57,179 nt of DNA, taken from contig JAVHLK010000011.1 of the NCBI GenBank assembly GCA_031082285.1, positions 1 to 57,179 of the forward strand, read 5' to 3'. Numbering within the stretch: the stretch's first letter is position 1; each line of letters begins with the position of its first letter. The notes under the pieces were generated by a model. It worked only from the letters and a program-made list of their open reading frames with translations, made no database searches and was not told the DNA's origin. The DNA comes from Desulfomonilaceae bacterium. GTDB taxonomy: Bacteria > Desulfobacterota > Desulfomonilia > Desulfomonilales > Desulfomonilaceae. Of this stretch, positions 1 through 57,179 are shown piece after piece. The translations under genes were made by a program, and so were the position numbers.

Positions 1-3
1 TGG

Positions 4-23
4 CCCGGTACTTTTGTACCGGG
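4..23. other. Perfect 8-bp hairpin at the window edge
   Basis: The arms CCCGGTAC and GTACCGGG flank a TTTT loop, giving a perfect stem. No T-run follows on the plus strand, so it is not a textbook intrinsic terminator. It lies about 90 bases before the helicase operon promoter and probably belongs to the 3' end of an upstream transcript outside the window. The role is inferred; the palindrome is seen directly. Confidence 0.5.
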
Positions 24-109
24 ACCGGGGCAGTCGTTCGTTGAGCGACATGGTTGTCACCGTCGTCCTCGGACAGGAACTTTTCTTACAAGCGGCCGGA
101 CACCAAGAT

Positions 110-138
110 TTGACACCGCCGCACTTTCCGGATATAAG
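110..138 (+). promoter_or_regulatory. Sigma70-type promoter of the helicase operon
   Basis: A perfect -35 box TTGACA (110-115) is followed by a 17-base spacer and a -10 box TATAAG (133-138). Transcription would start near 145, leaving a leader of roughly 85 to 125 bases before the SNF2 helicase gene. The match is close to consensus, so the two-gene operon is probably expressed constitutively from here. Confidence 0.75.
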
Positions 139-228
139 ACCGGCGATCTCCCTACCAGCAAATGAGCGGCAGCCTGACGGAGCCTGTGCCGACTCCGGCC
201 GGCGAAGCCGAGGGCGTGAACAAAGGCC

Positions 229-2550
229 GTGACTAATGCCGGAGACGGCAACATTGGATTTGCTCACATCATGAAACGTACCCAAGAACGTGCAAAGCAG
301 CAGGAATTATTCTCAAAGCCTGAATATTGCGACCCCCCCCGAACTAAAGAACGCGGGGCGGTGCCTGAAGGGAAGGACGGGACGAATCTGAGTCCGGACG
401 TCGCGCCCGAGAGGGACTTCATGATACGGTTGGTGGCCGACCTCCGCAAGGGCAGAGATCCTTTTAGCATCTTAAAGAAATACTGGCGCGAAGGGGCGGA
501 GTTCAACCCTCAGAATTGTCTTCTCCTGGGAAAGGCAGCGCAGAATCGCCAGGATTATGCTCTGGCAAGAGAAGCTTATGAGGCATTGCTTACGCCTTCT
601 CGGTTCAGCAAGCCCTTGCCCTCGGAATTCCTGCAAAGAGTCCGCAAACGTCTGCTGCAAGTCGAGCGTGCAGAGCAGGCAGCTCGGAAAAAATCACAAC
701 ATCAATCCCAATCCTCTACGGGCAACCGGTCAAATGCAGGTCCCCATACTCCGCAGCAGGTAAGTCCATCGGCGGCACCAAGACTCGTTGAGGAGCCGCG
801 ACAAATCGTTGCGGAAGAAAACTTGCCTCCACTTGAGGTGCAATTTGAGACGGATTCCGGTTTGTTGGCCGAGGCCGTCAAGAGGCGCCGTCAATCGGAC
901 CGGGCGCGTTTTGAACTGGCGATGCAGGCTTACCGCCATGCCTTCCGGGTTTCTTACGATCAGCTAATATGTCTGCCTACCCTCCGGAATATACAATTTC
1001 TCACTTACCAGGAAGAGACCGCGCGAAAGGTCATGAAGGATTTTCGGGGCCGAGCGATACTCGCCGACGAGGTCGGACTGGGGAAAACCATCGAGGCCGG
1101 TCTCGTACTGAAAGAGTATATCATGCGGGGCCTAGTCCGTTCGGCACTTATCATTACGCCCGTTTCTCTCGTAAATCAGTGGCGGGAAGAGCTTCAGGAT
1201 AAGTTTGATCTCGCCTTCGCCACGTCCAATGACCCTGAATTCCGGGACGATCCCACCCAATTCTGGAGCCGGCCGTTCATAGTGGCCTCTTTGAGTGTGG
1301 CACGCAGCAGCCGTCATTTTGATGCCGTCGCTTCCGGGAACTATGACATTGTCATCGTTGATGAAGCTCACCACCTAAAGAATCAGGCTACCAGAAGCTG
1401 GAAGCTCGTGAACTCTCTTCAGAAGACCTTCATCCTCCTTCTTACGGCCACCCCGGTTCAAAACAACCTGGAAGAACTTTACAATTTGGTCACCGTACTT
1501 CGGCCGGGGCACCTCAAGACGAGGAAGGCGTTCAAGGAGGAATTCGTAACACGCGGCAACCCAACCGACCCTCAAAACAGGGAGCGGCTCCGGCACCTTC
1601 TCAAAGAAGTCATGATAAGGAACACGCGTTCCACAAGCCAGGTGCACATGCCCCCAAGGTTCGCTTCCGTCACGCGCATTCGCGCTTCGGAACAGGAGGA
1701 GATCTTCTACCGGGGAGTCAGCCGCCTTGTAACCGAGCTGTCCGCGCTTCGCAAAGCCGGCTCAACCACCATGACCGCCCGTAAGCTTCTGGAAGCTGCC
1801 GGATCTTCCCACAATGCAGCACTCCGCACCCTTGAAAAGATGGAATTCGCTTTGGAATCCCTGGAGGTGCTGCGGTCGGAACTTGTGGATCTGGGGAACA
1901 CTCTCGGCTCGGGGAGCAAGATCCGCAAGGTGATGGACCTTGTGAAATCCTCTCCGGACCAGAAGATTGTCTTTGTCAACTACCTTGCAACAATGGAAAT
2001 GCTGAAAGAGGCCCTGGACAACGAAAATATATCCTATCGGGTTTTTCACGGCGGTCTGACGTCGGCGCAAAAAAAGAGCGCGATCGAGGAATTCCGATCG
2101 GGCTGTCACGTGCTCCTGTCCACCGGCAGCGGCGGAGAAGGTCACAACCTTCAGTTTTGCCACATAATGGTCAACTACGATCTCCCGTGGAATCCCATGG
2201 AGATTGAACAACGTATCGGCCGCATCCACCGTATCGGACAAACCAGAGAAGTCTTTGTGCACAACTTCTGCGCCGCAGGAACCATTGAAGATCAAATACT
2301 TACTGTCCTCGACCGCAAGATCAACATGTTCGAGCTTGTGGTCGGAGAAATTGACATGATTCTTGGCCGGCTCCAGGACGAACGAGATTTCAGTGACTTG
2401 GTTTTCGAGATCTGGGTAAAGCATCGAGACGACGCGACCCGGTCCGAAGCGTTCCGAGACCTGGGAGCGCGGCTCCAAAGGGCTAAGAGAGCTTATGAAA
2501 AGAGCAAGGATCTGGATGAGAAACTATTCCACGAGGATTTTGGAGTATGA
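229..2550 (+). CDS. SNF2/RapA-type DEAH helicase-like ATPase
   Basis: This is a superfamily 2 Swi2/Snf2 ATPase of 773 residues, expected to translocate on DNA or remodel protein-DNA complexes in the cytoplasm. Seen directly: motif I GLGKT (Lys286), motif II DEAH (378-381), motif III LLTATPVQNN, and the C-terminal helicase motifs STGSGGEGHNL and QRIGRIHRIGQ. The first 280 residues are not helicase: they contain a TPR-like stretch near residues 87-120 and a charged, Gln-rich linker. The start is uncertain: GTG 229 gives the full length, ATG 271 is equally possible, and neither has an ideal ribosome-binding site. The gene overlaps the next by 4 bases (ATGA), so the two are translationally coupled. 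It resembles RapA/HepA in the ATPase but lacks a recognisable RapA N-terminus; a role in transcription recycling, repair or defence cannot be decided here. Confidence 0.93.
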   Translation: MTNAGDGNIGFAHIMKRTQERAKQQELFSKPEYCDPPRTKERGAVPEGKDGTNLSPDVAPERDFMIRLVADLRKGRDPFSILKKYWREGAEFNPQNCLLLGKAAQNRQDYALAREAYEALLTPSRFSKPLPSEFLQRVRKRLLQVERAEQAARKKSQHQSQSSTGNRSNAGPHTPQQVSPSAAPRLVEEPRQIVAEENLPPLEVQFETDSGLLAEAVKRRRQSDRARFELAMQAYRHAFRVSYDQLICLPTLRNIQFLTYQEETARKVMKDFRGRAILADEVGLGKTIEAGLVLKEYIMRGLVRSALIITPVSLVNQWREELQDKFDLAFATSNDPEFRDDPTQFWSRPFIVASLSVARSSRHFDAVASGNYDIVIVDEAHHLKNQATRSWKLVNSLQKTFILLLTATPVQNNLEELYNLVTVLRPGHLKTRKAFKEEFVTRGNPTDPQNRERLRHLLKEVMIRNTRSTSQVHMPPRFASVTRIRASEQEEIFYRGVSRLVTELSALRKAGSTTMTARKLLEAAGSSHNAALRTLEKMEFALESLEVLRSELVDLGNTLGSGSKIRKVMDLVKSSPDQKIVFVNYLATMEMLKEALDNENISYRVFHGGLTSAQKKSAIEEFRSGCHVLLSTGSGGEGHNLQFCHIMVNYDLPWNPMEIEQRIGRIHRIGQTREVFVHNFCAAGTIEDQILTVLDRKINMFELVVGEIDMILGRLQDERDFSDLVFEIWVKHRDDATRSEAFRDLGARLQRAKRAYEKSKDLDEKLFHEDFGV

Positions 2551-3587
2551 CATCTTCCCCGGACCCCGGTTTACTGACTTTTGCATCGAACTTGATGGAA
2601 TCCCACGGCGCCCTTCTCGAACAAGAGGATAAGCGCATACTCTCTTTGTTGCCGCCCGAACTCGCTCGATTTCTCAACGCCCCCGAGGAGATTCTCCTGG
2701 GGGGAGAGAATTATCCTCTCCTTTACGGCAGCCCGTTCCTTGACAGTCTGATCCGTCTCGCCACTCATGACGTGCCGGTTCTCTATGCCCGGCTGAATAT
2801 CCCCTACCTGAAGAAAGACGGCTTCGACAGACTCGTTTCCGAAGATGTCCAGCTCTTTGGAGCGCGGATCAAGTCTGTTGCCCAGGCTGAGGCCAACGCT
2901 TGCTATATGGTGGTGATATGTCACTACCGGGCGTTGAGCGATGAACGCAAAGAAGGACTGGTGCAGGTCCCGGTTAGCGAAAGCACGGGGTCCGTTATCG
3001 AGGGACTCGAGGAGCTTTGGAAAGAATTCCCATTTGAGGCGTTTCCCGATAGCCGGGTGCCGCCACAGTTTGATCTGATGCCGGAGCAAGCTTTGACCCG
3101 TGCAATTGATCAAGCCCGCGGGGTGACGCAAGAAGAGCTTTCCACGTTCTTTTCCGGTATGCGCCGGCGGCTTTACCGCGATGTCAGGAATACGAGGGAA
3201 TACTACCAGGCGCTGGCCGTGGAAATGGAGCAAAGCCTGTCGCATCACAACCTGACCGAAGCACAGCGGGAAGACCGGCGAGCCAAGATAGCGGAACTCC
3301 CCAAAGAAATGAACGCCAAGATAGGAGACCTCGAGCGCAAGTACTCTTTGAAGGTCACCATCACCGGCCGTGCTGCGTTGCGGCTCCTTGTTCCCGTGGT
3401 CCGGCTCATGGTGCAGATCAACTGCCGAAAGATAAGTACGACGGTCAGCCTGACCTGGAACCCCGTAACCCGCCGGCTGGACCCCATTCGATGCGATCGT
3501 TGCGGGGGCGGCTCGCTGAGGATTTACGCAGACGGAAGAGATACCACAGTACGGTTATTGTGCCCGATGTGTAACGGAAGTAATTGA
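2547..3587 (+). CDS. Zinc-ribbon protein of unknown function, helicase partner
   Basis: I do not recognise this 346-residue protein. Its C-terminus carries two CxxC pairs (Cys316/Cys319 and Cys339/Cys342) separated by about 20 residues, a zinc-ribbon layout that often binds nucleic acid or protein. The rest is soluble, with a helical, charged middle segment (about 185-275) that may be coiled-coil. There is no signal peptide or membrane segment. The ATG overlaps the helicase stop and is preceded by GGAG in the helicase reading frame, so co-translation is likely. The tight coupling suggests the two products act together, with this one perhaps as the targeting or substrate-binding subunit; that is inference from context only. 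Confidence 0.85.
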   Translation: MTSSPDPGLLTFASNLMESHGALLEQEDKRILSLLPPELARFLNAPEEILLGGENYPLLYGSPFLDSLIRLATHDVPVLYARLNIPYLKKDGFDRLVSEDVQLFGARIKSVAQAEANACYMVVICHYRALSDERKEGLVQVPVSESTGSVIEGLEELWKEFPFEAFPDSRVPPQFDLMPEQALTRAIDQARGVTQEELSTFFSGMRRRLYRDVRNTREYYQALAVEMEQSLSHHNLTEAQREDRRAKIAELPKEMNAKIGDLERKYSLKVTITGRAALRLLVPVVRLMVQINCRKISTTVSLTWNPVTRRLDPIRCDRCGGGSLRIYADGRDTTVRLLCPMCNGSN

Positions 3588-3900
3588 AAGGATGAATGTC
3601 GTCAGTGCCGTGAGGCCTGAAGGCGCGTCCTCATCCGCCGCTCGGGCTTAGTGCTCTATGGCCTTCGCCGGGGGGACGGCGGGCAGTGATGCCGGCTCCA
3701 CAAGATGACGGGCAGGGGCGCCCGTCCCACGATGGCGGCAGGCCTTTCGGTAATTTTCCGTAGCCCCGGGCCTCCGTGCCGGTATTCGTCCGGGGTGCCG
3801 CCATCTTCGCTCATCAGGGACGCCGGGACGCGACCGCGCGCCCCGAAAAATTCGTAACCGCGTTTATGAAATCGATCTCCAAGTGGCAAGCACGCACCCA
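3588..3900. other. Convergent intergenic region with two hairpins
   Basis: No credible gene lies in these 313 bases between two convergent genes. Two structures are visible. One is a 7-bp hairpin at 3707-3726 (GACGGGC/GCCCGTC). The other is a nested stem whose outer arms are GATGGCGGCA (3731-3740) and TGCCGCCATC (3796-3805), with an inner CCCCGG/CCGGGG pairing. Neither is followed by a T-run in either direction. They may stop or protect both transcripts, or form a small structured RNA. Confidence 0.5.
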
Positions 3901-6066
3901 TCAAACCTTCTCGGCAAGTCCGGTGTACCGCGGCTCGACGATTCTATTCTCAACCGCCATCTTGATGGCTCTCGGACTACCTATGACAATGACGAGTCGT
4001 TTCCCGCGGGTCATGGCCGTATAGAGCAGGTTGCGACGCAAGAGCACATAATGCTGAGTAGTCACGGGGATTATCACTGCGGGATACTCGCTGCCCTGTG
4101 ACTTGTGAACGGATACCGCGTACGCGAGGGACACTTCATCCATTTCGGAAACATGATATGTGACCGGCCGCCCGTCGAATTCCACGATCGCCTCGGACCA
4201 TTCGGAATCGTATGACACGATCCTGCCCACATCCCCGTTGAACACTTCCTTATCGTAGTTGTTTCTCGTCTGCATGACCCGGTCGCCCACTCGGAACCGG
4301 TCTCCCCTTATCGGGACCCCGGAGGGGTTGAGCATTTCTCGAAGCTCCCGATTGAGGTTCTCGGTTCCGAGGGTTCCCTTGTGCATGGGGCTCAAGACCT
4401 GAACATCATCCGTGGGACTGAGTCCGAAACGATCCGGTATTCTCCGCCCTACCATTTCTTTGAGGAGTCGAAGCGCTTCGTCAGGATCCTCCCGTTCAAT
4501 GAGATAGAAATCGGAAAGGCCCTCCCCAGGCTCCAAGTTCACGGGCATGTGGCCCTCGTTCACCAGGTGGGCGTTGGTCACGATGAGGCTGGACCGGGCC
4601 TGGCGGAAGACGGTTTCCAATCTCACCGTGTGGATCTTGCCCGAAGCGATGAGGTCGCCAAGGACGTTTCCCGGCCCCACGGACGGCAGTTGGTCCGCAT
4701 CTCCAACGAGAAGCAGCGTTGCCTGCACAGGCACCGCGCAGAGCAGGTAGTGCATGAGCGAGACGTCCACCATCGACGCCTCGTCGACCACGATCACGTC
4801 CACCTCAAGAGGTCTCGCAGCATTTCGCTGAAACCCCCCTTCGCCGGGCGAATATTCGAGAAGCCTGTGCAGCGTCTTCGCCTCACGGCCCGTAGCCTCG
4901 GCGAGCCTTTTGGCGGCACGGCCGGTGGGAGCGGCCAGGGCCACGCGAATTTTCTTTGCCTCAAGGATGCATATGAGCGACTTCAAGAGCGTGGTCTTAC
5001 CCGTACCCGGACCACCGGTAATGATCAACACCTTGTGTTCCAACGCATCCGCAACGGCTTGCTTCTGAGCCTGAGAGAGCTCGATCCCGGTCCGGCCTTC
5101 GACCCAGGATATGGCGGCATCCACCTTGATGGGGGGGAGCAGGCGTGGAGACGTGACGAGATTCCCAATCCGTTCCGCGACGGAGTTCTCTCTCCGGGCC
5201 ATGAGCGCCGGATACACACGGTCCCGGCTCTCAAGCGTGAGGTGTCCCGATGCGGCTAGATCCGCCACTGCATTTTCGAGAATGCGCACGTCAATGCCCA
5301 AGAGATTTCGGCTCCTGTCCAGCACTTTGACGAGCGGAAAATACACGTGGCCTTCAGACTGTATTTCGTCCAAAACGTGCAAAATGCCGGCTCGGGCTCG
5401 CAAGGGAGAGCGCATGTCCACGCCGAGACTTCCGGCAATGCGATCCGCGGACCGGAACCCGATCCCCGGAATGTCCGCGGCAAGACAGTAGGGATTTCGG
5501 GAAACCACATCGACCGATGCCTGGCCGTATTTCTTGAATATTTTGAACGCGTACGTCGGTGATACGCCGTGGGTCTGGAGAAAGAGCATCACTTCTCTGA
5601 TGTTCTTCTGCTCTCGAAACGCCTCGGATATCTTCTCCGCGCGGACTCGACCGATCCCCGGTACCTTGAGGAGCGCTTGGGGGTCCTCCTCAATCACGTC
5701 GAGGGTACGCGCTCCGAACATGGCGGTAATTCTGCTCGCCATTTCCGGACCGATGCCCTTGATCAGACTGGACGACAGGTACTTCTCGATACCCTGAACC
5801 GTGGATGGGGCGGTCGAGTGAGCCTCTTGAAACCGAAACTGCTCCCCGAACTTCTTGTCGACCTCCCAATTCCCCTTGAGGACAAGGTTCTCACCCGGGT
5901 GGGGTTGCGGCAGCTTCCCCACAATCGTTACGGTTTCCCTGCGACCCCGTACCGCGAGTTTGGCCACTACGAAATCGCCCGAATCTCCGGTAAAGACGAG
6001 GCGATCCAGAATCCCTTCAAGGGTTACGAGACGATCGGATGTCTTATGATCGTTTGAGGTCCCCAT
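3901..6066 (-). CDS. recD2: RecD2-family ATP-dependent 5'-3' DNA helicase
   Basis: RecD2 is an SF1B helicase that works without RecBC and is linked to replication-fork maintenance and repair. From the ATG at 6066 the protein is 721 residues, the usual RecD2 length; upstream in-frame sequence is low-complexity and unlike the family, so I reject longer starts. The N-terminal half has an OB-like segment and three helix-hairpin-helix style turns (KGIGPEMA, VPGIGRVRA, IPGIGFRSA). The C-terminal half has Walker A GGPGTGKT (351-358), Walker B VVDEAS (about 426-431), motif III GDADQLPSVGPGNVL, the late motif VHKSQGSEYP and YTAMTRGK. It is monocistronic here and convergent with the SNF2 operon. Complete and apparently functional. 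Confidence 0.96.
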   Translation of the reverse strand: MGTSNDHKTSDRLVTLEGILDRLVFTGDSGDFVVAKLAVRGRRETVTIVGKLPQPHPGENLVLKGNWEVDKKFGEQFRFQEAHSTAPSTVQGIEKYLSSSLIKGIGPEMASRITAMFGARTLDVIEEDPQALLKVPGIGRVRAEKISEAFREQKNIREVMLFLQTHGVSPTYAFKIFKKYGQASVDVVSRNPYCLAADIPGIGFRSADRIAGSLGVDMRSPLRARAGILHVLDEIQSEGHVYFPLVKVLDRSRNLLGIDVRILENAVADLAASGHLTLESRDRVYPALMARRENSVAERIGNLVTSPRLLPPIKVDAAISWVEGRTGIELSQAQKQAVADALEHKVLIITGGPGTGKTTLLKSLICILEAKKIRVALAAPTGRAAKRLAEATGREAKTLHRLLEYSPGEGGFQRNAARPLEVDVIVVDEASMVDVSLMHYLLCAVPVQATLLLVGDADQLPSVGPGNVLGDLIASGKIHTVRLETVFRQARSSLIVTNAHLVNEGHMPVNLEPGEGLSDFYLIEREDPDEALRLLKEMVGRRIPDRFGLSPTDDVQVLSPMHKGTLGTENLNRELREMLNPSGVPIRGDRFRVGDRVMQTRNNYDKEVFNGDVGRIVSYDSEWSEAIVEFDGRPVTYHVSEMDEVSLAYAVSVHKSQGSEYPAVIIPVTTQHYVLLRRNLLYTAMTRGKRLVIVIGSPRAIKMAVENRIVEPRYTGLAEKV

Positions 6067-6563
6067 GCCCGTTTCCACTTTCGGCTCCGGAAGCGTTCTC
6101 TTTGTACCGGAGTTCCTGAAGATAGTCACGGAATCACGACTCCGGCTTTTCTGGGTGAAACCCCGGCGCGCCTCTCCGGGGACCGAGACCTGCAGTGGCT
6201 CCGGTTGAGAAATCTTGACCGGCGGCCTGAGCTTCCGGCCGGTTCCGTCGGGATCCACTATATATAAGGGATTTGCTCCGCGGTCGTCCAGAGCTCGTAC
6301 GCTCGATGTAAGAGGGAGAAGGGAAAAAAAAGGGGGACCGGAGGTCCCCGTAAGATTTGGATGGATTGAGATGGGTTGTTTTGGAAGTCTACAACCGGTG
6401 TGTGAGCTCACTATCCGGAGCGATCGCGCGGATCGCTCGCGATCCCCGACCGCTCGTGTTCTTCATGAGTATTCCACAGACCTTCCGGCGATGTGACGAC
6501 CGCAGGTTCTTCTCACCATCGTCGCCGAGAACCCGCTGAAGGCCGCAGGCCGTGACATCGCCA
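6067..6563. other. Intergenic region upstream of recD2
   Basis: These 497 bases lie between recD2 and the Pro/Gly-rich gene, both on the minus strand. They hold the 3' untranslated region and terminator of the secreted-protein gene (6324-6349) and a perfect 8-bp palindromic stem at 6418-6438 (GAGCGATC/GATCGCTC, 5-base loop). The recD2 promoter should lie between about 6070 and 6320, but no clear -35/-10 pair was found. No gene is supported. Confidence 0.5.
6324..6349 (-). terminator. Rho-independent terminator of the Pro/Gly-rich gene
   Basis: Read on the minus strand, a 7-bp stem GGGGACC/GGTCCCC with a 3-base loop is followed by one C and then eight T residues. This is a textbook intrinsic terminator. 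It lies about 215 bases after the stop of the secreted Pro/Gly-rich gene, giving that mRNA a long 3' untranslated tail, and it insulates recD2 from its transcript. Confidence 0.85.
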
Positions 6564-7028
6564 TTAGAGGCCAAAGCCCAGACCCGTCCCGTTGGCGAGG
6601 GTTCCGAAAAGGCTGCTGCAGATATCGAAGCCTGGGAGTCCGCCCAGAATGCCGTTATTGATCGGCAGCGCTGAATAGCCGCCGTACGCCGGTCCATACG
6701 GAGGGCTCATCGGTCCGGGGTACCCCTGCGGAGGCCCGGGGGGAGGAGCGTACTGGTACCCGGGAGGAGGTACGGGTCCATACGGACCGACCGTGTTGCC
6801 TCCCAAGAGGCTGCCGACGACCAGGAACGGGAGGGCGACCACGCCGCCGCAAAGACCGGGAAACGGGGCATCGCCCCAATAGGCGCACGGATTTCCTCCA
6901 CCGGGACCGGGCGGGACACTCCCGGGAGGACACCCACCGGGCGCGTACTGAGGCCCCCCGGCCATGGCCAATGCGGCCGCACTCACCATCAGTATGCTCA
7001 GAAATAGACAGATGACTCTCTTTACCAT
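6564..7028 (-). CDS. Secreted Pro/Gly-rich small protein
   Basis: A 154-residue protein with a classical signal peptide (1-23, a hydrophobic core ending in AMA). The mature part is rich in Pro, Gly and Tyr, with PPG and PYGPAYGG-like runs at about 85-118 that suggest an extended, unstructured chain. A hydrophobic stretch at 61-77 might anchor it in a membrane. Four cysteines (33, 48, 60, 137) could form disulfides in the periplasm. The ribosome-binding site AAGGAGGG directly before the ATG is very strong, and a strong terminator follows, so this looks like a well-expressed single-gene unit. I do not recognise a family. A surface or spore-coat-like structural role would be a guess from composition only. 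Confidence 0.75.
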   Translation of the reverse strand: MVKRVICLFLSILMVSAAALAMAGGPQYAPGGCPPGSVPPGPGGGNPCAYWGDAPFPGLCGGVVALPFLVVGSLLGGNTVGPYGPVPPPGYQYAPPPGPPQGYPGPMSPPYGPAYGGYSALPINNGILGGLPGFDICSSLFGTLANGTGLGFGL

Positions 7029-7677
7029 TCGACCCTCCTTTATTCAGACAGGTGTGTTTACTGCATAGGTACGCAAGCTCAGGAAGCGCTTTAAGCCGTC
7101 CCCTTGGTCCCTCTCCTAGAGCGGGGAGGTAACACGCTGATTAGAATGTGTCAAGCAAAATATTTGATGTTGGGGTGTTATAGGCGAGGTCCCAATTCGA
7201 CAGTGAGATGAAAGTGATAACAGCTTAAAATAACGAATGATAATCCATTTAGATTCGGAACGTCTCAATTGTCCTTGACTTGTGAAGAATTCCGGGGAAC
7301 GATGAGGACGCGACGCAAAGGCATGCTCCAGGTCTCGCAAAACCATCGCCGGACCGGCACGCCTTTGTCGATGAGACCATTACTGGGTGGGCGACCGATG
7401 ATGTGTCGCCGATCGGTCGAATTTCGCGGAGGGATCCGTGCATCCCGCTTCTCTTGCTCGTGTGTCAAGCGACAGGGGACGCGGGACGTTTGTTCCGGAG
7501 ACCTTACCCGGTCCGTCGCAGAGCACGGGGCGAGTCCCCTTGACGCTGCGCGCCGGCGGATCGCGTGTCGGTACTGAATCGGGAATCGTGTGCTTTCATC
7601 TCCATGGCCCACCGGGTATTCAAAAGCCCCCGGGGCGGTACTGGAACGTGATTACCGATCCATGGTCGGAGGATAGC
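7029..7677. other. Divergent intergenic region
   Basis: These 649 bases separate the minus-strand Pro/Gly-rich gene from the plus-strand lipocalin-like gene. About 7140-7270 is visibly more AT-rich than its surroundings and is the likely promoter zone. A TTGACA on the minus strand (7154 down to 7149) could be the -35 of the secreted-protein gene, but the matching -10 (TACCTC) is poor. Open frames here lack ribosome-binding sites and read as non-coding. Confidence 0.45.
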
Positions 7678-8103
7678 TTGAACTTTAGGATTTTCCTGAC
7701 TTTTTTACTGTGGTGTGTGGCCGTTTGCCCGTACGATGGAGGTGCCTCGGGAGGGATAACCCCGGAACAGATTTATCAGGAGACGGTTGAATGGAAGGCC
7801 GTTGTCGGAACCTGGGAGGTCCTCCCTGAAGACAACCCGTTGGCGGAAAACGGCAAGACCGAATCCAAAGCCTCGAACCGGACGCTCATGACACTCCGGA
7901 AGGACGGAACATGCCGGATCTTCAACAAGGAACATCCGACGGGTTCCGACGGAATGTGGTACTATGACAAGCACGAGATGTTCATAACGCTTCCCAACGG
8001 GACCCGAGTGGGTTTTTTTGTATACGGAGTCAAAGGAGATTTCATGGTGACCCGGTCCCTCGTCACGGGAGGCAAAGACCAGTTGTGGTCTCGAGTAAAA
8101 TGA
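7678..8103 (+). CDS. Small secreted lipocalin-like protein
   Basis: I chose TTG 7678 because GGAGGA sits at 7668-7673 and the protein then opens with a signal peptide, hydrophobic from residue 3 to about 18. A longer in-frame reading back to 7438 adds sequence without protein-like character. The 141-residue product continues with a WKAVVGTWEVL motif and alternating strands (TLMTLRKDGTCRIF, GMWYYDKHEMFITLPNG), which resembles the small beta-barrel called lipocalin-like. Such proteins act in the periplasm or on the envelope and may bind hydrophobic ligands; the ligand is unknown. The glycosyltransferase-like gene follows 84 bases later and may be cotranscribed. Confidence 0.68.
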   Translation: MNFRIFLTFLLWCVAVCPYDGGASGGITPEQIYQETVEWKAVVGTWEVLPEDNPLAENGKTESKASNRTLMTLRKDGTCRIFNKEHPTGSDGMWYYDKHEMFITLPNGTRVGFFVYGVKGDFMVTRSLVTGGKDQLWSRVK

Positions 8104-8187
8104 TTCCCGATGCCGGCTCACCCTGCACTGAAACACGGCGAGATGCGCCATAGTCCGAATCCCCTCTTGCCGGAGGAATCCGCATAA

Positions 8188-9231
8188 GTGGCTCGTATCC
8201 TCTACGGAGTCATGGGAGACGCACGCGGCCATGTAAGTCGTGCGTCGACCGTGACGCAGGACATGAAGGAACATGATTTCCTTTTTGTGGGCGGAGGACA
8301 CGTTCACGACCTGGAAGCCGAAGGATTCTCGGTGGAAGACGTGCCGATGGCTTCCACCCTCTACCGCAACAATCGCGTGGACGTTCCCTCGACCGTCCGT
8401 CATGCTCTGGGCGTGTTTCTCAATTCCGGTTCGGTTCTTCGACGCGTGTGCCAAATCATCAAGCACTTCGATCCGGATCTCATACTCACGGACTATGAGT
8501 ATTTTACTCCACGGGCCGCCCGAAGACTGGGACGGCCTTGCGTAAGTCTCGATCATCAGCATGTCCTGACTCACTGCACCTACGAACCGCCGGCAGGACA
8601 GCGTATGAGCCGAATGATGACCTGCGGAGCGATCCGCCGCCTCTATAGTTCGGCCTCGGATTACCTCATAGTCTCGTTCTTCCGGCCGGCCCCGATCGAT
8701 CCGGCAACCACCGTGGTGGCTCCGCCCGTCATCCGAGCCGCGGTAAGGAAACAGGAAGCGGTTCAGGGAGATCACGTTCTCGTTTACCAGACATCTCCAA
8801 CCTTTCATCGACTCATTCCGGTACTGGAACGGACTGACCGCAGATTCATAATCTACGGTCTGGGGAAACCGAGCAACCGGAACAACCTGGAATTCAAAGA
8901 ACCTTCCAAAGCCGGATTTCTCCACGATCTTGCCTCCAGTCGATACGTCATTACCAACGGCGGGCACAATGTACTCTCAGAGGCGCTCTACTTGGGTAAG
9001 CCGGTATTATGCTTCCCCATAGCCAACGCCTACGAGCAATTCATCAACGCCTTCTTCCTCGCCAGGCTGGGCTACGGTGATTACTCGGTGTCTGCCGCCC
9101 CGCACCCGGACATACTGAAGAAATTCGAATCCCGCGTCGACAGGTACCGGGCCAATATTGCGACCGGCAAGTTCTTCGGCAACCCCTTTGTGGCCGCCCG
9201 GCTGAACCGTTTTCTCAAACATGAAACATGA
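8188..9231 (+). CDS. GT-B glycosyltransferase-like protein (MJ1255 type)
   Basis: A 347-residue protein built like a two-domain GT-B glycosyltransferase. The N-terminus MARILYGVMGDARGHVSRA matches the nucleotide-fold opening of the MJ1255/MurG-like group. The C-terminal domain has the donor-binding signature NGGHNVLSEALYLGKPVL followed by EQFINAFFLARLGYG, as in UDP-sugar transferases. No membrane segment or signal peptide is seen, so it is cytoplasmic or peripheral. The GTG start at 8188 is supported by GGAGGAAT ten bases upstream. Donor and acceptor cannot be read from sequence; the nearby envelope genes suggest glycolipid or surface glycan synthesis. Confidence 0.82.
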   Translation: MARILYGVMGDARGHVSRASTVTQDMKEHDFLFVGGGHVHDLEAEGFSVEDVPMASTLYRNNRVDVPSTVRHALGVFLNSGSVLRRVCQIIKHFDPDLILTDYEYFTPRAARRLGRPCVSLDHQHVLTHCTYEPPAGQRMSRMMTCGAIRRLYSSASDYLIVSFFRPAPIDPATTVVAPPVIRAAVRKQEAVQGDHVLVYQTSPTFHRLIPVLERTDRRFIIYGLGKPSNRNNLEFKEPSKAGFLHDLASSRYVITNGGHNVLSEALYLGKPVLCFPIANAYEQFINAFFLARLGYGDYSVSAAPHPDILKKFESRVDRYRANIATGKFFGNPFVAARLNRFLKHET

Positions 9232-9544
9232 TCTCGTGGATGTTCTCGCTTACGAGGGCGGCGGTGCCGGGGCAACCACTCATCGTGCGGGAAAATAACC
9301 CGGCCTCACGCGAGAACAGTTCCAAGTTCTCGGCATGGACGCGGACCGGGATATCGGGCCTGTTGAATTGGGAGCGTCACGCAGCATCGCTGGGAAAACG
9401 GCGTTGACATTTGTGGGGTGATCCTATATACTTGCCGCAGTAGCGCAAGTGTAGCTTGGTGCGTCTTTTGTATCGGTGTTGCGGTGAGTTAGGTTTGGTC
9501 CCTTAGATTCTTTCTAGATAGGGACGTTAGGGTATGGGTATCAG
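9232..9544. other. Intergenic region with promoter and structured leader
   Basis: No gene is seen in these 313 bases. The first half is featureless. A sigma70-type promoter lies at 9404-9432, and the transcribed leader (about 9440-9544) contains a stem with arms GTCCCTTAGA (9498-9507) and TCTAgatAGGGAC (9513-9525). The stem ends about 20 bases before the TTG start of the TolC-like gene, so it could influence ribosome access. No known riboswitch class was recognised. Confidence 0.5.
9404..9432 (+). promoter_or_regulatory. Sigma70-type promoter of the TolC-like operon
   Basis: TTGACA (9404-9409), a 17-base spacer and TATACT (9427-9432) give a near-consensus promoter. Predicted transcription start is around 9440, leaving a leader of about 100 bases before the TolC-like gene. 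It probably drives the TolC-like and HlyD-like genes and perhaps the genes down to the IspH fusion. Confidence 0.78.
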
Positions 9545-10927
9545 TTGAATAAGACAGCTGAAAGGATTCCCGAATATCGGTCCGGATCGGTTCTCGGGTC
9601 TTGCCGGAACCTTGGGGTGATCTGTTTCCGCAGGTTTCCCAAAGTCCTGGCTGCGGCCGTCTTTGTGGTTCTCTGGGTCGGCCACGGCTCCGCCGGTCCC
9701 GAACCCAAACTCCAGCCGACCTCATACGGATACTTTGATTTCCCGACCTGCATACGGTACGCGTTGGTACATTCCGACATATTTTTGAGGAACAGGATCG
9801 ACATTCAGGTTCGGTCCATTGATCTGAAAGACGCCCACTCGGAACTCCTACCCACGATTCAGCTGATCACCCGGTATTACATAGCCCGTACGGGACCCGC
9901 GGACGCGGGAAGGATGAACGTGCAGCTTTTCATGACCAATTGGAACCCGTACCTGGCCCTGCTGAAGATCAAGTCTTACGGTATCCTGGTCGATATGGGC
10001 AAGACCGCACATATGGAAAGCATCGCGGACCACACGGCCAAGGCGGGCAAGCTGTTCTACGGTATCTCGCTTCTCGAAAAGGCCATCCGCGCGAACAAGA
10101 CCATGCTCGCGTTGGAACGCAACAAGCTCGATTCGGCTCGGAGCCGCAACGAGATGGGGACGGTCGACGATCTCTCTCTCAGGTCATGGCACAATGCCGT
10201 CAAGAGTCGTCGGCTCAGACTCAAGGGTCTCGAGTTCGAACGAGACAAGTCGATCGGGCAACTCAAGAGGCTTATCGGGTATCATCCGGATTATCACCTT
10301 CCTCTGGATACCAGGGACGCGATCAACCAGATACTGAGGGGCTTCAACGGTGCCTCCGTGACCTTTGCGGACGTGCAGGGGAGCAACCTGCAATTGAAAT
10401 TGATGGCGAAACAGGAACAAGTCGAGTCGAACTCGGTTACCGGAGCTTACGTGGCTCTGTTGCCTCGACCGGTGGTCTTGTTCGAGGACATCCAGAACCA
10501 GGTGGACCGTCGGTCAGGGTTCAACTTTGCCCTGGGTCTGGATTATACGCTCTGGGACGGCTTCAAACGGGTCCGGGACATAAAGAGGCAGAAACTTAGG
10601 CTTCGTCGTGTCGAGGTAAAGCGCAAGGAGTTGTCCGAAGAGATGTACGTGGCCTTCAAAGATCTGAGAAACTCGTTGAGTATTGCCGGCGAGACAGAGG
10701 CTTTTTCCCGCGAACAGGCAACCATCGCGGAATTGTCGGAAGAGAAGGCCTTCTTGGCATACAAAGCGGGCGACCTTCCCTACGAAGAATACATGAATCG
10801 GCGCATCGACACGGTCGAAGCGCAGCTGGAAGCGGTAAAGAGCGCTCAAGACAGGGTGGTCTCCCTGATTGACCTGGCTACTATGGCAGGAGGTTTGAAC
10901 AAGTACAATGCCGGAATTAGATATTGA
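9545..10927 (+). CDS. TolC-like outer membrane efflux protein
   Basis: A 460-residue outer membrane factor of the TolC/OEP type, which forms the trans-periplasmic exit duct of tripartite export systems. It has long helical, charged repeats (for example 170-250 and 350-430), a conserved-looking Asp-Gly-Phe segment before a helical hairpin (YTLWDGFKRVRD), and a signal peptide whose core lies at about residues 31-46. The start is open: TTG 9545 places the signal after 24 extra residues, while GTG 9617 gives a cleaner signal peptide but a weaker ribosome-binding site. The end overlaps the HlyD-like gene by 20 bases, so the two are coupled. No inner-membrane pump gene is adjacent. Confidence 0.83.
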   Translation: MNKTAERIPEYRSGSVLGSCRNLGVICFRRFPKVLAAAVFVVLWVGHGSAGPEPKLQPTSYGYFDFPTCIRYALVHSDIFLRNRIDIQVRSIDLKDAHSELLPTIQLITRYYIARTGPADAGRMNVQLFMTNWNPYLALLKIKSYGILVDMGKTAHMESIADHTAKAGKLFYGISLLEKAIRANKTMLALERNKLDSARSRNEMGTVDDLSLRSWHNAVKSRRLRLKGLEFERDKSIGQLKRLIGYHPDYHLPLDTRDAINQILRGFNGASVTFADVQGSNLQLKLMAKQEQVESNSVTGAYVALLPRPVVLFEDIQNQVDRRSGFNFALGLDYTLWDGFKRVRDIKRQKLRLRRVEVKRKELSEEMYVAFKDLRNSLSIAGETEAFSREQATIAELSEEKAFLAYKAGDLPYEEYMNRRIDTVEAQLEAVKSAQDRVVSLIDLATMAGGLNKYNAGIRY

Positions 10928-12008
10928 CAAGCCCCGGCGACGGACTAAGACGTACGGCGTACTTCTGGCAAGTTTGGTTGCCGCGGGTTCGCTGATTTTG
11001 GTTGCGATGACGCAGGAGCCAAAAAGCGCCGTTTCGAGCCCTGGTCCGGCGAAAGCCGCCATAGTGCCCCAGATCGCGGATGCGAAATCTGAGGCGGAGA
11101 TCATGTTTCGGGGAAAGAGCTTTTCCGTGATGCAACGAAATGTCGCCTTCCCCTTCTCCGGAGTGGTCACGGACATCCATGTCCGCGGGGGAGATACCGT
11201 GGACAAGGACGCCAAGCTTGTGACCTATACGCTCGACCGGGAATCCATGATGCACGTGCAGCGCGTACTCTATCCTGAAACGGTCCTCAGGCTGAAGAAC
11301 GCGGTCGAGGAACAAGAAACGGCACTCATGAAACTGAGAGACGTTTCCTTACCGGTCAAGGAACTCGAGTTGGAACGAATTCAGAAGGAATACGACGATC
11401 TGCGAAATCTCGAATCCAAGCGCATGGCCGCGGCGGAGGCCGTTTCGAACAAGTTGCGGCAGTTGAAGGCCGTAAAAAAGGATTTGCTGAGCATACGCGA
11501 GTCAATCAAACAGACCGAAGGCACTGTGGTAAAGACGAAGAAAGACCTGGCGTTTTACGAGGAGAAGCAGAGATTGGATCTCGACCTGCTGGAATGGCAG
11601 ACGAAGCGATCCTACTCCAAGGACACCCAACTTCCCCTCGATGTCGCGTATCTTACCGCCCCTATTGCGGGGAAGGTCATCTGGCTCAACTTGGAGCTGA
11701 GGGTGGACGCCGAGCCGGCAAGAGGATTTCGTGCGGTGCTGATCGCCCCGATCAATCCCATGGTGGTTCGATGCAAGGTGCACGAACTGGATCTGGTAAA
11801 ACTGAAGATTGGAGACAAGGGGACCGTCACGTTCGACGCCTTGCCCGAAAGCATGTACACGTGCAAAATAAGCAGAATTCCGTGGGTCTCCCGAAACCCT
11901 TCCCTTGAAGTTCCGGCCGACTACGAAATCGAGTGCAGGTTGGATGACGCCGACGGCAAAATCAAAGACGGCCTGACCTGCAACGTCAAGGTCAGCGTGC
12001 GCCAATAA
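10908..12008 (+). CDS. HlyD/RND-type membrane fusion protein
   Basis: A 366-residue periplasmic adaptor anchored by one N-terminal membrane helix (about 16-36). A first lipoyl half-motif (FPFSGVVTDIHVRGGDTV, about 80-97) is followed by a long coiled coil (about 120-220). The second half (TAPIAGKVIWLNLELR, about 245-260) leads into beta-barrel domains. This is the standard adaptor that bridges an inner-membrane transporter and a TolC-type duct. The ATG lies inside the end of the TolC-like gene. What it serves in the inner membrane is not obvious: no ABC, RND or MFS permease is encoded next to it, only a membrane glycosyltransferase downstream. Confidence 0.87.
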   Translation: MPELDIDKPRRRTKTYGVLLASLVAAGSLILVAMTQEPKSAVSSPGPAKAAIVPQIADAKSEAEIMFRGKSFSVMQRNVAFPFSGVVTDIHVRGGDTVDKDAKLVTYTLDRESMMHVQRVLYPETVLRLKNAVEEQETALMKLRDVSLPVKELELERIQKEYDDLRNLESKRMAAAEAVSNKLRQLKAVKKDLLSIRESIKQTEGTVVKTKKDLAFYEEKQRLDLDLLEWQTKRSYSKDTQLPLDVAYLTAPIAGKVIWLNLELRVDAEPARGFRAVLIAPINPMVVRCKVHELDLVKLKIGDKGTVTFDALPESMYTCKISRIPWVSRNPSLEVPADYEIECRLDDADGKIKDGLTCNVKVSVRQ

Positions 12009-12220
12009 TCCGCAATGCCGTGACGGCACCCGATCTCTTTCGCTGGAGGCTTCGCAAAGACCGGTTCGGCGGTTCACATCCAAATTTCCGCGACTGCCGG
12101 CCTCAACGAACTGCCGAGATCAGCTCATAGTGTGATCCTCATGTATGATAGACTATTCGCCGGCGACCGGGGGTTGGGATACCACCGAACGAACGAGTGC
12201 GCCGAGAAGGTGATCTGCAC

Positions 12221-13423
12221 ATGAACTACCTCGGAGGAGGACTGGCGGTATGGTTCCTCCTGACCGTGATCCCGCTCGTTACGGTCCTTGTGGTGGGATT
12301 GACGAGAATCCGAGCGGCACGACGGCATCGCGTGACTGACGAGGGACCGGTTCCCGTTTCTCAGGTGGAAATCCTTGTTCCGCTCAAGGGACGGATGCCC
12401 GAACAAGAGAAGATCCTCACGTCCCTGCTGGAACAGCGATATCCTCGCTATGACGTAGTCTTTGTCTTGGAGAGCGAAGACGATCCGGGCAACGTCATGG
12501 TGGATGAACTGTGCAGCCGCTATTCGCATGCACGCAAGGTGATAAGCGGAGTCGCGGACGTGTGTGCACAGAAAAATCACGGTCTGGTTGCGGGAGTCGG
12601 GAACCTGAGGCCGGAAACCGAGATCCTTGTGTTCTGTGATAGTACCAACGCAGCAGCCCCGGACTGGCTCGAGTATTTTACCGCGCCGTTGCGGTCCGGC
12701 GAGGCGCAGGCCGTTTCCACCTTCCGAGCCTTCGACCCCCGGCCCGAGACTTTGGCGGGAGTTTGTCAAGCGATTTACGCTTCATTCATCCTCGTCCTCT
12801 TGATGATCAAACCAAAACCCTGGGGAGGAGCCACGGGTATCCGCCGAGCAGTGTTCGAAGCCTTGAATGTGGCGGAGGCGTGGTCCCGCACGGTCGTAGA
12901 CGACCTGGTGTTGGGTAACATTCTCGACCGCGCTCGAATCGACGTTCACATGAGACCTCGACATCTGTTGCGATCGCCGCTGCGCAACCAGACCGTTGAA
13001 GGCTTTCTGTCGTACCTGGACAGACAGATTTTGTTTCCCAAGTTTACGAATCCGGGAATCTGGTTCGTGACGCTCACCGTTATCCTGAGTTTGACGCTGG
13101 CATCGTACCTCTCACTCGCGGTAACCATTCTGTTTCTCTTCGGATATGGGGAACCGTACGGTGCGTGGATCTGCCTGGGCTTTCTGGCCGTTCTCGGATC
13201 GGCCCTCTTGGTCCTGCGACGCGTGAGTCCGTTCCCCGTGTCGGTTGCCAAGTGGGTCTCGGCCTTCTTTCCCCTTCTGGCGCTGGCATCGTTTGTGTAC
13301 CTGAGATCAATCGTGGTCAACCACATCGACTGGCACGGCAGGAGATACCGTCCCGGGAAAGGCGGCGTCGTGCTTTGCACCACCTATCCCTCTTCAGGAA
13401 ACGACCTCCGTGAACTCTCTTAG
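12221..13423 (+). CDS. Membrane glycosyltransferase, GT2/GT21 (ceramide glucosyltransferase-like)
   Basis: A 400-residue processive-type or glycolipid glycosyltransferase. It has one N-terminal membrane helix (8-28), a cytosolic GT-A domain and about three C-terminal helices (from about 280 to 380). The domain motifs match the GT21 pattern: VFVLESEDDPGN, the Asp-containing VFCDSTNAAAPDWL, and VVDDLVLGNIL. The usual (Q/R)xxRW acceptor motif is replaced by SYLDRQILFPK, so it is degenerate. ATG 12221 is chosen because GAGAAGGTGA lies 7 bases upstream; a GTG eight codons earlier is possible. It follows the TolC/HlyD pair after a 212-base gap without a gene. It might glycosylate a lipid or build a glycan exported by that pair; this is inferred. 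Confidence 0.8.
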   Translation: MNYLGGGLAVWFLLTVIPLVTVLVVGLTRIRAARRHRVTDEGPVPVSQVEILVPLKGRMPEQEKILTSLLEQRYPRYDVVFVLESEDDPGNVMVDELCSRYSHARKVISGVADVCAQKNHGLVAGVGNLRPETEILVFCDSTNAAAPDWLEYFTAPLRSGEAQAVSTFRAFDPRPETLAGVCQAIYASFILVLLMIKPKPWGGATGIRRAVFEALNVAEAWSRTVVDDLVLGNILDRARIDVHMRPRHLLRSPLRNQTVEGFLSYLDRQILFPKFTNPGIWFVTLTVILSLTLASYLSLAVTILFLFGYGEPYGAWICLGFLAVLGSALLVLRRVSPFPVSVAKWVSAFFPLLALASFVYLRSIVVNHIDWHGRRYRPGKGGVVLCTTYPSSGNDLRELS

Positions 13424-13498
13424 GCCGCCGTGCGACGCCACCTTGTTCGTCATCATGCGACTTCCGCCCGATGACGGGTCCTTTTCGTCAAGTGGATC

Positions 13499-14137
13499 AT
13501 GATACACGGAATAATCCTGGCCGCCGGACTTTCAACGAGGATGGGAGTTCCCAAGCTGTTGATGCCTCTCGACGGGTCGCCCATACTTTCGCACGTCCTT
13601 CAAGCCGCACTCGATTCGTCCCTGGACCGGGTGATCCTTGTAGCCGGTCCCGGACTCATGTCGTCGTCTTACCTCAGAGGGCTCCCCCGGGTCTCCGCTC
13701 GACTTCGGGTGGTCACCAATCCCCGCCCCCAAGAGGGCATGTCGTCTTCACTCCGGGTGGGGATGGCCGCAATGGATCCCAATTCACAGGGGGTCATGGT
13801 GATTCTGGCCGATCAACCCCGGTTGACACACACCCTGATCGACGAACTCAAGGCGGTTTTTTTGAGAGACCCGAGCAAGATCGTTGCTCCCGCAATCCAC
13901 GGCCGGAGGACCACGCCGGTGATTTTCCCCGCGAGTCTTTTTGATGAGTTAACGGCTCAACGCGGCGATGTTGGAGGACGAGACGTCGTGACCCAAAACC
14001 TCCACAAGGTTGTCGAAATTGAAATGGGGTCGTATTATGATGATGCCGATATCGATACGCCGGAGGATCTGCGACGCGTGGAGAACGGGATTTCGGACCG
14101 GCGACGGACCGGCCGGCCCGTGGGAGACGAGATCTGA
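13499..14137 (+). CDS. MobA/MocA-like nucleotidyltransferase
   Basis: A 212-residue NTP transferase of the MobA-like family. The opening GIILAAGLSTRMGVPKLLMPL is the nucleotide-binding signature, with GxxxRMG and the catalytic Lys. NPRPQEGMSSSLRVGM and VMVILADQPRL (with Asp for the metal) complete the core, and DADIDTPEDL near residues 181-190 is the usual end motif. MocA makes molybdopterin cytosine dinucleotide; relatives activate sugars or polyols, for example in the MEP pathway. The closest look is MocA. No molybdenum enzyme is nearby, while glycosyltransferase and IspH genes flank it, so an envelope or isoprenoid role is also possible. Confidence 0.8.
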   Translation: MIHGIILAAGLSTRMGVPKLLMPLDGSPILSHVLQAALDSSLDRVILVAGPGLMSSSYLRGLPRVSARLRVVTNPRPQEGMSSSLRVGMAAMDPNSQGVMVILADQPRLTHTLIDELKAVFLRDPSKIVAPAIHGRRTTPVIFPASLFDELTAQRGDVGGRDVVTQNLHKVVEIEMGSYYDDADIDTPEDLRRVENGISDRRRTGRPVGDEI

Positions 14138-14407
14138 TTCACAGGTGTGTAGGACGTCGTCAAGTATATGAGGAAGGCGGCCGGCTTACCTGAAAATCCC
14201 CCCTGTCCTCCCTCTTTCTGAGGGGGAACTTTGGCCTGGACGTCGGCGGGTTTGCATGGTCCGTCGTGACGGAGAAGTCATGGCGCTGCGCAGGAACAGC
14301 CGCACCGGCCCGGAAACGGGGCCGTGAATCGGTGGTCCTGCGCGGGGCGAATCAACCTCTGCAACGCCGCGCAGTCCGTACACCAATGAGGTTCAAAGAA
14401 CCATAGT

Positions 14408-16156
14408 ATGAAAATTCGTTTGGCAAACACCGCGGGCTTCTGCATGGGCGTGCGCAGGGCCGTAGACATGGTACTCGACCTGCAACGGGCTGCGCCGCCG
14501 GTTCCCATAGTGACGTACGGCCCACTCATTCACAATCCGCAGACTCTGGATCTCCTCGCGTCTCGGGGCATCCGCCAGGTGAGTTCCCTTGAAGCGATCG
14601 ACCGCGGCACGGTCGTCATACGCGCTCACGGGATTTCACCACAAGAACGTCAAATACTCAAGGATAAGGGCGTCAAGATAATCGATGCCACGTGTCCCCG
14701 TGTGGCGCGAGTTCAGGCGGTCATACGAAAGCACGCGGCACGAGGACATTTCTGCGTAATCGTGGGTGATGCGGATCATCCGGAAGTACGTGGTCTATTA
14801 GGCTTCGCGTCCGCCGGCGGTCTCGCCTTATCCGGTGCCGACGATCCGGACATGCCGACCCTGGTGCCTCGCAACGGCGGGATCTGCGTCGTTGCGCAAA
14901 CCACGCAAGAGGTCAAGACGTTCGATGCCGTGGTCCGCGTTCTTCGAGAGCAGTGCTCGGACGTTCAAGTATACAATACCATTTGCGATTCCACCAAGAA
15001 ACGACAAAGCGAAGTCGCCAGGCTGGCTCGACAAGTGGATATGATCGTCGTGGTTGGAGGAAAGGGGTCCGGTAACACGCGCAGGCTGGTGCAAGTTGCC
15101 GAGGCGCAACACATCCCGTCACTTCATGTGGAAACTGAAGCTGAGATGGAATCGGAGGACCTCGCCGGGGCCGAAGTGATCGGCGTGACGGCCGGTGCAA
15201 GCACGCCGAATTGGCAGATCAGACGCGTCATCGACAGGCTCAAGGAAATCGGGATGAGTCGACAGTCCGGCTTTCCGAAGAGACTGAGGAGATTGGCCGA
15301 CATCACCGTGATGACATACGGCTGGGCGGCTCTAGGCGGAGGCGGCTTGAGCGCGACCTGCCAGGTCTTGCAGGGGCGTCCGGTAAGTTGGCTGCCGGTG
15401 GCGGTCACCATGCTGTTTGTGTTCTCCATGCATTTACTGAACAGGCTCCAGGAGAGGTCGGGAGCCGTGAGGTTCAATACGCCGGACATCGCCGAGTTCT
15501 ACGCGCGGCACCGTAACCTGCTCGGTACTTTGGCACTGGTGTCGTCCGTGGCCGCGGTGGTGCTGAGCTACCAGGTAAGCATCTACGCCTGTGTCCTGCT
15601 GTTTGCCATGGTCGTAGCGGGGAGGCTCTACACCGAACCCATCCTTTCGGCAAGCACGTTGCCCAAGATTCGATGGCGCAGCCTGAAGGATCTCCCCGGG
15701 TCCAAGACTCCTTTGGTGGCGGCCGGTTGGGCCGTGTCCGCGACGGTGGTTCCCGTCCTGGGGTCGGTTTCCGACATCCACGTGCCCGCACTCGTCGTGT
15801 CCTTCCTGTTTGCCGCAGGAATGGTCTTCTGGAGGACCGCCATGTCGGATCTTCTGGACATTCAGGGGGATCGGATCGTGGGACGGGAGACGATTCCCAT
15901 ATTGATCGGCGTGAAGAGAACCCGCCGGATGCTGCTGGGATTACTTGGCGCCCTGGCCGTTCTGCTGATCGGATCGGCCGCGGGGGGGCTGATTCCTCCC
16001 ATCGGCTATTGGCTGATCACGAGCGTGCTGGTATTCGGAGCTTTTCTCATGCTGTTCAGACGACGACACCTGGTGGACAGGCTTTGGTTTGAGGGAGTGA
16101 TAGACGGAAATTTTGTACTTGCAGGACTTGTCTCCATGGCGTATGGAATATCATGA
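14408..16156 (+). CDS. ispH: IspH fused to a UbiA-like prenyltransferase membrane domain
   Basis: The first 285 residues are HMBPP reductase, the last MEP-pathway enzyme, which reduces HMBPP to IPP and DMAPP with a [4Fe-4S] cluster. The cluster cysteines are Cys12, Cys96 and Cys193, and the substrate-binding motifs LIHNPQ (His41), IRAHG (His74), DHPEV (His124, Glu126), TTQE and TAGAST are all present. Residues 290-582 are a second, membrane-embedded domain with about seven to eight helices. Its segment SDLLDIQGDRIVGRETIP matches the second Asp-rich motif of the UbiA superfamily, but the first motif (NDxxDxxxD) is replaced by MHLLNRLQE. The reading frame is continuous, so this is a true fusion. 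A single-domain IspH is about 280-320 residues. The fusion would hold the enzyme at the membrane and could pass prenyl diphosphate directly to a transferase. The reductase call is secure; activity of the second domain is uncertain. Confidence 0.93.
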   Translation: MKIRLANTAGFCMGVRRAVDMVLDLQRAAPPVPIVTYGPLIHNPQTLDLLASRGIRQVSSLEAIDRGTVVIRAHGISPQERQILKDKGVKIIDATCPRVARVQAVIRKHAARGHFCVIVGDADHPEVRGLLGFASAGGLALSGADDPDMPTLVPRNGGICVVAQTTQEVKTFDAVVRVLREQCSDVQVYNTICDSTKKRQSEVARLARQVDMIVVVGGKGSGNTRRLVQVAEAQHIPSLHVETEAEMESEDLAGAEVIGVTAGASTPNWQIRRVIDRLKEIGMSRQSGFPKRLRRLADITVMTYGWAALGGGGLSATCQVLQGRPVSWLPVAVTMLFVFSMHLLNRLQERSGAVRFNTPDIAEFYARHRNLLGTLALVSSVAAVVLSYQVSIYACVLLFAMVVAGRLYTEPILSASTLPKIRWRSLKDLPGSKTPLVAAGWAVSATVVPVLGSVSDIHVPALVVSFLFAAGMVFWRTAMSDLLDIQGDRIVGRETIPILIGVKRTRRMLLGLLGALAVLLIGSAAGGLIPPIGYWLITSVLVFGAFLMLFRRRHLVDRLWFEGVIDGNFVLAGLVSMAYGIS

Positions 16157-16177
16157 CGGGGGGTTGCGAAAAATCCC

Positions 16178-16206
16178 TTGACAGGCAGTCGTATGTGAGG
16201 TAAAAA
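16178..16206 (+). promoter_or_regulatory. Promoter of the tRNA-tuf operon
   Basis: TTGACA (16178-16183), a 17-base spacer and TAAAAA (16201-16206) precede the first tRNA by 25 bases. The region between them is AT-rich. This is the expected position for the strong promoter of a thrU-tyrU-glyT-thrT-tuf type transcript. Confidence 0.68.
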
Positions 16207-16231
16207 ATATAGTTTTATAGAGGAGCCTTTT

Positions 16232-16307
16232 GCTGGCGTAGCTCAACCGGTAGAGCAGCTGATTTGTAATCAGCAGGTTGCGGGTTCGAGTCCCATCGCC
16301 AGCTCCA
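16232..16307 (+). tRNA. tRNA-Thr(TGT)
   Basis: The acceptor stem GCTGGCG pairs with CGCCAGC. The anticodon loop TTTGTAA carries TGT at 16265-16267, and the T-loop TTCGAGT and an encoded CCA are present. First of four tRNAs upstream of tuf. Confidence 0.96.
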
Positions 16308-16311
16308 GGAT

Positions 16312-16396
16312 GGAGGGGTTCCCGAGTGGCCAAAGGGGGCAGACTGTAAATCTGTTGGCTCAGCCTTCGGAGGTTCAAATCCTCCCCCCTCCACCA
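16312..16396 (+). tRNA. tRNA-Tyr(GTA)
   Basis: Acceptor GGAGGGG pairs with CCCCTCC, followed by A and an encoded CCA. The anticodon loop contains GTA at 16346-16348, and the long variable arm (class II) fits tRNA-Tyr. It lies 4 bases after the first Thr tRNA. Confidence 0.95.
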
Positions 16397-16438
16397 CATC
16401 CGAAAGGCCGCCTTCAGACCGGCTCACTTAAGTCGGTA

Positions 16439-16516
<78 letters not shown>

Positions 16517-16609
16517 AAATTTGCGCACCGCGGCCGTCGGCTACCAGGCCGACGGTCGCAGCTCTGATAGAAGGGTCGCATCCCTCAAGGAAAGTCGCTT
16601 CGTGTCAGG

Positions 16610-16686
16610 GCCCACGTAGCTCAGTAGGTAGAGCACTTCCTTGGTAAGGAAGAGGTTCACCGGTTCGATCCCGGTCGTGGGCTCCA
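16610..16686 (+). tRNA. tRNA-Thr(GGT)
   Basis: Acceptor GCCCACG pairs with CGTGGGC. The anticodon loop TTGGTAA carries GGT at 16643-16645, and CCA is encoded. Last tRNA before tuf, reproducing the Thr-Tyr-Gly-Thr-tuf order known from Escherichia coli. Confidence 0.96.
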
Positions 16687-16789
16687 AATGGCCTTACCCG
16701 AGGCGGGCTTTCGTTCCGAGGGGCGCTGTTGGAAAGATGTGGTCGAGACAGACCCCTCATAGACTATTCTGCCGGTGACTTTGTTGTAA

Positions 16790-17993
16790 GGAGGAGCCCA
16801 TGGGCAAGGCGAAGTTTGAACGTACAAAGCCTCACGTGAACGTTGGAACCATAGGTCACATCGATCACGGCAAGACTACCTTGACGGCGGCGATAACCAG
16901 GACATTGGCGAAGAAGGGCATGGCGGAGTATGTGCCGTTCGAGGAGATCGACAAGGCTCCGGAGGAGAAGGAGCGGGGCATCACGATAGCCACGGCGCAC
17001 GTGGAGTATCAGACGGATAAGCGTCACTATGCCCACGTTGATTGTCCGGGCCATGCGGACTACATCAAGAACATGATCACCGGTGCGGCTCAGATGGACG
17101 GGGCCATTCTGGTGGTGGGAGCGAACGACGGTCCGATGCCTCAGACGCGTGAGCATATTCTGTTGGCGCGTCAGGTCGGGGTGCCGTATATAGTGGTATT
17201 TTTGAACAAGACGGACATGGTTGACGACCCGGAACTTATCGAGTTGGTGGAGTTGGAGTTGCGGGAGTTGTTGAGTTCGTATGATTTTCCCGGTGACGAC
17301 ATCCCGATCGTACGAGGGAGTGCGTTGAAGGCGTTGGAATCCGGGGATCCTGCGAGTCCTGATACTGCGTGCATATTGGAGTTGATGGACGCGGTGGATT
17401 CGTATGTACCGGTTCCCGAGCGCGACATAGACAAGCCGTTTTTGATGCCGGTGGAGGACGTATTCAGCATATCGGGTCGTGGGACGGTGGTGACCGGTCG
17501 CGTGGAGCGTGGTCAGGTCAAGGTGGGCGAAGAAGTGGAGATCGTGGGCATTCGGGACACGCGCAAGACGGTGTGCACCGGAGTTGAGATGTTCCGCAAG
17601 GTTCTCGATTCGGGTCAGGCGGGAGACAACGTGGGTCTTTTGCTTCGGGGCATAAAGCGTGAAGAGGTGGAGCGCGGTCAGGTGGTTGCGGCTCCCGGGA
17701 GCATCACTCCTCATACGAAGTTCAAGGCCGAGACGTACATCCTGGCGAAGGAGGAAGGCGGTCGTCACACGCCGTTTTTCAACGGGTATCGACCGCAGTT
17801 TTACTTCCGTACGACTGACGTGACCGGTGTGATCACGCTTCCGGAGGGGATCGAGATGGTGATGCCCGGGGACAACGTGTCGCTGGAGGGTCATCTGATC
17901 ACGCCGATTGCGATGGAAAAGGAGCTGCGCTTTGCGATCCGTGAAGGCGGCAGAACGGTCGGCGCCGGAGTCGTTTCCGAAATTATCGAATAG
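16790..17993 (+). repeat. Long direct repeat: tuf copy 1
   Basis: This 1204-base block, from the ribosome-binding site GGAGGAGCCC through the tuf stop, recurs at 34757-35960. I see one difference: A at 17969 against C at 35936, silent in a Gly codon. Identity ends abruptly on both sides. Such homogeneity is typical of ongoing gene conversion between tuf copies. Confidence 0.95.
16800..17993 (+). CDS. tuf: Elongation factor Tu, copy 1
   Basis: EF-Tu delivers aminoacyl-tRNA to the ribosome with GTP. The 397-residue protein has all G motifs: [10 protein letters not shown] (P-loop), the switch I region [33 protein letters not shown], and the SALKALE segment, followed by domains II and III. The ribosome-binding site AAGGAGGA is strong. 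It lies downstream of four tRNAs and upstream of rpmG. Codon use is odd: by eye about half the Leu codons are TTG, and GTG and CGT are frequent, unlike neighbouring genes that favour CTG and CTC. The protein is identical to the second copy. Confidence 0.99.
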
Positions 17994-18065
17994 TTGAGAG
18001 CCGGTACGGCGACGCCCACCTGTTGCGGGTACGGCGACGGTCCGTATCGGAACCCGAGGCATCCT

Positions 18066-18215
18066 ATGAGAGACATCATCACCCTCGCCTGCACCGAGTG
18101 CAAGCGGAGGAACTATACGACGACGAAGAACAAGAAGAATACTCCGGACAAGCTGCAGTTCAAGAAGTACTGTCGGTTCTGTCGAACCCACACCCTTCAT
18201 CGGGAGACTAAATGA
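18066..18215 (+). CDS. rpmG: Large ribosomal subunit protein L33
   Basis: A 49-residue L33 of the zinc-binding type. The pairs CTEC (near residue 9) and CRFC (near residue 36) are both intact, and the core [16 protein letters not shown] is typical. L33 sits near the ribosomal E site. ATG 18066 is chosen because the sequence starts with the family's [12 protein letters not shown]. It lies 72 bases after tuf and before tRNA-Trp, the usual position. Confidence 0.96.
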
Positions 18216-18239
18216 AGTGGGACGTTCGATGATCGCAGC

Positions 18240-18315
18240 AGGCCAGTAGCTCAACGGCTAGAGCACCGGTCTCCAAAACCGGGGGTTGGGGGTTCGAAAC
18301 CCTCCTGGCCTGCCA
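18240..18315 (+). tRNA. tRNA-Trp(CCA)
   Basis: Acceptor AGGCCAG pairs with CTGGCCT, followed by G and an encoded CCA. The anticodon loop CTCCAAA carries CCA at 18273-18275. Located between rpmG and secE as in many bacteria. Confidence 0.97.
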
Positions 18316-18373
18316 ACTCCTTGCTCACGCGAAACCCTCCGGACAGACCCGGGAGACGGCAAGATAACGGACA

Positions 18374-18583
18374 ATGGAAAAAGTAACGGCGTTCATTAAA
18401 GACTCCATGCAGTTCTTCCGGGAAGTCAAGGTGGAACTCCAGAAGGTGACTTTCCCGACGCGGCAAGAGACCGTCAGTTCCACTGTCGTAGTTCTGGTGC
18501 TCACGGTGATCATCGCGGCATATCTGGGATTTAGTGACTGGGCCCTGTCTCGGATTGTCAAAATGCTCTTGCAAGTCGGTTAG
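18374..18583 (+). CDS. secE: Preprotein translocase subunit SecE
   Basis: A single-helix SecE of 69 residues that clamps SecY in the SecYEG protein-export channel. The amphipathic segment FFREVKVELQKVTFPTRQE (about 14-32) is the conserved cytoplasmic helix and hinge, and residues 36-58 form the membrane helix. Short single-helix SecE is normal outside enterobacteria. It is followed by nusG 37 bases later, the universal pairing. Confidence 0.96.
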   Translation: MEKVTAFIKDSMQFFREVKVELQKVTFPTRQETVSSTVVVLVLTVIIAAYLGFSDWALSRIVKMLLQVG

Positions 18584-18620
18584 TAATCTCGTATTTGGGG
18601 GAACGCAAGGAGGGGCTCAA

Positions 18621-19151
18621 TTGGCTCTAAGATGGTATGTGGTCCATACGTACTCCGGGTACGAGAACAAGGTGAAAACCGCGCTGGAGGAAAAGGTGCG
18701 CGCAATGGGCCTTTCCGACAGGATAACGGAAGTGCTCATACCATCGGAATCCGTAGTGGAACTGGTCAAGGGTGAGAGGCGAACATCAAATCGAAAGTAC
18801 TTTCCCGGATATATTCTTGTACATATGGAACTCGACGATCAGACGTGGCACATAGTGAAGAATACTCCCAAGGTTACCGGATTCATCGGCTCGAGGACCG
18901 AGCCCGCGGTGATTCCCGACGAGGACGTCGAGTACATTTTGAACCAAATGGCTGAAGGCAAGGAAAAGCCCAAGCCAAAGTATTCCTTTGAGAAAGGTGA
19001 TTCGGTCCGGGTCGTGGACGGGCCCTTCATCAATTTCAATGGTACCGTGGAGGAAGTCAGGCCCGATAAGGGAAAACTCCGGGTGCTGGTAAGCATATTC
19101 GGCAGGCCGACCCCGGTGGAGCTTGACTTCATTCAAGTTACCAAAAACTAA
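18621..19151 (+). CDS. nusG: Transcription termination/antitermination factor NusG
   Basis: NusG binds the RNA polymerase clamp, raises processivity and couples to Rho or S10. The TTG start at 18621 is set by AAGGAGGGG at 18607-18615 and gives 176 residues beginning [17 protein letters not shown], the normal NGN domain. The C-terminal KOW domain is visible in [22 protein letters not shown]. An earlier in-frame start would overlap secE and adds unrelated residues. Confidence 0.97.
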
Positions 19152-19240
19152 GGCGATTTAGGCGAACGGAAGTCGAGGAATCGAACCGAAACACCGTCGG
19201 GCTGATCACGGTACGGTTCATTCCTGGTGGGAGAAGGTAT

Positions 19241-19663
19241 ATGGCGAAGAAAGTAATGGCCACCGTGAAGCTCCAGATCCCCGCAGGTGAAGCAAAGCCG
19301 TCTCCTCCGGTAGGACCGGCCTTGGGCCAGCACGGTGTCAACATCATGGAGTTCTGCAAGGCGTTCAACGCGCAGACGCAGAATCAGCCGGGAGTCATTA
19401 TTCCGGTGCTGATAACCATTTACGCGGACCGTTCGTTCAGTTTCGTGCTGAAGACCCCGCCTGCATCGTATCTACTCAAGAAGGCCGCAGGACTCGACAA
19501 GGGATCGCCGGAGCCGAACCGGAACAAGGTGGGCCGACTGACGCACGAGCAGATCGAAGAGATAGCCAAACTGAAAATGCCCGATCTCAACGCCAAGGAC
19601 TTGGAGGGAGCCGTACGAATCATTGCGGGCTCCGCAAGAAGTCTCGGCATTGAGGTAGGTTAG
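19241..19663 (+). CDS. rplK: Large ribosomal subunit protein L11
   Basis: L11 forms the base of the GTPase-associated stalk on 23S rRNA. The 140-residue protein has the Pro-rich N-terminal motif [23 protein letters not shown] and the C-terminal RNA-binding segment [24 protein letters not shown] precedes the ATG. rplA follows after 9 bases. Confidence 0.98.
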
Positions 19664-19672
19664 AGGAACAAC

Positions 19673-20377
19673 ATGCCGGCCGTAGCAAGGAAGAAAACTG
19701 AAGCCAGAGAGAAGGTTGACCGTTCAAGGAAGTTCAGTCTGAACGAAGGTCTGGAAACCGCAGTATCGGCAGCCTATGCCAAGTTTGATGAATCCGTCGA
19801 TCTCGCGGTCAAGCTCGGCGTGGACCCCCGACACGCGGACCAGATGGTACGCGGCACGTGCGTACTGCCCCACGGAACCGGCAAGCAGGTCCGAGTTCTC
19901 GTATTCGCAAAAGGCGACAAAGAGAAGGAAGCCAAGGACGCCGGCGCGGATTACGTCGGCGGCGAAGACCTGGCAAAGAAGATTCAGGAGGGCTGGCTTG
20001 ACTTCGACAAAGCCGTAGCCACTCCGGACATGATGGGCGTTGTCGGGAAACTTGGAAAGATCCTCGGCCCGAGATCGATGATGCCGAATCCCAAGGTGGG
20101 AACGGTGACTTTTGATGTCGCCAAGGCGGTGAGCGAACTCAAGGGGGGCAAGGTCGAATTCAGGGTCGAAAAGGCCGGCATCGTGCACGTGCCCGTCGGG
20201 AGGATATCCTTCGGCGTCGAGAAACTCGCGGAGAATGTCCAAGCGGTACTGGAAAGCATCATCCGGCTGAAACCATCTTCTTCCAAGGGAGTCTACCTTA
20301 AAGGGGTGTCCGTTTCCACGACCATGGGACCGGGAGTAAGATTGGACCCGCAAGAGATCAGGACGCTGGTGAAATAG
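19673..20377 (+). CDS. rplA: Large ribosomal subunit protein L1
   Basis: L1 builds the mobile stalk that releases E-site tRNA, and in many bacteria it represses its own L11-L1 mRNA. The 234 residues include the hallmark [20 protein letters not shown] and the RNA-binding loop KSGKVEFR-like stretch [13 protein letters not shown]. The ATG lies 9 bases after rplK with AGAGGAAC upstream. Full length. Confidence 0.98.
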
Positions 20378-20589
20378 ACTCGACAATCGCGCAATCCGTT
20401 TTGAGGTGCACGATATAATAGATTGGAAATAAAGACTATTCTTATGGCCATGTCGGAGACAACCGGTGTGCCGGAAGGCGCTTAATCGAGGCCGGTCGAG
20501 ACTAGCCGGAAAGAGGTGATACACGAGACTCACGCCCTTATCCCCTCGATTCGCCGCTTTTTCTCCGACCGAAAGGGGGCAATCCTAGT
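20378..20589 (+). promoter_or_regulatory. Probable L10 leader upstream of rplJL
   Basis: These 212 bases precede rplJ, where the L10(L12)4 complex usually binds mRNA to repress rplJL. A perfect TATAAT at 20414-20419 could start an internal transcript, but no good -35 matches it. An 8-bp closing helix (AATCGAGG 20484-20491 with CCTCGATT 20544-20551) encloses smaller stems and is followed by CGCCGCTTTTT, so it could also act as an attenuator. Assignment to the L10 leader class rests on position and structure by eye. Confidence 0.55.
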
Positions 20590-21135
20590 TTGACCAGAGA
20601 AGAAAAAGCGAAGCAAGTGGAGTGGTTCCGCGAGCAATTCCAGGATGTCAGCGGGCTTTTCCTTGCCGACTACAAAGGACTGAGCGTCGAGGACATGAAC
20701 GCGCTGAGGCGAGAACTGAGGCCTCATGGAGTGGCGTTCAAAGTGCTCAAGAACACCCTGGTACGTCTGGCCTACAAGGACACGGTCGTGGCCGTGCTTG
20801 AAGATGATGTTGTGGGAACTCGTGCGGCCGCTTGGACGCACAGCGAAGAGAACGTTCCCACCATGGCGAAGGTTCTGGTGAGCTTTGCCAAGACTCATCC
20901 CAAGTTCGAGGTCGTCCGCGGTGTCCTTGGCGGACAAAAGGTGGAACCGTCCGAGGTGGAAGCACTCTCCAAGCTTCCATCAAGGGAACAGCTTCTGGGC
21001 ATCCTTCTGGGGACCGCTATGGCTCCGGTCAGCGCATTTGTTGGTACGCTGGCGGCAGTCCCGCGGTCTTTTCTGACTGTGCTCAAAGCAATCGAGGAGC
21101 AGAAGGCGACCGCCGGTGAATCGGCTCCCGTCTGA
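20590..21135 (+). CDS. rplJ: Large ribosomal subunit protein L10
   Basis: L10 anchors L7/L12 dimers to the ribosome. The 181-residue protein has the family opening (TREEKAKQVEWFREQF), the KNTLVRLA segment and an Ala-rich C-terminal helix that holds L12. The start is TTG at 20590, supported by AAAGGGGGC upstream; no ATG in frame fits. rplL follows after 54 bases. Confidence 0.97.
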   Translation: MTREEKAKQVEWFREQFQDVSGLFLADYKGLSVEDMNALRRELRPHGVAFKVLKNTLVRLAYKDTVVAVLEDDVVGTRAAAWTHSEENVPTMAKVLVSFAKTHPKFEVVRGVLGGQKVEPSEVEALSKLPSREQLLGILLGTAMAPVSAFVGTLAAVPRSFLTVLKAIEEQKATAGESAPV

Positions 21136-21189
21136 CGGGGAAGTCGCTCTCTGAGCGTACAAAGGTTCAGCGAATCTGAGGAGGATAAA

Positions 21190-21579
21190 ATGGCTGAAGT
21201 CACGAAGGATGATGTCAAGGAATTCATCCGTAATATGTCGGTATTGGAGTTGAGCAAGCTAGTCAAGGAGTTGGAAGAAGAGTTCGGGGTGTCTGCGGCG
21301 GCGCCCGTGGCCGTTGTCGCCGGTGGTGCGGCGGCGGCTGGTGGAGAAGCAGCCCCGGCTGAGGAAAAAACCGAATTCGATGTGATCTTGAAGGATTTCG
21401 GTGACAAGAAAATCCAGGTCATCAAAGTGGTGCGATCGTTGACCGACCTGGGTCTGAAGGAAGCCAAAGAATTGGTGGAAGGTGTTCCCAAGCCGGTGAA
21501 GGAAGCAGTCTCCAAGGAAGATGCGGAAAAGGCAAAGGCCGCGTTGGAAGAAGTCGGAGCCACAGTGGAGATCGCCTGA
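21190..21579 (+). CDS. rplL: Large ribosomal subunit protein L7/L12
   Basis: The multicopy stalk protein that recruits translation GTPases. The 129 residues show an N-terminal dimerisation domain ([18 protein letters not shown]), an Ala/Gly-rich hinge (about 34-58) and the factor-binding C-terminal domain ([35 protein letters not shown]). A strong GAGGAGG ribosome-binding site fits its need for high copy number. Confidence 0.98.
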
Positions 21580-21617
21580 GCAGTCGCCCGAATCGCCAGA
21601 ATAAGACGGCAGTGCCG

Positions 21618-21637
21618 GAGGCCCTTCAACGGGCCTC
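21618..21637 (+). other. rplL-rpoB intercistronic hairpin
   Basis: A 7-bp stem GAGGCCC/GGGCCTC with a 6-base loop lies 39 bases after the rplL stop. No T-run follows. In Escherichia coli this gap holds an attenuator and an RNase III site that lower rpoB expression relative to rplL; a similar function is likely but not shown here. Confidence 0.5.
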
Positions 21638-21712
21638 GCGGCGCGCCGTCCTAACGGAACACCTCCCGGCGCACCCCCCTTTTGAGATCACCGAGAAAAC
21701 CAGAGGGAGAAA

Positions 21713-24700
21713 ATGAGTCATTTTTCCGTGCACTCGCAGAGGCTCAGGAAGAATTTTGCACGAATACCGCAAATTGCCGGTATCCCAAATCTTATTGAAA
21801 TTCAGAAGCAATCCTACGACCGATTCCTCCAAGCGGACGTCCCACCGGAAGAACGCGAAGAGTGCGGACTGCAGGGAGTCTTTCGCTCGGTATTTCCGAT
21901 CAAGGATTTTTCGGACACCGCGTCGCTGGAATTCATCAGGTACACGCTTGGGGAAGAAAAGTACAATGTTGAGGAATGCCTCCAGAAGGGGGTGACGTAT
22001 GCGGTTCCCCTGAAAATTACGGTGCAACTGATCGTTTGGGACGTGGATCCGGACACCGGCTCACGAACCATCAGGGACGTCAAGGAGCAAGAAGTCTATT
22101 TCGGGGAGATCCCGATCATGACCGAGAACGGTACCTTCATCATAAACGGGACGGAACGCGTCATCGTTTCACAGCTCCATCGTTCCCCCGGAATTTTCTT
22201 CGATCATGACAAGGGAAAGACCCATGCCAGCGGCAAACTCCTCTATTCGGCCCGGATCATCCCGCTGCGCGGTTCCTGGATAGATTTCGAGTTCGATCCC
22301 AAAGACCGGCTGTACGTCCGAATCGATCGCAGACGAAAGTTGCATGTCACGGTATTTCTGAAGGCCCTGGGCTTCTCGAGCGAAGAAATCCTCAATTATT
22401 TCTACGATCGTCAGACCATACTTATTCAGCCCGACGGGTTGAGTCGGAAGGTCGATCTGAAATTGCTCGTCGGAACGGCAGCTCCCTCCGATGTGTTCGT
22501 GGAGGGAACCCAAGACATACTTGTGCGAAAAAACAAGAAAATCACCCGAGCTGCTCTTAAGCGCCTTGGCGACAGGGAGATCGCTCCTCTGAGTATTCGC
22601 AAGGAGGATCTGGCAGGTAAGGTGATCGCCCACGACATCATAGACGAAAATACCGGAGAAGTCGTTGCTCAATGCAACAAAGAGATCATGGTCGATGAAC
22701 TGGACGACTTCATTCAAGATTTGACCAACCGTGGGATCATGAGTTTTGACTGCCTCTTCATCGAAGAGCGTATTGTCTCATCGGCCCTCAGGGACACGCT
22801 GCTGGAGGACAAGATCGACGACAGACCCAGCCGTGTCATTGAGGACTACCGCAAGCAGGTCGCCGACGATCCCACGAGCAATGAAACCCTGAATGCTCAG
22901 ATCGAGATCTACAGGAGACTGAGACCGTCCAACCCTGCGACCGTCGAGATCAGCAAGACATTTTTCAATAATCTGTTCTTCAAGACCGAGTATTACGATC
23001 TTTCCCGCGTGGGCCGCCTGAAGCTCAACAGAAAGCTCGGCATATCGGTGGACGAGGCGCCGCTGACGCTGAGAACGCTCAGGCCGGAAGACATCATGCT
23101 CGCGGTGAAGTACTTGCTGGAGCTCAAAGAAGGAAGACCCGGCAGGGACATTGACGACATCGACCACATGGGTAATCGGCGTGTCAGGTCAGTCGGGGAA
23201 TTACTTGAGAATCAGTATCGTATAGGCCTGGTCCGCATGGAGCGCGCGATCAAGGAGCGAATGAGCCTGCAGGACGTGGAGACGCTCATGCCCCACGACC
23301 TCATCAATGCCAAGCCGGTAACCGCGGTGGTCAAAGAGTTCTTCGGATCGTCACAGCTCTCTCAATTCATGGACCAGACCAATCCGTTGAGCGAAATCAC
23401 CCACAAGAGAAGACTCTCGGCTCTCGGTCCCGGCGGCCTCACCCGGGAACGCGCGGGGTTCGAGGTGCGTGACGTCCATCCGACTCATTACGGTCGCATA
23501 TGCCCCATCGAAACTCCGGAAGGCCCGAACATCGGGCTTATCGTGTCGTTGTCGACGTATGCCCGCGTCAATGAATTCGGTTTCATCGAAACCCCCTATC
23601 GGCCCGTGGCCGATACGAGAGTGGGGGAAGAGATACGATTTCTCACCGCTCTGGACGAGGAAGACCACGTGATCGTTCAGGCAAACGCGCTCATTGGGGA
23701 TGACGGTTGCCTTTCGTCGGATCTTGTCTCGGTGCGTCACCGGGAAGGCGAGTTCGCCATGGTGAGCAAGCACGACCCGGACCTCATGGACGTATCCCCC
23801 AACCAGCTCGTGTCGGTGGCCGCGTCCTTGATACCGTTCCTCGAGAATGACGACGCCAACCGAGCCCTCATGGGGTCGAACATGCAGCGCCAGGCCGTGC
23901 CGCTTCTGACGACGCAGGCCCCCCTGGTGGGAACGGGTATGGAACGGGTCGTCGCGACGGACTCGGGCGTCACCGTTGTGGCCAAACGCGACGGAACGGT
24001 CGATTCCGTGGACGCGACGAGGATCGTGGTGAAAGCTTCGGATCTCGGGGAGGGCGATTTGGACCCCGGAGTGGACATCTATAACCTGATCAAGTACCAG
24101 CGGTCCAACCAGAATACCTGTATCAACCAACGCCCCATAGTCAGAAGAGGGGAGCATGTGGTCAAGGGACAGGTGATCGCGGACGGACCCGCCACGGACA
24201 AGGGAGAACTCGCCCTCGGCAGGAACGTGCTCGTCGCGTTCATGGCATGGGGCGGCTACAACTACGAGGATTCCATACTGGTCAGCGAAAAGATTGTGAA
24301 AGAAGACATCTTCACCTCGATCCATATCGAGGAATTCGAGGTAATGGCCCGCGACACCAAATTGGGTAAGGAGGAAATTACGCGGGACATCCCCAATGTC
24401 GGTGAAGAAGCCTTGCGCAATCTGGACGAGTCCGGAGTGATCCGCATCGGAGCGGAGGTCAAGCCCGGCGACATACTCGTCGGAAAGATCACTCCCAAGG
24501 GCGAAAACCAGCTCAGTCCGGAAGAGAAACTGCTCAGGGCCATCTTCGGAGAGAAAGCCGGAGATGTGAGGGATTCCTCGTTGAGAGTTCCTCCGGGAGT
24601 TGAAGGAACCGTGATCGGCGCTCGCATCTTCTCTCGTAAGGGAACCGACAAGGACAGCCGAACGATCTCCATTGAAAACGAGGAGATCGCGAAACTGACC

Positions 24701-25948
24701 AAAGACCGTGACGACGAGATGCGTATTGTGGAAGAAGGAGCCCGAGAAAGGATCCGAGGCATGCTCGTCGGCAAGACCGTGGCTTCCAATCTCTCCAATC
24801 CGGTTACGGGGAAACTGTATGTCAAGAAAGGGGAAGCCGTCTCCAACGAAGTCATGCAGTCTGTTCCCCTGGAATTGCTCAGAGAGCTTTCGTTGAAAGG
24901 GGACCCCACCACAGAAGACGAGGTCGTGAGAATACTGGAGCGCCTCGGCGACCAGAAGCATTTCTGGAAAATGCACTACGACGAGCGCATCAGTCGCCTC
25001 AAGAAGGGAGACGAACTTCCTCCTGGAGTCATCAAGCTTGTCAAAACGTACATCGCCATCAAACGGAAGCTCTCCGTGGGCGACAAGATGGCCGGCCGCC
25101 ACGGAAACAAAGGCGTGTTGTCGAGGATTCTGCCTGAAGAGGACATGCCGTACTTTGATGACGGCACACCCGTTGAAATCGTGCTTAACCCCCTCGGCGT
25201 ACCCTCGAGAATGAACGTGGGCCAGATCCTTGAGACCCACCTTGGGTGGGCCGCCCGGGGACTCGGCGAAGCCCTCGACCGGATGATCGAGGAGCATTTT
25301 TCCAGCGAAAAGCTCCGGGAAAGGCTGTTGAGCATTTTCGACTCGTATGAACCGGACAGGAAGAAGACGGTCCAAGCCTTGATTCGGGACATGGATGAGG
25401 ACCTGCTGAAAAGATTTGTGCAGTCCCTCTCAGAAGGTGTTCCCATAGCCACCCCCGTCTTTGACGGAGCTCGTGAGTCCGAGATCAAGTCAATGTTGGA
25501 AACGGCGGGCCTCCCGGCCAACGGCCAGACGCGCCTGTACGACGGAAGGACCGGCGTTCCCTTTGACACAAGCGTTACCGTGGGCGTCATCTACATGATG
25601 AAGCTTCATCACCTGGTTGACGACAAGATCCACGCTCGTGCGATCGGCCCATACTCGCTGGTCACTCAACAGCCGTTGGGAGGTAAAGCCCAGTTCGGCG
25701 GTCAGAGATTGGGTGAGATGGAAGTCTGGGCCATGGAGTCCTACGGCGCCGCGTACTCTCTGCAAGAGTTCCTTACCGTCAAGTCCGACGACGTCACGGG
25801 CCGTACAAGGATGTATGAGAGCATTGTGAAAGGCACCAACGTTCTTGAGCCCGGTCTGCCGGAATCGTTCAATGTCCTGGTAAAGGAGATCAAATCGCTC
25901 GGCCTGGACGTGGAACTCCTGGAAGGTGAGCCCGTGGTGGCTCGCTAG
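21713..25948 (+). CDS. rpoB: RNA polymerase beta subunit
   Basis: The 1411-residue catalytic beta subunit. Recognisable blocks are the rifampicin pocket ([22 protein letters not shown], near residues 545-566), [30 protein letters not shown], the active-site [15 protein letters not shown] with catalytic lysines, and the C-terminal [24 protein letters not shown]. The rifampicin-pocket Asp, His and Ser appear in their sensitive form. Slightly longer than the 1342 residues of Escherichia coli. GAGGGAGAAA precedes the ATG. rpoC follows after a 181-base gap. Confidence 0.99.
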
Positions 25949-26063
25949 CCGTCGAAAAGCACGCCCCGATCGCGGCACGGACGCGCCGAACGGAGAAGCG
26001 CGAACAAGGCCCCGGGACGGCAACCAGGCGTTGCACTGCCGACACCATAGTAAAGACAAAGGC

Positions 26064-26088
26064 CCGGCCCGGGTCGAATCCGGGCCGG
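26064..26088 (+). other. rpoB-rpoC intercistronic hairpin
   Basis: A perfect 9-bp GC-rich stem (CCGGCCCGG 26064-26072 with CCGGGCCGG 26080-26088) with a 7-base loop. No T-run follows. It sits 41 bases before the rpoC start and may stabilise or process the mRNA, or modulate rpoC translation. Confidence 0.5.
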
Positions 26089-26129
26089 ATCATCCCTCGC
26101 AGCCCCAACCCCATTCAAGGAGGGAAGCT

Positions 26130-29100
26130 TTGGAAGACATCTATTACAGTTTTTTCGAGAAGCCCAAAGATCCAGTAAATTTCAATGCAGTCAAAATTTC
26201 ACTGGCATCGCCGGAAAAAATCCGTTCCTGGTCTCACGGTGAGGTGAAGAAACCGGAGACGATCAATTATCGAACCTTCAAGCCGGAACGGGACGGTTTG
26301 TTCTGCGCCAAGATATTCGGTCCGGTAAAAGACTACGAATGCAATTGCGGAAAATATAAGCGCATGAAGCATCGAGGCACCATATGCGAAAAATGCGGTG
26401 TCGAGGTGATTCAGTCCAAGGTGCGCCGTGAACGCATGGGGCATATTGAACTCGCTACTCCGGTGGCTCACATATGGTTCCTCAAGAGTCTTCCCAGCAG
26501 AATCGGCACCCTACTGGACCTTACGCTCAAGGAAGTGGAACGAGTGCTCTACTTCGAGTCGTTCCTGGTCGTGAATGCAGGGACGACGAATCTCGAAGTG
26601 GGGACGTTGGTGAATGAGGAAATGTACCGCAAGACCTTGGAGGAATACGGTCCGGAGTCATTCGAGGCCTACATGGGGGGTGAAGCCGTACGTGACATGC
26701 TCGAGTCTCTCGACCTGGTTTCGGAAAGCATCAAACTTCGTGAAGAGATGAAGGTCTCCGCGTCCGAAGCAAAGCGCAAGAAGCTGGCCAAGCGTCTCAG
26801 GGTTTTGGAATCTCTCAAGGGCATCGACCCGGAAACCCTTGTCGCGGAAGTGCAGCAAATCTACGAGAGCAGCGATCCGGAAAGTGAAATGGGTACGTTT
26901 CTCGCCGAGATTCTGCAGTCTGCCCGCGAGATTCAAGTCAAGTGGGAAGACACCCAGGATTGGGAAGTGAGAAAGCAGCTCGCGTTTGTCGAAATCAACA
27001 ACATCACCGACAGACTCACCCGCTCTCGCCTTATTCCACCGGAAAGTCTGGGCAAATTTAGGCAATGGCAGAATCCCGCGTGGATGATTCTCACCACCAT
27101 CCCCGTGATTCCGCCTGATCTGCGACCTCTCGTGCCGCTCGATGGAGGGCGTTTCGCAACCTCCGACCTGAACGATCTGTATCGCCGCGTCATTAACCGC
27201 AACAATCGCCTCAAGAGGCTCAAGGAACTCAACGCGCCGGAAATCATCCTTCGCAACGAGAAGCGAATGCTCCAGGAAGCGGTAGACGTGCTGTTCGACA
27301 ACGGACGACGCGGTCGTGTCATAACCGGTCCCAATAAGAGGCCGTTGAAATCGTTGTCCGATATGCTCAAGGGAAAACAGGGACGATTCCGTCAGAACTT
27401 GCTGGGCAAGCGCGTCGATTATTCGGGAAGATCGGTGATCGTAGTCGGCCCCGATTTGAGGCTTCACCAGTGCGGACTTCCCAAACGAATGGCTTTGGAA
27501 CTATTTAAACCATTCATCTACAACAAACTGGAGGAAAGGGGTTACATCACCACCATCAAGAGCGCCAAGAAACTTGTGGAGAAGGAAACTCCGGAGGTCT
27601 GGGACATACTCGAAGAAGTCGTCAAAGAGTATCCGGTCCTGCTGAACCGGGCGCCCACGCTCCACAGGTTGGGCATACAAGCCTTCGAGCCCGTACTCAT
27701 CGAAGGTAAGGCCATCCAACTGCATCCTCTAGTCTGTACCGCGTTCAACGCGGACTTCGACGGCGACCAGATGGCGGTGCACATCCCCCTCTCCGTGGAA
27801 GCACAAGTGGAGGCGCGAGTGTTGATGATGAGCACCAACAACATCCTCTCGCCTGCACACGGGAAACCGATTATTGTCCCCACCCAGGATATCGTGCTGG
27901 GTCTGTACTACCTGACCCGCGAATCCGCGGACCCGGAACTGGACAAGGCTCCCAGGATCTTTACCGAATCCTCGGAAGTTCGAGTGGCCTATGATGCGGG
28001 AGTCGTCGACCTGCACGAGAAGATTCTACTGCGCGAAGACGGTGAGAAACTCCCCACTACCGTGGGCCGCGTTCTGCTGCGCGAGATCGTACCCAAGGAG
28101 ATCGCGTTCACCTTCGTCAACAAGGTCATGAAGAAGAAAGAACTGGCCAACCTCATTGACGAGGCGTACCGGAGGTGCGGCGACAAGGAGACGGTCATCC
28201 TCGCGGACAGGCTCAAGGACCTCGGTTACTACTACGCGACCAAGGCCGGTCTGTCGATCTGTGTCGATGACATGCACATCCCCGAGTCGAAGAAGGAAAT
28301 CATAGAAAAGGCTCGATCCGAGGTGCTCGAGATTCAGAATCAGTACAAGGAAGGTCTCATCACCGACGGCGAACGCTACAACAAGGTGATCGACATATGG
28401 GCCAGGGCAAACGAGGATATTTCGGAACGCATGATGAGCGGCCTGAGAACCATGACCATTACCCTGGCGGACGGGACCGAGAAGAAGGCCGAGAGCTTCA
28501 ACCCCATCTATATGATGGCGGATTCCGGCGCGAGGGGAAGCACCCAGCAGATACGTCAGTTGGCGGGAATGCGGGGCCTGATGGCAAAACCCACCGGGGA
28601 AATCATTGAAACTCCCATCGAGGCCAATTTCCGTGAAGGTCTGACCGTGCTGCAGTACTTCATATCCACACACGGCGCGCGAAAAGGTCTCGCGGATACC
28701 GCGCTCAAGACCGCCAACTCCGGATACCTGACGCGACGACTCGTGGACGTGGCCCAGGACGCGATTATTCATGAAAAGGACTGCGGCACCCTTGACGGCA
28801 TCGAGATGGCCTCCCTGGAAGAAGGCGGCGAAATCATCGAGCACGTGGCGGATCGAATCCTCGGACGAGTTGCCCTGGAAGATATAGAGCATCCGTTCAC
28901 CGGTGAGATTATCGTCAAGGCCAATGAGGAAATCGAAGAGGAGCACAGAGACCGTATTCAAGATTCCGGCATCGACCGGGTCAAGATCCGGTCGGTGCTG
29001 ACCTGCCAGTCGCGAAGAGGCGTCTGCGGTCTGTGCTACGGACGGGATCTGGCTCACGGCAGAATGGTGAACATAGGAGAGGCGGTGGGAATCATCGCGG

Positions 29101-31076
29101 CCCAGTCCATCGGAGAACCGGGAACTCAGCTCACGATGCGCACGTTCCATATCGGAGGGACCGCGTCACTCAAACGAAATATCATCTCCGCGCGCAAGAA
29201 GGGTAAGGTATCCTTTGAAAAGGAAAAGGACCGAACAAAAGCAATCATCGTCGCGCAGGATTTCGAGGTGGACGAATCGGAAGTGACCACATGGCTGGTC
29301 GAAGACGGCCAGACGCTGAGGGAGAACTCGTTCCTGTTCGAGGGCCCCGACCATCAACTCGATGAGAGCGAGAAGATTGGGGGCAAGATGGAGATATCCT
29401 TGGACAGGAAGTCCTACAGCCTGCAGGATGAAGACGGCAACAGACGGAAATTCAAGATTCCCGACGGATACCGGTTCACGGTGAGACACGGCGATCGAGT
29501 CTCGCCTCACACCTTTATCTACGAAATTGCCAAAGGTCACGGGCGCATGTTGGAAGCCGAACGACGAGGAGGCATCTTCCAACTCGGCAAGAAAAAAGGA
29601 GGCAAGATCACTTTCCGACTCTACGAGCGGTATCCCGTCATGGACTATATGAACGTAAAAGTCCAGGAAGGCGACGTGATCGAGTCGGAAGGACAGGTCC
29701 TCTTGGAATGGTTGGGATCCAGTTCATCGCAGCTGTTCTCGCGCAATGAAGGCCGCATACGATTCATCGAACTCAAGACCGTCACAAACAGGGACGGTGA
29801 AGAGATCGTGATGAATCGAAACGGTTCCATAGCGATCACCGATGAGAAAGGCCGCGAGCGCGAACGAAACAAGCTCATCTACGGTGCCAAACTGCGGGTC
29901 AGCAACTCTGAAGCAGTCAACCGGGAGACGCTCCTGGCCGAATGGGATCCCTATACGATCCCTATCATCACGGAAGTCTCGGGAAAAGTGAAGTTCGGCG
30001 ACGTCATCGAAGGCCTCACCATGAACGAACAGGTCGACGAGGTGACGGGTCTGTCGAGAAAGGTCATCGTCGAATACAGAGACAAGGACGCAGAGATTCG
30101 ACCGCGTGTTTCCATAAAAGACCCTCACGGCAGGACCATCAAGCTCAAGGATTCGGAAGCCCGGTATCTGCTCCCCGTGGGTTCGAACATCATGGCCAAA
30201 GAAGGCGAGGAAGTGCATGCAGGCGCCGTTATCGCCAAGATTCCTCGTGAAACGACCAAGACAAAGGATATCACCGGAGGACTTCCGAGGGTGGCGGAGC
30301 TCTTCGAGGCCCGCAAACCGAAGGAGTTCGCCATCATCTCCGAGATCGACGGTCTCGTGAGTTTCGGCAAGGACACCAAAGGCAAACGCAAGGTCGTCGT
30401 GACTCCCGAAGTCGGGGACCCTAAAGAGTATCTCATCCCGAAAGGCAAGCACATCACCGTGCACTCCGGAGACTGGGTGCAGGCGGGAGAGGCTTTGATG
30501 GAGGGTTCCACCAACCCACACGATCTCCTCGGCATCAAGGGTGAGAAGGATCTGGCCAAGTACCTGGTGGACGAAGTGCAGGAGGTCTATCGGTTACAGG
30601 GTGTGAAGATCAACGACAAACACATTGAAGTCATCGTCAGACAGATGCTTCGCCGGGTACGCGTCAAAGAAGTCGGGGACACCGACTTCCTTGTGGGCGA
30701 ACAGATCGAGCGATCGGTCTTCGAAGACGTCAACAACCGGGTCATGCAGGCCGGGGGGGCCCCGGCGGTCGGCGAGCCCCTGCTTCTGGGCATCACCAAG
30801 GCATCTCTGTCGACCGATTCGTTCATCAGCGCGGCAAGCTTCCAGGAGACGACCAAGGTGCTGACGGAAGCTTCCATTTCGGGCAAGATCGACTACCTGC
30901 GCGGCCTGAAAGAGAACGTGATTATGGGCAGGCTGATCCCTGCGGGAACGGGACTGAGCCGTTACAAGGACCTGAAACTTAAGCACGGCGACATGCCCGA
31001 ACAGGATGCGCGTGAGGTTCGGCGCAGCCGGCGCGAGGCGCGAGCCGATGCCGACAGCATACCCGCGAGCGCGTAG
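26130..31076 (+). CDS. rpoC: RNA polymerase beta-prime subunit with enlarged trigger-loop insertion
   Basis: The beta-prime subunit, 1648 residues from TTG 26130, which has AAGGAGGGAAGC directly upstream and begins [11 protein letters not shown], the normal start. Visible parts: zinc-binding CNCGKYKR and CEKCGVEV, the catalytic NADFDGD (bases 27747-27767), the bridge helix and trigger helix around [19 protein letters not shown], and the second zinc site [11 protein letters not shown]. Between HIGG (residue 1007) and TKDITGG (residue 1378) lie 371 residues; Escherichia coli has about 200 there, so the insertion (SI3) is roughly 170 residues longer. This explains the length well above the 1407 residues of Escherichia coli. 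Confidence 0.98.
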
Positions 31077-31536
31077 TTCCCACAGGGGATACGGGCCGTG
31101 TGTTCGTCAACGCGCTCTTGGAAACGCGTCTGCACAACGACGTGAGGCGTCGACCGCACATTGAAGCGAAGTGCGGCCGACGCCTCACTGAAATCGATCC
31201 CCCTCTTGCCGTGAGCAACGTCGCACGCGCCGTTTCCGCTCCCGAACCCGGAGAAGGACGGCCGGGGGATCCCGGAAGACTTGGGAAACGATCTTCACCG
31301 GGCTTCAAAGGATTCCGCTGAACGCGGAGACTTTCCGTGCGCGCGGAGGGTTGCACGGTTTTCCTCGCCGTTTCCGCTCTGAGTCGTACGGTGTGGGAGC
31401 CGCTTTTGTTGTGGACGAGGGGTATGGAGCGGGGCGATAAGGTATGGGGATACGCGCGTTGGCGTGAAAAAAAGTGTTGACAGGATGATGCTTATTTGAG
31501 CATACTATTTGGATACATGTTTGGAGGTTTTGGCGT
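31077..31536. other. rpoC-rpsL intergenic region with a long hairpin
   Basis: No gene is supported in these 460 bases. A very long hairpin occupies 31142-31188: an 18-base arm starting GTGAGGCGTCG pairs with an arm ending CGACGCCTCAC, with a single A-C mismatch and an 11-base loop. No T-run follows, so it is not a simple intrinsic terminator. The str promoter lies at 31477-31506. The remaining sequence has no recognised element. Confidence 0.6.
31477..31506 (+). promoter_or_regulatory. Promoter of the str operon (rpsL)
   Basis: A perfect TTGACA (31477-31482) with CATACT (31501-31506) after an 18-base spacer. The region is AT-rich and lies about 30 bases before the rpsL start, so the leader is very short. 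It likely drives rpsL, rpsG, fusA and tuf. Confidence 0.68.
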
Positions 31537-31908
31537 ATGCCGACAATTAACCAGCTGGTCAGAAAAGGACGATCGAGACCGAGAAAGAAAACCTCGGCCC
31601 CGGCACTGACCAACTGCCCCCAGCGCCGGGGAGTCTGTGTGAGAGTCTATACTACCACACCCAAGAAACCGAACTCCGCGTTGAGGAAGGTCGCAAGGGT
31701 CCGTCTCACGAACGGATACGAAGTCACCTCCTACATCCCCGGCATCGGCCACAACTTACAAGAGCACTCGGTCGTCTTGATCCGTGGCGGGCGTGTGAAG
31801 GACCTGCCCGGCGTCAGGTACCACATCATAAGAGGCGCTCAGGATGCTTACGGAGTTCAGGACCGCAAGCAGGGCAGATCGAAATACGGGACGAAGAGAC
31901 CGAAGTAA
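31537..31908 (+). CDS. rpsL: Small ribosomal subunit protein S12
   Basis: S12 is part of the decoding centre and the target of streptomycin-resistance mutations. The 123-residue protein carries [19 protein letters not shown] and [12 protein letters not shown], with the Lys residues that confer streptomycin sensitivity unchanged. TTTGGAGGTT lies 10 bases before the ATG. Confidence 0.99.
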
Positions 31909-31920
31909 TCCATGCCGGTA

Positions 31921-32038
31921 TTCCGGGAATGGTCCCGCTAATTGTGATACGTGCGGGATGGAGATTCCCGGAAACTCCGAACTGAATGATCGGTGGGTGA
32001 ATCGATAACGGGTCCGGGTAAACCGTCAATCTTGACGG
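31921..32038 (+). promoter_or_regulatory. Structured rpsL-rpsG intercistronic region
   Basis: The gap is 285 bases and holds a strong structure just after the rpsL stop. The outer arms TTCCGGGAAT (31921-31930) and ATTCCCGGAA (31964-31973) pair perfectly and enclose an inner TCCCGC/GCGGGA stem. A second hairpin CCGTCA/TGACGG lies at 32023-32038. In Escherichia coli S7 binds this intercistronic region to repress the str operon. Position fits; sequence identity to that site was not checked. Confidence 0.5.
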
Positions 32039-32193
32039 GGTCGGTTCAGAAGGGAACAAGAAACGGAAGGTTCAGGCGACGCGTTCGGTCAGCCGGCCTT
32101 CTGGACCGAGCCATCCTGGAAGCTGCCCGGCGCAGCCCGTTCTGAGACTGGAAGAAACAATACGGTGCAAGGCACACGCTGGAGTGTAATCTG

Positions 32194-32664
32194 ATGCCTA
32201 GAAAAGGGAAGATCCCCAAAAGGGAAGTTCTGCCGGACCCGAAATATCACAGCAAGCTCGTGTCAAAGTTCGTTCACGGCATTATGTGGGACGGCAAGAA
32301 GTCCATCGCTGAGAGCATTCTCTACGACGCCTTCGACATCATGGCGAAAAAGACCAAGGATGATCCGCTGGAACTATTCCAGAGGGCGGTGGAAAATGCA
32401 AAACCCGTGTTGGAGGTACGCTCCCGACGCGTGGGTGGAAGCACCTATCAAGTCCCTGTGGAAATTCGTCCCGAACGACGTCAGGCGCTTGCCATTCGAT
32501 GGCTGATACAATACGCGCGCGCCAGGGGCGAGAAGAGCATGAAGGAGAAACTCGCTGCAGAGTTCCTCGATGCGGCTTCCAACAAAGGAAGCACCGTCAA
32601 GAAGAAAGAGGACACCCACAAGATGGCCGAGGCCAACAAGGCCTTTGCCCATTACCGGTGGTAG
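32194..32664 (+). CDS. rpsG: Small ribosomal subunit protein S7
   Basis: S7 nucleates assembly of the 30S head and contacts E-site tRNA. The 156 residues match the family from [18 protein letters not shown] through [17 protein letters not shown] to the C-terminal [18 protein letters not shown] precedes the ATG. fusA follows after 22 bases. Confidence 0.99.
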
Positions 32665-32686
32665 TGATTCCGGAGAGACTTTGTTC

Positions 32687-34786
32687 ATGAAAGGAGACGC
32701 GCCGGCGCGCACGAGAAATATCGGAATCATGGCCCACATCGATGCGGGCAAGACGACCACCACGGAACGCATTCTCTTCTACACGGGAGTTTCACACAGG
32801 CTGGGAGAAGTTCATGACGGCAATGCGGTCATGGACTGGATGGAACAGGAGCAGGAACGAGGAATCACCATCACCTCCGCGGCGACGACCTGCTTCTGGA
32901 AAGAGCATAAGATCAACCTCATCGACACCCCGGGCCATGTTGACTTCACCATTGAGGTCGAACGGGCTCTGAGGGTCTTGGACGGAGCCGTGGCGGTCTT
33001 CTGTGCCGTGGGTGGGGTAGAGCCGCAATCCGAAACGGTTTGGAAACAGGCCGATCGGTATCGCATCCCCAGGATCGCGTTCATCAATAAAATGGACCGG
33101 TCCGGAGCCGATCATCTGAGAGTTATCGATATGATGAAAACGAGACTTCAAACAAACCCCGTCCTTCTTCAAATTCCCATCGGGAGCGAGGAGAATTTTC
33201 AGGGGGTTGTCGATCTCATCTCCAGGAAAGCAGTCCTCTTCGAAGACGAGTCCATGGGGATGACGTTCACGGTCTCGGACTGCCCTGCCGAACTGCTCGA
33301 AGATGCCGAGCTTGCCAGGGAAAAGCTGGTGGAAAGCATCTGCGAGTTGGACGATGGACTCCTGGAAAGATACCTCGAAGGCGACACGGACATACCCGCG
33401 CAGGTACTCTACAGTACAATCCGTAAAGGCACGGTCGCGCTGAAGATTACGCCGGTACTCATCGGCGCGGCGTTTAAGAACAAAGGGATACAGCAGTTGC
33501 TGGACGCGGTGGTGGAATTTCTTCCGTCTCCTTTGGACGTTCCCCCTATTCAAGGTAAGGATGCCAACGGCAGGGCCGTGGAACGAGACGTGAATGGGCC
33601 TTTCGCGGCGCTGGCGTTCAAGGTGATGAACGATCCTTATACCGGGAACCTGACGTTCCTGAGAATCTACTCGGGGACGCTTGCAGCAGGATCCTCGTCC
33701 TACAATGCAAACAGCGACAAAAAGGAGCGGGTCGGCCGCCTGCTCAAGATGCACGCGAACCAGAGGGAGGAAATCAAGGAGGCCACCGCAGGAGACATTG
33801 TGGCGGCACTGGGTCTCAAGCACACGAAAACCGGCGATACTCTGGCCGACGGGGATCATCCTCTCGTGCTCGAGTCCATGGAGTTTCCGGAGCCGGTCAT
33901 CTCGGTGGCCTTATCGCCGAAATCTCAGGATGAAGTGGAAAAGCTTTCAAGAGCCTTAGGACGGCTGCTTCGGGAAGACCCGTCACTCAAGGTTCGGGTA
34001 GACCGGGAGACCGGCGAGACCATATTGTCGGGAATGGGTGAATTACACCTGGACATCGTGGCGGACCGCCTGGTCAGAGAATTTGGAGTGGAAGCCATCG
34101 TTGGGGAACCTCAGGTGGCGTTCCGAGAAGCCCTGACGAAGGCCGTCAAGATCCCGTACCGGCACGTGAAGCAGACGGGCGGTAAGGGCCAGTTCGCGGA
34201 AGTGGTCATTGAGGTGGAGCCCGCACACAGAGGAATCGGATTGGAGTTCGTGGACAAGATTACGGGCGGAGCGATTCCCAAAGAGTATATCAAGCCGGTG
34301 GAAGAAGGCGTTCGATCGGCAATGGAGTCGGGTGTCCTGGCGGGTTGCCCCGTAGTCGACGTCAAGGTTACTCTGGTTGACGGGAAACACCACGAGGTCG
34401 ACTCGTCGGAAATGGCGTTCAAGACGGCCGGCTTCATGGCTTTTCGGCAAGCGTGTGAAAAGGGTGCCGCGGTTATCCTGGAACCGATCATGGACGTGGA
34501 AGTGGTCGTGCCCGGAGAGTTCCTCGGCGATGTGCTCGGGGATTTGACTTCGCGTCGGGGAAAGATCCTGGGCATGGAAAGCCGCGCAGGAATTCAAACC
34601 GTAGGGGTGAGGGTCCCCCTGGCTCGAATGTTCGGCTATGCAACGGACTTGAGAAGCCTTACACAGGGACGCGCATCTTTTACCATGAGATTTTCCCATT
34701 ACGAACCGGCGCCGCAATCCGTTACGGAAAAGGTGATCGAACAGTTTAAGAAATCTGGAGGAGCCCATGGGCAAGGCGAAGTTTGA
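32687..34786 (+). CDS. fusA: Elongation factor G
   Basis: EF-G drives ribosomal translocation with GTP. The start ATG 32687 gives 699 residues beginning [33 protein letters not shown] lies 9 bases upstream. G motifs [28 protein letters not shown] and NKMDRSGAD are intact, and domains III-V follow, ending in [17 protein letters not shown]. The stop codon lies inside the second tuf gene: the last seven codons overlap its first 20 bases, so the C-terminal tail GGAHGQGEV is partly dictated by tuf sequence. Confidence 0.99.
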
Positions 34787-35960
34787 ACGTACAAAGCCTC
34801 ACGTGAACGTTGGAACCATAGGTCACATCGATCACGGCAAGACTACCTTGACGGCGGCGATAACCAGGACATTGGCGAAGAAGGGCATGGCGGAGTATGT
34901 GCCGTTCGAGGAGATCGACAAGGCTCCGGAGGAGAAGGAGCGGGGCATCACGATAGCCACGGCGCACGTGGAGTATCAGACGGATAAGCGTCACTATGCC
35001 CACGTTGATTGTCCGGGCCATGCGGACTACATCAAGAACATGATCACCGGTGCGGCTCAGATGGACGGGGCCATTCTGGTGGTGGGAGCGAACGACGGTC
35101 CGATGCCTCAGACGCGTGAGCATATTCTGTTGGCGCGTCAGGTCGGGGTGCCGTATATAGTGGTATTTTTGAACAAGACGGACATGGTTGACGACCCGGA
35201 ACTTATCGAGTTGGTGGAGTTGGAGTTGCGGGAGTTGTTGAGTTCGTATGATTTTCCCGGTGACGACATCCCGATCGTACGAGGGAGTGCGTTGAAGGCG
35301 TTGGAATCCGGGGATCCTGCGAGTCCTGATACTGCGTGCATATTGGAGTTGATGGACGCGGTGGATTCGTATGTACCGGTTCCCGAGCGCGACATAGACA
35401 AGCCGTTTTTGATGCCGGTGGAGGACGTATTCAGCATATCGGGTCGTGGGACGGTGGTGACCGGTCGCGTGGAGCGTGGTCAGGTCAAGGTGGGCGAAGA
35501 AGTGGAGATCGTGGGCATTCGGGACACGCGCAAGACGGTGTGCACCGGAGTTGAGATGTTCCGCAAGGTTCTCGATTCGGGTCAGGCGGGAGACAACGTG
35601 GGTCTTTTGCTTCGGGGCATAAAGCGTGAAGAGGTGGAGCGCGGTCAGGTGGTTGCGGCTCCCGGGAGCATCACTCCTCATACGAAGTTCAAGGCCGAGA
35701 CGTACATCCTGGCGAAGGAGGAAGGCGGTCGTCACACGCCGTTTTTCAACGGGTATCGACCGCAGTTTTACTTCCGTACGACTGACGTGACCGGTGTGAT
35801 CACGCTTCCGGAGGGGATCGAGATGGTGATGCCCGGGGACAACGTGTCGCTGGAGGGTCATCTGATCACGCCGATTGCGATGGAAAAGGAGCTGCGCTTT
35901 GCGATCCGTGAAGGCGGCAGAACGGTCGGCGCCGGCGTCGTTTCCGAAATTATCGAATAG
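34757..35960 (+). repeat. Long direct repeat: tuf copy 2
   Basis: Second copy of the 1204-base block at 16790-17993, in the same orientation about 18 kb downstream, differing at one base (C at 35936). Recombination between the copies would delete the intervening rpoBC region, so only conversion is tolerated. Confidence 0.95.
34767..35960 (+). CDS. tuf: Elongation factor Tu, copy 2
   Basis: The encoded 397 residues are identical to copy 1. The ATG lies 20 bases before the fusA stop, in another frame, and the ribosome-binding site GGAGGAGCC is within fusA, so translation is likely coupled to EF-G. This is the str-operon copy, followed 29 bases later by rpsJ; it carries the same TTG-rich codon pattern as copy 1 and stands out from fusA and rpsJ. 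Confidence 0.99.
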
Positions 35961-35989
35961 CGTCCGAAGCTCAACACGAGGTTTTAGCA

Positions 35990-36304
35990 ATGGAAATGCA
36001 AGCTCTCAAGATACGGATCAGGTTGAAGGCCTACGATCACAAGCTGCTGGACCAGTCCGCTGCGGAGATAGTCGACACCGCTTGGCGAACCGGTGCCAAG
36101 GTTGCCGGGCCGATACCTCTTCCGACCAGAATACACAAGTACTGTGTGCTTCGTTCGCCTCATATCGATAAGAAGTCGCGGGAGCAGTTCGAGATCCGGG
36201 TCCATAAGCGACTGCTGGATATTCTGGAGCCGACACAGCAAACGCTCGACGCGCTCATGAAACTGGACCTGTCCCCCGGTGTGGACGTGGAGATAAAGGC
36301 GTAG
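35990..36304 (+). CDS. rpsJ: Small ribosomal subunit protein S10
   Basis: S10 sits in the 30S head and, as NusE, also binds NusB or NusG in transcription. The 104-residue protein has [16 protein letters not shown] and [29 protein letters not shown]. Two ATGs (35990 and 35996) are possible; the ribosome-binding site CACGAGG fits either. It opens the S10 block, directly continuing the str genes without a visible promoter. Confidence 0.98.
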
Positions 36305-36341
36305 AGAAGTCTTCGCCGGAGAGGAACTTGAGGAGCCTGTT

Positions 36342-36947
36342 ATGGTTCAAGGTATGATCGGAAGAAAAATAGGAATGATCCAACTGTTCGACGAATCCGG
36401 ACGAGCAACGGGAGTAACCGTGGTGCAGGCAGGCCCCTGCAAGGTCATTGGAAAGAAGGGGCAATCAAGGGTTCAGCTCGGGTACGGTGAGACAGCGAAG
36501 AGGAAATTGACAAAACCGGTGCTGGGACAGTTCGAGAAAGCCGGTACCGAGCCCCACAAGATCCTGAGGGAGTTTGGCGCGGACGACGTAGGAGCCCTGG
36601 AAATCGGACAGGAGATTCGGGCGGACATTTTCACTCCGGGAGAAAAGGTGAAGGTGGTCGGTACCAGCAAGGGGAAGGGCTTCGCCGGAGTCATCAAGAA
36701 GTGGAACTTCGGGGGAGGAAAGGCCACACACGGGTCTCGGTCGCATAGGATCCCCGGTTCCGTGGGCCAGTGTGCGTATCCGGCCCGCATCTTCAAGGGA
36801 AAGAAGATGCCGGGGAGAATGGGCGGCGCAAGAGTGACCGCTCCGAGTGTTCAGGTGCTGGAAGTGCGAGCCGACGAGAACCTGATCTTCCTGAAAGGCC
36901 CGATCCCCGGATCCCGAGGCTCAATCGTCCTGATAAGGAAAAAGTAA
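36342..36947 (+). CDS. rplC: Large ribosomal subunit protein L3
   Basis: L3 contacts the peptidyl-transferase centre. The 201-residue protein includes GMIGRKIGMIQLFDESG, the conserved GTSKGKGFAGVIKKWNF and the extended loop ending PGRMGGARVTAPSV. TTGAGGAG precedes the ATG. The stop TAA shares one base with the rplD start (TAATG), so the two genes are coupled. Confidence 0.99.
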   Translation: MVQGMIGRKIGMIQLFDESGRATGVTVVQAGPCKVIGKKGQSRVQLGYGETAKRKLTKPVLGQFEKAGTEPHKILREFGADDVGALEIGQEIRADIFTPGEKVKVVGTSKGKGFAGVIKKWNFGGGKATHGSRSHRIPGSVGQCAYPARIFKGKKMPGRMGGARVTAPSVQVLEVRADENLIFLKGPIPGSRGSIVLIRKK

Positions 36948-37576
36948 TGGCTTCCGTAGATGTGATAAATCAGAACGGGGACAAGGTGGGCTCCATCGAA
37001 CTGGACGACGACGTGTTTAATGCGGAGATTCGGGAGTCGCTTGTTCAAAGAGTCGTGGTCTGGCAGCTGGCCAAACGCCGGAGCGGAACGGCGAGCACCA
37101 AGACCCGGAGTGATTGCAGAGGCGGCGGCAAGAAGCCCTGGCGACAAAAGGGCACCGGTCGGGCAAGAGCCGGGACCAACAGGTCGCCCATATGGACGGG
37201 CGGAGGGACGGTCTTTGGTCCGCATCCACGCTCGTACGCCTTTTCGCTGCCCAAGAAGGTCAGGAAGGCCGCGCTGAAATCGGCGTTGAGCGCCAAGCTC
37301 AAAGCCAATCAGTTGACGGTCGTGGATAAGATCGACCTGGAAGAGCCCAAGACCCGTCTGTTTGCGAGCACGGTCAAGGCCATGGGGCTGGAGAACGACA
37401 AGACCTTGTTCATTACTCCGGAGAAGGACGAGTCACTGCAGAGGTCTTCGCGCAATCTTTACAGGGTGCTGGTTCTGCCGACCGAGGGCCTGAACGTATA
37501 TGACCTGCTCCGTTTTGAGCGAGTCGTACTATTGCAGGATGCGGTTCCGAGAATTCACGAGAGGTTGAGCCGATGA
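36947..37576 (+). CDS. rplD: Large ribosomal subunit protein L4
   Basis: L4 lines the exit tunnel and in many bacteria represses the S10 operon. From ATG 36947 the protein is 209 residues, with the tunnel loop GGGKKPWRQKGTGRARAGTNRSP and the C-terminal VLPTEGLNVYDLLRFERVVL. The ATG overlaps the rplC stop by one base, and the ATGA at the end couples it to rplW. Longer frames start inside rplC and are rejected. Confidence 0.99.
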   Translation: MASVDVINQNGDKVGSIELDDDVFNAEIRESLVQRVVVWQLAKRRSGTASTKTRSDCRGGGKKPWRQKGTGRARAGTNRSPIWTGGGTVFGPHPRSYAFSLPKKVRKAALKSALSAKLKANQLTVVDKIDLEEPKTRLFASTVKAMGLENDKTLFITPEKDESLQRSSRNLYRVLVLPTEGLNVYDLLRFERVVLLQDAVPRIHERLSR

Positions 37577-37863
37577 AGGACGAGTACAGCATAATCCGGC
37601 GGCCGATCATCACGGAAAAAGGCTCCGACCTCAAGGACGAGAATAACCAGCTGGTATTCGAGGTTGACACGAAAGCCAACAAGTCCGAGATCAGAAAGGC
37701 CGTGGAAAAGATCTTCAAGGTGACGGTCTTGACGGTTCGGACGCAGAACCGGCCTGGGAAGCGGAAGAGGCTCGGGCGGTTCACGGGACGACGCAAGGAC
37801 TGGAAGAAGGCAATTGTGACGCTGAAGGAGGGAGACCGCGTCGATTTCTTTGAAGGCGTCTAG
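37573..37863 (+). CDS. rplW: Large ribosomal subunit protein L23
   Basis: L23 lies at the tunnel exit and docks trigger factor and SRP. The 96 residues show IIRRPIITEKGSDLKD, KANKSEIRKAVEKIFKV and RPGKRKRLGRFTGRRKDWKKAIVTL, with no truncation. Its ATG overlaps the rplD stop by 4 bases (ATGA). Confidence 0.98.
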   Translation: MKDEYSIIRRPIITEKGSDLKDENNQLVFEVDTKANKSEIRKAVEKIFKVTVLTVRTQNRPGKRKRLGRFTGRRKDWKKAIVTLKEGDRVDFFEGV

Positions 37864-37936
37864 AGGCGGAATAAGGCCTTGCTAAGGATGTGATGGGTTC
37901 AGTTCTGAAACGGACATTCCATCGAGGATTGGATTT

Positions 37937-38761
37937 ATGGGCATAAAGAAATACAAGCCGACGTCCCCGGGTATACGGTTCAAGACCGGCTTCACTTTTG
38001 AGGAGTTGACTGCTGCGGAACCGGCAAGGGCCCTGACTAAGGGAATCCACAAGAGGGCCGGCCGGAACAATGCCGGTCGGATCACCGTACGGCGGCGCGG
38101 CGGCGGACACAAGAGACTGCTGAGGCTGGTGGACTTCAAGCGAAACAAGGTCGACGTACCGGGGAAGGTGGTCAGCATCGAGTACGACCCGAACCGGAGT
38201 GCGCGATTAGCCCTTGTAAGCTACCGGGATGGGGAGAAGAGTTACATCCTTTGGCCGAATGGGTTAAAGGTTGGAGATTTCGTCGTTTCCGGTGATAAGG
38301 TGGACATCAGGCCCGGAAATTGTCTGCCGTTGAAGAACATCCCTCTCGGCACCATGGTGCACAATGTTGAGATGAAGATAGGCAAGGGCGGACAGATGAT
38401 CCGATCCGCCGGAACCTATGGCCAGCTCATGGCGAAAGAAAAAGGGTACGCACAAATCAAGATGCCGTCGGGCGAGGTGCGCATGGTTCTGGATCGCTGC
38501 CGCGCAACGGTGGGCCAGCTCGGGAATCTGGAGCACGAGAACATTTCTCTGGGCCGAGCCGGCCGATCGCGGCTGCTTGGCCGGCGTCCCAAGGTCCGCG
38601 GCGTGGTCATGAACCCGGTCGATCATCCCCACGGCGGGGGCGAGGGTCGTACCTCGGGAGGTCGTCACCCGGTGACGCCCTGGGGACGTCCCACGAAGGG
38701 TTACAAGACTCGCAAGAGAAACAAGGTTTCCGACAAATTCATCGTGAAACGGAGGAAGTGA
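37937..38761 (+). CDS. rplB: Large ribosomal subunit protein L2
   Basis: L2 is required for subunit joining and peptidyl transfer. The 274 residues carry [26 protein letters not shown] near the start and the catalytic-site loop [20 protein letters not shown], with its essential His, near the C-terminus. GAGGATT precedes the ATG. The last bases overlap the region used as ribosome-binding site for rpsS. Confidence 0.99.
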
Positions 38762-38766
38762 TTCCC

Positions 38767-39051
38767 ATGCCCCGTTCGGTTCATAAGGGTCCTTTTGTGG
38801 ACGGTCATCTGCTCAAGAAAGTGGAAGCGGCGCGCGAATCCGGTTCCCGTAAGGTGATACAAACCTGGTCCAGGCGATCGACCGTCATTCCGGAAATGGT
38901 GGGCCTCACTTTCGCGGTTCACAACGGCAAGAAGTTCATCCCCGTATTCGTAACGGAAAACATGGTCGGTCACAAGCTGGGAGAGTTCTCGCCGACCCGC
39001 ACCTTTCACGGCCACGCAGGCGATCGCAAGGCTAAGAAGGGGAGAAGATAA
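38767..39051 (+). CDS. rpsS: Small ribosomal subunit protein S19
   Basis: S19 with S13 contacts the A-site finger in the 30S head. I chose ATG 38767 (94 residues, [17 protein letters not shown]) because GGAGGA at 38751-38756 lies 10 bases upstream; a GTG at 38758 would be too close to that site. The C-terminal [19 protein letters not shown] is typical. The stop shares one base with the rplV start. Confidence 0.98.
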
Positions 39052-39383
39052 TGGAATGGGTGTCAACGCTCAGACATGCACATATCGCTCCTCGTAAGGC
39101 ACGACTCGTTGCGGACCTCATACGGGGCAGATCGGTGGACGACGCGCTGGCCAGACTGCAATTCACGCCGAAAAAGGCCGCGGGGATCATCAAGAAGGTC
39201 CTTGAGTCGGCGCTGAGCAATGCGTCCCGGTCGGCCGGTGTAGACGAGGACCGGTTGTACATCAGCTCGATCACCATAGATGAGGGCCCAACGGCCAAGC
39301 GGTGGAGGCCCCGTGCCATGGGGCGGGCCACGAGGATTCGAAAGAGAACCAGCCACATACACATCGCGCTGGAAGAAGACTAG
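39051..39383 (+). CDS. rplV: Large ribosomal subunit protein L22
   Basis: L22 reaches the tunnel constriction and is a site of macrolide resistance. The 110 residues include RHAHIAPRKARLVADLIRGR and the tunnel hairpin DEGPTAKRWRPRAMGRATRI, which looks wild-type. The ATG overlaps the rpsS stop. A gap of 89 bases to rpsC is longer than most in this block. Confidence 0.98.
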   Translation: MEWVSTLRHAHIAPRKARLVADLIRGRSVDDALARLQFTPKKAAGIIKKVLESALSNASRSAGVDEDRLYISSITIDEGPTAKRWRPRAMGRATRIRKRTSHIHIALEED

Positions 39384-39472
39384 AATTTCTTACTACCTGA
39401 GGCTTCGGCGGACTCCGTCACAAAGCGAGAAAATGTCCACCGGCTCCTCGGCGCACCCTTAGGAGGGCAATC

Positions 39473-40117
39473 TTGGGACAAAAGGTTCATCCCCTCGGGT
39501 TCAGGCTTGGAGTAACCCGAACTTGGGACTCCCGCTGGTTTTCCCAAAAGGACTACGGAGATTTTCTCCTCGAAGACCTCAAGATCCGCGATTTCATCAA
39601 GAAGCGACTCGCCCAAGCGAGCATCTCGCGGATAGAGGTTGAGAGAGCCGCCGGGAAGATCAGGCTCATCATTCATACGGCTCGACCGGGGATCGTGATA
39701 GGTCCCAAGGGAAGCGAGATTGAAAAGCTTCGCCGCGAGATTCTGCGCTTGACCGACAAGGATGTCATTGTTGACATCAAGGAAATCCGCAAGCCGGAAA
39801 TCGATGCCCAGCTGGTGGCCGAGAATGTGGCACAGCAGCTTGAACGAAGAATAGCCTTCCGCCGGGCGATGAAGAAGTCCGTTTCAAGTGCCCTGAAATC
39901 AGGCGCGAAGGGCATCCGAATCGCCACGGCCGGTCGACTGGGCGGAGCCGAGATGGCCCGCCGTGAATGGTACCGAGAGGGTCGAGTGCCTCTGCACACC
40001 TTACGGGCCGATATCGACTACGGATTTGCTCAGGCGTCGACCACGTACGGAGTGATAGGCATAAAGGTTTGGATCTTCAAGGGAGAACTCATCAAGAGCG
40101 CTCCCGGGGAGAAGTGA
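39473..40117 (+). CDS. rpsC: Small ribosomal subunit protein S3
   Basis: S3 forms part of the mRNA entry channel. It begins at TTG 39473, supported by AGGAGGGC at 39461-39468, and opens [15 protein letters not shown] as the family does. The KH-domain motif [17 protein letters not shown] is clear, and the C-terminal segment runs [20 protein letters not shown]. 214 residues; rplP follows after one base. Confidence 0.98.
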
Positions 40118-40118
40118 G

Positions 40119-40529
40119 ATGCTTGCGCCTAAGAAGGTAAGATACAGAAAACGGCAAAAGGGCCGGATGAGAGGTCGTCCTCTCAGAGGAACTCAAGTGT
40201 CCTTTGGTGATTTCGGTCTCATGGCGATGGCTCCCGGCTGGATAACCGCGAGACAGATCGAGGCCGGTCGTGTGGCCATGACGCGTCACGTGAAGAGGGG
40301 CGGTAAGATCTGGATCCGAATGTTCCCGGACAAGCCCATCACCAAGAAGCCTGCCGAGACTCGAATGGGCAAAGGCAAGGGTGCGCCGGAAGAGTGGGTG
40401 GCGGTGGTCAAACCCGGGCGCATCATGTACGAGATGGAGGGAGTCCCCGTGGATGTGGCTCGCGAAGCCTTTCGCCTTGCAGCTCGAAAGATGCCCATCA
40501 AGACTCGCTTCGTCGTTCGTGAGGAGTAG
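40119..40529 (+). CDS. rplP: Large ribosomal subunit protein L16
   Basis: L16 positions A-site tRNA on the 50S subunit. The 136 residues begin [19 protein letters not shown] and contain GPxxxx-like [39 protein letters not shown] and [11 protein letters not shown]. The ATG lies one base after the rpsC stop; GGGGAGAAG upstream is the ribosome-binding site. Confidence 0.98.
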
Positions 40530-40531
40530 CT

Positions 40532-40726
40532 ATGAAGGCCCAAGAGCTTAGGGATCTCTCTGTGGACGAGCTTGTCGCCAAGGAGCGGGAGTTTCGGGAA
40601 GAAGAATTCAAGCTTCGCTTCAAGCATGCCACAGGCCAACTTGAAAAGACGGATCGGATCAAGTGGCTCCGCCGGGATATTGCCCGAGTGAAGACCATCA
40701 TCAAAGAAAGGGAGGCGTCTGAATGA
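40532..40726 (+). CDS. rpmC: Large ribosomal subunit protein L29
   Basis: A 64-residue, mostly helical L29, which borders the tunnel exit beside L23. The family pattern [19 protein letters not shown] and the C-terminal [19 protein letters not shown] are clear. It starts 2 bases after rplP and ends in ATGA overlap with rpsQ. Confidence 0.97.
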
Positions 40727-41010
40727 CGAGCTCCTCTGATAACCGGAAGCAACGTAAGGTCCGTACCGGCGTCGTGATCAGCAACAAGATGGACAAGACC
40801 GTTGTGGTGGAAGTCAGCCGAACGGTTATCCACCCCGTCTACAAGAAGTACGTTCGCCGGAGAAAACGCTTCATGGCCCACGACGAGGGCAACAGATGCC
40901 ATATAGGCGATGAAGTGATGATTGTGGAAACGAGGCCGTTGAGCCGTCATAAGAATTGGCGGGTTCGCAAAATAGTCAAAGAGGCGGCACTGTTCGGAGG
41001 TGCGTCATGA
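40723..41010 (+). CDS. rpsQ: Small ribosomal subunit protein S17
   Basis: S17 is a primary binder of 16S rRNA. The 95 residues have the family core [18 protein letters not shown] and [19 protein letters not shown], then [19 protein letters not shown]. The first ten residues are a slightly longer, polar N-terminus. Both ends overlap their neighbours by 4 bases. Confidence 0.98.
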
Positions 41011-41375
41011 TTCAGCAGCAGTCCCGAATGGACGTAGCTGACAACTCCGGGGCCAAGGAACTGTTTTGCATCAAGGTTTTGGGCGGCACGAGGCGAAAGT
41101 ACGCAAGCGTCGGCGACGTGGTGGTCGTCTCGGTGAAAGAGGCCATCCCCAACTCGAAGGTGAAAAAGGGAGAGGTCCACAAAGCCGTCATAGTACGCAC
41201 CCGGAGGGCGGTACGCCGTCCGGACGGTTCGGCCATTCGATTCGATGACAATTCAGCCGTTCTGATCAACAATCAGATGGAGCCGATCGGTACACGTATA
41301 TTCGGTCCGGTGGCCCGTGAGCTGAGAGCCAAGAGGTTCATGAAGATCGTATCCTTGGCTCCGGAGGTGCTCTAA
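41007..41375 (+). CDS. rplN: Large ribosomal subunit protein L14
   Basis: L14 forms an intersubunit bridge with 16S rRNA and is the docking site of RsfS. From ATG 41007 it is 122 residues, beginning [18 protein letters not shown], the exact family start. [20 protein letters not shown] marks the C-terminus. A longer frame beginning inside rpsQ is rejected. Confidence 0.99.
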
Positions 41376-41377
41376 CC

Positions 41378-41698
41378 ATGCCAAAGATCAAGAAGAACGA
41401 CAAAGTTAGAGTGATATCGGGCAAGGAGAAAGGCCGACAAGGCAAGGTCCTCAAGGTTCTGCGAGACAAGGATGCGGCGCTGGTGGAGCGGTTGAACTTT
41501 GTCAAGCGTCACACGAGGGCCGGCGGTCAGGTCGGTAAGCAAGGGGGCATCGTGGAAAAGGAAGCTCCCATCAAACTCTCCAAGTTGATGCTCGTCTGTC
41601 CGAAATGCTCCAAGCCGACACGAACCGGAACGAGAGTTCTGGACGACGGCGACAGAGTTCGGTATTGCAGGAAGTGTGACGAGCAGCTGGACGGTTAA
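41378..41698 (+). CDS. rplX: Large ribosomal subunit protein L24
   Basis: L24 initiates 50S assembly. The KOW motif [19 protein letters not shown] lies at about residues 9-27. The C-terminus has a zinc-ribbon pair, CPKC and CRKC (about 75-100), common in many bacteria and missing in enterobacteria. 106 residues. It begins 2 bases after rplN. Confidence 0.98.
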
Positions 41699-41711
41699 AA
41701 GGAAGGGCGTC

Positions 41712-42254
41712 ATGGCCTCGCGGCTAAGAGAATATTATCGAGAATCCGTTGTTCCGATGCTCAGTGAGCGATTCAAGTACAAGAACCCCATGCAGGTTCC
41801 GGTCCTGGAGAAGATCGTGGTCAACATGGGACTGGGCGAGGCCATTCAGAATGGCAAGGTTCTGGAGAGCGCTCAGCAGGAAATGGCGCTGATCACAGGT
41901 CAGTGGCCGGTACTCAGGAAGGCTCGGAAGTCCATCGCATCTTTCAAACTCAGGGAAGGGATGACCATCGGGTGCAAGGTGACGCTGAGAAGAGACGTCA
42001 TGTATCACTTCCTTGACAAACTCATCAACATAGCGCTTCCGCGCGTTCGAGACTTCCGTGGAGTCAATCCGCGCGGTTTCGATGGTCGGGGCAATTTCTC
42101 AATGGGAATCAAGGAACAGATCATCTTTCCCGAGATCGATTACGACAAGATAGACAAGATACGAGGCATGAACATCACTCTGGTGACTTCGGCGGCGACC
42201 GACGAGGAGGCCCGGCAATTGTTGGAGGGTCTGGGGATGCCTTTCAGGAAGTAA
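41712..42254 (+). CDS. rplE: Large ribosomal subunit protein L5
   Basis: L5 binds 5S rRNA. The ATG at 41712 has AAGGAAGGG upstream and gives 180 residues opening [18 protein letters not shown]. The motifs [24 protein letters not shown] and [22 protein letters not shown] are all present. An upstream frame inside rplX is rejected. Confidence 0.98.
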
Positions 42255-42279
42255 GCTACATCTTCTCAGAGGAGGAACC

Positions 42280-42465
42280 GTGGCAAAGATATCGATGAAG
42301 GTCAAGGCTGCCGGACCTCAGAAATTCGCGGTGAGGCAGTACAACCGGTGTGGGATTTGCGGACGTCCTCGCGCTTATTACCGCAAATTCAAATTATGTC
42401 GAATATGCCTGAGGACACAGGCTCTCAAGGGCAATGTCCCCGGAATGGTCAAATCCAGCTGGTAG
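42280..42465 (+). CDS. rpsZ: Small ribosomal subunit protein S14, zinc type
   Basis: A 61-residue S14 of the short, zinc-binding type, with CGIC (near residue 24) and CRIC (near residue 40) both intact. The start is GTG at 42280, with GAGGAGGAA directly upstream. S14 completes the 30S head near S3 and S10. Cells that have only this form need zinc; whether a zinc-free paralogue exists elsewhere cannot be seen. Confidence 0.98.
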
Positions 42466-42477
42466 GAGACGGTTCAC

Positions 42478-42882
42478 ATGAGCATGAGTGACCCCATAGC
42501 GGACCTGTTAACGCGTATTCGTAATGCGAGGCACGCTCGCAAAGAACAGCTTACGGTGCCCGCATCCAACCTCAAGATCGGAATTGCTCAGATCCTGAAA
42601 GAGGAAGGATATCTCAAGAAGTATAAGGTCATACGGTCGGCCAAGAACAAACAGGGAATACTGAAACTCACCCTGCGCTACGACGACGATGCCAATTGCA
42701 TCATCGAGGGTCTGGCTCGAGTCTCTACCCCCGGACGAAGAGTTTACGTAGGTCATGACCATCATCTGAAAAGCCACGGTGGAATAGGAATCCTGGTTCT
42801 TTCGACCTCCCAGGGTATCATGACCGACAGAGAGGCCCGGCGTCGCCGGATAGGTGGAGAGGTGCTGGCAAGCATCTGGTAG
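42478..42882 (+). CDS. rpsH: Small ribosomal subunit protein S8
   Basis: S8 organises the central domain of 16S rRNA and in Escherichia coli represses the spc operon. The 134 residues begin MSMSDPIADLLTRIRNA and end with the conserved GIGILVLSTSQGIMTDREARR. Two ATGs, 42478 and 42484, fit the upstream GGAGAC; the first is listed. Confidence 0.98.
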   Translation: MSMSDPIADLLTRIRNARHARKEQLTVPASNLKIGIAQILKEEGYLKKYKVIRSAKNKQGILKLTLRYDDDANCIIEGLARVSTPGRRVYVGHDHHLKSHGGIGILVLSTSQGIMTDREARRRRIGGEVLASIW

Positions 42883-42907
42883 CCGGAAAATCGCAGGAGC
42901 ATTACCG

Positions 42908-43447
42908 ATGTCCAGAATAGGCAAGGCCCCCGTGGCCATACCAGACAAGGTGGAGGTTACGTATTCACCGCCTATCCTCAGCGTGGCGGGTCCCAAGGGT
43001 AGTCTGACCATGCCGATTTCCGATCGGGTCGGCGTGGAGGTGGAAGACAACGCAATCAAGGTCGTACCGGTGGATGACCATCGAAAATGCCGGGCTATGC
43101 ACGGCCTGACTCGGAGCCTGATCCAGAACATGGTAACCGGTGTAACCGATGGGTTTACAAAATCACTGGAAATCGTGGGGGTCGGTTATCGTGCAGAAGC
43201 AGGCTCGGATTCATTGACGCTCAACGTGGGCTATTCCAATCCCGTTGTTCTGCCGCTGCTCGAAGGATTGACCGTTGAGGTTGAAAAGAACACGATTATC
43301 CATGTTCGCGGCATCGACAAGCAACAAGTGGGCGAGATGGCCGCGCGTATACGGCGCGTGCGCAAGCCCGAGCCGTACAGAGGTAAAGGAATACGCTATC
43401 TGGGCGAACAGGTTCGGCGCAAGGTTGGGAAAGCAGGCTCCAAGTAG
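42908..43447 (+). CDS. rplF: Large ribosomal subunit protein L6
   Basis: L6 lies near the sarcin-ricin loop. From ATG 42908 the protein is 179 residues: SRIGKAPVAIPDKVEV, GPKGSLTMPI, then the RNA-binding segment RKPEPYRGKGIRYLGEQVRRK at the C-terminus. GCAGGAGC is the ribosome-binding site. The longer frame from inside rpsH lacks family sequence and is rejected. Confidence 0.98.
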   Translation: MSRIGKAPVAIPDKVEVTYSPPILSVAGPKGSLTMPISDRVGVEVEDNAIKVVPVDDHRKCRAMHGLTRSLIQNMVTGVTDGFTKSLEIVGVGYRAEAGSDSLTLNVGYSNPVVLPLLEGLTVEVEKNTIIHVRGIDKQQVGEMAARIRRVRKPEPYRGKGIRYLGEQVRRKVGKAGSK

Positions 43448-43501
43448 TTCTTGGAGAAGGTGCCGAGCACCCGGTAGACGCGTGGTGGAGAGGGAACCAG
43501 A

Positions 43502-43870
43502 ATGGGCACACACAGTAAGCAAACCGTCGTCAGAGAGAAGAAAAGCGTACGAGTACGAGCGAAGATTGCGAGAAATCGCGATCGCCACAGGTTGACGGTT
43601 TTCCGGTCGAACAGGAATATCTACGCACAAATCGTCGACGATGCCGGCGGCGTCACGCTGGTTCAGGCATCCACCATGGACAAAGGCTTTCGCAGGAATC
43701 CGGGAGAAGCCTTCAATAGGGATACGGCACGTGAGGTGGGTAAGAGACTCGCATCTCGTGCTCTTGAAAAGAACATCGTTCGAGTAGTCTTTGATAGGGG
43801 CCCCTACTTGTACCACGGCAAGGTGAAGGCCTTGGCCGACGGTGCGAGGGAGGGAGGACTCGATTTCTAG
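43502..43870 (+). CDS. rplR: Large ribosomal subunit protein L18
   Basis: L18 carries 5S rRNA into the 50S subunit. The 122 residues start with a basic tail and contain [18 protein letters not shown], a typical [26 protein letters not shown] end. GGAGAGGGAACC precedes the ATG. The 54-base gap from rplF has no structure of note. Confidence 0.98.
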
Positions 43871-43894
43871 CTTTCTTGAAGGAAGGAGCTCTCT

Positions 43895-44422
43895 TTGCTG
43901 AGTAGATCCGATGTGGCCGCGGAAGGGGAATTGAAGGACCGGGTGGTCCACTTGAGTCGTGTCGCCAAAGTCGTAAAGGGCGGGAGACGGTTCTCCTTCA
44001 GCGCTGTGGTAGTAGTAGGCGACGGCCAGGGACGCGTCGGTTATGGCCTGGGAAAGGCGAACGAAGTTCCCGAGGCCATTCGAAAAGGCGTCGAAAGGGC
44101 CAAGGCGTCGATGGTTGAGGTTCCGATTATCAACGGAAGCGTGCCCCACGAAATAACCGGGAAGTACGGCGCGGCAAGGGTTTTTCTCAAGCCGGCCGGC
44201 TCCGGAACGGGCGTGATTGCGGGCGGCGCGGTACGCGCCGTGATGGAGGCCGTCGGGGTTCGAGACATCTTGACAAAGTGCATTGGGACGAATAATCCGC
44301 ACAATGTGGTCAAGGCGACCTTTGAGGGATTGAAGGGCCTCAGAACGCAGAAGCAGATCCTGAAAAAGCTCGGCAAGGCGAATTCAGCTGAAGAGGAAGA
44401 GCAATCGCAGGAGGAGTCGTAG
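43895..44422 (+). CDS. rpsE: Small ribosomal subunit protein S5
   Basis: S5 shapes the mRNA entry and decoding fidelity. It starts at TTG 43895 with AAGGAAGGAG upstream and has 175 residues. The RNA-binding domain [26 protein letters not shown] and the [19 protein letters not shown] loop are clear. The C-terminus ends in a short acidic, Gln-rich tail. rpmD begins 4 bases later. Confidence 0.98.
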
Positions 44423-44426
44423 ACCA

Positions 44427-44606
44427 ATGCTTAAGGTGACGCTGAGGAAAAGCACCATAAAGTCAACCAAATCCCAGAGGGAAACCGTACGAGGCCTGGG
44501 GCTGACAAAACTCAATTCCAGCCGGGTACTGAAAGACACCCCTGAGATCCGTGGAATGGTCGGCAAGGTGAGTCACTTGGTGGAATGGGAAGAGGTTGCC
44601 GACTGA
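44427..44606 (+). CDS. rpmD: Large ribosomal subunit protein L30
   Basis: A 59-residue L30, absent from some bacterial lineages but present here. The family core is KVTLRKSTIKSTKSQRETVRGLGL followed by LNSSRVLKDTPEIRGMVGKVSHLV. The ATG lies 4 bases after rpsE, whose 3' end holds the ribosome-binding site CAGGAGGAG. Confidence 0.97.
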   Translation: MLKVTLRKSTIKSTKSQRETVRGLGLTKLNSSRVLKDTPEIRGMVGKVSHLVEWEEVAD

Positions 44607-44630
44607 ACGAAGCGGTGAGCGGAGATATTG

Positions 44631-45065
44631 ATGAATCTATCTGATCTAACGGGACCCCCGGGAAGAAAGAAACCGAGACGGGTAGGACGCGGCGAATCGT
44701 CGGGTCTTGGCAAGACGAGCGGAAAGGGCCACAAGGGACAGAAATCTCGTTCCGGAGGAAAGGTGTCGCCGGGATTCGAGGGCGGTCAGATGCCCCTTCA
44801 GAGACGTCTGCCCAAGAAAGGATTCAAGAACCCTTTCCGGATTCGGTACAACGTGATTAATGTGAAGGACCTTTCCCGATTGGGAACGGAGACCGAGGTA
44901 ACCCCGGAACTACTCCGAGACAAGGGGATCGTGAAAAAGCGAGGCCCCGTAAAGCTGCTTTCGACCGGCGACGCGACCGTGGCCTATACCGTCAAGCTCG
45001 ACCGGGTCAGCCCCGCAGCCAAGGCGAAGATTGAGGCGGCGGGAGGTTCGGTGGAAGAAGCGTGA
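44631..45065 (+). CDS. rplO: Large ribosomal subunit protein L15
   Basis: L15 is a late-assembly 50S protein. I use ATG 44631 (144 residues), with GAGCGGAGAT upstream; a TTG one codon earlier is possible. The basic N-terminal tail GRKKPRRVGRGESSGLGKTSGKGHKGQ and the loop FEGGQMPLQRRLPKKGF are typical. Confidence 0.98.
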   Translation: MNLSDLTGPPGRKKPRRVGRGESSGLGKTSGKGHKGQKSRSGGKVSPGFEGGQMPLQRRLPKKGFKNPFRIRYNVINVKDLSRLGTETEVTPELLRDKGIVKKRGPVKLLSTGDATVAYTVKLDRVSPAAKAKIEAAGGSVEEA

Positions 45066-45138
45066 ACAGCGGATCGTCCATGCCGGCTCAGACGGCCCCA
45101 AAGCTCAATACCGGCGTGTCAGTTAGGAGAGTCCCGTC

Positions 45139-46431
45139 GTGATAGGTTCCTTCGGCAACATAGCTAAGATACCGGAACTCAAGCGTAGGGTGATTTTCAC
45201 TCTCCTCATGCTGCTCGTGTATCGTGTCGGCGTACACATCCCGACGCCCGGCATAAACACGGTAGCGTTGAAAGAGTTCTTCGGCCAATACCAGCAGACC
45301 TTGTTCGGTGTCATCGACATGTTCACCGGCGGAGCGATGGAGAACTTTTCCGTCTTCTCCCTGGGAATCATGCCGTACATCAGCGCGTCGATTATCCTGC
45401 AACTGCTCACGGTGGTCGTGCCGCATCTGGAACAGCTGAAAAAAGAGGGCGAGGCCGGCAGGAAGAAGATTACCCAGTATACCCGCTATGGAACGGTCGT
45501 GCTGTCGCTGATCCAGGGTATGGGTATCAGCATTGGTTTGGCAAACACCGAGGGCATGGTCTATATCTCCAAACCCGCGTTTGTCATTCTCTCCATGATC
45601 ACACTTACGGCCGGGACCGCGTTCATCATGTGGCTGGGCGAACAGATCACGGAGCGAGGGATTGGAAACGGGATTTCACTAATCATCTTTGCCGGTATTG
45701 TGGCTAGGATGCCGTCGGCATTGGGGAGCACCGTGCAGTTGGTTCAGACCGGAGACTTGGGCTTCCTGGTACTGTTGCTGCTGCTGGCGATCATGGTGGC
45801 CGTGATCGCGACCATAGTCTTTGTCGAGCGCGGCCAGAGGAGAATTCCGGTTCAATACGCGAAGCGGGTGGTCGGGAGACGCGTTTATGGAGGTCAGAGC
45901 ACGCATTTGCCGCTAAAGGTGAATACGGCGGGCGTTATCCCTCCAATATTTGCATCGTCGCTGATCATATTTCCGGCAACCATCGCGCAGTTTCTCAACG
46001 TACCGGTGTTGACGTCGATTACGGCATGGCTGATGCCCGCGACCGGCGTTTATGAGCTCATCTATGTCGCACTCATCATATTTTTCTGTTACTTTTATAC
46101 GGCGGTTACCTTTAACCCCGTCGACGTTGCGGATAATATGAAAAAGTACGGAGGCTATATACCCGGAATACGACCGGGAAGGAAGACCTCTCAGTACATA
46201 GACAAGGTGCTCACGAGATTAACATTGGGGGGAGCCATCTACGTTTCGCTCGTATGTGTTCTCCCGTCGATCCTGATTGCACGGTTTAACGCGCCCTTTT
46301 ATTTTGGAGGAACCTCGCTCCTCATTGTCGTGGGGGTGGCTCTGGACACATTGACCCAGATCGAAACCCATATGATCCAGAGGCATTATGAGGGGTTTAT
46401 CCGAACGGGCCGGATCAAGGGGAGACGATAA
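45139..46431 (+). CDS. secY: Preprotein translocase subunit SecY
   Basis: SecY is the protein-conducting channel of the inner membrane. The 430 residues form ten membrane helices, beginning with a cytoplasmic helix before [22 protein letters not shown]. The plug region [23 protein letters not shown] and the cytosolic loop [18 protein letters not shown] are visible. GTG 45139 is supported by TTAGGAGA. It sits between rplO and adk as in most bacteria. Confidence 0.99.
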
Positions 46432-46461
46432 TTCGTTCTCGCCCGTACAGAGGAAGGTGTC

Positions 46462-47109
46462 ATGCGAATCGTACTGTTGGGAGGACCTGGATCAGGCAAA
46501 GGGACTCAAGCGAAGATGCTCACCGAGAAAATCGGGGTACCTCAGATATCAACCGGCGACATCTTTCGGGCTGCGCTCAAGGAAGGCACCCCCATGGGCC
46601 TCAAGGCCAAGACGTATATGGACAAGGGTGAACTGGTTCCGGATGACGTCGTCATAGGCGTGGTGGAAGAGCGCCTCTCGAAACCGGATCTGGACAAGGG
46701 CTACATGCTTGACGGTTTTCCCAGAACGCTTCCTCAGGCTGAGGCACTTGACAATATACTCAACGCCCGGCAGACGTCCATCGACCATGCCGTTCTGGTG
46801 GATGTTCCGGATGAGGAATTGGTGGCAAGGCTGTCGGGAAGACGCACATGCAGGAATTCGGACTGCGGGGCGATGTATCACGTGATGTTCAACCCCCCGA
46901 AAAAAGAAGGAATCTGTGACAAATGCGGCGGCGAACTCTATCAGAGAGACGATGACTCGGAGGCGACAATTCGGGAGAGGTTGACTGTGTACAACAATCA
47001 GACCGCGCCCCTGATCGACTATTACGAGACCAAGGGACTGCTCCGTCGAGTAAAGGGAGTAGGCCCCATCAACGAGATCTTCGCCGCCATAGAAAAGGTC
47101 TTAGCATAG
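46462..47109 (+). CDS. adk: Adenylate kinase, zinc-lid type
   Basis: Adk interconverts ATP plus AMP and two ADP. The 215 residues show the P-loop [14 protein letters not shown], the AMP site STGDIFRAA, the [13 protein letters not shown] motif and a long LID. The LID contains four cysteines (CRNSDC and CDKC), so it probably binds zinc; the first pair is spaced CX4C rather than the usual CX2C. AGAGGAAGG precedes the ATG. map and infA, often next in this cluster, are missing. Confidence 0.98.
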
Positions 47110-47141
47110 GGACCTGTCCCCAAAGGGGAGAGGAGGGGCCC

Positions 47142-47255
47142 ATGAAAGTACGGGCATCGGTTAAGAAAATTTGCGACAAATGTAAGATCATCAAACGCAG
47201 AGGAATCGTGCGGGTGATCTGCGAGAATCCGAAACACAAACAGCGCCAGGGATAG
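47142..47255 (+). CDS. rpmJ: Large ribosomal subunit protein L36
   Basis: A 37-residue L36 of the zinc-binding type: [20 protein letters not shown] then [13 protein letters not shown], giving three cysteines and one histidine for the metal. GAGAGGAGGGG precedes the ATG. It is the smallest ribosomal protein gene in the window and lies 32 bases after adk, before rpsM. Confidence 0.97.
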
Positions 47256-47291
47256 CCCGGCGTACGACGCTTCAACGCCAGGAGGGACATC

Positions 47292-47660
47292 GTGGCGCGA
47301 ATTGCAGGTATTGACCTTCCCAAGAACAAGCGCATGCAAACGGCGCTGACATACATCTACGGGATAGGAAGGACTTCGGCCAAGAAGATCATGGAGGATG
47401 CCGGCCTAGATCCGGACATGAACTCGGATCAGCTCACCGAGGTCGACGTGGCGAAGATCCGCGAGGTCATCGATCACTCGTACAAGGTGGAAGGCGACCT
47501 TCGCCGCGATGTTACCATGAACATCAAGAGGCTGATGGATCTGGGATGTTACCGAGGTCTGCGGCATCGCCGCGGTCTTCCTGTTCGAGGTCAGCGGACT
47601 CATACCAACGCTCGAACCCGTAAGGGGCCGAGGAAAATGCAGGTAGGGCGCCGCAAGTAG
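47292..47660 (+). CDS. rpsM: Small ribosomal subunit protein S13
   Basis: S13 bridges the 30S head and the 50S subunit. It starts at GTG 47292, with AGGAGGGA upstream, and has 122 residues: [30 protein letters not shown], and the C-terminal [20 protein letters not shown] with its basic tail. Opens the alpha block with rpmJ. Confidence 0.98.
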
Positions 47661-47799
47661 GGTGCCGTCTCGGGTTTTGGGCGGCACGGTCGTGACGATG
47701 TCGTCCGGACGCGGCCGAATGGCCGGTGACGGTCCATAACGGAGCATCGACGGACAATGCAATCACCCCTTTATCGGGGTCCCTTTCACGGAGAGGTTA

Positions 47800-48189
47800 A
47801 TGCCAAGGCGGCGTATTACTCGTAAGAAGAAGGAAAAGAGGAACATACCGCGGGGAGTGGCCCATATTCAGTCCACTTTCAACAACACGATCATCACCAT
47901 AACCGACTTGGACGGTAATGTGGTTGCATGGTCGTCGGCCGGCACCCAAGGATTCAAAGGGTCCAGGAAGTCTACCCCCTTCGCCGCGCAGCTTGCGGCT
48001 GAAGACGCGGCCCGCAAGGCAATGGAGCACGGAATGCGGCTGGTGGAAGTCCTCATAAAGGGCCCCGGTGCCGGCAGGGAAGCGGCGCTCAGGTCGCTCC
48101 AGGCTGCGGGGTTTCAGATTACACTCATCAAGGATGTCACTCCCATTCCACACAACGGATGTAGGCCGCCCAAGAGAAGAAGAGTCTAG
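47800..48189 (+). CDS. rpsK: Small ribosomal subunit protein S11
   Basis: S11 forms the 30S platform near the Shine-Dalgarno helix. The 129 residues include [29 protein letters not shown]-like [18 protein letters not shown] and the C-terminal [24 protein letters not shown] precedes the ATG. The 139-base gap from rpsM holds one 6-bp hairpin (GTGCCG/CGGCAC) and no gene. Confidence 0.98.
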
Positions 48190-48235
48190 CATACTCGACT
48201 GATCCTGTGGCTGTGACGCATCAAAGGAGATTGGC

Positions 48236-48862
48236 TTGGCACGTTATCGAGAATCGGTTTGCAGGTTCTGCCGCCGCGAACAAACAAAGCTGTTCTTGAA
48301 GGGAGATCGATGCTACTCCGACAAATGCTCCGTCGAGAGAAGGAATTACCCTCCCGGTCAGCATGGTCAAAGTCGGGCAAAGCACACCGACTACGGCATC
48401 CAGCTGCGTGAAAAACAGAAAGTCCGACGCATTTACGGAATTCTGGAAAAGCAGTTCCGCAACTATGTGCACCTGGCTGAAAGGAAGAAGGGAGTAACGG
48501 GCGAGAATCTCCTTCTTCTTCTGGAATCGCGGCTGGACAACATCGTGTTTCGATTGGGATTCGCTTCCTCCAGGTCACAGGCCAGACAGTTGGTCAATCA
48601 CGGCCACTTTCTCGTCAACGGACGTAAGGTGGACATACCGTCATACCGCACCAGGCCGGGGGACGTGATCACGGTTAAGGAAAAGAGCCGGACCGTCAAG
48701 ACTATCGAGGAATCCGTCAAAACGGTTACACGACGAGGCATCCCCGACTGGCTGGATGTGAATGTCACCGATTACAGCGGGACCATAAAGGCCGTGCCGA
48801 CTCGAGAAGATCTTCCTCCCACGATCAGGGAGCAACTGATCGTAGAGTTCTACTCGAAATAG
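48236..48862 (+). CDS. rpsD: Small ribosomal subunit protein S4, zinc type
   Basis: S4 nucleates 30S assembly and in Escherichia coli represses the alpha operon. TTG 48236 has AAAGGAGA upstream and gives 208 residues. The N-terminus carries CRFC and CYSDKC, the zinc-binding form common in deltaproteobacteria and Gram-positives. The S4 RNA-binding domain [22 protein letters not shown] is intact. Confidence 0.98.
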
Positions 48863-49017
48863 ACCCAAGAGGGTCTCACGGTAGGAAAGACGGCACAGCC
48901 ATTGGCCGAATCGGGATGCACCACCGGCTGCTTCCCGACGAATCGGTGCCAAGGCGGCTCTCGACAACAGTCTATGAATTCCCCCGGGAGAATTCGCAAA
49001 TCATGATGAGGGAAGCC

Positions 49018-50067
49018 ATGAGCCATACAGGGCAAACCCTAATGAGACGAAATTGGACGGAACTCATCCGGCCCCGTCGTATGGAGGTGGATGAGACTAC
49101 GCATACTCCGTTCTACGGTAAATTCGTGTGTGAGCCCCTTGAAAGAGGTTTCGGCATAACGTTGGGCAACGCGCTTCGACGGGTGCTCCTCTCTTCGCTG
49201 CAGGGTGCCGCGATTACCCAGGCGAAGATCGACGGAGTATTGCATGAGTTTTCCACCATGCTCGGAGTCAAAGAGGACGTCACGGACCTGATCCTCAACC
49301 TGAAACAAGTTAAGGTCAAGCTCCATACGGAACAGCCGAAGAGTCTCAGATTGGAAGCGGCCGGCGAGGGAGAGGTGCGCGCCGGCGACATCATCACCGA
49401 CGAAACCGTTGAGATTGTAAACCCGGAGCAACTACTGGCGACCTTATCCAAAGAAGGCAAACTCTCCATGACGATGCTTGCGGAGTGGGGAAAGGGCTAC
49501 GTTCCCGCCGAGCTCAACAAAAAAGAAGACGAACCCATCGGCACTCTGGCTTTGGACGCAGTTTTTTCTCCGATCCGCAAAGTGAGCTACAAGATCACCA
49601 ACGCGCGCGTGGGGCGCAGGACCGATTATGACAAACTTACCGTAGAAATCTGGACCGACGGCACCGTGTATCCTGAAGATGCCTTGGCCCAGGCGGCCAA
49701 GATCCTCAGAGAGCAGTTCCTCGTGTTTCTCAATTTCGAGGAAGAGGAGAAGATGGTCCTGGAGGACAGACCCCACCGTGAGCCTGAGATCAATGAAAAC
49801 CTCTACAGGAGCGTGGGCGAGCTCGAGCTAAGCGTCAGATCTGCCAACTGCTTGAAAAACGCCGACATTCGATTTATTGGGGAATTGGTCCAGCGAACGG
49901 AATCAGAGATGCTCAAGACCAAGAATTTCGGTCGAAAATCTCTCAATGAGATCAAAGAGATTCTCGCTGACATGGACCTCCATTTGGGCATGGTGATCCC
50001 CAATTTCCCGTCCCGAGACGAACTGGAGCAAATGCGACAGGAACGGGAGAATTACATCGCCGAATGA
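49018..50067 (+). CDS. rpoA: RNA polymerase alpha subunit
   Basis: The alpha dimer scaffolds RNA polymerase assembly, and its C-terminal domain contacts UP elements and activators. I list ATG 49018 because GAGGGA ends four bases upstream; ATG 49042 (341 residues, [15 protein letters not shown]) fits the family start equally well. Core motifs: [39 protein letters not shown] and the CTD helix pair [20 protein letters not shown] and [15 protein letters not shown] 155-base gap from rpsD holds nothing recognised. Confidence 0.96.
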
Positions 50068-50082
50068 TATTGGGAGAATGAC

Positions 50083-50523
50083 ATGCGTCATAGAAAAGCA
50101 CGATACAGACTTGGCATGAACAGCTCGCATCGGCAGGCCATGCTTCGGAACATGGTCACGTCGCTTCTCGAGCACGAGAAGGTGACGACGACCGACGCCC
50201 GTGCCAAGGCATTGCGAAGTCTGGCCGACAGGATGATAACTCTGGCCAAGCGAGGCGACCTGCACGCTCGACGGCAGGCGCTGCAGGTGATCAGATCGAA
50301 ACGAGTCGCAAAACGACTGTTTGACGAGATAGGGCCGCGATTCTCCAATCGTAACGGCGGGTACGTGCGGGTCGTCAAACTCGGATATCGGGCCGGAGAC
50401 ATGGCTGCCCTGTCGCTGGTCGAACTGGTGGAGAAATCGGAGAAGAAACCCAAAGGCAAGGGTACTGCAGCCAAGGCCAAGGGTCTCAAGGACAAGATCG
50501 TCGACTCCTTCAAGTCCAAGTAG
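50083..50523 (+). CDS. rplQ: Large ribosomal subunit protein L17
   Basis: L17 lies near the tunnel exit. The 146 residues begin [21 protein letters not shown] and contain [18 protein letters not shown]. About 25 residues of Lys/Ala-rich sequence extend the C-terminus beyond the compact family core. TGGGAGAA precedes the ATG. Last gene of the ribosomal supercluster. Confidence 0.98.
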
Positions 50524-50530
50524 AAGGCTT

Positions 50531-50583
50531 ATCGGGCCCCGTCCGTTCAGCGACATCGCGTGTAACGAGACGGCTCGCCCGAT
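50531..50583 (+). other. Nested hairpin after rplQ
   Basis: Outer arms ATCGGGC (50531-50537) and GCCCGAT (50577-50583) enclose a CCGTC/GACGG stem. It starts 8 bases after the rplQ stop. There is no T-run, so it may mark a Rho-type or processed 3' end of the ribosomal mRNA rather than an intrinsic terminator. Confidence 0.45.
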
Positions 50584-50652
50584 GCCGATCCTTCCTGCCG
50601 GAACTTGGGGGATAACCGCCGTCTGTACGGAATCACGTCCCCCAAGTTTCCC

Positions 50653-51483
50653 ATGATTCACTTCCGGAACCTCTCATTCTCCTATGCGCAAAACCTGCGC
50701 AATGTCTTCGAAAATCTCGATCTCCAAGTGCAACCTCTGTCCTGGGTCGCCTTCACGGGGCCCGACGGATCGGGCAAAACCACGTTGGGTAAACTCGTCA
50801 AAGGTCTTCTAATTCCCGATTCAGGAGCAATCGGCTTTGACGGAACATCCCCTCATGGTGCGGACTCGGTGGGGTACCTGGGCGGAGATCCCGCGGACTT
50901 TGCCGTGGGGATAACCGTGGAAGAGGATGTGGTCTTCGGTATGGAAAACGTGGGCCTGCCGCGAAGCGAAATGCAGGAGAGGCTTCATGAAGCGTTGAGA
51001 CTCACCGGAATGGAGGGCATGGAGCGACGCCTTGTACATACGCTCTCAGGAGGAGAACAACAGAAACTCGCCCTTGCCGGAGTGCTCGCCATGAGGGTCA
51101 AGGTTCTCGTCGTCGACGAGGCCTTCGAGATGCTGGATAAACCCATGCGAAGGTCCGTCCGATCCCTCCTCACATCACTGCGACGGGACCCGGGGCTCAC
51201 CATCATTGAGATGACCAACAGCGTTGAGGATATGTCCTGGGCGGACAGGGTCGTCTTCTTGTCAAACGGCGCCATCGAGTTTGATGGAACGCCGGCGGAG
51301 TTCTTGGCGGGCCGCCTGGGGGCACGCTGGTCGTCAATGAACGGCGGCCTTCACGCACTGCAGAGTGCCTTGTATGACCGGTACCCGACGCTCCGGGAGG
51401 AGACGGGGAGGCCATTAACTCTGCTCACATTAACTAGTCACATCGAGAAATTACGCCGGAACACGAGAAACAGATTGAGATAA
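50653..51483 (+). CDS. ECF/cobalt-type ABC transporter ATPase with altered catalytic loops
   Basis: A 276-residue ATPase that looks like EcfA/CbiO, the energy subunit of vitamin or metal ECF importers. Walker A GPDGSGKT (36-43), signature LSGGEQQ (131-137) and Walker B VLVVDEAFEMLD (151-162) are clear. Two key positions differ from the family: where EcfA has FQNPD the sequence reads LGGDPAD, losing the Q-loop Gln, and the switch histidine is Asn in EMTNSVEDM. Hydrolysis may thus be weak. No T-component or second ATPase is nearby. ATG 50653 is chosen by homology; TTG 50605 would add 16 residues. The place after rplQ recalls Firmicutes, where ecfA1-ecfA2-ecfT follow rplQ. Confidence 0.82.
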   Translation: MIHFRNLSFSYAQNLRNVFENLDLQVQPLSWVAFTGPDGSGKTTLGKLVKGLLIPDSGAIGFDGTSPHGADSVGYLGGDPADFAVGITVEEDVVFGMENVGLPRSEMQERLHEALRLTGMEGMERRLVHTLSGGEQQKLALAGVLAMRVKVLVVDEAFEMLDKPMRRSVRSLLTSLRRDPGLTIIEMTNSVEDMSWADRVVFLSNGAIEFDGTPAEFLAGRLGARWSSMNGGLHALQSALYDRYPTLREETGRPLTLLTLTSHIEKLRRNTRNRLR

Positions 51484-51572
51484 AGGCCTGTTTGCGGTAT
51501 AGGTGGTATCCGACCGTCCAGCCCCTCTCGCCGGGAAATATGATGTCGCAATAAGGAAAGTCGAGTATTCCC

Positions 51573-51929
51573 TTGAAACTTATCTCAGAACGAGCTGTCA
51601 AATACGGAAAGGTCGTCCTTCTTGTAAGCACGGTGGCCGCACTCGGAATCCTCATGGGACAAAAAGGCGTGATTCACAAGCGCGAGCTGGAACAGAAAAG
51701 GTTGTTGCTTTACACGGAGAACGAGAAGTTGACCAATGAAATCAAGTCATTAGAGCGCGAAGTAACGTTGCTGCGCTCCGATCCGAAGACCATCGAGAAA
51801 GTGGCGAAACGCAAACTTGGGATGGCTCGACCCGACGAGACGGTGTACATTTTTGAGCAAACCCGGTCGGCGGAAAAGGAGGGCTCCTATTCAGACTCAA
51901 GTTTAAGTAATCGTCATAACATCCCTTAA
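51573..51929 (+). CDS. FtsB/DivIC-like septum formation protein
   Basis: A 118-residue bitopic protein: short N-terminus, one membrane helix (about 13-29) and an extracytoplasmic coiled coil (about 35-68), then the conserved-type end SDPKTIEKVAKRKLGMARPDETVYIF. This is the FtsB/DivIC pattern, part of the FtsQLB division complex. The start is TTG 51573 with AAGGAAAG about 12 bases upstream; spacing is a little long. It sits between the ABC ATPase and the pil genes. FtsL is the alternative, but the RKLGMxxPxE motif favours FtsB. Confidence 0.78.
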   Translation: MKLISERAVKYGKVVLLVSTVAALGILMGQKGVIHKRELEQKRLLLYTENEKLTNEIKSLEREVTLLRSDPKTIEKVAKRKLGMARPDETVYIFEQTRSAEKEGSYSDSSLSNRHNIP

Positions 51930-51943
51930 TTCAGAGTTTTTTG

Positions 51944-51972
51944 TTGACAGTACGGAACTTTTTCTGTATTCT
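51944..51972 (+). promoter_or_regulatory. Promoter of the pilMNOP operon
   Basis: TTGACA (51944-51949), a 17-base spacer and TATTCT (51967-51972) form a near-consensus sigma70-type promoter. pilM starts about 50 bases downstream. It gives the pilus genes a transcript separate from the FtsB-like gene. Confidence 0.76.
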
Positions 51973-52022
51973 CATCCTGCGGCTCAAAAACTTCTCGGGA
52001 TTTCATCCGCTGAGGACGCGAC

Positions 52023-53078
52023 ATGGCACTCTCTAAGATCATGGGTCTTGATATTGGATCCAGCATGGTGAAGCTGGTGGAAATTGACCGTTCCAAGAAG
52101 GGTTTCAGTCTTGACTACGTAGGCTTGGCCCCGTTGCCCGACGGTGCCATTGTGGACAAGTCAATCAAGAAGCCGGATCTGGTCGGCCAGGCCATTAGTG
52201 CACTGCACAAGAATTCGAAGAGCCGTACCAAACACGTGGGCACTTCTTTGGCCGGCAAGGCGGTCATCATCAAGCAAGTGACGATGACGTCCATGAGCGA
52301 TTCGCAACTGGAGAAACAGATTCAGATGGAGGCGGAACCATATATTCCTTTTGACATCAAGGACGTGAATCTCGACTTCTTTATCATGGGCGACCGGCCC
52401 GAAAAGGAAGGCGCGATGGAAGTCGTTCTGGTGGCGGCCAAGAAGGATTATATGGTCGAATACGTGGATCTCATCACGTCGTTGAACCTCGTTCCGGTGG
52501 TCATAGACGTGGACCCCTTTGCCTTGGAGGTCATGTACGAGTTCTGTTATCCGAACGTGCAGGAAGAGATCGTGGCGCTGGTCAACGTCGGTGCCGGCAC
52601 GATAAACGTGAATATTCTCAAGTCCGGTGCATCCCAGTATACTCGTGACCTGCCCCTGGGGGGCGACTCGATCACGCGAGAAATCATGAGGTTTTTCGAC
52701 GTTGATTTCGAGCGTGCGGAAAACATAAAACGCGGATCTCAGCTCGAGAACGTGAATCCCAGGAATCTGCGAAAGATCTTTCAGCGATCGGTCGACTATT
52801 TCGTATCCGAGCTTCAGAAAATACTGGACTTCTTTTCCACCAACGTCTCTTACGACCCAATCCAGAAGATATTCCTGTCTGGTGGAGCGGCCGCAACCTA
52901 CGGTCTGGCTTCAACGATGGAAGCGGAACTCAATATACCCGTCGAAATCACTGATCCGTTCAGGAGTCTGAGAATCGACGAAAAGGTATTTGACATGGAT
53001 TACCTCAACAGCGTTGGCCCGACGATGGCTGTGGCAGTGGGGCTGGCGTTGCGGGACGAAAGGGATAAGCAGGTATAA
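52023..53078 (+). CDS. pilM: Type IV pilus assembly protein PilM
   Basis: PilM is an actin-like ATPase on the cytoplasmic face that binds the PilN N-terminus and links the pilus motor to the alignment complex. The 351 residues open with IMGLDIGSSMVKLVEI (phosphate-1 loop) and have VNVGAGTINVNI (phosphate-2) and IFLSGGAAATYGLAS (adenosine motif). The segment EAEPYIPFDIKDVNLDF is PilM-specific. The end overlaps pilN by one base (ATAATGG). Confidence 0.97.
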   Translation: MALSKIMGLDIGSSMVKLVEIDRSKKGFSLDYVGLAPLPDGAIVDKSIKKPDLVGQAISALHKNSKSRTKHVGTSLAGKAVIIKQVTMTSMSDSQLEKQIQMEAEPYIPFDIKDVNLDFFIMGDRPEKEGAMEVVLVAAKKDYMVEYVDLITSLNLVPVVIDVDPFALEVMYEFCYPNVQEEIVALVNVGAGTINVNILKSGASQYTRDLPLGGDSITREIMRFFDVDFERAENIKRGSQLENVNPRNLRKIFQRSVDYFVSELQKILDFFSTNVSYDPIQKIFLSGGAAATYGLASTMEAELNIPVEITDPFRSLRIDEKVFDMDYLNSVGPTMAVAVGLALRDERDKQV

Positions 53079-53674
53079 TGGTAAGAATAAATCTTCTTCC
53101 AATCAGGGATATTCTCCGTAGGCGCGAGCTCAAACAGTTCTTCTTGCTGACGGGAGTTGCCGCCCTCGCCGTGGTCGCGGTGTGCGTACTTACCTACGTG
53201 TTCTTCAGCATACAGGAAGCGAATTTGGAGGCGGAGAGGCGATCCCACCAAGAGAAGCTGAACAAGCTCAAGGAAAAGAACAAAGAGATTACCGAGCTGA
53301 AGAACGAGATAACCAGGCTGCAAAAGCAGGTTGATACCATTCAGAAGCTCACCAAGATTCGTGACACACCGGCGCCCTTCATGGCGGCGTTGTCCTTGGC
53401 AGTACCGGATGCCGTTTGGCTCAAGACCATAACCAAGACTCACCGGAACTTCACGCTCGTCGGCACGGGGGTGGACAACACCGTGGTTGTCAACTTTGTC
53501 GAGAGGCTGCAGAAGTTGCGACAGGAATTCACTCCCCAACAACCCTGGCTGGATCCGAGGAACGAGAAGGAACAGAGCTTTTTCAAGGACGTCAGACTCG
53601 TCTCGATCGTGGCCGGTAGAGCGACAACCGGCCTGGATACCGTGGGATTCCAGATTACGGGTCACTTGAGGTGA
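53078..53674 (+). CDS. pilN: Type IV pilus inner-membrane protein PilN
   Basis: The 198-residue protein starts MVRINLLPIRD, the conserved PilN peptide that fits into PilM. A membrane helix (about 24-46) is followed by a coiled coil (about 50-90) and a periplasmic ferredoxin-like domain. It pairs with PilO to form the inner-membrane alignment complex. The ATG overlaps the pilM stop. Complete. Confidence 0.95.
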   Translation: MVRINLLPIRDILRRRELKQFFLLTGVAALAVVAVCVLTYVFFSIQEANLEAERRSHQEKLNKLKEKNKEITELKNEITRLQKQVDTIQKLTKIRDTPAPFMAALSLAVPDAVWLKTITKTHRNFTLVGTGVDNTVVVNFVERLQKLRQEFTPQQPWLDPRNEKEQSFFKDVRLVSIVAGRATTGLDTVGFQITGHLR

Positions 53675-53684
53675 AACTGGTACC

Positions 53685-54350
53685 ATGAATCCGGAAGAAC
53701 TTTTTTACAAACTTACGGCGCTTCAACGCGGGCTCATTGTGGCCGGTGTCGGCATCCTCTTGTTGGTCGGCTTCTATTTCTTGTTTATCGCGGACATGCG
53801 AGAGAGGATCGACGGCATTGAGCGTCAGATCGGCAAGCTGAAGATTGAGATTACCAACCAGGAGAAGATCCTGAAAGAGGGGCCGAGGCTGAAGGCACGG
53901 ATTGAGAACCTGAAACGGAGTCTTCAGACCATGGTGGCGTCTCTTCCTGAAAAGCAGGAGATTGAAGTACTGCTCAAGAGGATTACGGACCTCCTCGCGG
54001 AAACGAACCTTGTCGCCACGAGGTTCATGCCGGGTAAAGAGACTGTCGTTCAAGAGCTGTACTACGCCAAGATCCCGATAACGCTCAACGTTCGAGGAGA
54101 TTACTACAAACAAGGTTCCTTTCTTGCCGCTCTCAACAGTCTCCCCCGCATCGTCAACGTGCCTACGATAACACTGAGGGAAGCAGGCTTTGCCGGTAGG
54201 GAAGGTGAAGTGGCAAGGAAGCACGATGTCATCCCCCTGGTGGCCGACATGAGCGGTGAGACCTATCGACGGCTCACTCCCGAGGAGATCGAGAGGATTT
54301 CCCAACCCGCGAAAGGCAAGGGCGGCCGCGCCGGACGCGGTCGCAGATAA
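53685..54350 (+). CDS. pilO: Type IV pilus inner-membrane protein PilO
   Basis: PilO has 221 residues: membrane helix at about 17-34, coiled coil at about 38-85, then a periplasmic domain (YYAKIPITLNVRGDYYKQGSFL). It heterodimerises with PilN. The C-terminal 40 residues end in a basic Gly-rich tail not typical of the family. It starts 10 bases after pilN. Confidence 0.94.
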   Translation: MNPEELFYKLTALQRGLIVAGVGILLLVGFYFLFIADMRERIDGIERQIGKLKIEITNQEKILKEGPRLKARIENLKRSLQTMVASLPEKQEIEVLLKRITDLLAETNLVATRFMPGKETVVQELYYAKIPITLNVRGDYYKQGSFLAALNSLPRIVNVPTITLREAGFAGREGEVARKHDVIPLVADMSGETYRRLTPEEIERISQPAKGKGGRAGRGRR

Positions 54351-54376
54351 CGTTCAGCCACCACCGAGGTTTCAGC

Positions 54377-55108
54377 ATGCCACGACCGAACGATACATCA
54401 TCTTGGATCAGAACCTCTTGCTTGTGTGCAGTGATGGGAATGCTTGCACTCGTGGCGGGGTGCCAAGAGGTCAACACGGCCATAGACGGTCTCCTTGGAA
54501 AACGGACGCCGGAGCTCTCCGCGGCTCAGAAATCCATACCTCTGTCGGTAGTCCCCGTAAAGAAGCGGTCTGCAGGGGAAATGCCCCCCACACCGGGGGC
54601 CGTGGAAAAGACCGAGGAACGGGATGCCCCTGTGGGAGGCTTGTCCGCCCCGCCGTCTCAGGACCGGACGAACGAAGTACCCGCGTTCCGCGCTGAAGGA
54701 AAGAAACGCGCTCCAGGTCCGGGCACCATGGCACCTCGGCCCAAAGAAGAACCCGCCCCCGTCGCCCCCGTCGCGGAAAAGCCCGTAACGGACTTCGTCG
54801 TCATGCGGGATCCTTTTAAAGCCCCTACGGAAGTCCTTCCCAGCCAATGTCCGCCGTCCATGCCCTTGTGCAGGTTTGACCGATCCCAGTTGAAAGTCGT
54901 GGGAGTCATTCAAGTCGAGGACGGCCAGTTCAAAGGCATGGTGGAGGATCCCGACGGCAGGGGATACTTCATCACTCCCGGAATGCAGATCGGCGGGGCC
55001 ACCGTGACCCAGGTCACCAATAAGGGGATCATGCTTCACGACGCCAAATCCAAACAGGACGTACCCATGCCCTTGTTCCTGGAGGCAAGGGAAGCACAAG
55101 AATTCTGA
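54377..55108 (+). CDS. pilP: Type IV pilus lipoprotein PilP
   Basis: A 243-residue lipoprotein with lipobox LVAGC (Cys29). A long Pro/Ala/Lys-rich disordered linker (about 45-135) leads to the PilP beta domain: FVVMRDPFKAP, LKVVGVIQVEDGQFKGMVEDPDGRGYFITPGMQIG. PilP links PilNO to the outer-membrane secretin PilQ. Usually pilQ comes next; here the strand switches instead. Confidence 0.93.
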   Translation: MPRPNDTSSWIRTSCLCAVMGMLALVAGCQEVNTAIDGLLGKRTPELSAAQKSIPLSVVPVKKRSAGEMPPTPGAVEKTEERDAPVGGLSAPPSQDRTNEVPAFRAEGKKRAPGPGTMAPRPKEEPAPVAPVAEKPVTDFVVMRDPFKAPTEVLPSQCPPSMPLCRFDRSQLKVVGVIQVEDGQFKGMVEDPDGRGYFITPGMQIGGATVTQVTNKGIMLHDAKSKQDVPMPLFLEAREAQEF

Positions 55109-55130
55109 CGATCCACGCAGCGGGGTTTCG

Positions 55131-55307
55131 TCAATCGAAACAACCGAGTTGACAGGAGTGAATCTTTATCTTCATCTCATCGAGAAGTTGACCGATTCTT
55201 CGACGAGGGATCCCGGCCTTGTCGGCAATGTCACACGCCGTCTTGCACGCCATGCGGCCGTCGGACTGCTTCTCCATGATCAGATCCCGAAGTTGTGAAT
55301 CTTCCAT
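55131..55307 (-). CDS. 58-residue four-cysteine HTH-like protein
   Basis: I chose ATG 55307 because AAGGAAAGGGG lies just upstream on the minus strand; the longer frame is not protein-like. The product has 58 residues with a helix-turn-helix look (KTACDIADKAGIPRRRIGQLLDE, about 22-44) and two CX3C pairs (Cys21/Cys25 and Cys52/Cys56). The C-terminal KIHSCQLGCF resembles a motif I recall from small conserved proteins of anaerobes, but I cannot name a family. A metal- or redox-sensing DNA-binding protein is plausible. It converges on pilP and is divergent from the radical SAM gene. Confidence 0.72.
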   Translation of the reverse strand: MEDSQLRDLIMEKQSDGRMACKTACDIADKAGIPRRRIGQLLDEMKIKIHSCQLGCFD

Positions 55308-55634
55308 TCGCACACCCCTTTCCTTCCTTGTGAGCCGTTTCGGTCTCGAGCCGGTTCTCCGCTCCTTACCAAACCATTCCGTAATATTACACCGATAGGC
55401 CGTATCTTCGATAGCACATTCGCATTGTAGCATGTATGATACGGATCGGCACGAGAGGTACCGGCGTGCCCGATTCGCGATTGATTCAAAGGGTGGGGAG
55501 CCGAGGCGCACGCGATGGTAATGATATAATGGCTTTTCCCCCGATTGTGCATCAACAGAGACGGGTCTCGCCACGGAGATTCTCAGTGTTGAGAAGGTCG
55601 GGTGATCGAGCCGACCTGTTTCGGGAGGCAGTTC
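55308..55634. other. Divergent intergenic region
   Basis: These 327 bases separate the small minus-strand gene from the radical SAM gene. An extended -10 element (TGATATAAT, 55522-55530) faces the radical SAM gene. On the minus strand TACAAT near 55427 is a possible -10 for the four-cysteine gene, with only a weak -35. No gene is seen. Confidence 0.45.
55522..55530 (+). promoter_or_regulatory. Extended -10 promoter of the radical SAM gene
   Basis: TGATATAAT contains a perfect TATAAT preceded by TGN, the extended -10 pattern that works without a good -35. No -35 is visible at the right distance. The predicted leader is about 100 bases. Confidence 0.5.
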
Positions 55635-57179
55635 ATGAATACCCTATTAATCTATCCGAACAGTCCTCATAACCTGGGGGATCGGGTCGACAGCAGCGTC
55701 CGGATGACGGGGAAGAAAGCGTACCTTCCCCCGCTCGGGTTGATTACGGTTGCAGCTCTATTGCCTCAAGACTGGTCCATGAAACTGGTTGATTGCAGTT
55801 TTCAGACTGTTTCGCAAAAGGATTGGAATGAGGCCGAACTCGTCGTCATCTCCGGGACGATAGTCCAGATCGGGAGCATTATCCAGGTCATCCGGGAGGC
55901 AAAAGAACGAGGAAAGATCGTTGCGGTCGGCGGACCCGGGGTTTATCATTTTCAGCAAGCAGCTTTGGACGCGGGTGCGGATTTCGTCGTTCGAGGCGAG
56001 GGGGAAGTGACCGTCCCCTCGTTACTTGAGAGATTGGGCAAGCGGGAATTCGGAGTGGTGATAGACAATGGGACTCCGGCCGACATCACCCTCACTCCCG
56101 TACCGCGGTACGATCTGCTCGACCTGAATGCCTATGTGGACCTATCGGTTCAGTTCTCCAGAGGCTGCCCGTATCGTTGTGAATTCTGCGACGTCACACT
56201 GATGTTCGGCCGGGCGATCCGAACCAAAACTCCTCAACAGATGCTCGCCGAGTTACAGCGGATCTACGATCTTGGTTGGCGCAAACAAGCCCACTTTGTG
56301 GACGACAATTTCATTGGGAGGCCGGTGCGGGCCAAAACGTTCTTGAAAGAGTTGATCTCGTGGAACGAACGCCGCGGCATGCCCTTGGAGTTTCACACCT
56401 ATGCGTCCGTCAATTTGGCGGCAAACCCGGAAATCATGGAGTTGATGGTCAGAGCCGGGTTTACCATGGTGGCATTGGGAATTGAGACCACGGACCGGGA
56501 AGTTCTCAAGAACTCGAGGAAATTCCAGAACGCAGTGGACTTGGAAGAGGCATGCTCCAAGATCAACAAGGCCGGACTTGAAGTCATGGCTTTGATCATT
56601 CTGGGCTTCGACGGAGAGAGCCCCGGGAGGGATGCGCGCGTCATTGAGTTCGCCCGGAAAACCCGGATTCCCGAGGTAGTAGTCAGCTTGCTCCATGCAT
56701 TGAACGGCACGGTGTTGTGGGAGCGTTTGAAACGTGAAGGCCGGCTCATTGAAACCGACCAGAGCAACCTCGGTGACTGGCACAATCTCCAAATGAATTT
56801 CGTTCCGACCAGACCGCGAGAGGAGATCTTTAAGGAATTCGTCGCGATTCATCAAGTGCTGTACGAGCCGGACAACTATCTGGAAAGGGCATTCGATCAC
56901 TTCGATCATATGGACCCGTCGCCCTTTGCAGGCAGATTCAAACCGCCGGATCCCTATGAGCTGCGTATCCTGTTGGCTACCCTGTGGAAGCAAGGCGTTC
57001 TGTATCCGACTCGCAAGAAGTTCTGGAAGATCTTCTTTACCGCCGCGAAACGGTTCTCACGTGACAGGTTCGCACATTTCATCCGCGCCATCGTCAAGAT
57101 GGAGCGGTACATGGACCGCCGCGAAAGACTGGGCATACAGTTGGGCACACTTACAAGTGAGGCCCCTGAGTCACTTGCG
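55635..57179 (+). CDS. B12-binding radical SAM protein, 3' end outside window
   Basis: The frame opens at ATG 55635 (NTLLIYPNSPHNLGD) and stays open for 515 codons to the window edge, so the C-terminus is missing. Residues 1-140 form a cobalamin-binding type Rossmann domain (VVISGTIVQIGS, VAVGGPGVYHF), without the DxHxxG histidine. The radical SAM core starts with CPYRCEFC (Cys178, Cys182, Cys185), the iron-sulfur site, followed by DVTLMFGRAIRTKTPQQML and VALGIETTD. The later part (YEPDNYLERAFDHF and onward) resembles the DUF4070-type C-terminus seen in such proteins. These enzymes methylate or rearrange unactivated carbons; the substrate here is unknown. Confidence 0.88.
   Translation, partial: MNTLLIYPNSPHNLGDRVDSSVRMTGKKAYLPPLGLITVAALLPQDWSMKLVDCSFQTVSQKDWNEAELVVISGTIVQIGSIIQVIREAKERGKIVAVGGPGVYHFQQAALDAGADFVVRGEGEVTVPSLLERLGKREFGVVIDNGTPADITLTPVPRYDLLDLNAYVDLSVQFSRGCPYRCEFCDVTLMFGRAIRTKTPQQMLAELQRIYDLGWRKQAHFVDDNFIGRPVRAKTFLKELISWNERRGMPLEFHTYASVNLAANPEIMELMVRAGFTMVALGIETTDREVLKNSRKFQNAVDLEEACSKINKAGLEVMALIILGFDGESPGRDARVIEFARKTRIPEVVVSLLHALNGTVLWERLKREGRLIETDQSNLGDWHNLQMNFVPTRPREEIFKEFVAIHQVLYEPDNYLERAFDHFDHMDPSPFAGRFKPPDPYELRILLATLWKQGVLYPTRKKFWKIFFTAAKRFSRDRFAHFIRAIVKMERYMDRRERLGIQLGTLTSEAPESLA

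Follow-up and report, generated by a model that had tools for sequence, protein, structure and literature searches.

A UbiA-derived membrane domain fused to the HMBPP reductase IspH in Desulfobacterota and other bacteria: a possible membrane tether whose prenyltransferase site has been eroded in several lineages

The window analyzed here, i.e. the whole stretch of 57,179 nucleotides of Desulfomonilaceae DNA, carries a gene in which an IspH (HMBPP reductase) domain is joined to a membrane domain of the UbiA type (Table 1). The first-pass annotation had described the two as parts of one uninterrupted frame, and ORF translation of the region 14408-16156 indeed gave 582 residues with no internal stop. 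The same uninterrupted frame (64-69% identity) is present in Desulfomonile assemblies, and a distinct full-length fusion frame was found in at least 95 other genomes among the 297 Desulfobacterota genomes drawn. The possibility that a sequencing error removed a stop codon between two genes, or that a misassembly merged them, is ruled out by the conservation of the frame in these independent Desulfomonile assemblies and in the at least 95 other genomes; no observation was found in favour of such an artefact, and we give it virtually no credence. The structure predicted for the whole 582-residue protein (AlphaFold2, 79 aligned sequences) had a pLDDT of 94.1 and a pTM of 0.90. One relative of the fusion (G022 in locus L112, minus strand, approx. 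3345-5139 on the reversed sequence) is interrupted by two stop codons close to where the membrane domain begins; this broken frame may represent a sequencing error, a pseudogene or split genes.

Table 1. Features of the IspH-UbiA fusion gene and its upstream neighbours (positions in the window)
Feature	Position	Strand	Basis
IspH-UbiA fusion gene	14408..16156	+	single frame, 582 aa, uninterrupted in relatives
IspH (HMBPP reductase) domain, residues 1-281	14408..15250	+	PF02401, TIGR00216, fold
UbiA-fold membrane domain, residues 289-582	15272..16153	+	PF01040 above gathering score; Z 19.7 to 4tq4
Degenerate first Asp motif, H342..N345..E349..A353..N357 T P359	15431..15490	+	paralogue alignment, 114-domain counts
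Tyr408, equivalent of AfUbiA Tyr139	15629..15631	+	113/114 domains; HMMER alignment to 4tq3
KDLPGSKT...W segment (residues 427-441), a signature of the family; Lys427 is aligned to AfUbiA Lys146	15686..15730	+	
Second Asp motif region, R476..D481..D484..D488..G492..T495	15833..15898	+	alignments
MobA-like NTP transferase gene, upstream neighbour, outside the fusion	13499..14137	+	PF12804 E 4.6e-37
GT2 glycosyltransferase, upstream	12197-13423		

Downstream of the fusion gene there are four tRNA genes followed by the gene for EF-Tu. Within 16232-18315 these tRNAs are Thr, Tyr, Gly and Thr, with tRNA-Trp after EF-Tu and RpoB, RpoC and EF-G encoded further downstream, an arrangement that is common in bacteria. 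The RpoC frame (25926-31076) is long (1716 aa), and its domain 1 match spans 408 residues vs. the 312 positions of the model, suggesting lineage-specific insertions.

The nucleotidyltransferase and glycosyltransferase genes next to the fusion had initially been taken to suggest a link with polyprenyl or glycolipid synthesis. Comparison with other fusion loci, whose neighbouring genes were named by sequence resemblance, lends little support to this idea. The MobA-like gene adjoins the fusion in nine loci, all of them within the window's own family, whereas elsewhere the neighbours are dus (directly upstream, 11 loci), another glycosyltransferase (GT2 directly downstream, nine loci) or dxs and ispA, the order ispA-dxs-ispH-UbiA being found in several families and in lineage f2. 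Outside the window's family, no sign was seen that the fusion is functionally linked to the glycosyltransferase or the MobA-like gene. To judge from these gene assignments, the ispA and dxs neighbours connect the fusion, in some lineages, with isoprenoid synthesis.

As a rule IspH is a soluble iron-sulfur enzyme, and cells that make isoprenoids by the MEP pathway alone cannot do without it. The N-terminal half of the fusion protein matches the LYTB/IspH family PF02401 (residues 3-279, E 3.1e-87, 292.7 bits vs. a cut-off of 24.5) and TIGR00216 (IspH; 276.4 bits vs. a cut-off of 187.85), and residues 1-283 of the model correspond to E. coli IspH (3szu) with a Z score of 33.1 (VIA-align). The original description of this half as a complete HMBPP reductase, with cluster cysteines 12, 96 and 193, was borne out: all three are present and are invariant in the 79-sequence fusion alignment, as are H42, H74, H124, E126, T165, T166, S221, N223 and S265. 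A search of the 5.6 Mb genome identified the fusion as its sole IspH, with no second, stand-alone copy found. By family match, the gene product is therefore predicted to be the only HMBPP reductase of the cell, and it bears a UbiA-derived C-terminal membrane domain.

The assignment of the C-terminal domain to UbiA was strengthened by both of the checks that had been proposed for it, namely a Pfam search and a comparison with UbiA structures. The domain matches PF01040 at residues 374-554 (E 9.4e-12; 45.2 bits, above the gathering score of 34.2), and all 70 C-terminal domains from which we built a profile of the fused domain (A2) match PF01040 at E 0.01 or better. In the model, this part of the protein has a predicted fold corresponding to those of AfUbiA (4tq4; Z 19.7 over 264 residues, 3.8 A; VIA-align) and ApUbiA (4od5; Z 19.0; VIA-align), and it gave Z 15.2 against the HMGCR-UBIAD1 complex (8djk). 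The fused domain shares with AfUbiA and ApUbiA (4tq4, 4od5) the predicted fold over approx. 260 residues as well as counterparts of Tyr139, of Lys146 and of the second Asp motif, but its identity to them is 12-13% and it differs in its altered first motif and its fusion to IspH. The closest PDB sequence match of the domain profile was the archaeal digeranylgeranylglyceryl phosphate synthase 6m31 (E 4.2e-7), which has a similar second motif, RxxxxDxxDxxGD, but is a stand-alone lipid synthase with a known reaction and lacks an IspH part.

Besides the fusion, the genome encodes five other UbiA proteins: an MqnP-like one (L045), whose gene adjoins a UbiD-like gene, and four more, including CyoE-like and MenA-like proteins (names by resemblance). 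Given this set, the fused domain is unlikely to be a missing quinone prenyltransferase.

In AfUbiA, the Mg2+ ligands are N68, D72, D198 and D202, R22 and K146 are also required for GPP binding, and no residue of the family is more conserved than Y139 (PMC4106721). An alignment of the fused domain with AfUbiA and the genome's own UbiA paralogues equates N68, D72, D198, D202, K146 and Y139 with N345, E349, D484, D488, K427 and Y408, respectively; no confidently placed counterpart of R22 was found in the fusion domain alignment. Both statements made earlier about the Asp motifs stand. Residues 480-497 (SDLLDIQGDRIVGRETIP) align with the second UbiA Asp motif, and the window has DxxxD at this site (D484-IQG-D488). 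The first motif is degenerate: N345 is present, Glu349 replaces Asp, Ala353 replaces the last Asp, and the pattern NDxxDxxxD is absent.

The residue counts for the family rest on a single MAFFT alignment of 114 non-eroded domains, in which Y408 and W441 were each found in 113, D488 in 112, R476 in 111, K433 in 105 (plus nine with Arg), H342 in 101 and N345 in 96, Gly492 being near-invariant. Position 349, occupied by Glu in the window and by Asp in most other members, carried one of these two acidic residues in 79. One domain out of 114 has the canonical first motif NxxxDxxxD in full, and two have a first-site DXXXD, which the window lacks; the second DxxxD is present in 74, with Asp at 484 in 75. 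N345 occurs together with D/E349 in 64 domains, and 37, i.e. about a third, have the complete set of four Mg ligands (NDDD or NEDD); the window, with N345/E349/D484/D488, is one of these. On this alignment, a putative polar pocket is kept by most of the domain family, but the full set of predicted Mg ligands by only these 37 members. Because the near-invariance of Tyr408, Trp441, Lys433, Arg476, Asp488 and Gly492 exceeds the needs of a mere anchor, most non-eroded members probably still bind or convert some ligand.

Thirteen fusions in four lineages (f2, f30, f38 and f82) have lost much of the active site and kept the fusion, the erosion being most complete in f2 and f30 and partial in f38 and f82. 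On the IspH tree, which was obtained by a quick method and has many open forks, well-supported branches force four separate changes to the eroded state. The f2 domain has lost motif 1 and the Tyr, Lys, Arg and Trp residues, and retains an Asp and a Gly of motif 2; it matches the A2 profile with E values of 2e-7 to 4e-12. A UbiA fold is also predicted for it (pLDDT 92.4, pTM 0.86; Z 15.9 to 4od4), with an alignment that included intact relatives and may have biased the model towards their fold. In close f2 pairs, rough Nei-Gojobori estimates of dN/dS were 0.07-0.14 for the C-terminal domain and 0.08-0.12 for the IspH half, and intact C-terminal domains gave 0.09-0.18 by the same rough method. 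The values were looser in f30 (0.17-0.30) and f82 (0.44), with several pairs saturated. The eroded f2 domain is clearly under purifying selection; the low dN/dS means that a function is present, but does not say which.

The fusion, treated as new in the first-pass annotation, had already been published by Rao et al. 2015 (PMC4746011), who reported 47 IspH-UbiA fusion sequences, in which the UbiA part (PT_UbiA_5) was of unknown function; the full-length protein could not be expressed, being mostly truncated in inclusion bodies. The domain order, size and broad bacterial group are like those observed here. There are two differences: (i) two DXXXD sites were described in that study, whereas most domains of our set lack the first one and the site is eroded in four lineages, and (ii) all of the published sequences come from sulfate reducers, whereas the A2 profile detected the same fusion in 17 of 119 Planctomycetota genomes and 10 of 40 Sumerlaeota genomes (search-centre genomes counted; the sets were drawn around loci titled Brocadiia and Sumerlaeota). 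The fusion is thus broader than published.

All A2 matches with E below 1e-40 lie in frames that also encode IspH, full or partial, the partial cases being located at contig edges or frame breaks (e.g. L161 and L132). A search of 24 Desulfobacterota genomes with a stand-alone IspH gave no close free copy of the fused domain, and a tblastn search of a plasmid collection gave no match. The notion that the domain is never free holds only for this close family, since more distant free UbiA relatives exist in the Sumerlaeota (L175, L176) and Planctomycetota (L150-L152) sets. The free UbiA-like proteins of L175 (1945-3016; 27% over 201 aa) and L176 (2956-3895) share with the fused domain the pattern NQPxRAxF and LKxIGxxK...AW, and may possibly form a sister family.

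Stand-alone IspH proteins occur in several lineages of the IspH tree, where at least five label changes are forced. Those nested among fusions are L056, L119 and L125-L130, with L056 branching inside f17 and L119 next to the two eroded f38 sequences. The tree suggests several outright losses of the membrane domain, and the existence of several lineages with IspH alone means that a tether would be dispensable.

The role of the membrane domain can be read in several ways. The protein could be a bifunctional enzyme, in which the C-terminal domain actively transfers IspH-derived DMAPP or a short prenyl diphosphate to an acceptor; this corresponds to the Rosetta-stone model of Rao et al. 2015, who proposed a local supply of IPP/DMAPP (PMC4746011). 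Such an activity would fit the predicted UbiA fold, the retention of Tyr408, Lys427, Asp488 and Arg476, the four ligand positions kept in the window, the ispA-dxs-ispH order around the fusion in some lineages, and the finding that AfUbiA binds DMAPP (PDB 4tq4; PMC4106721). However, the complete set of Mg ligands is confined to 37 of the 114 domains and canonical motif 1 to a single one, four lineages with an eroded site still keep the domain, and five further UbiA proteins are encoded in the genome. Moreover, the customary donors of UbiA enzymes are prenyl diphosphates longer than DMAPP, made by other enzymes after IspH. We regard active transfer as a somewhat unlikely explanation.

Physical coupling of a UbiA-fold protein to an isoprenoid-synthesis reductase is also known from HMGCR-UBIAD1 (8djk), in which UBIAD1, reviewed as a GGPP sensor, controls HMG-CoA reductase (PMC9579336). 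This pair illustrates that a coupling of the kind can serve regulation. By analogy, the fused domain might bind, without converting, prenyl diphosphates or an isoprenoid formed downstream, and so tune IspH activity. HMGCR and UBIAD1 are separate proteins of the mevalonate pathway in animals, and their likeness to the fusion is one of arrangement only, not of membership. The sensor reading is favoured by the retention of pocket residues while the catalytic Mg ligands erode, by the finding of close domain-family members only in attachment to IspH, and by the pTM of 0.90 of the two-domain model, which suggests a fixed interface. Against it, about a third of the members lack Asp/Glu349, the equivalent of which AfUbiA needs for GPP binding, and the eroded domains could hardly sense in this way. 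We consider a sensor of this kind improbable. The fuller proposal of a bacterial counterpart of HMGCR-UBIAD1, with a UbiA-fold isoprenoid sensor and tether built into the last MEP reductase and only the tether left in at least four lineages, would likewise be an unlikely outcome.

The reading that we favour, in which we place roughly even confidence, is that the UbiA-derived domain keeps IspH attached to the cytoplasmic side of the membrane, with a prenyl-diphosphate-type pocket kept in most lineages, including that of the window. The repeated loss of the site with the domain kept, in one case under purifying selection, points to a common role that serves IspH itself, and suggests that the domain acts for the attached IspH, whether alongside catalysis of its own or in its place. 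Most simply, this common role would be membrane attachment, its location and orientation being deduced from UbiA homology. A membrane anchor had been named as an alternative at the outset, and it gains support from the repeated erosion of the motifs in retained fusions and from the dN/dS values of the f2 domain.

If the domain is primarily a tether, (i) its shared, selected role would be to keep IspH on the cytoplasmic membrane face, (ii) IPP and DMAPP would be released beside membrane-bound enzymes that use prenyl groups, (iii) in most lineages, the window included, the old pocket would bind a prenyl diphosphate or a related lipid, tethering perhaps going together with an altered enzymatic or sensory function, and (iv) erosion of the pocket would have left the tether alone in at least four lineages. 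The strong conservation of the putative pocket in most members argues that many may also bind or convert an isoprenoid, and substrate channelling between the two halves, envisaged in the first-pass annotation, is possible.

The intact, eroded and unfused lineages represent natural comparisons for the role of this domain. A link between IspH and a membrane prenyltransferase fold that lasts after the erosion of the active site would imply that these bacteria depend in some way on where IspH is located or on its control by isoprenoids.
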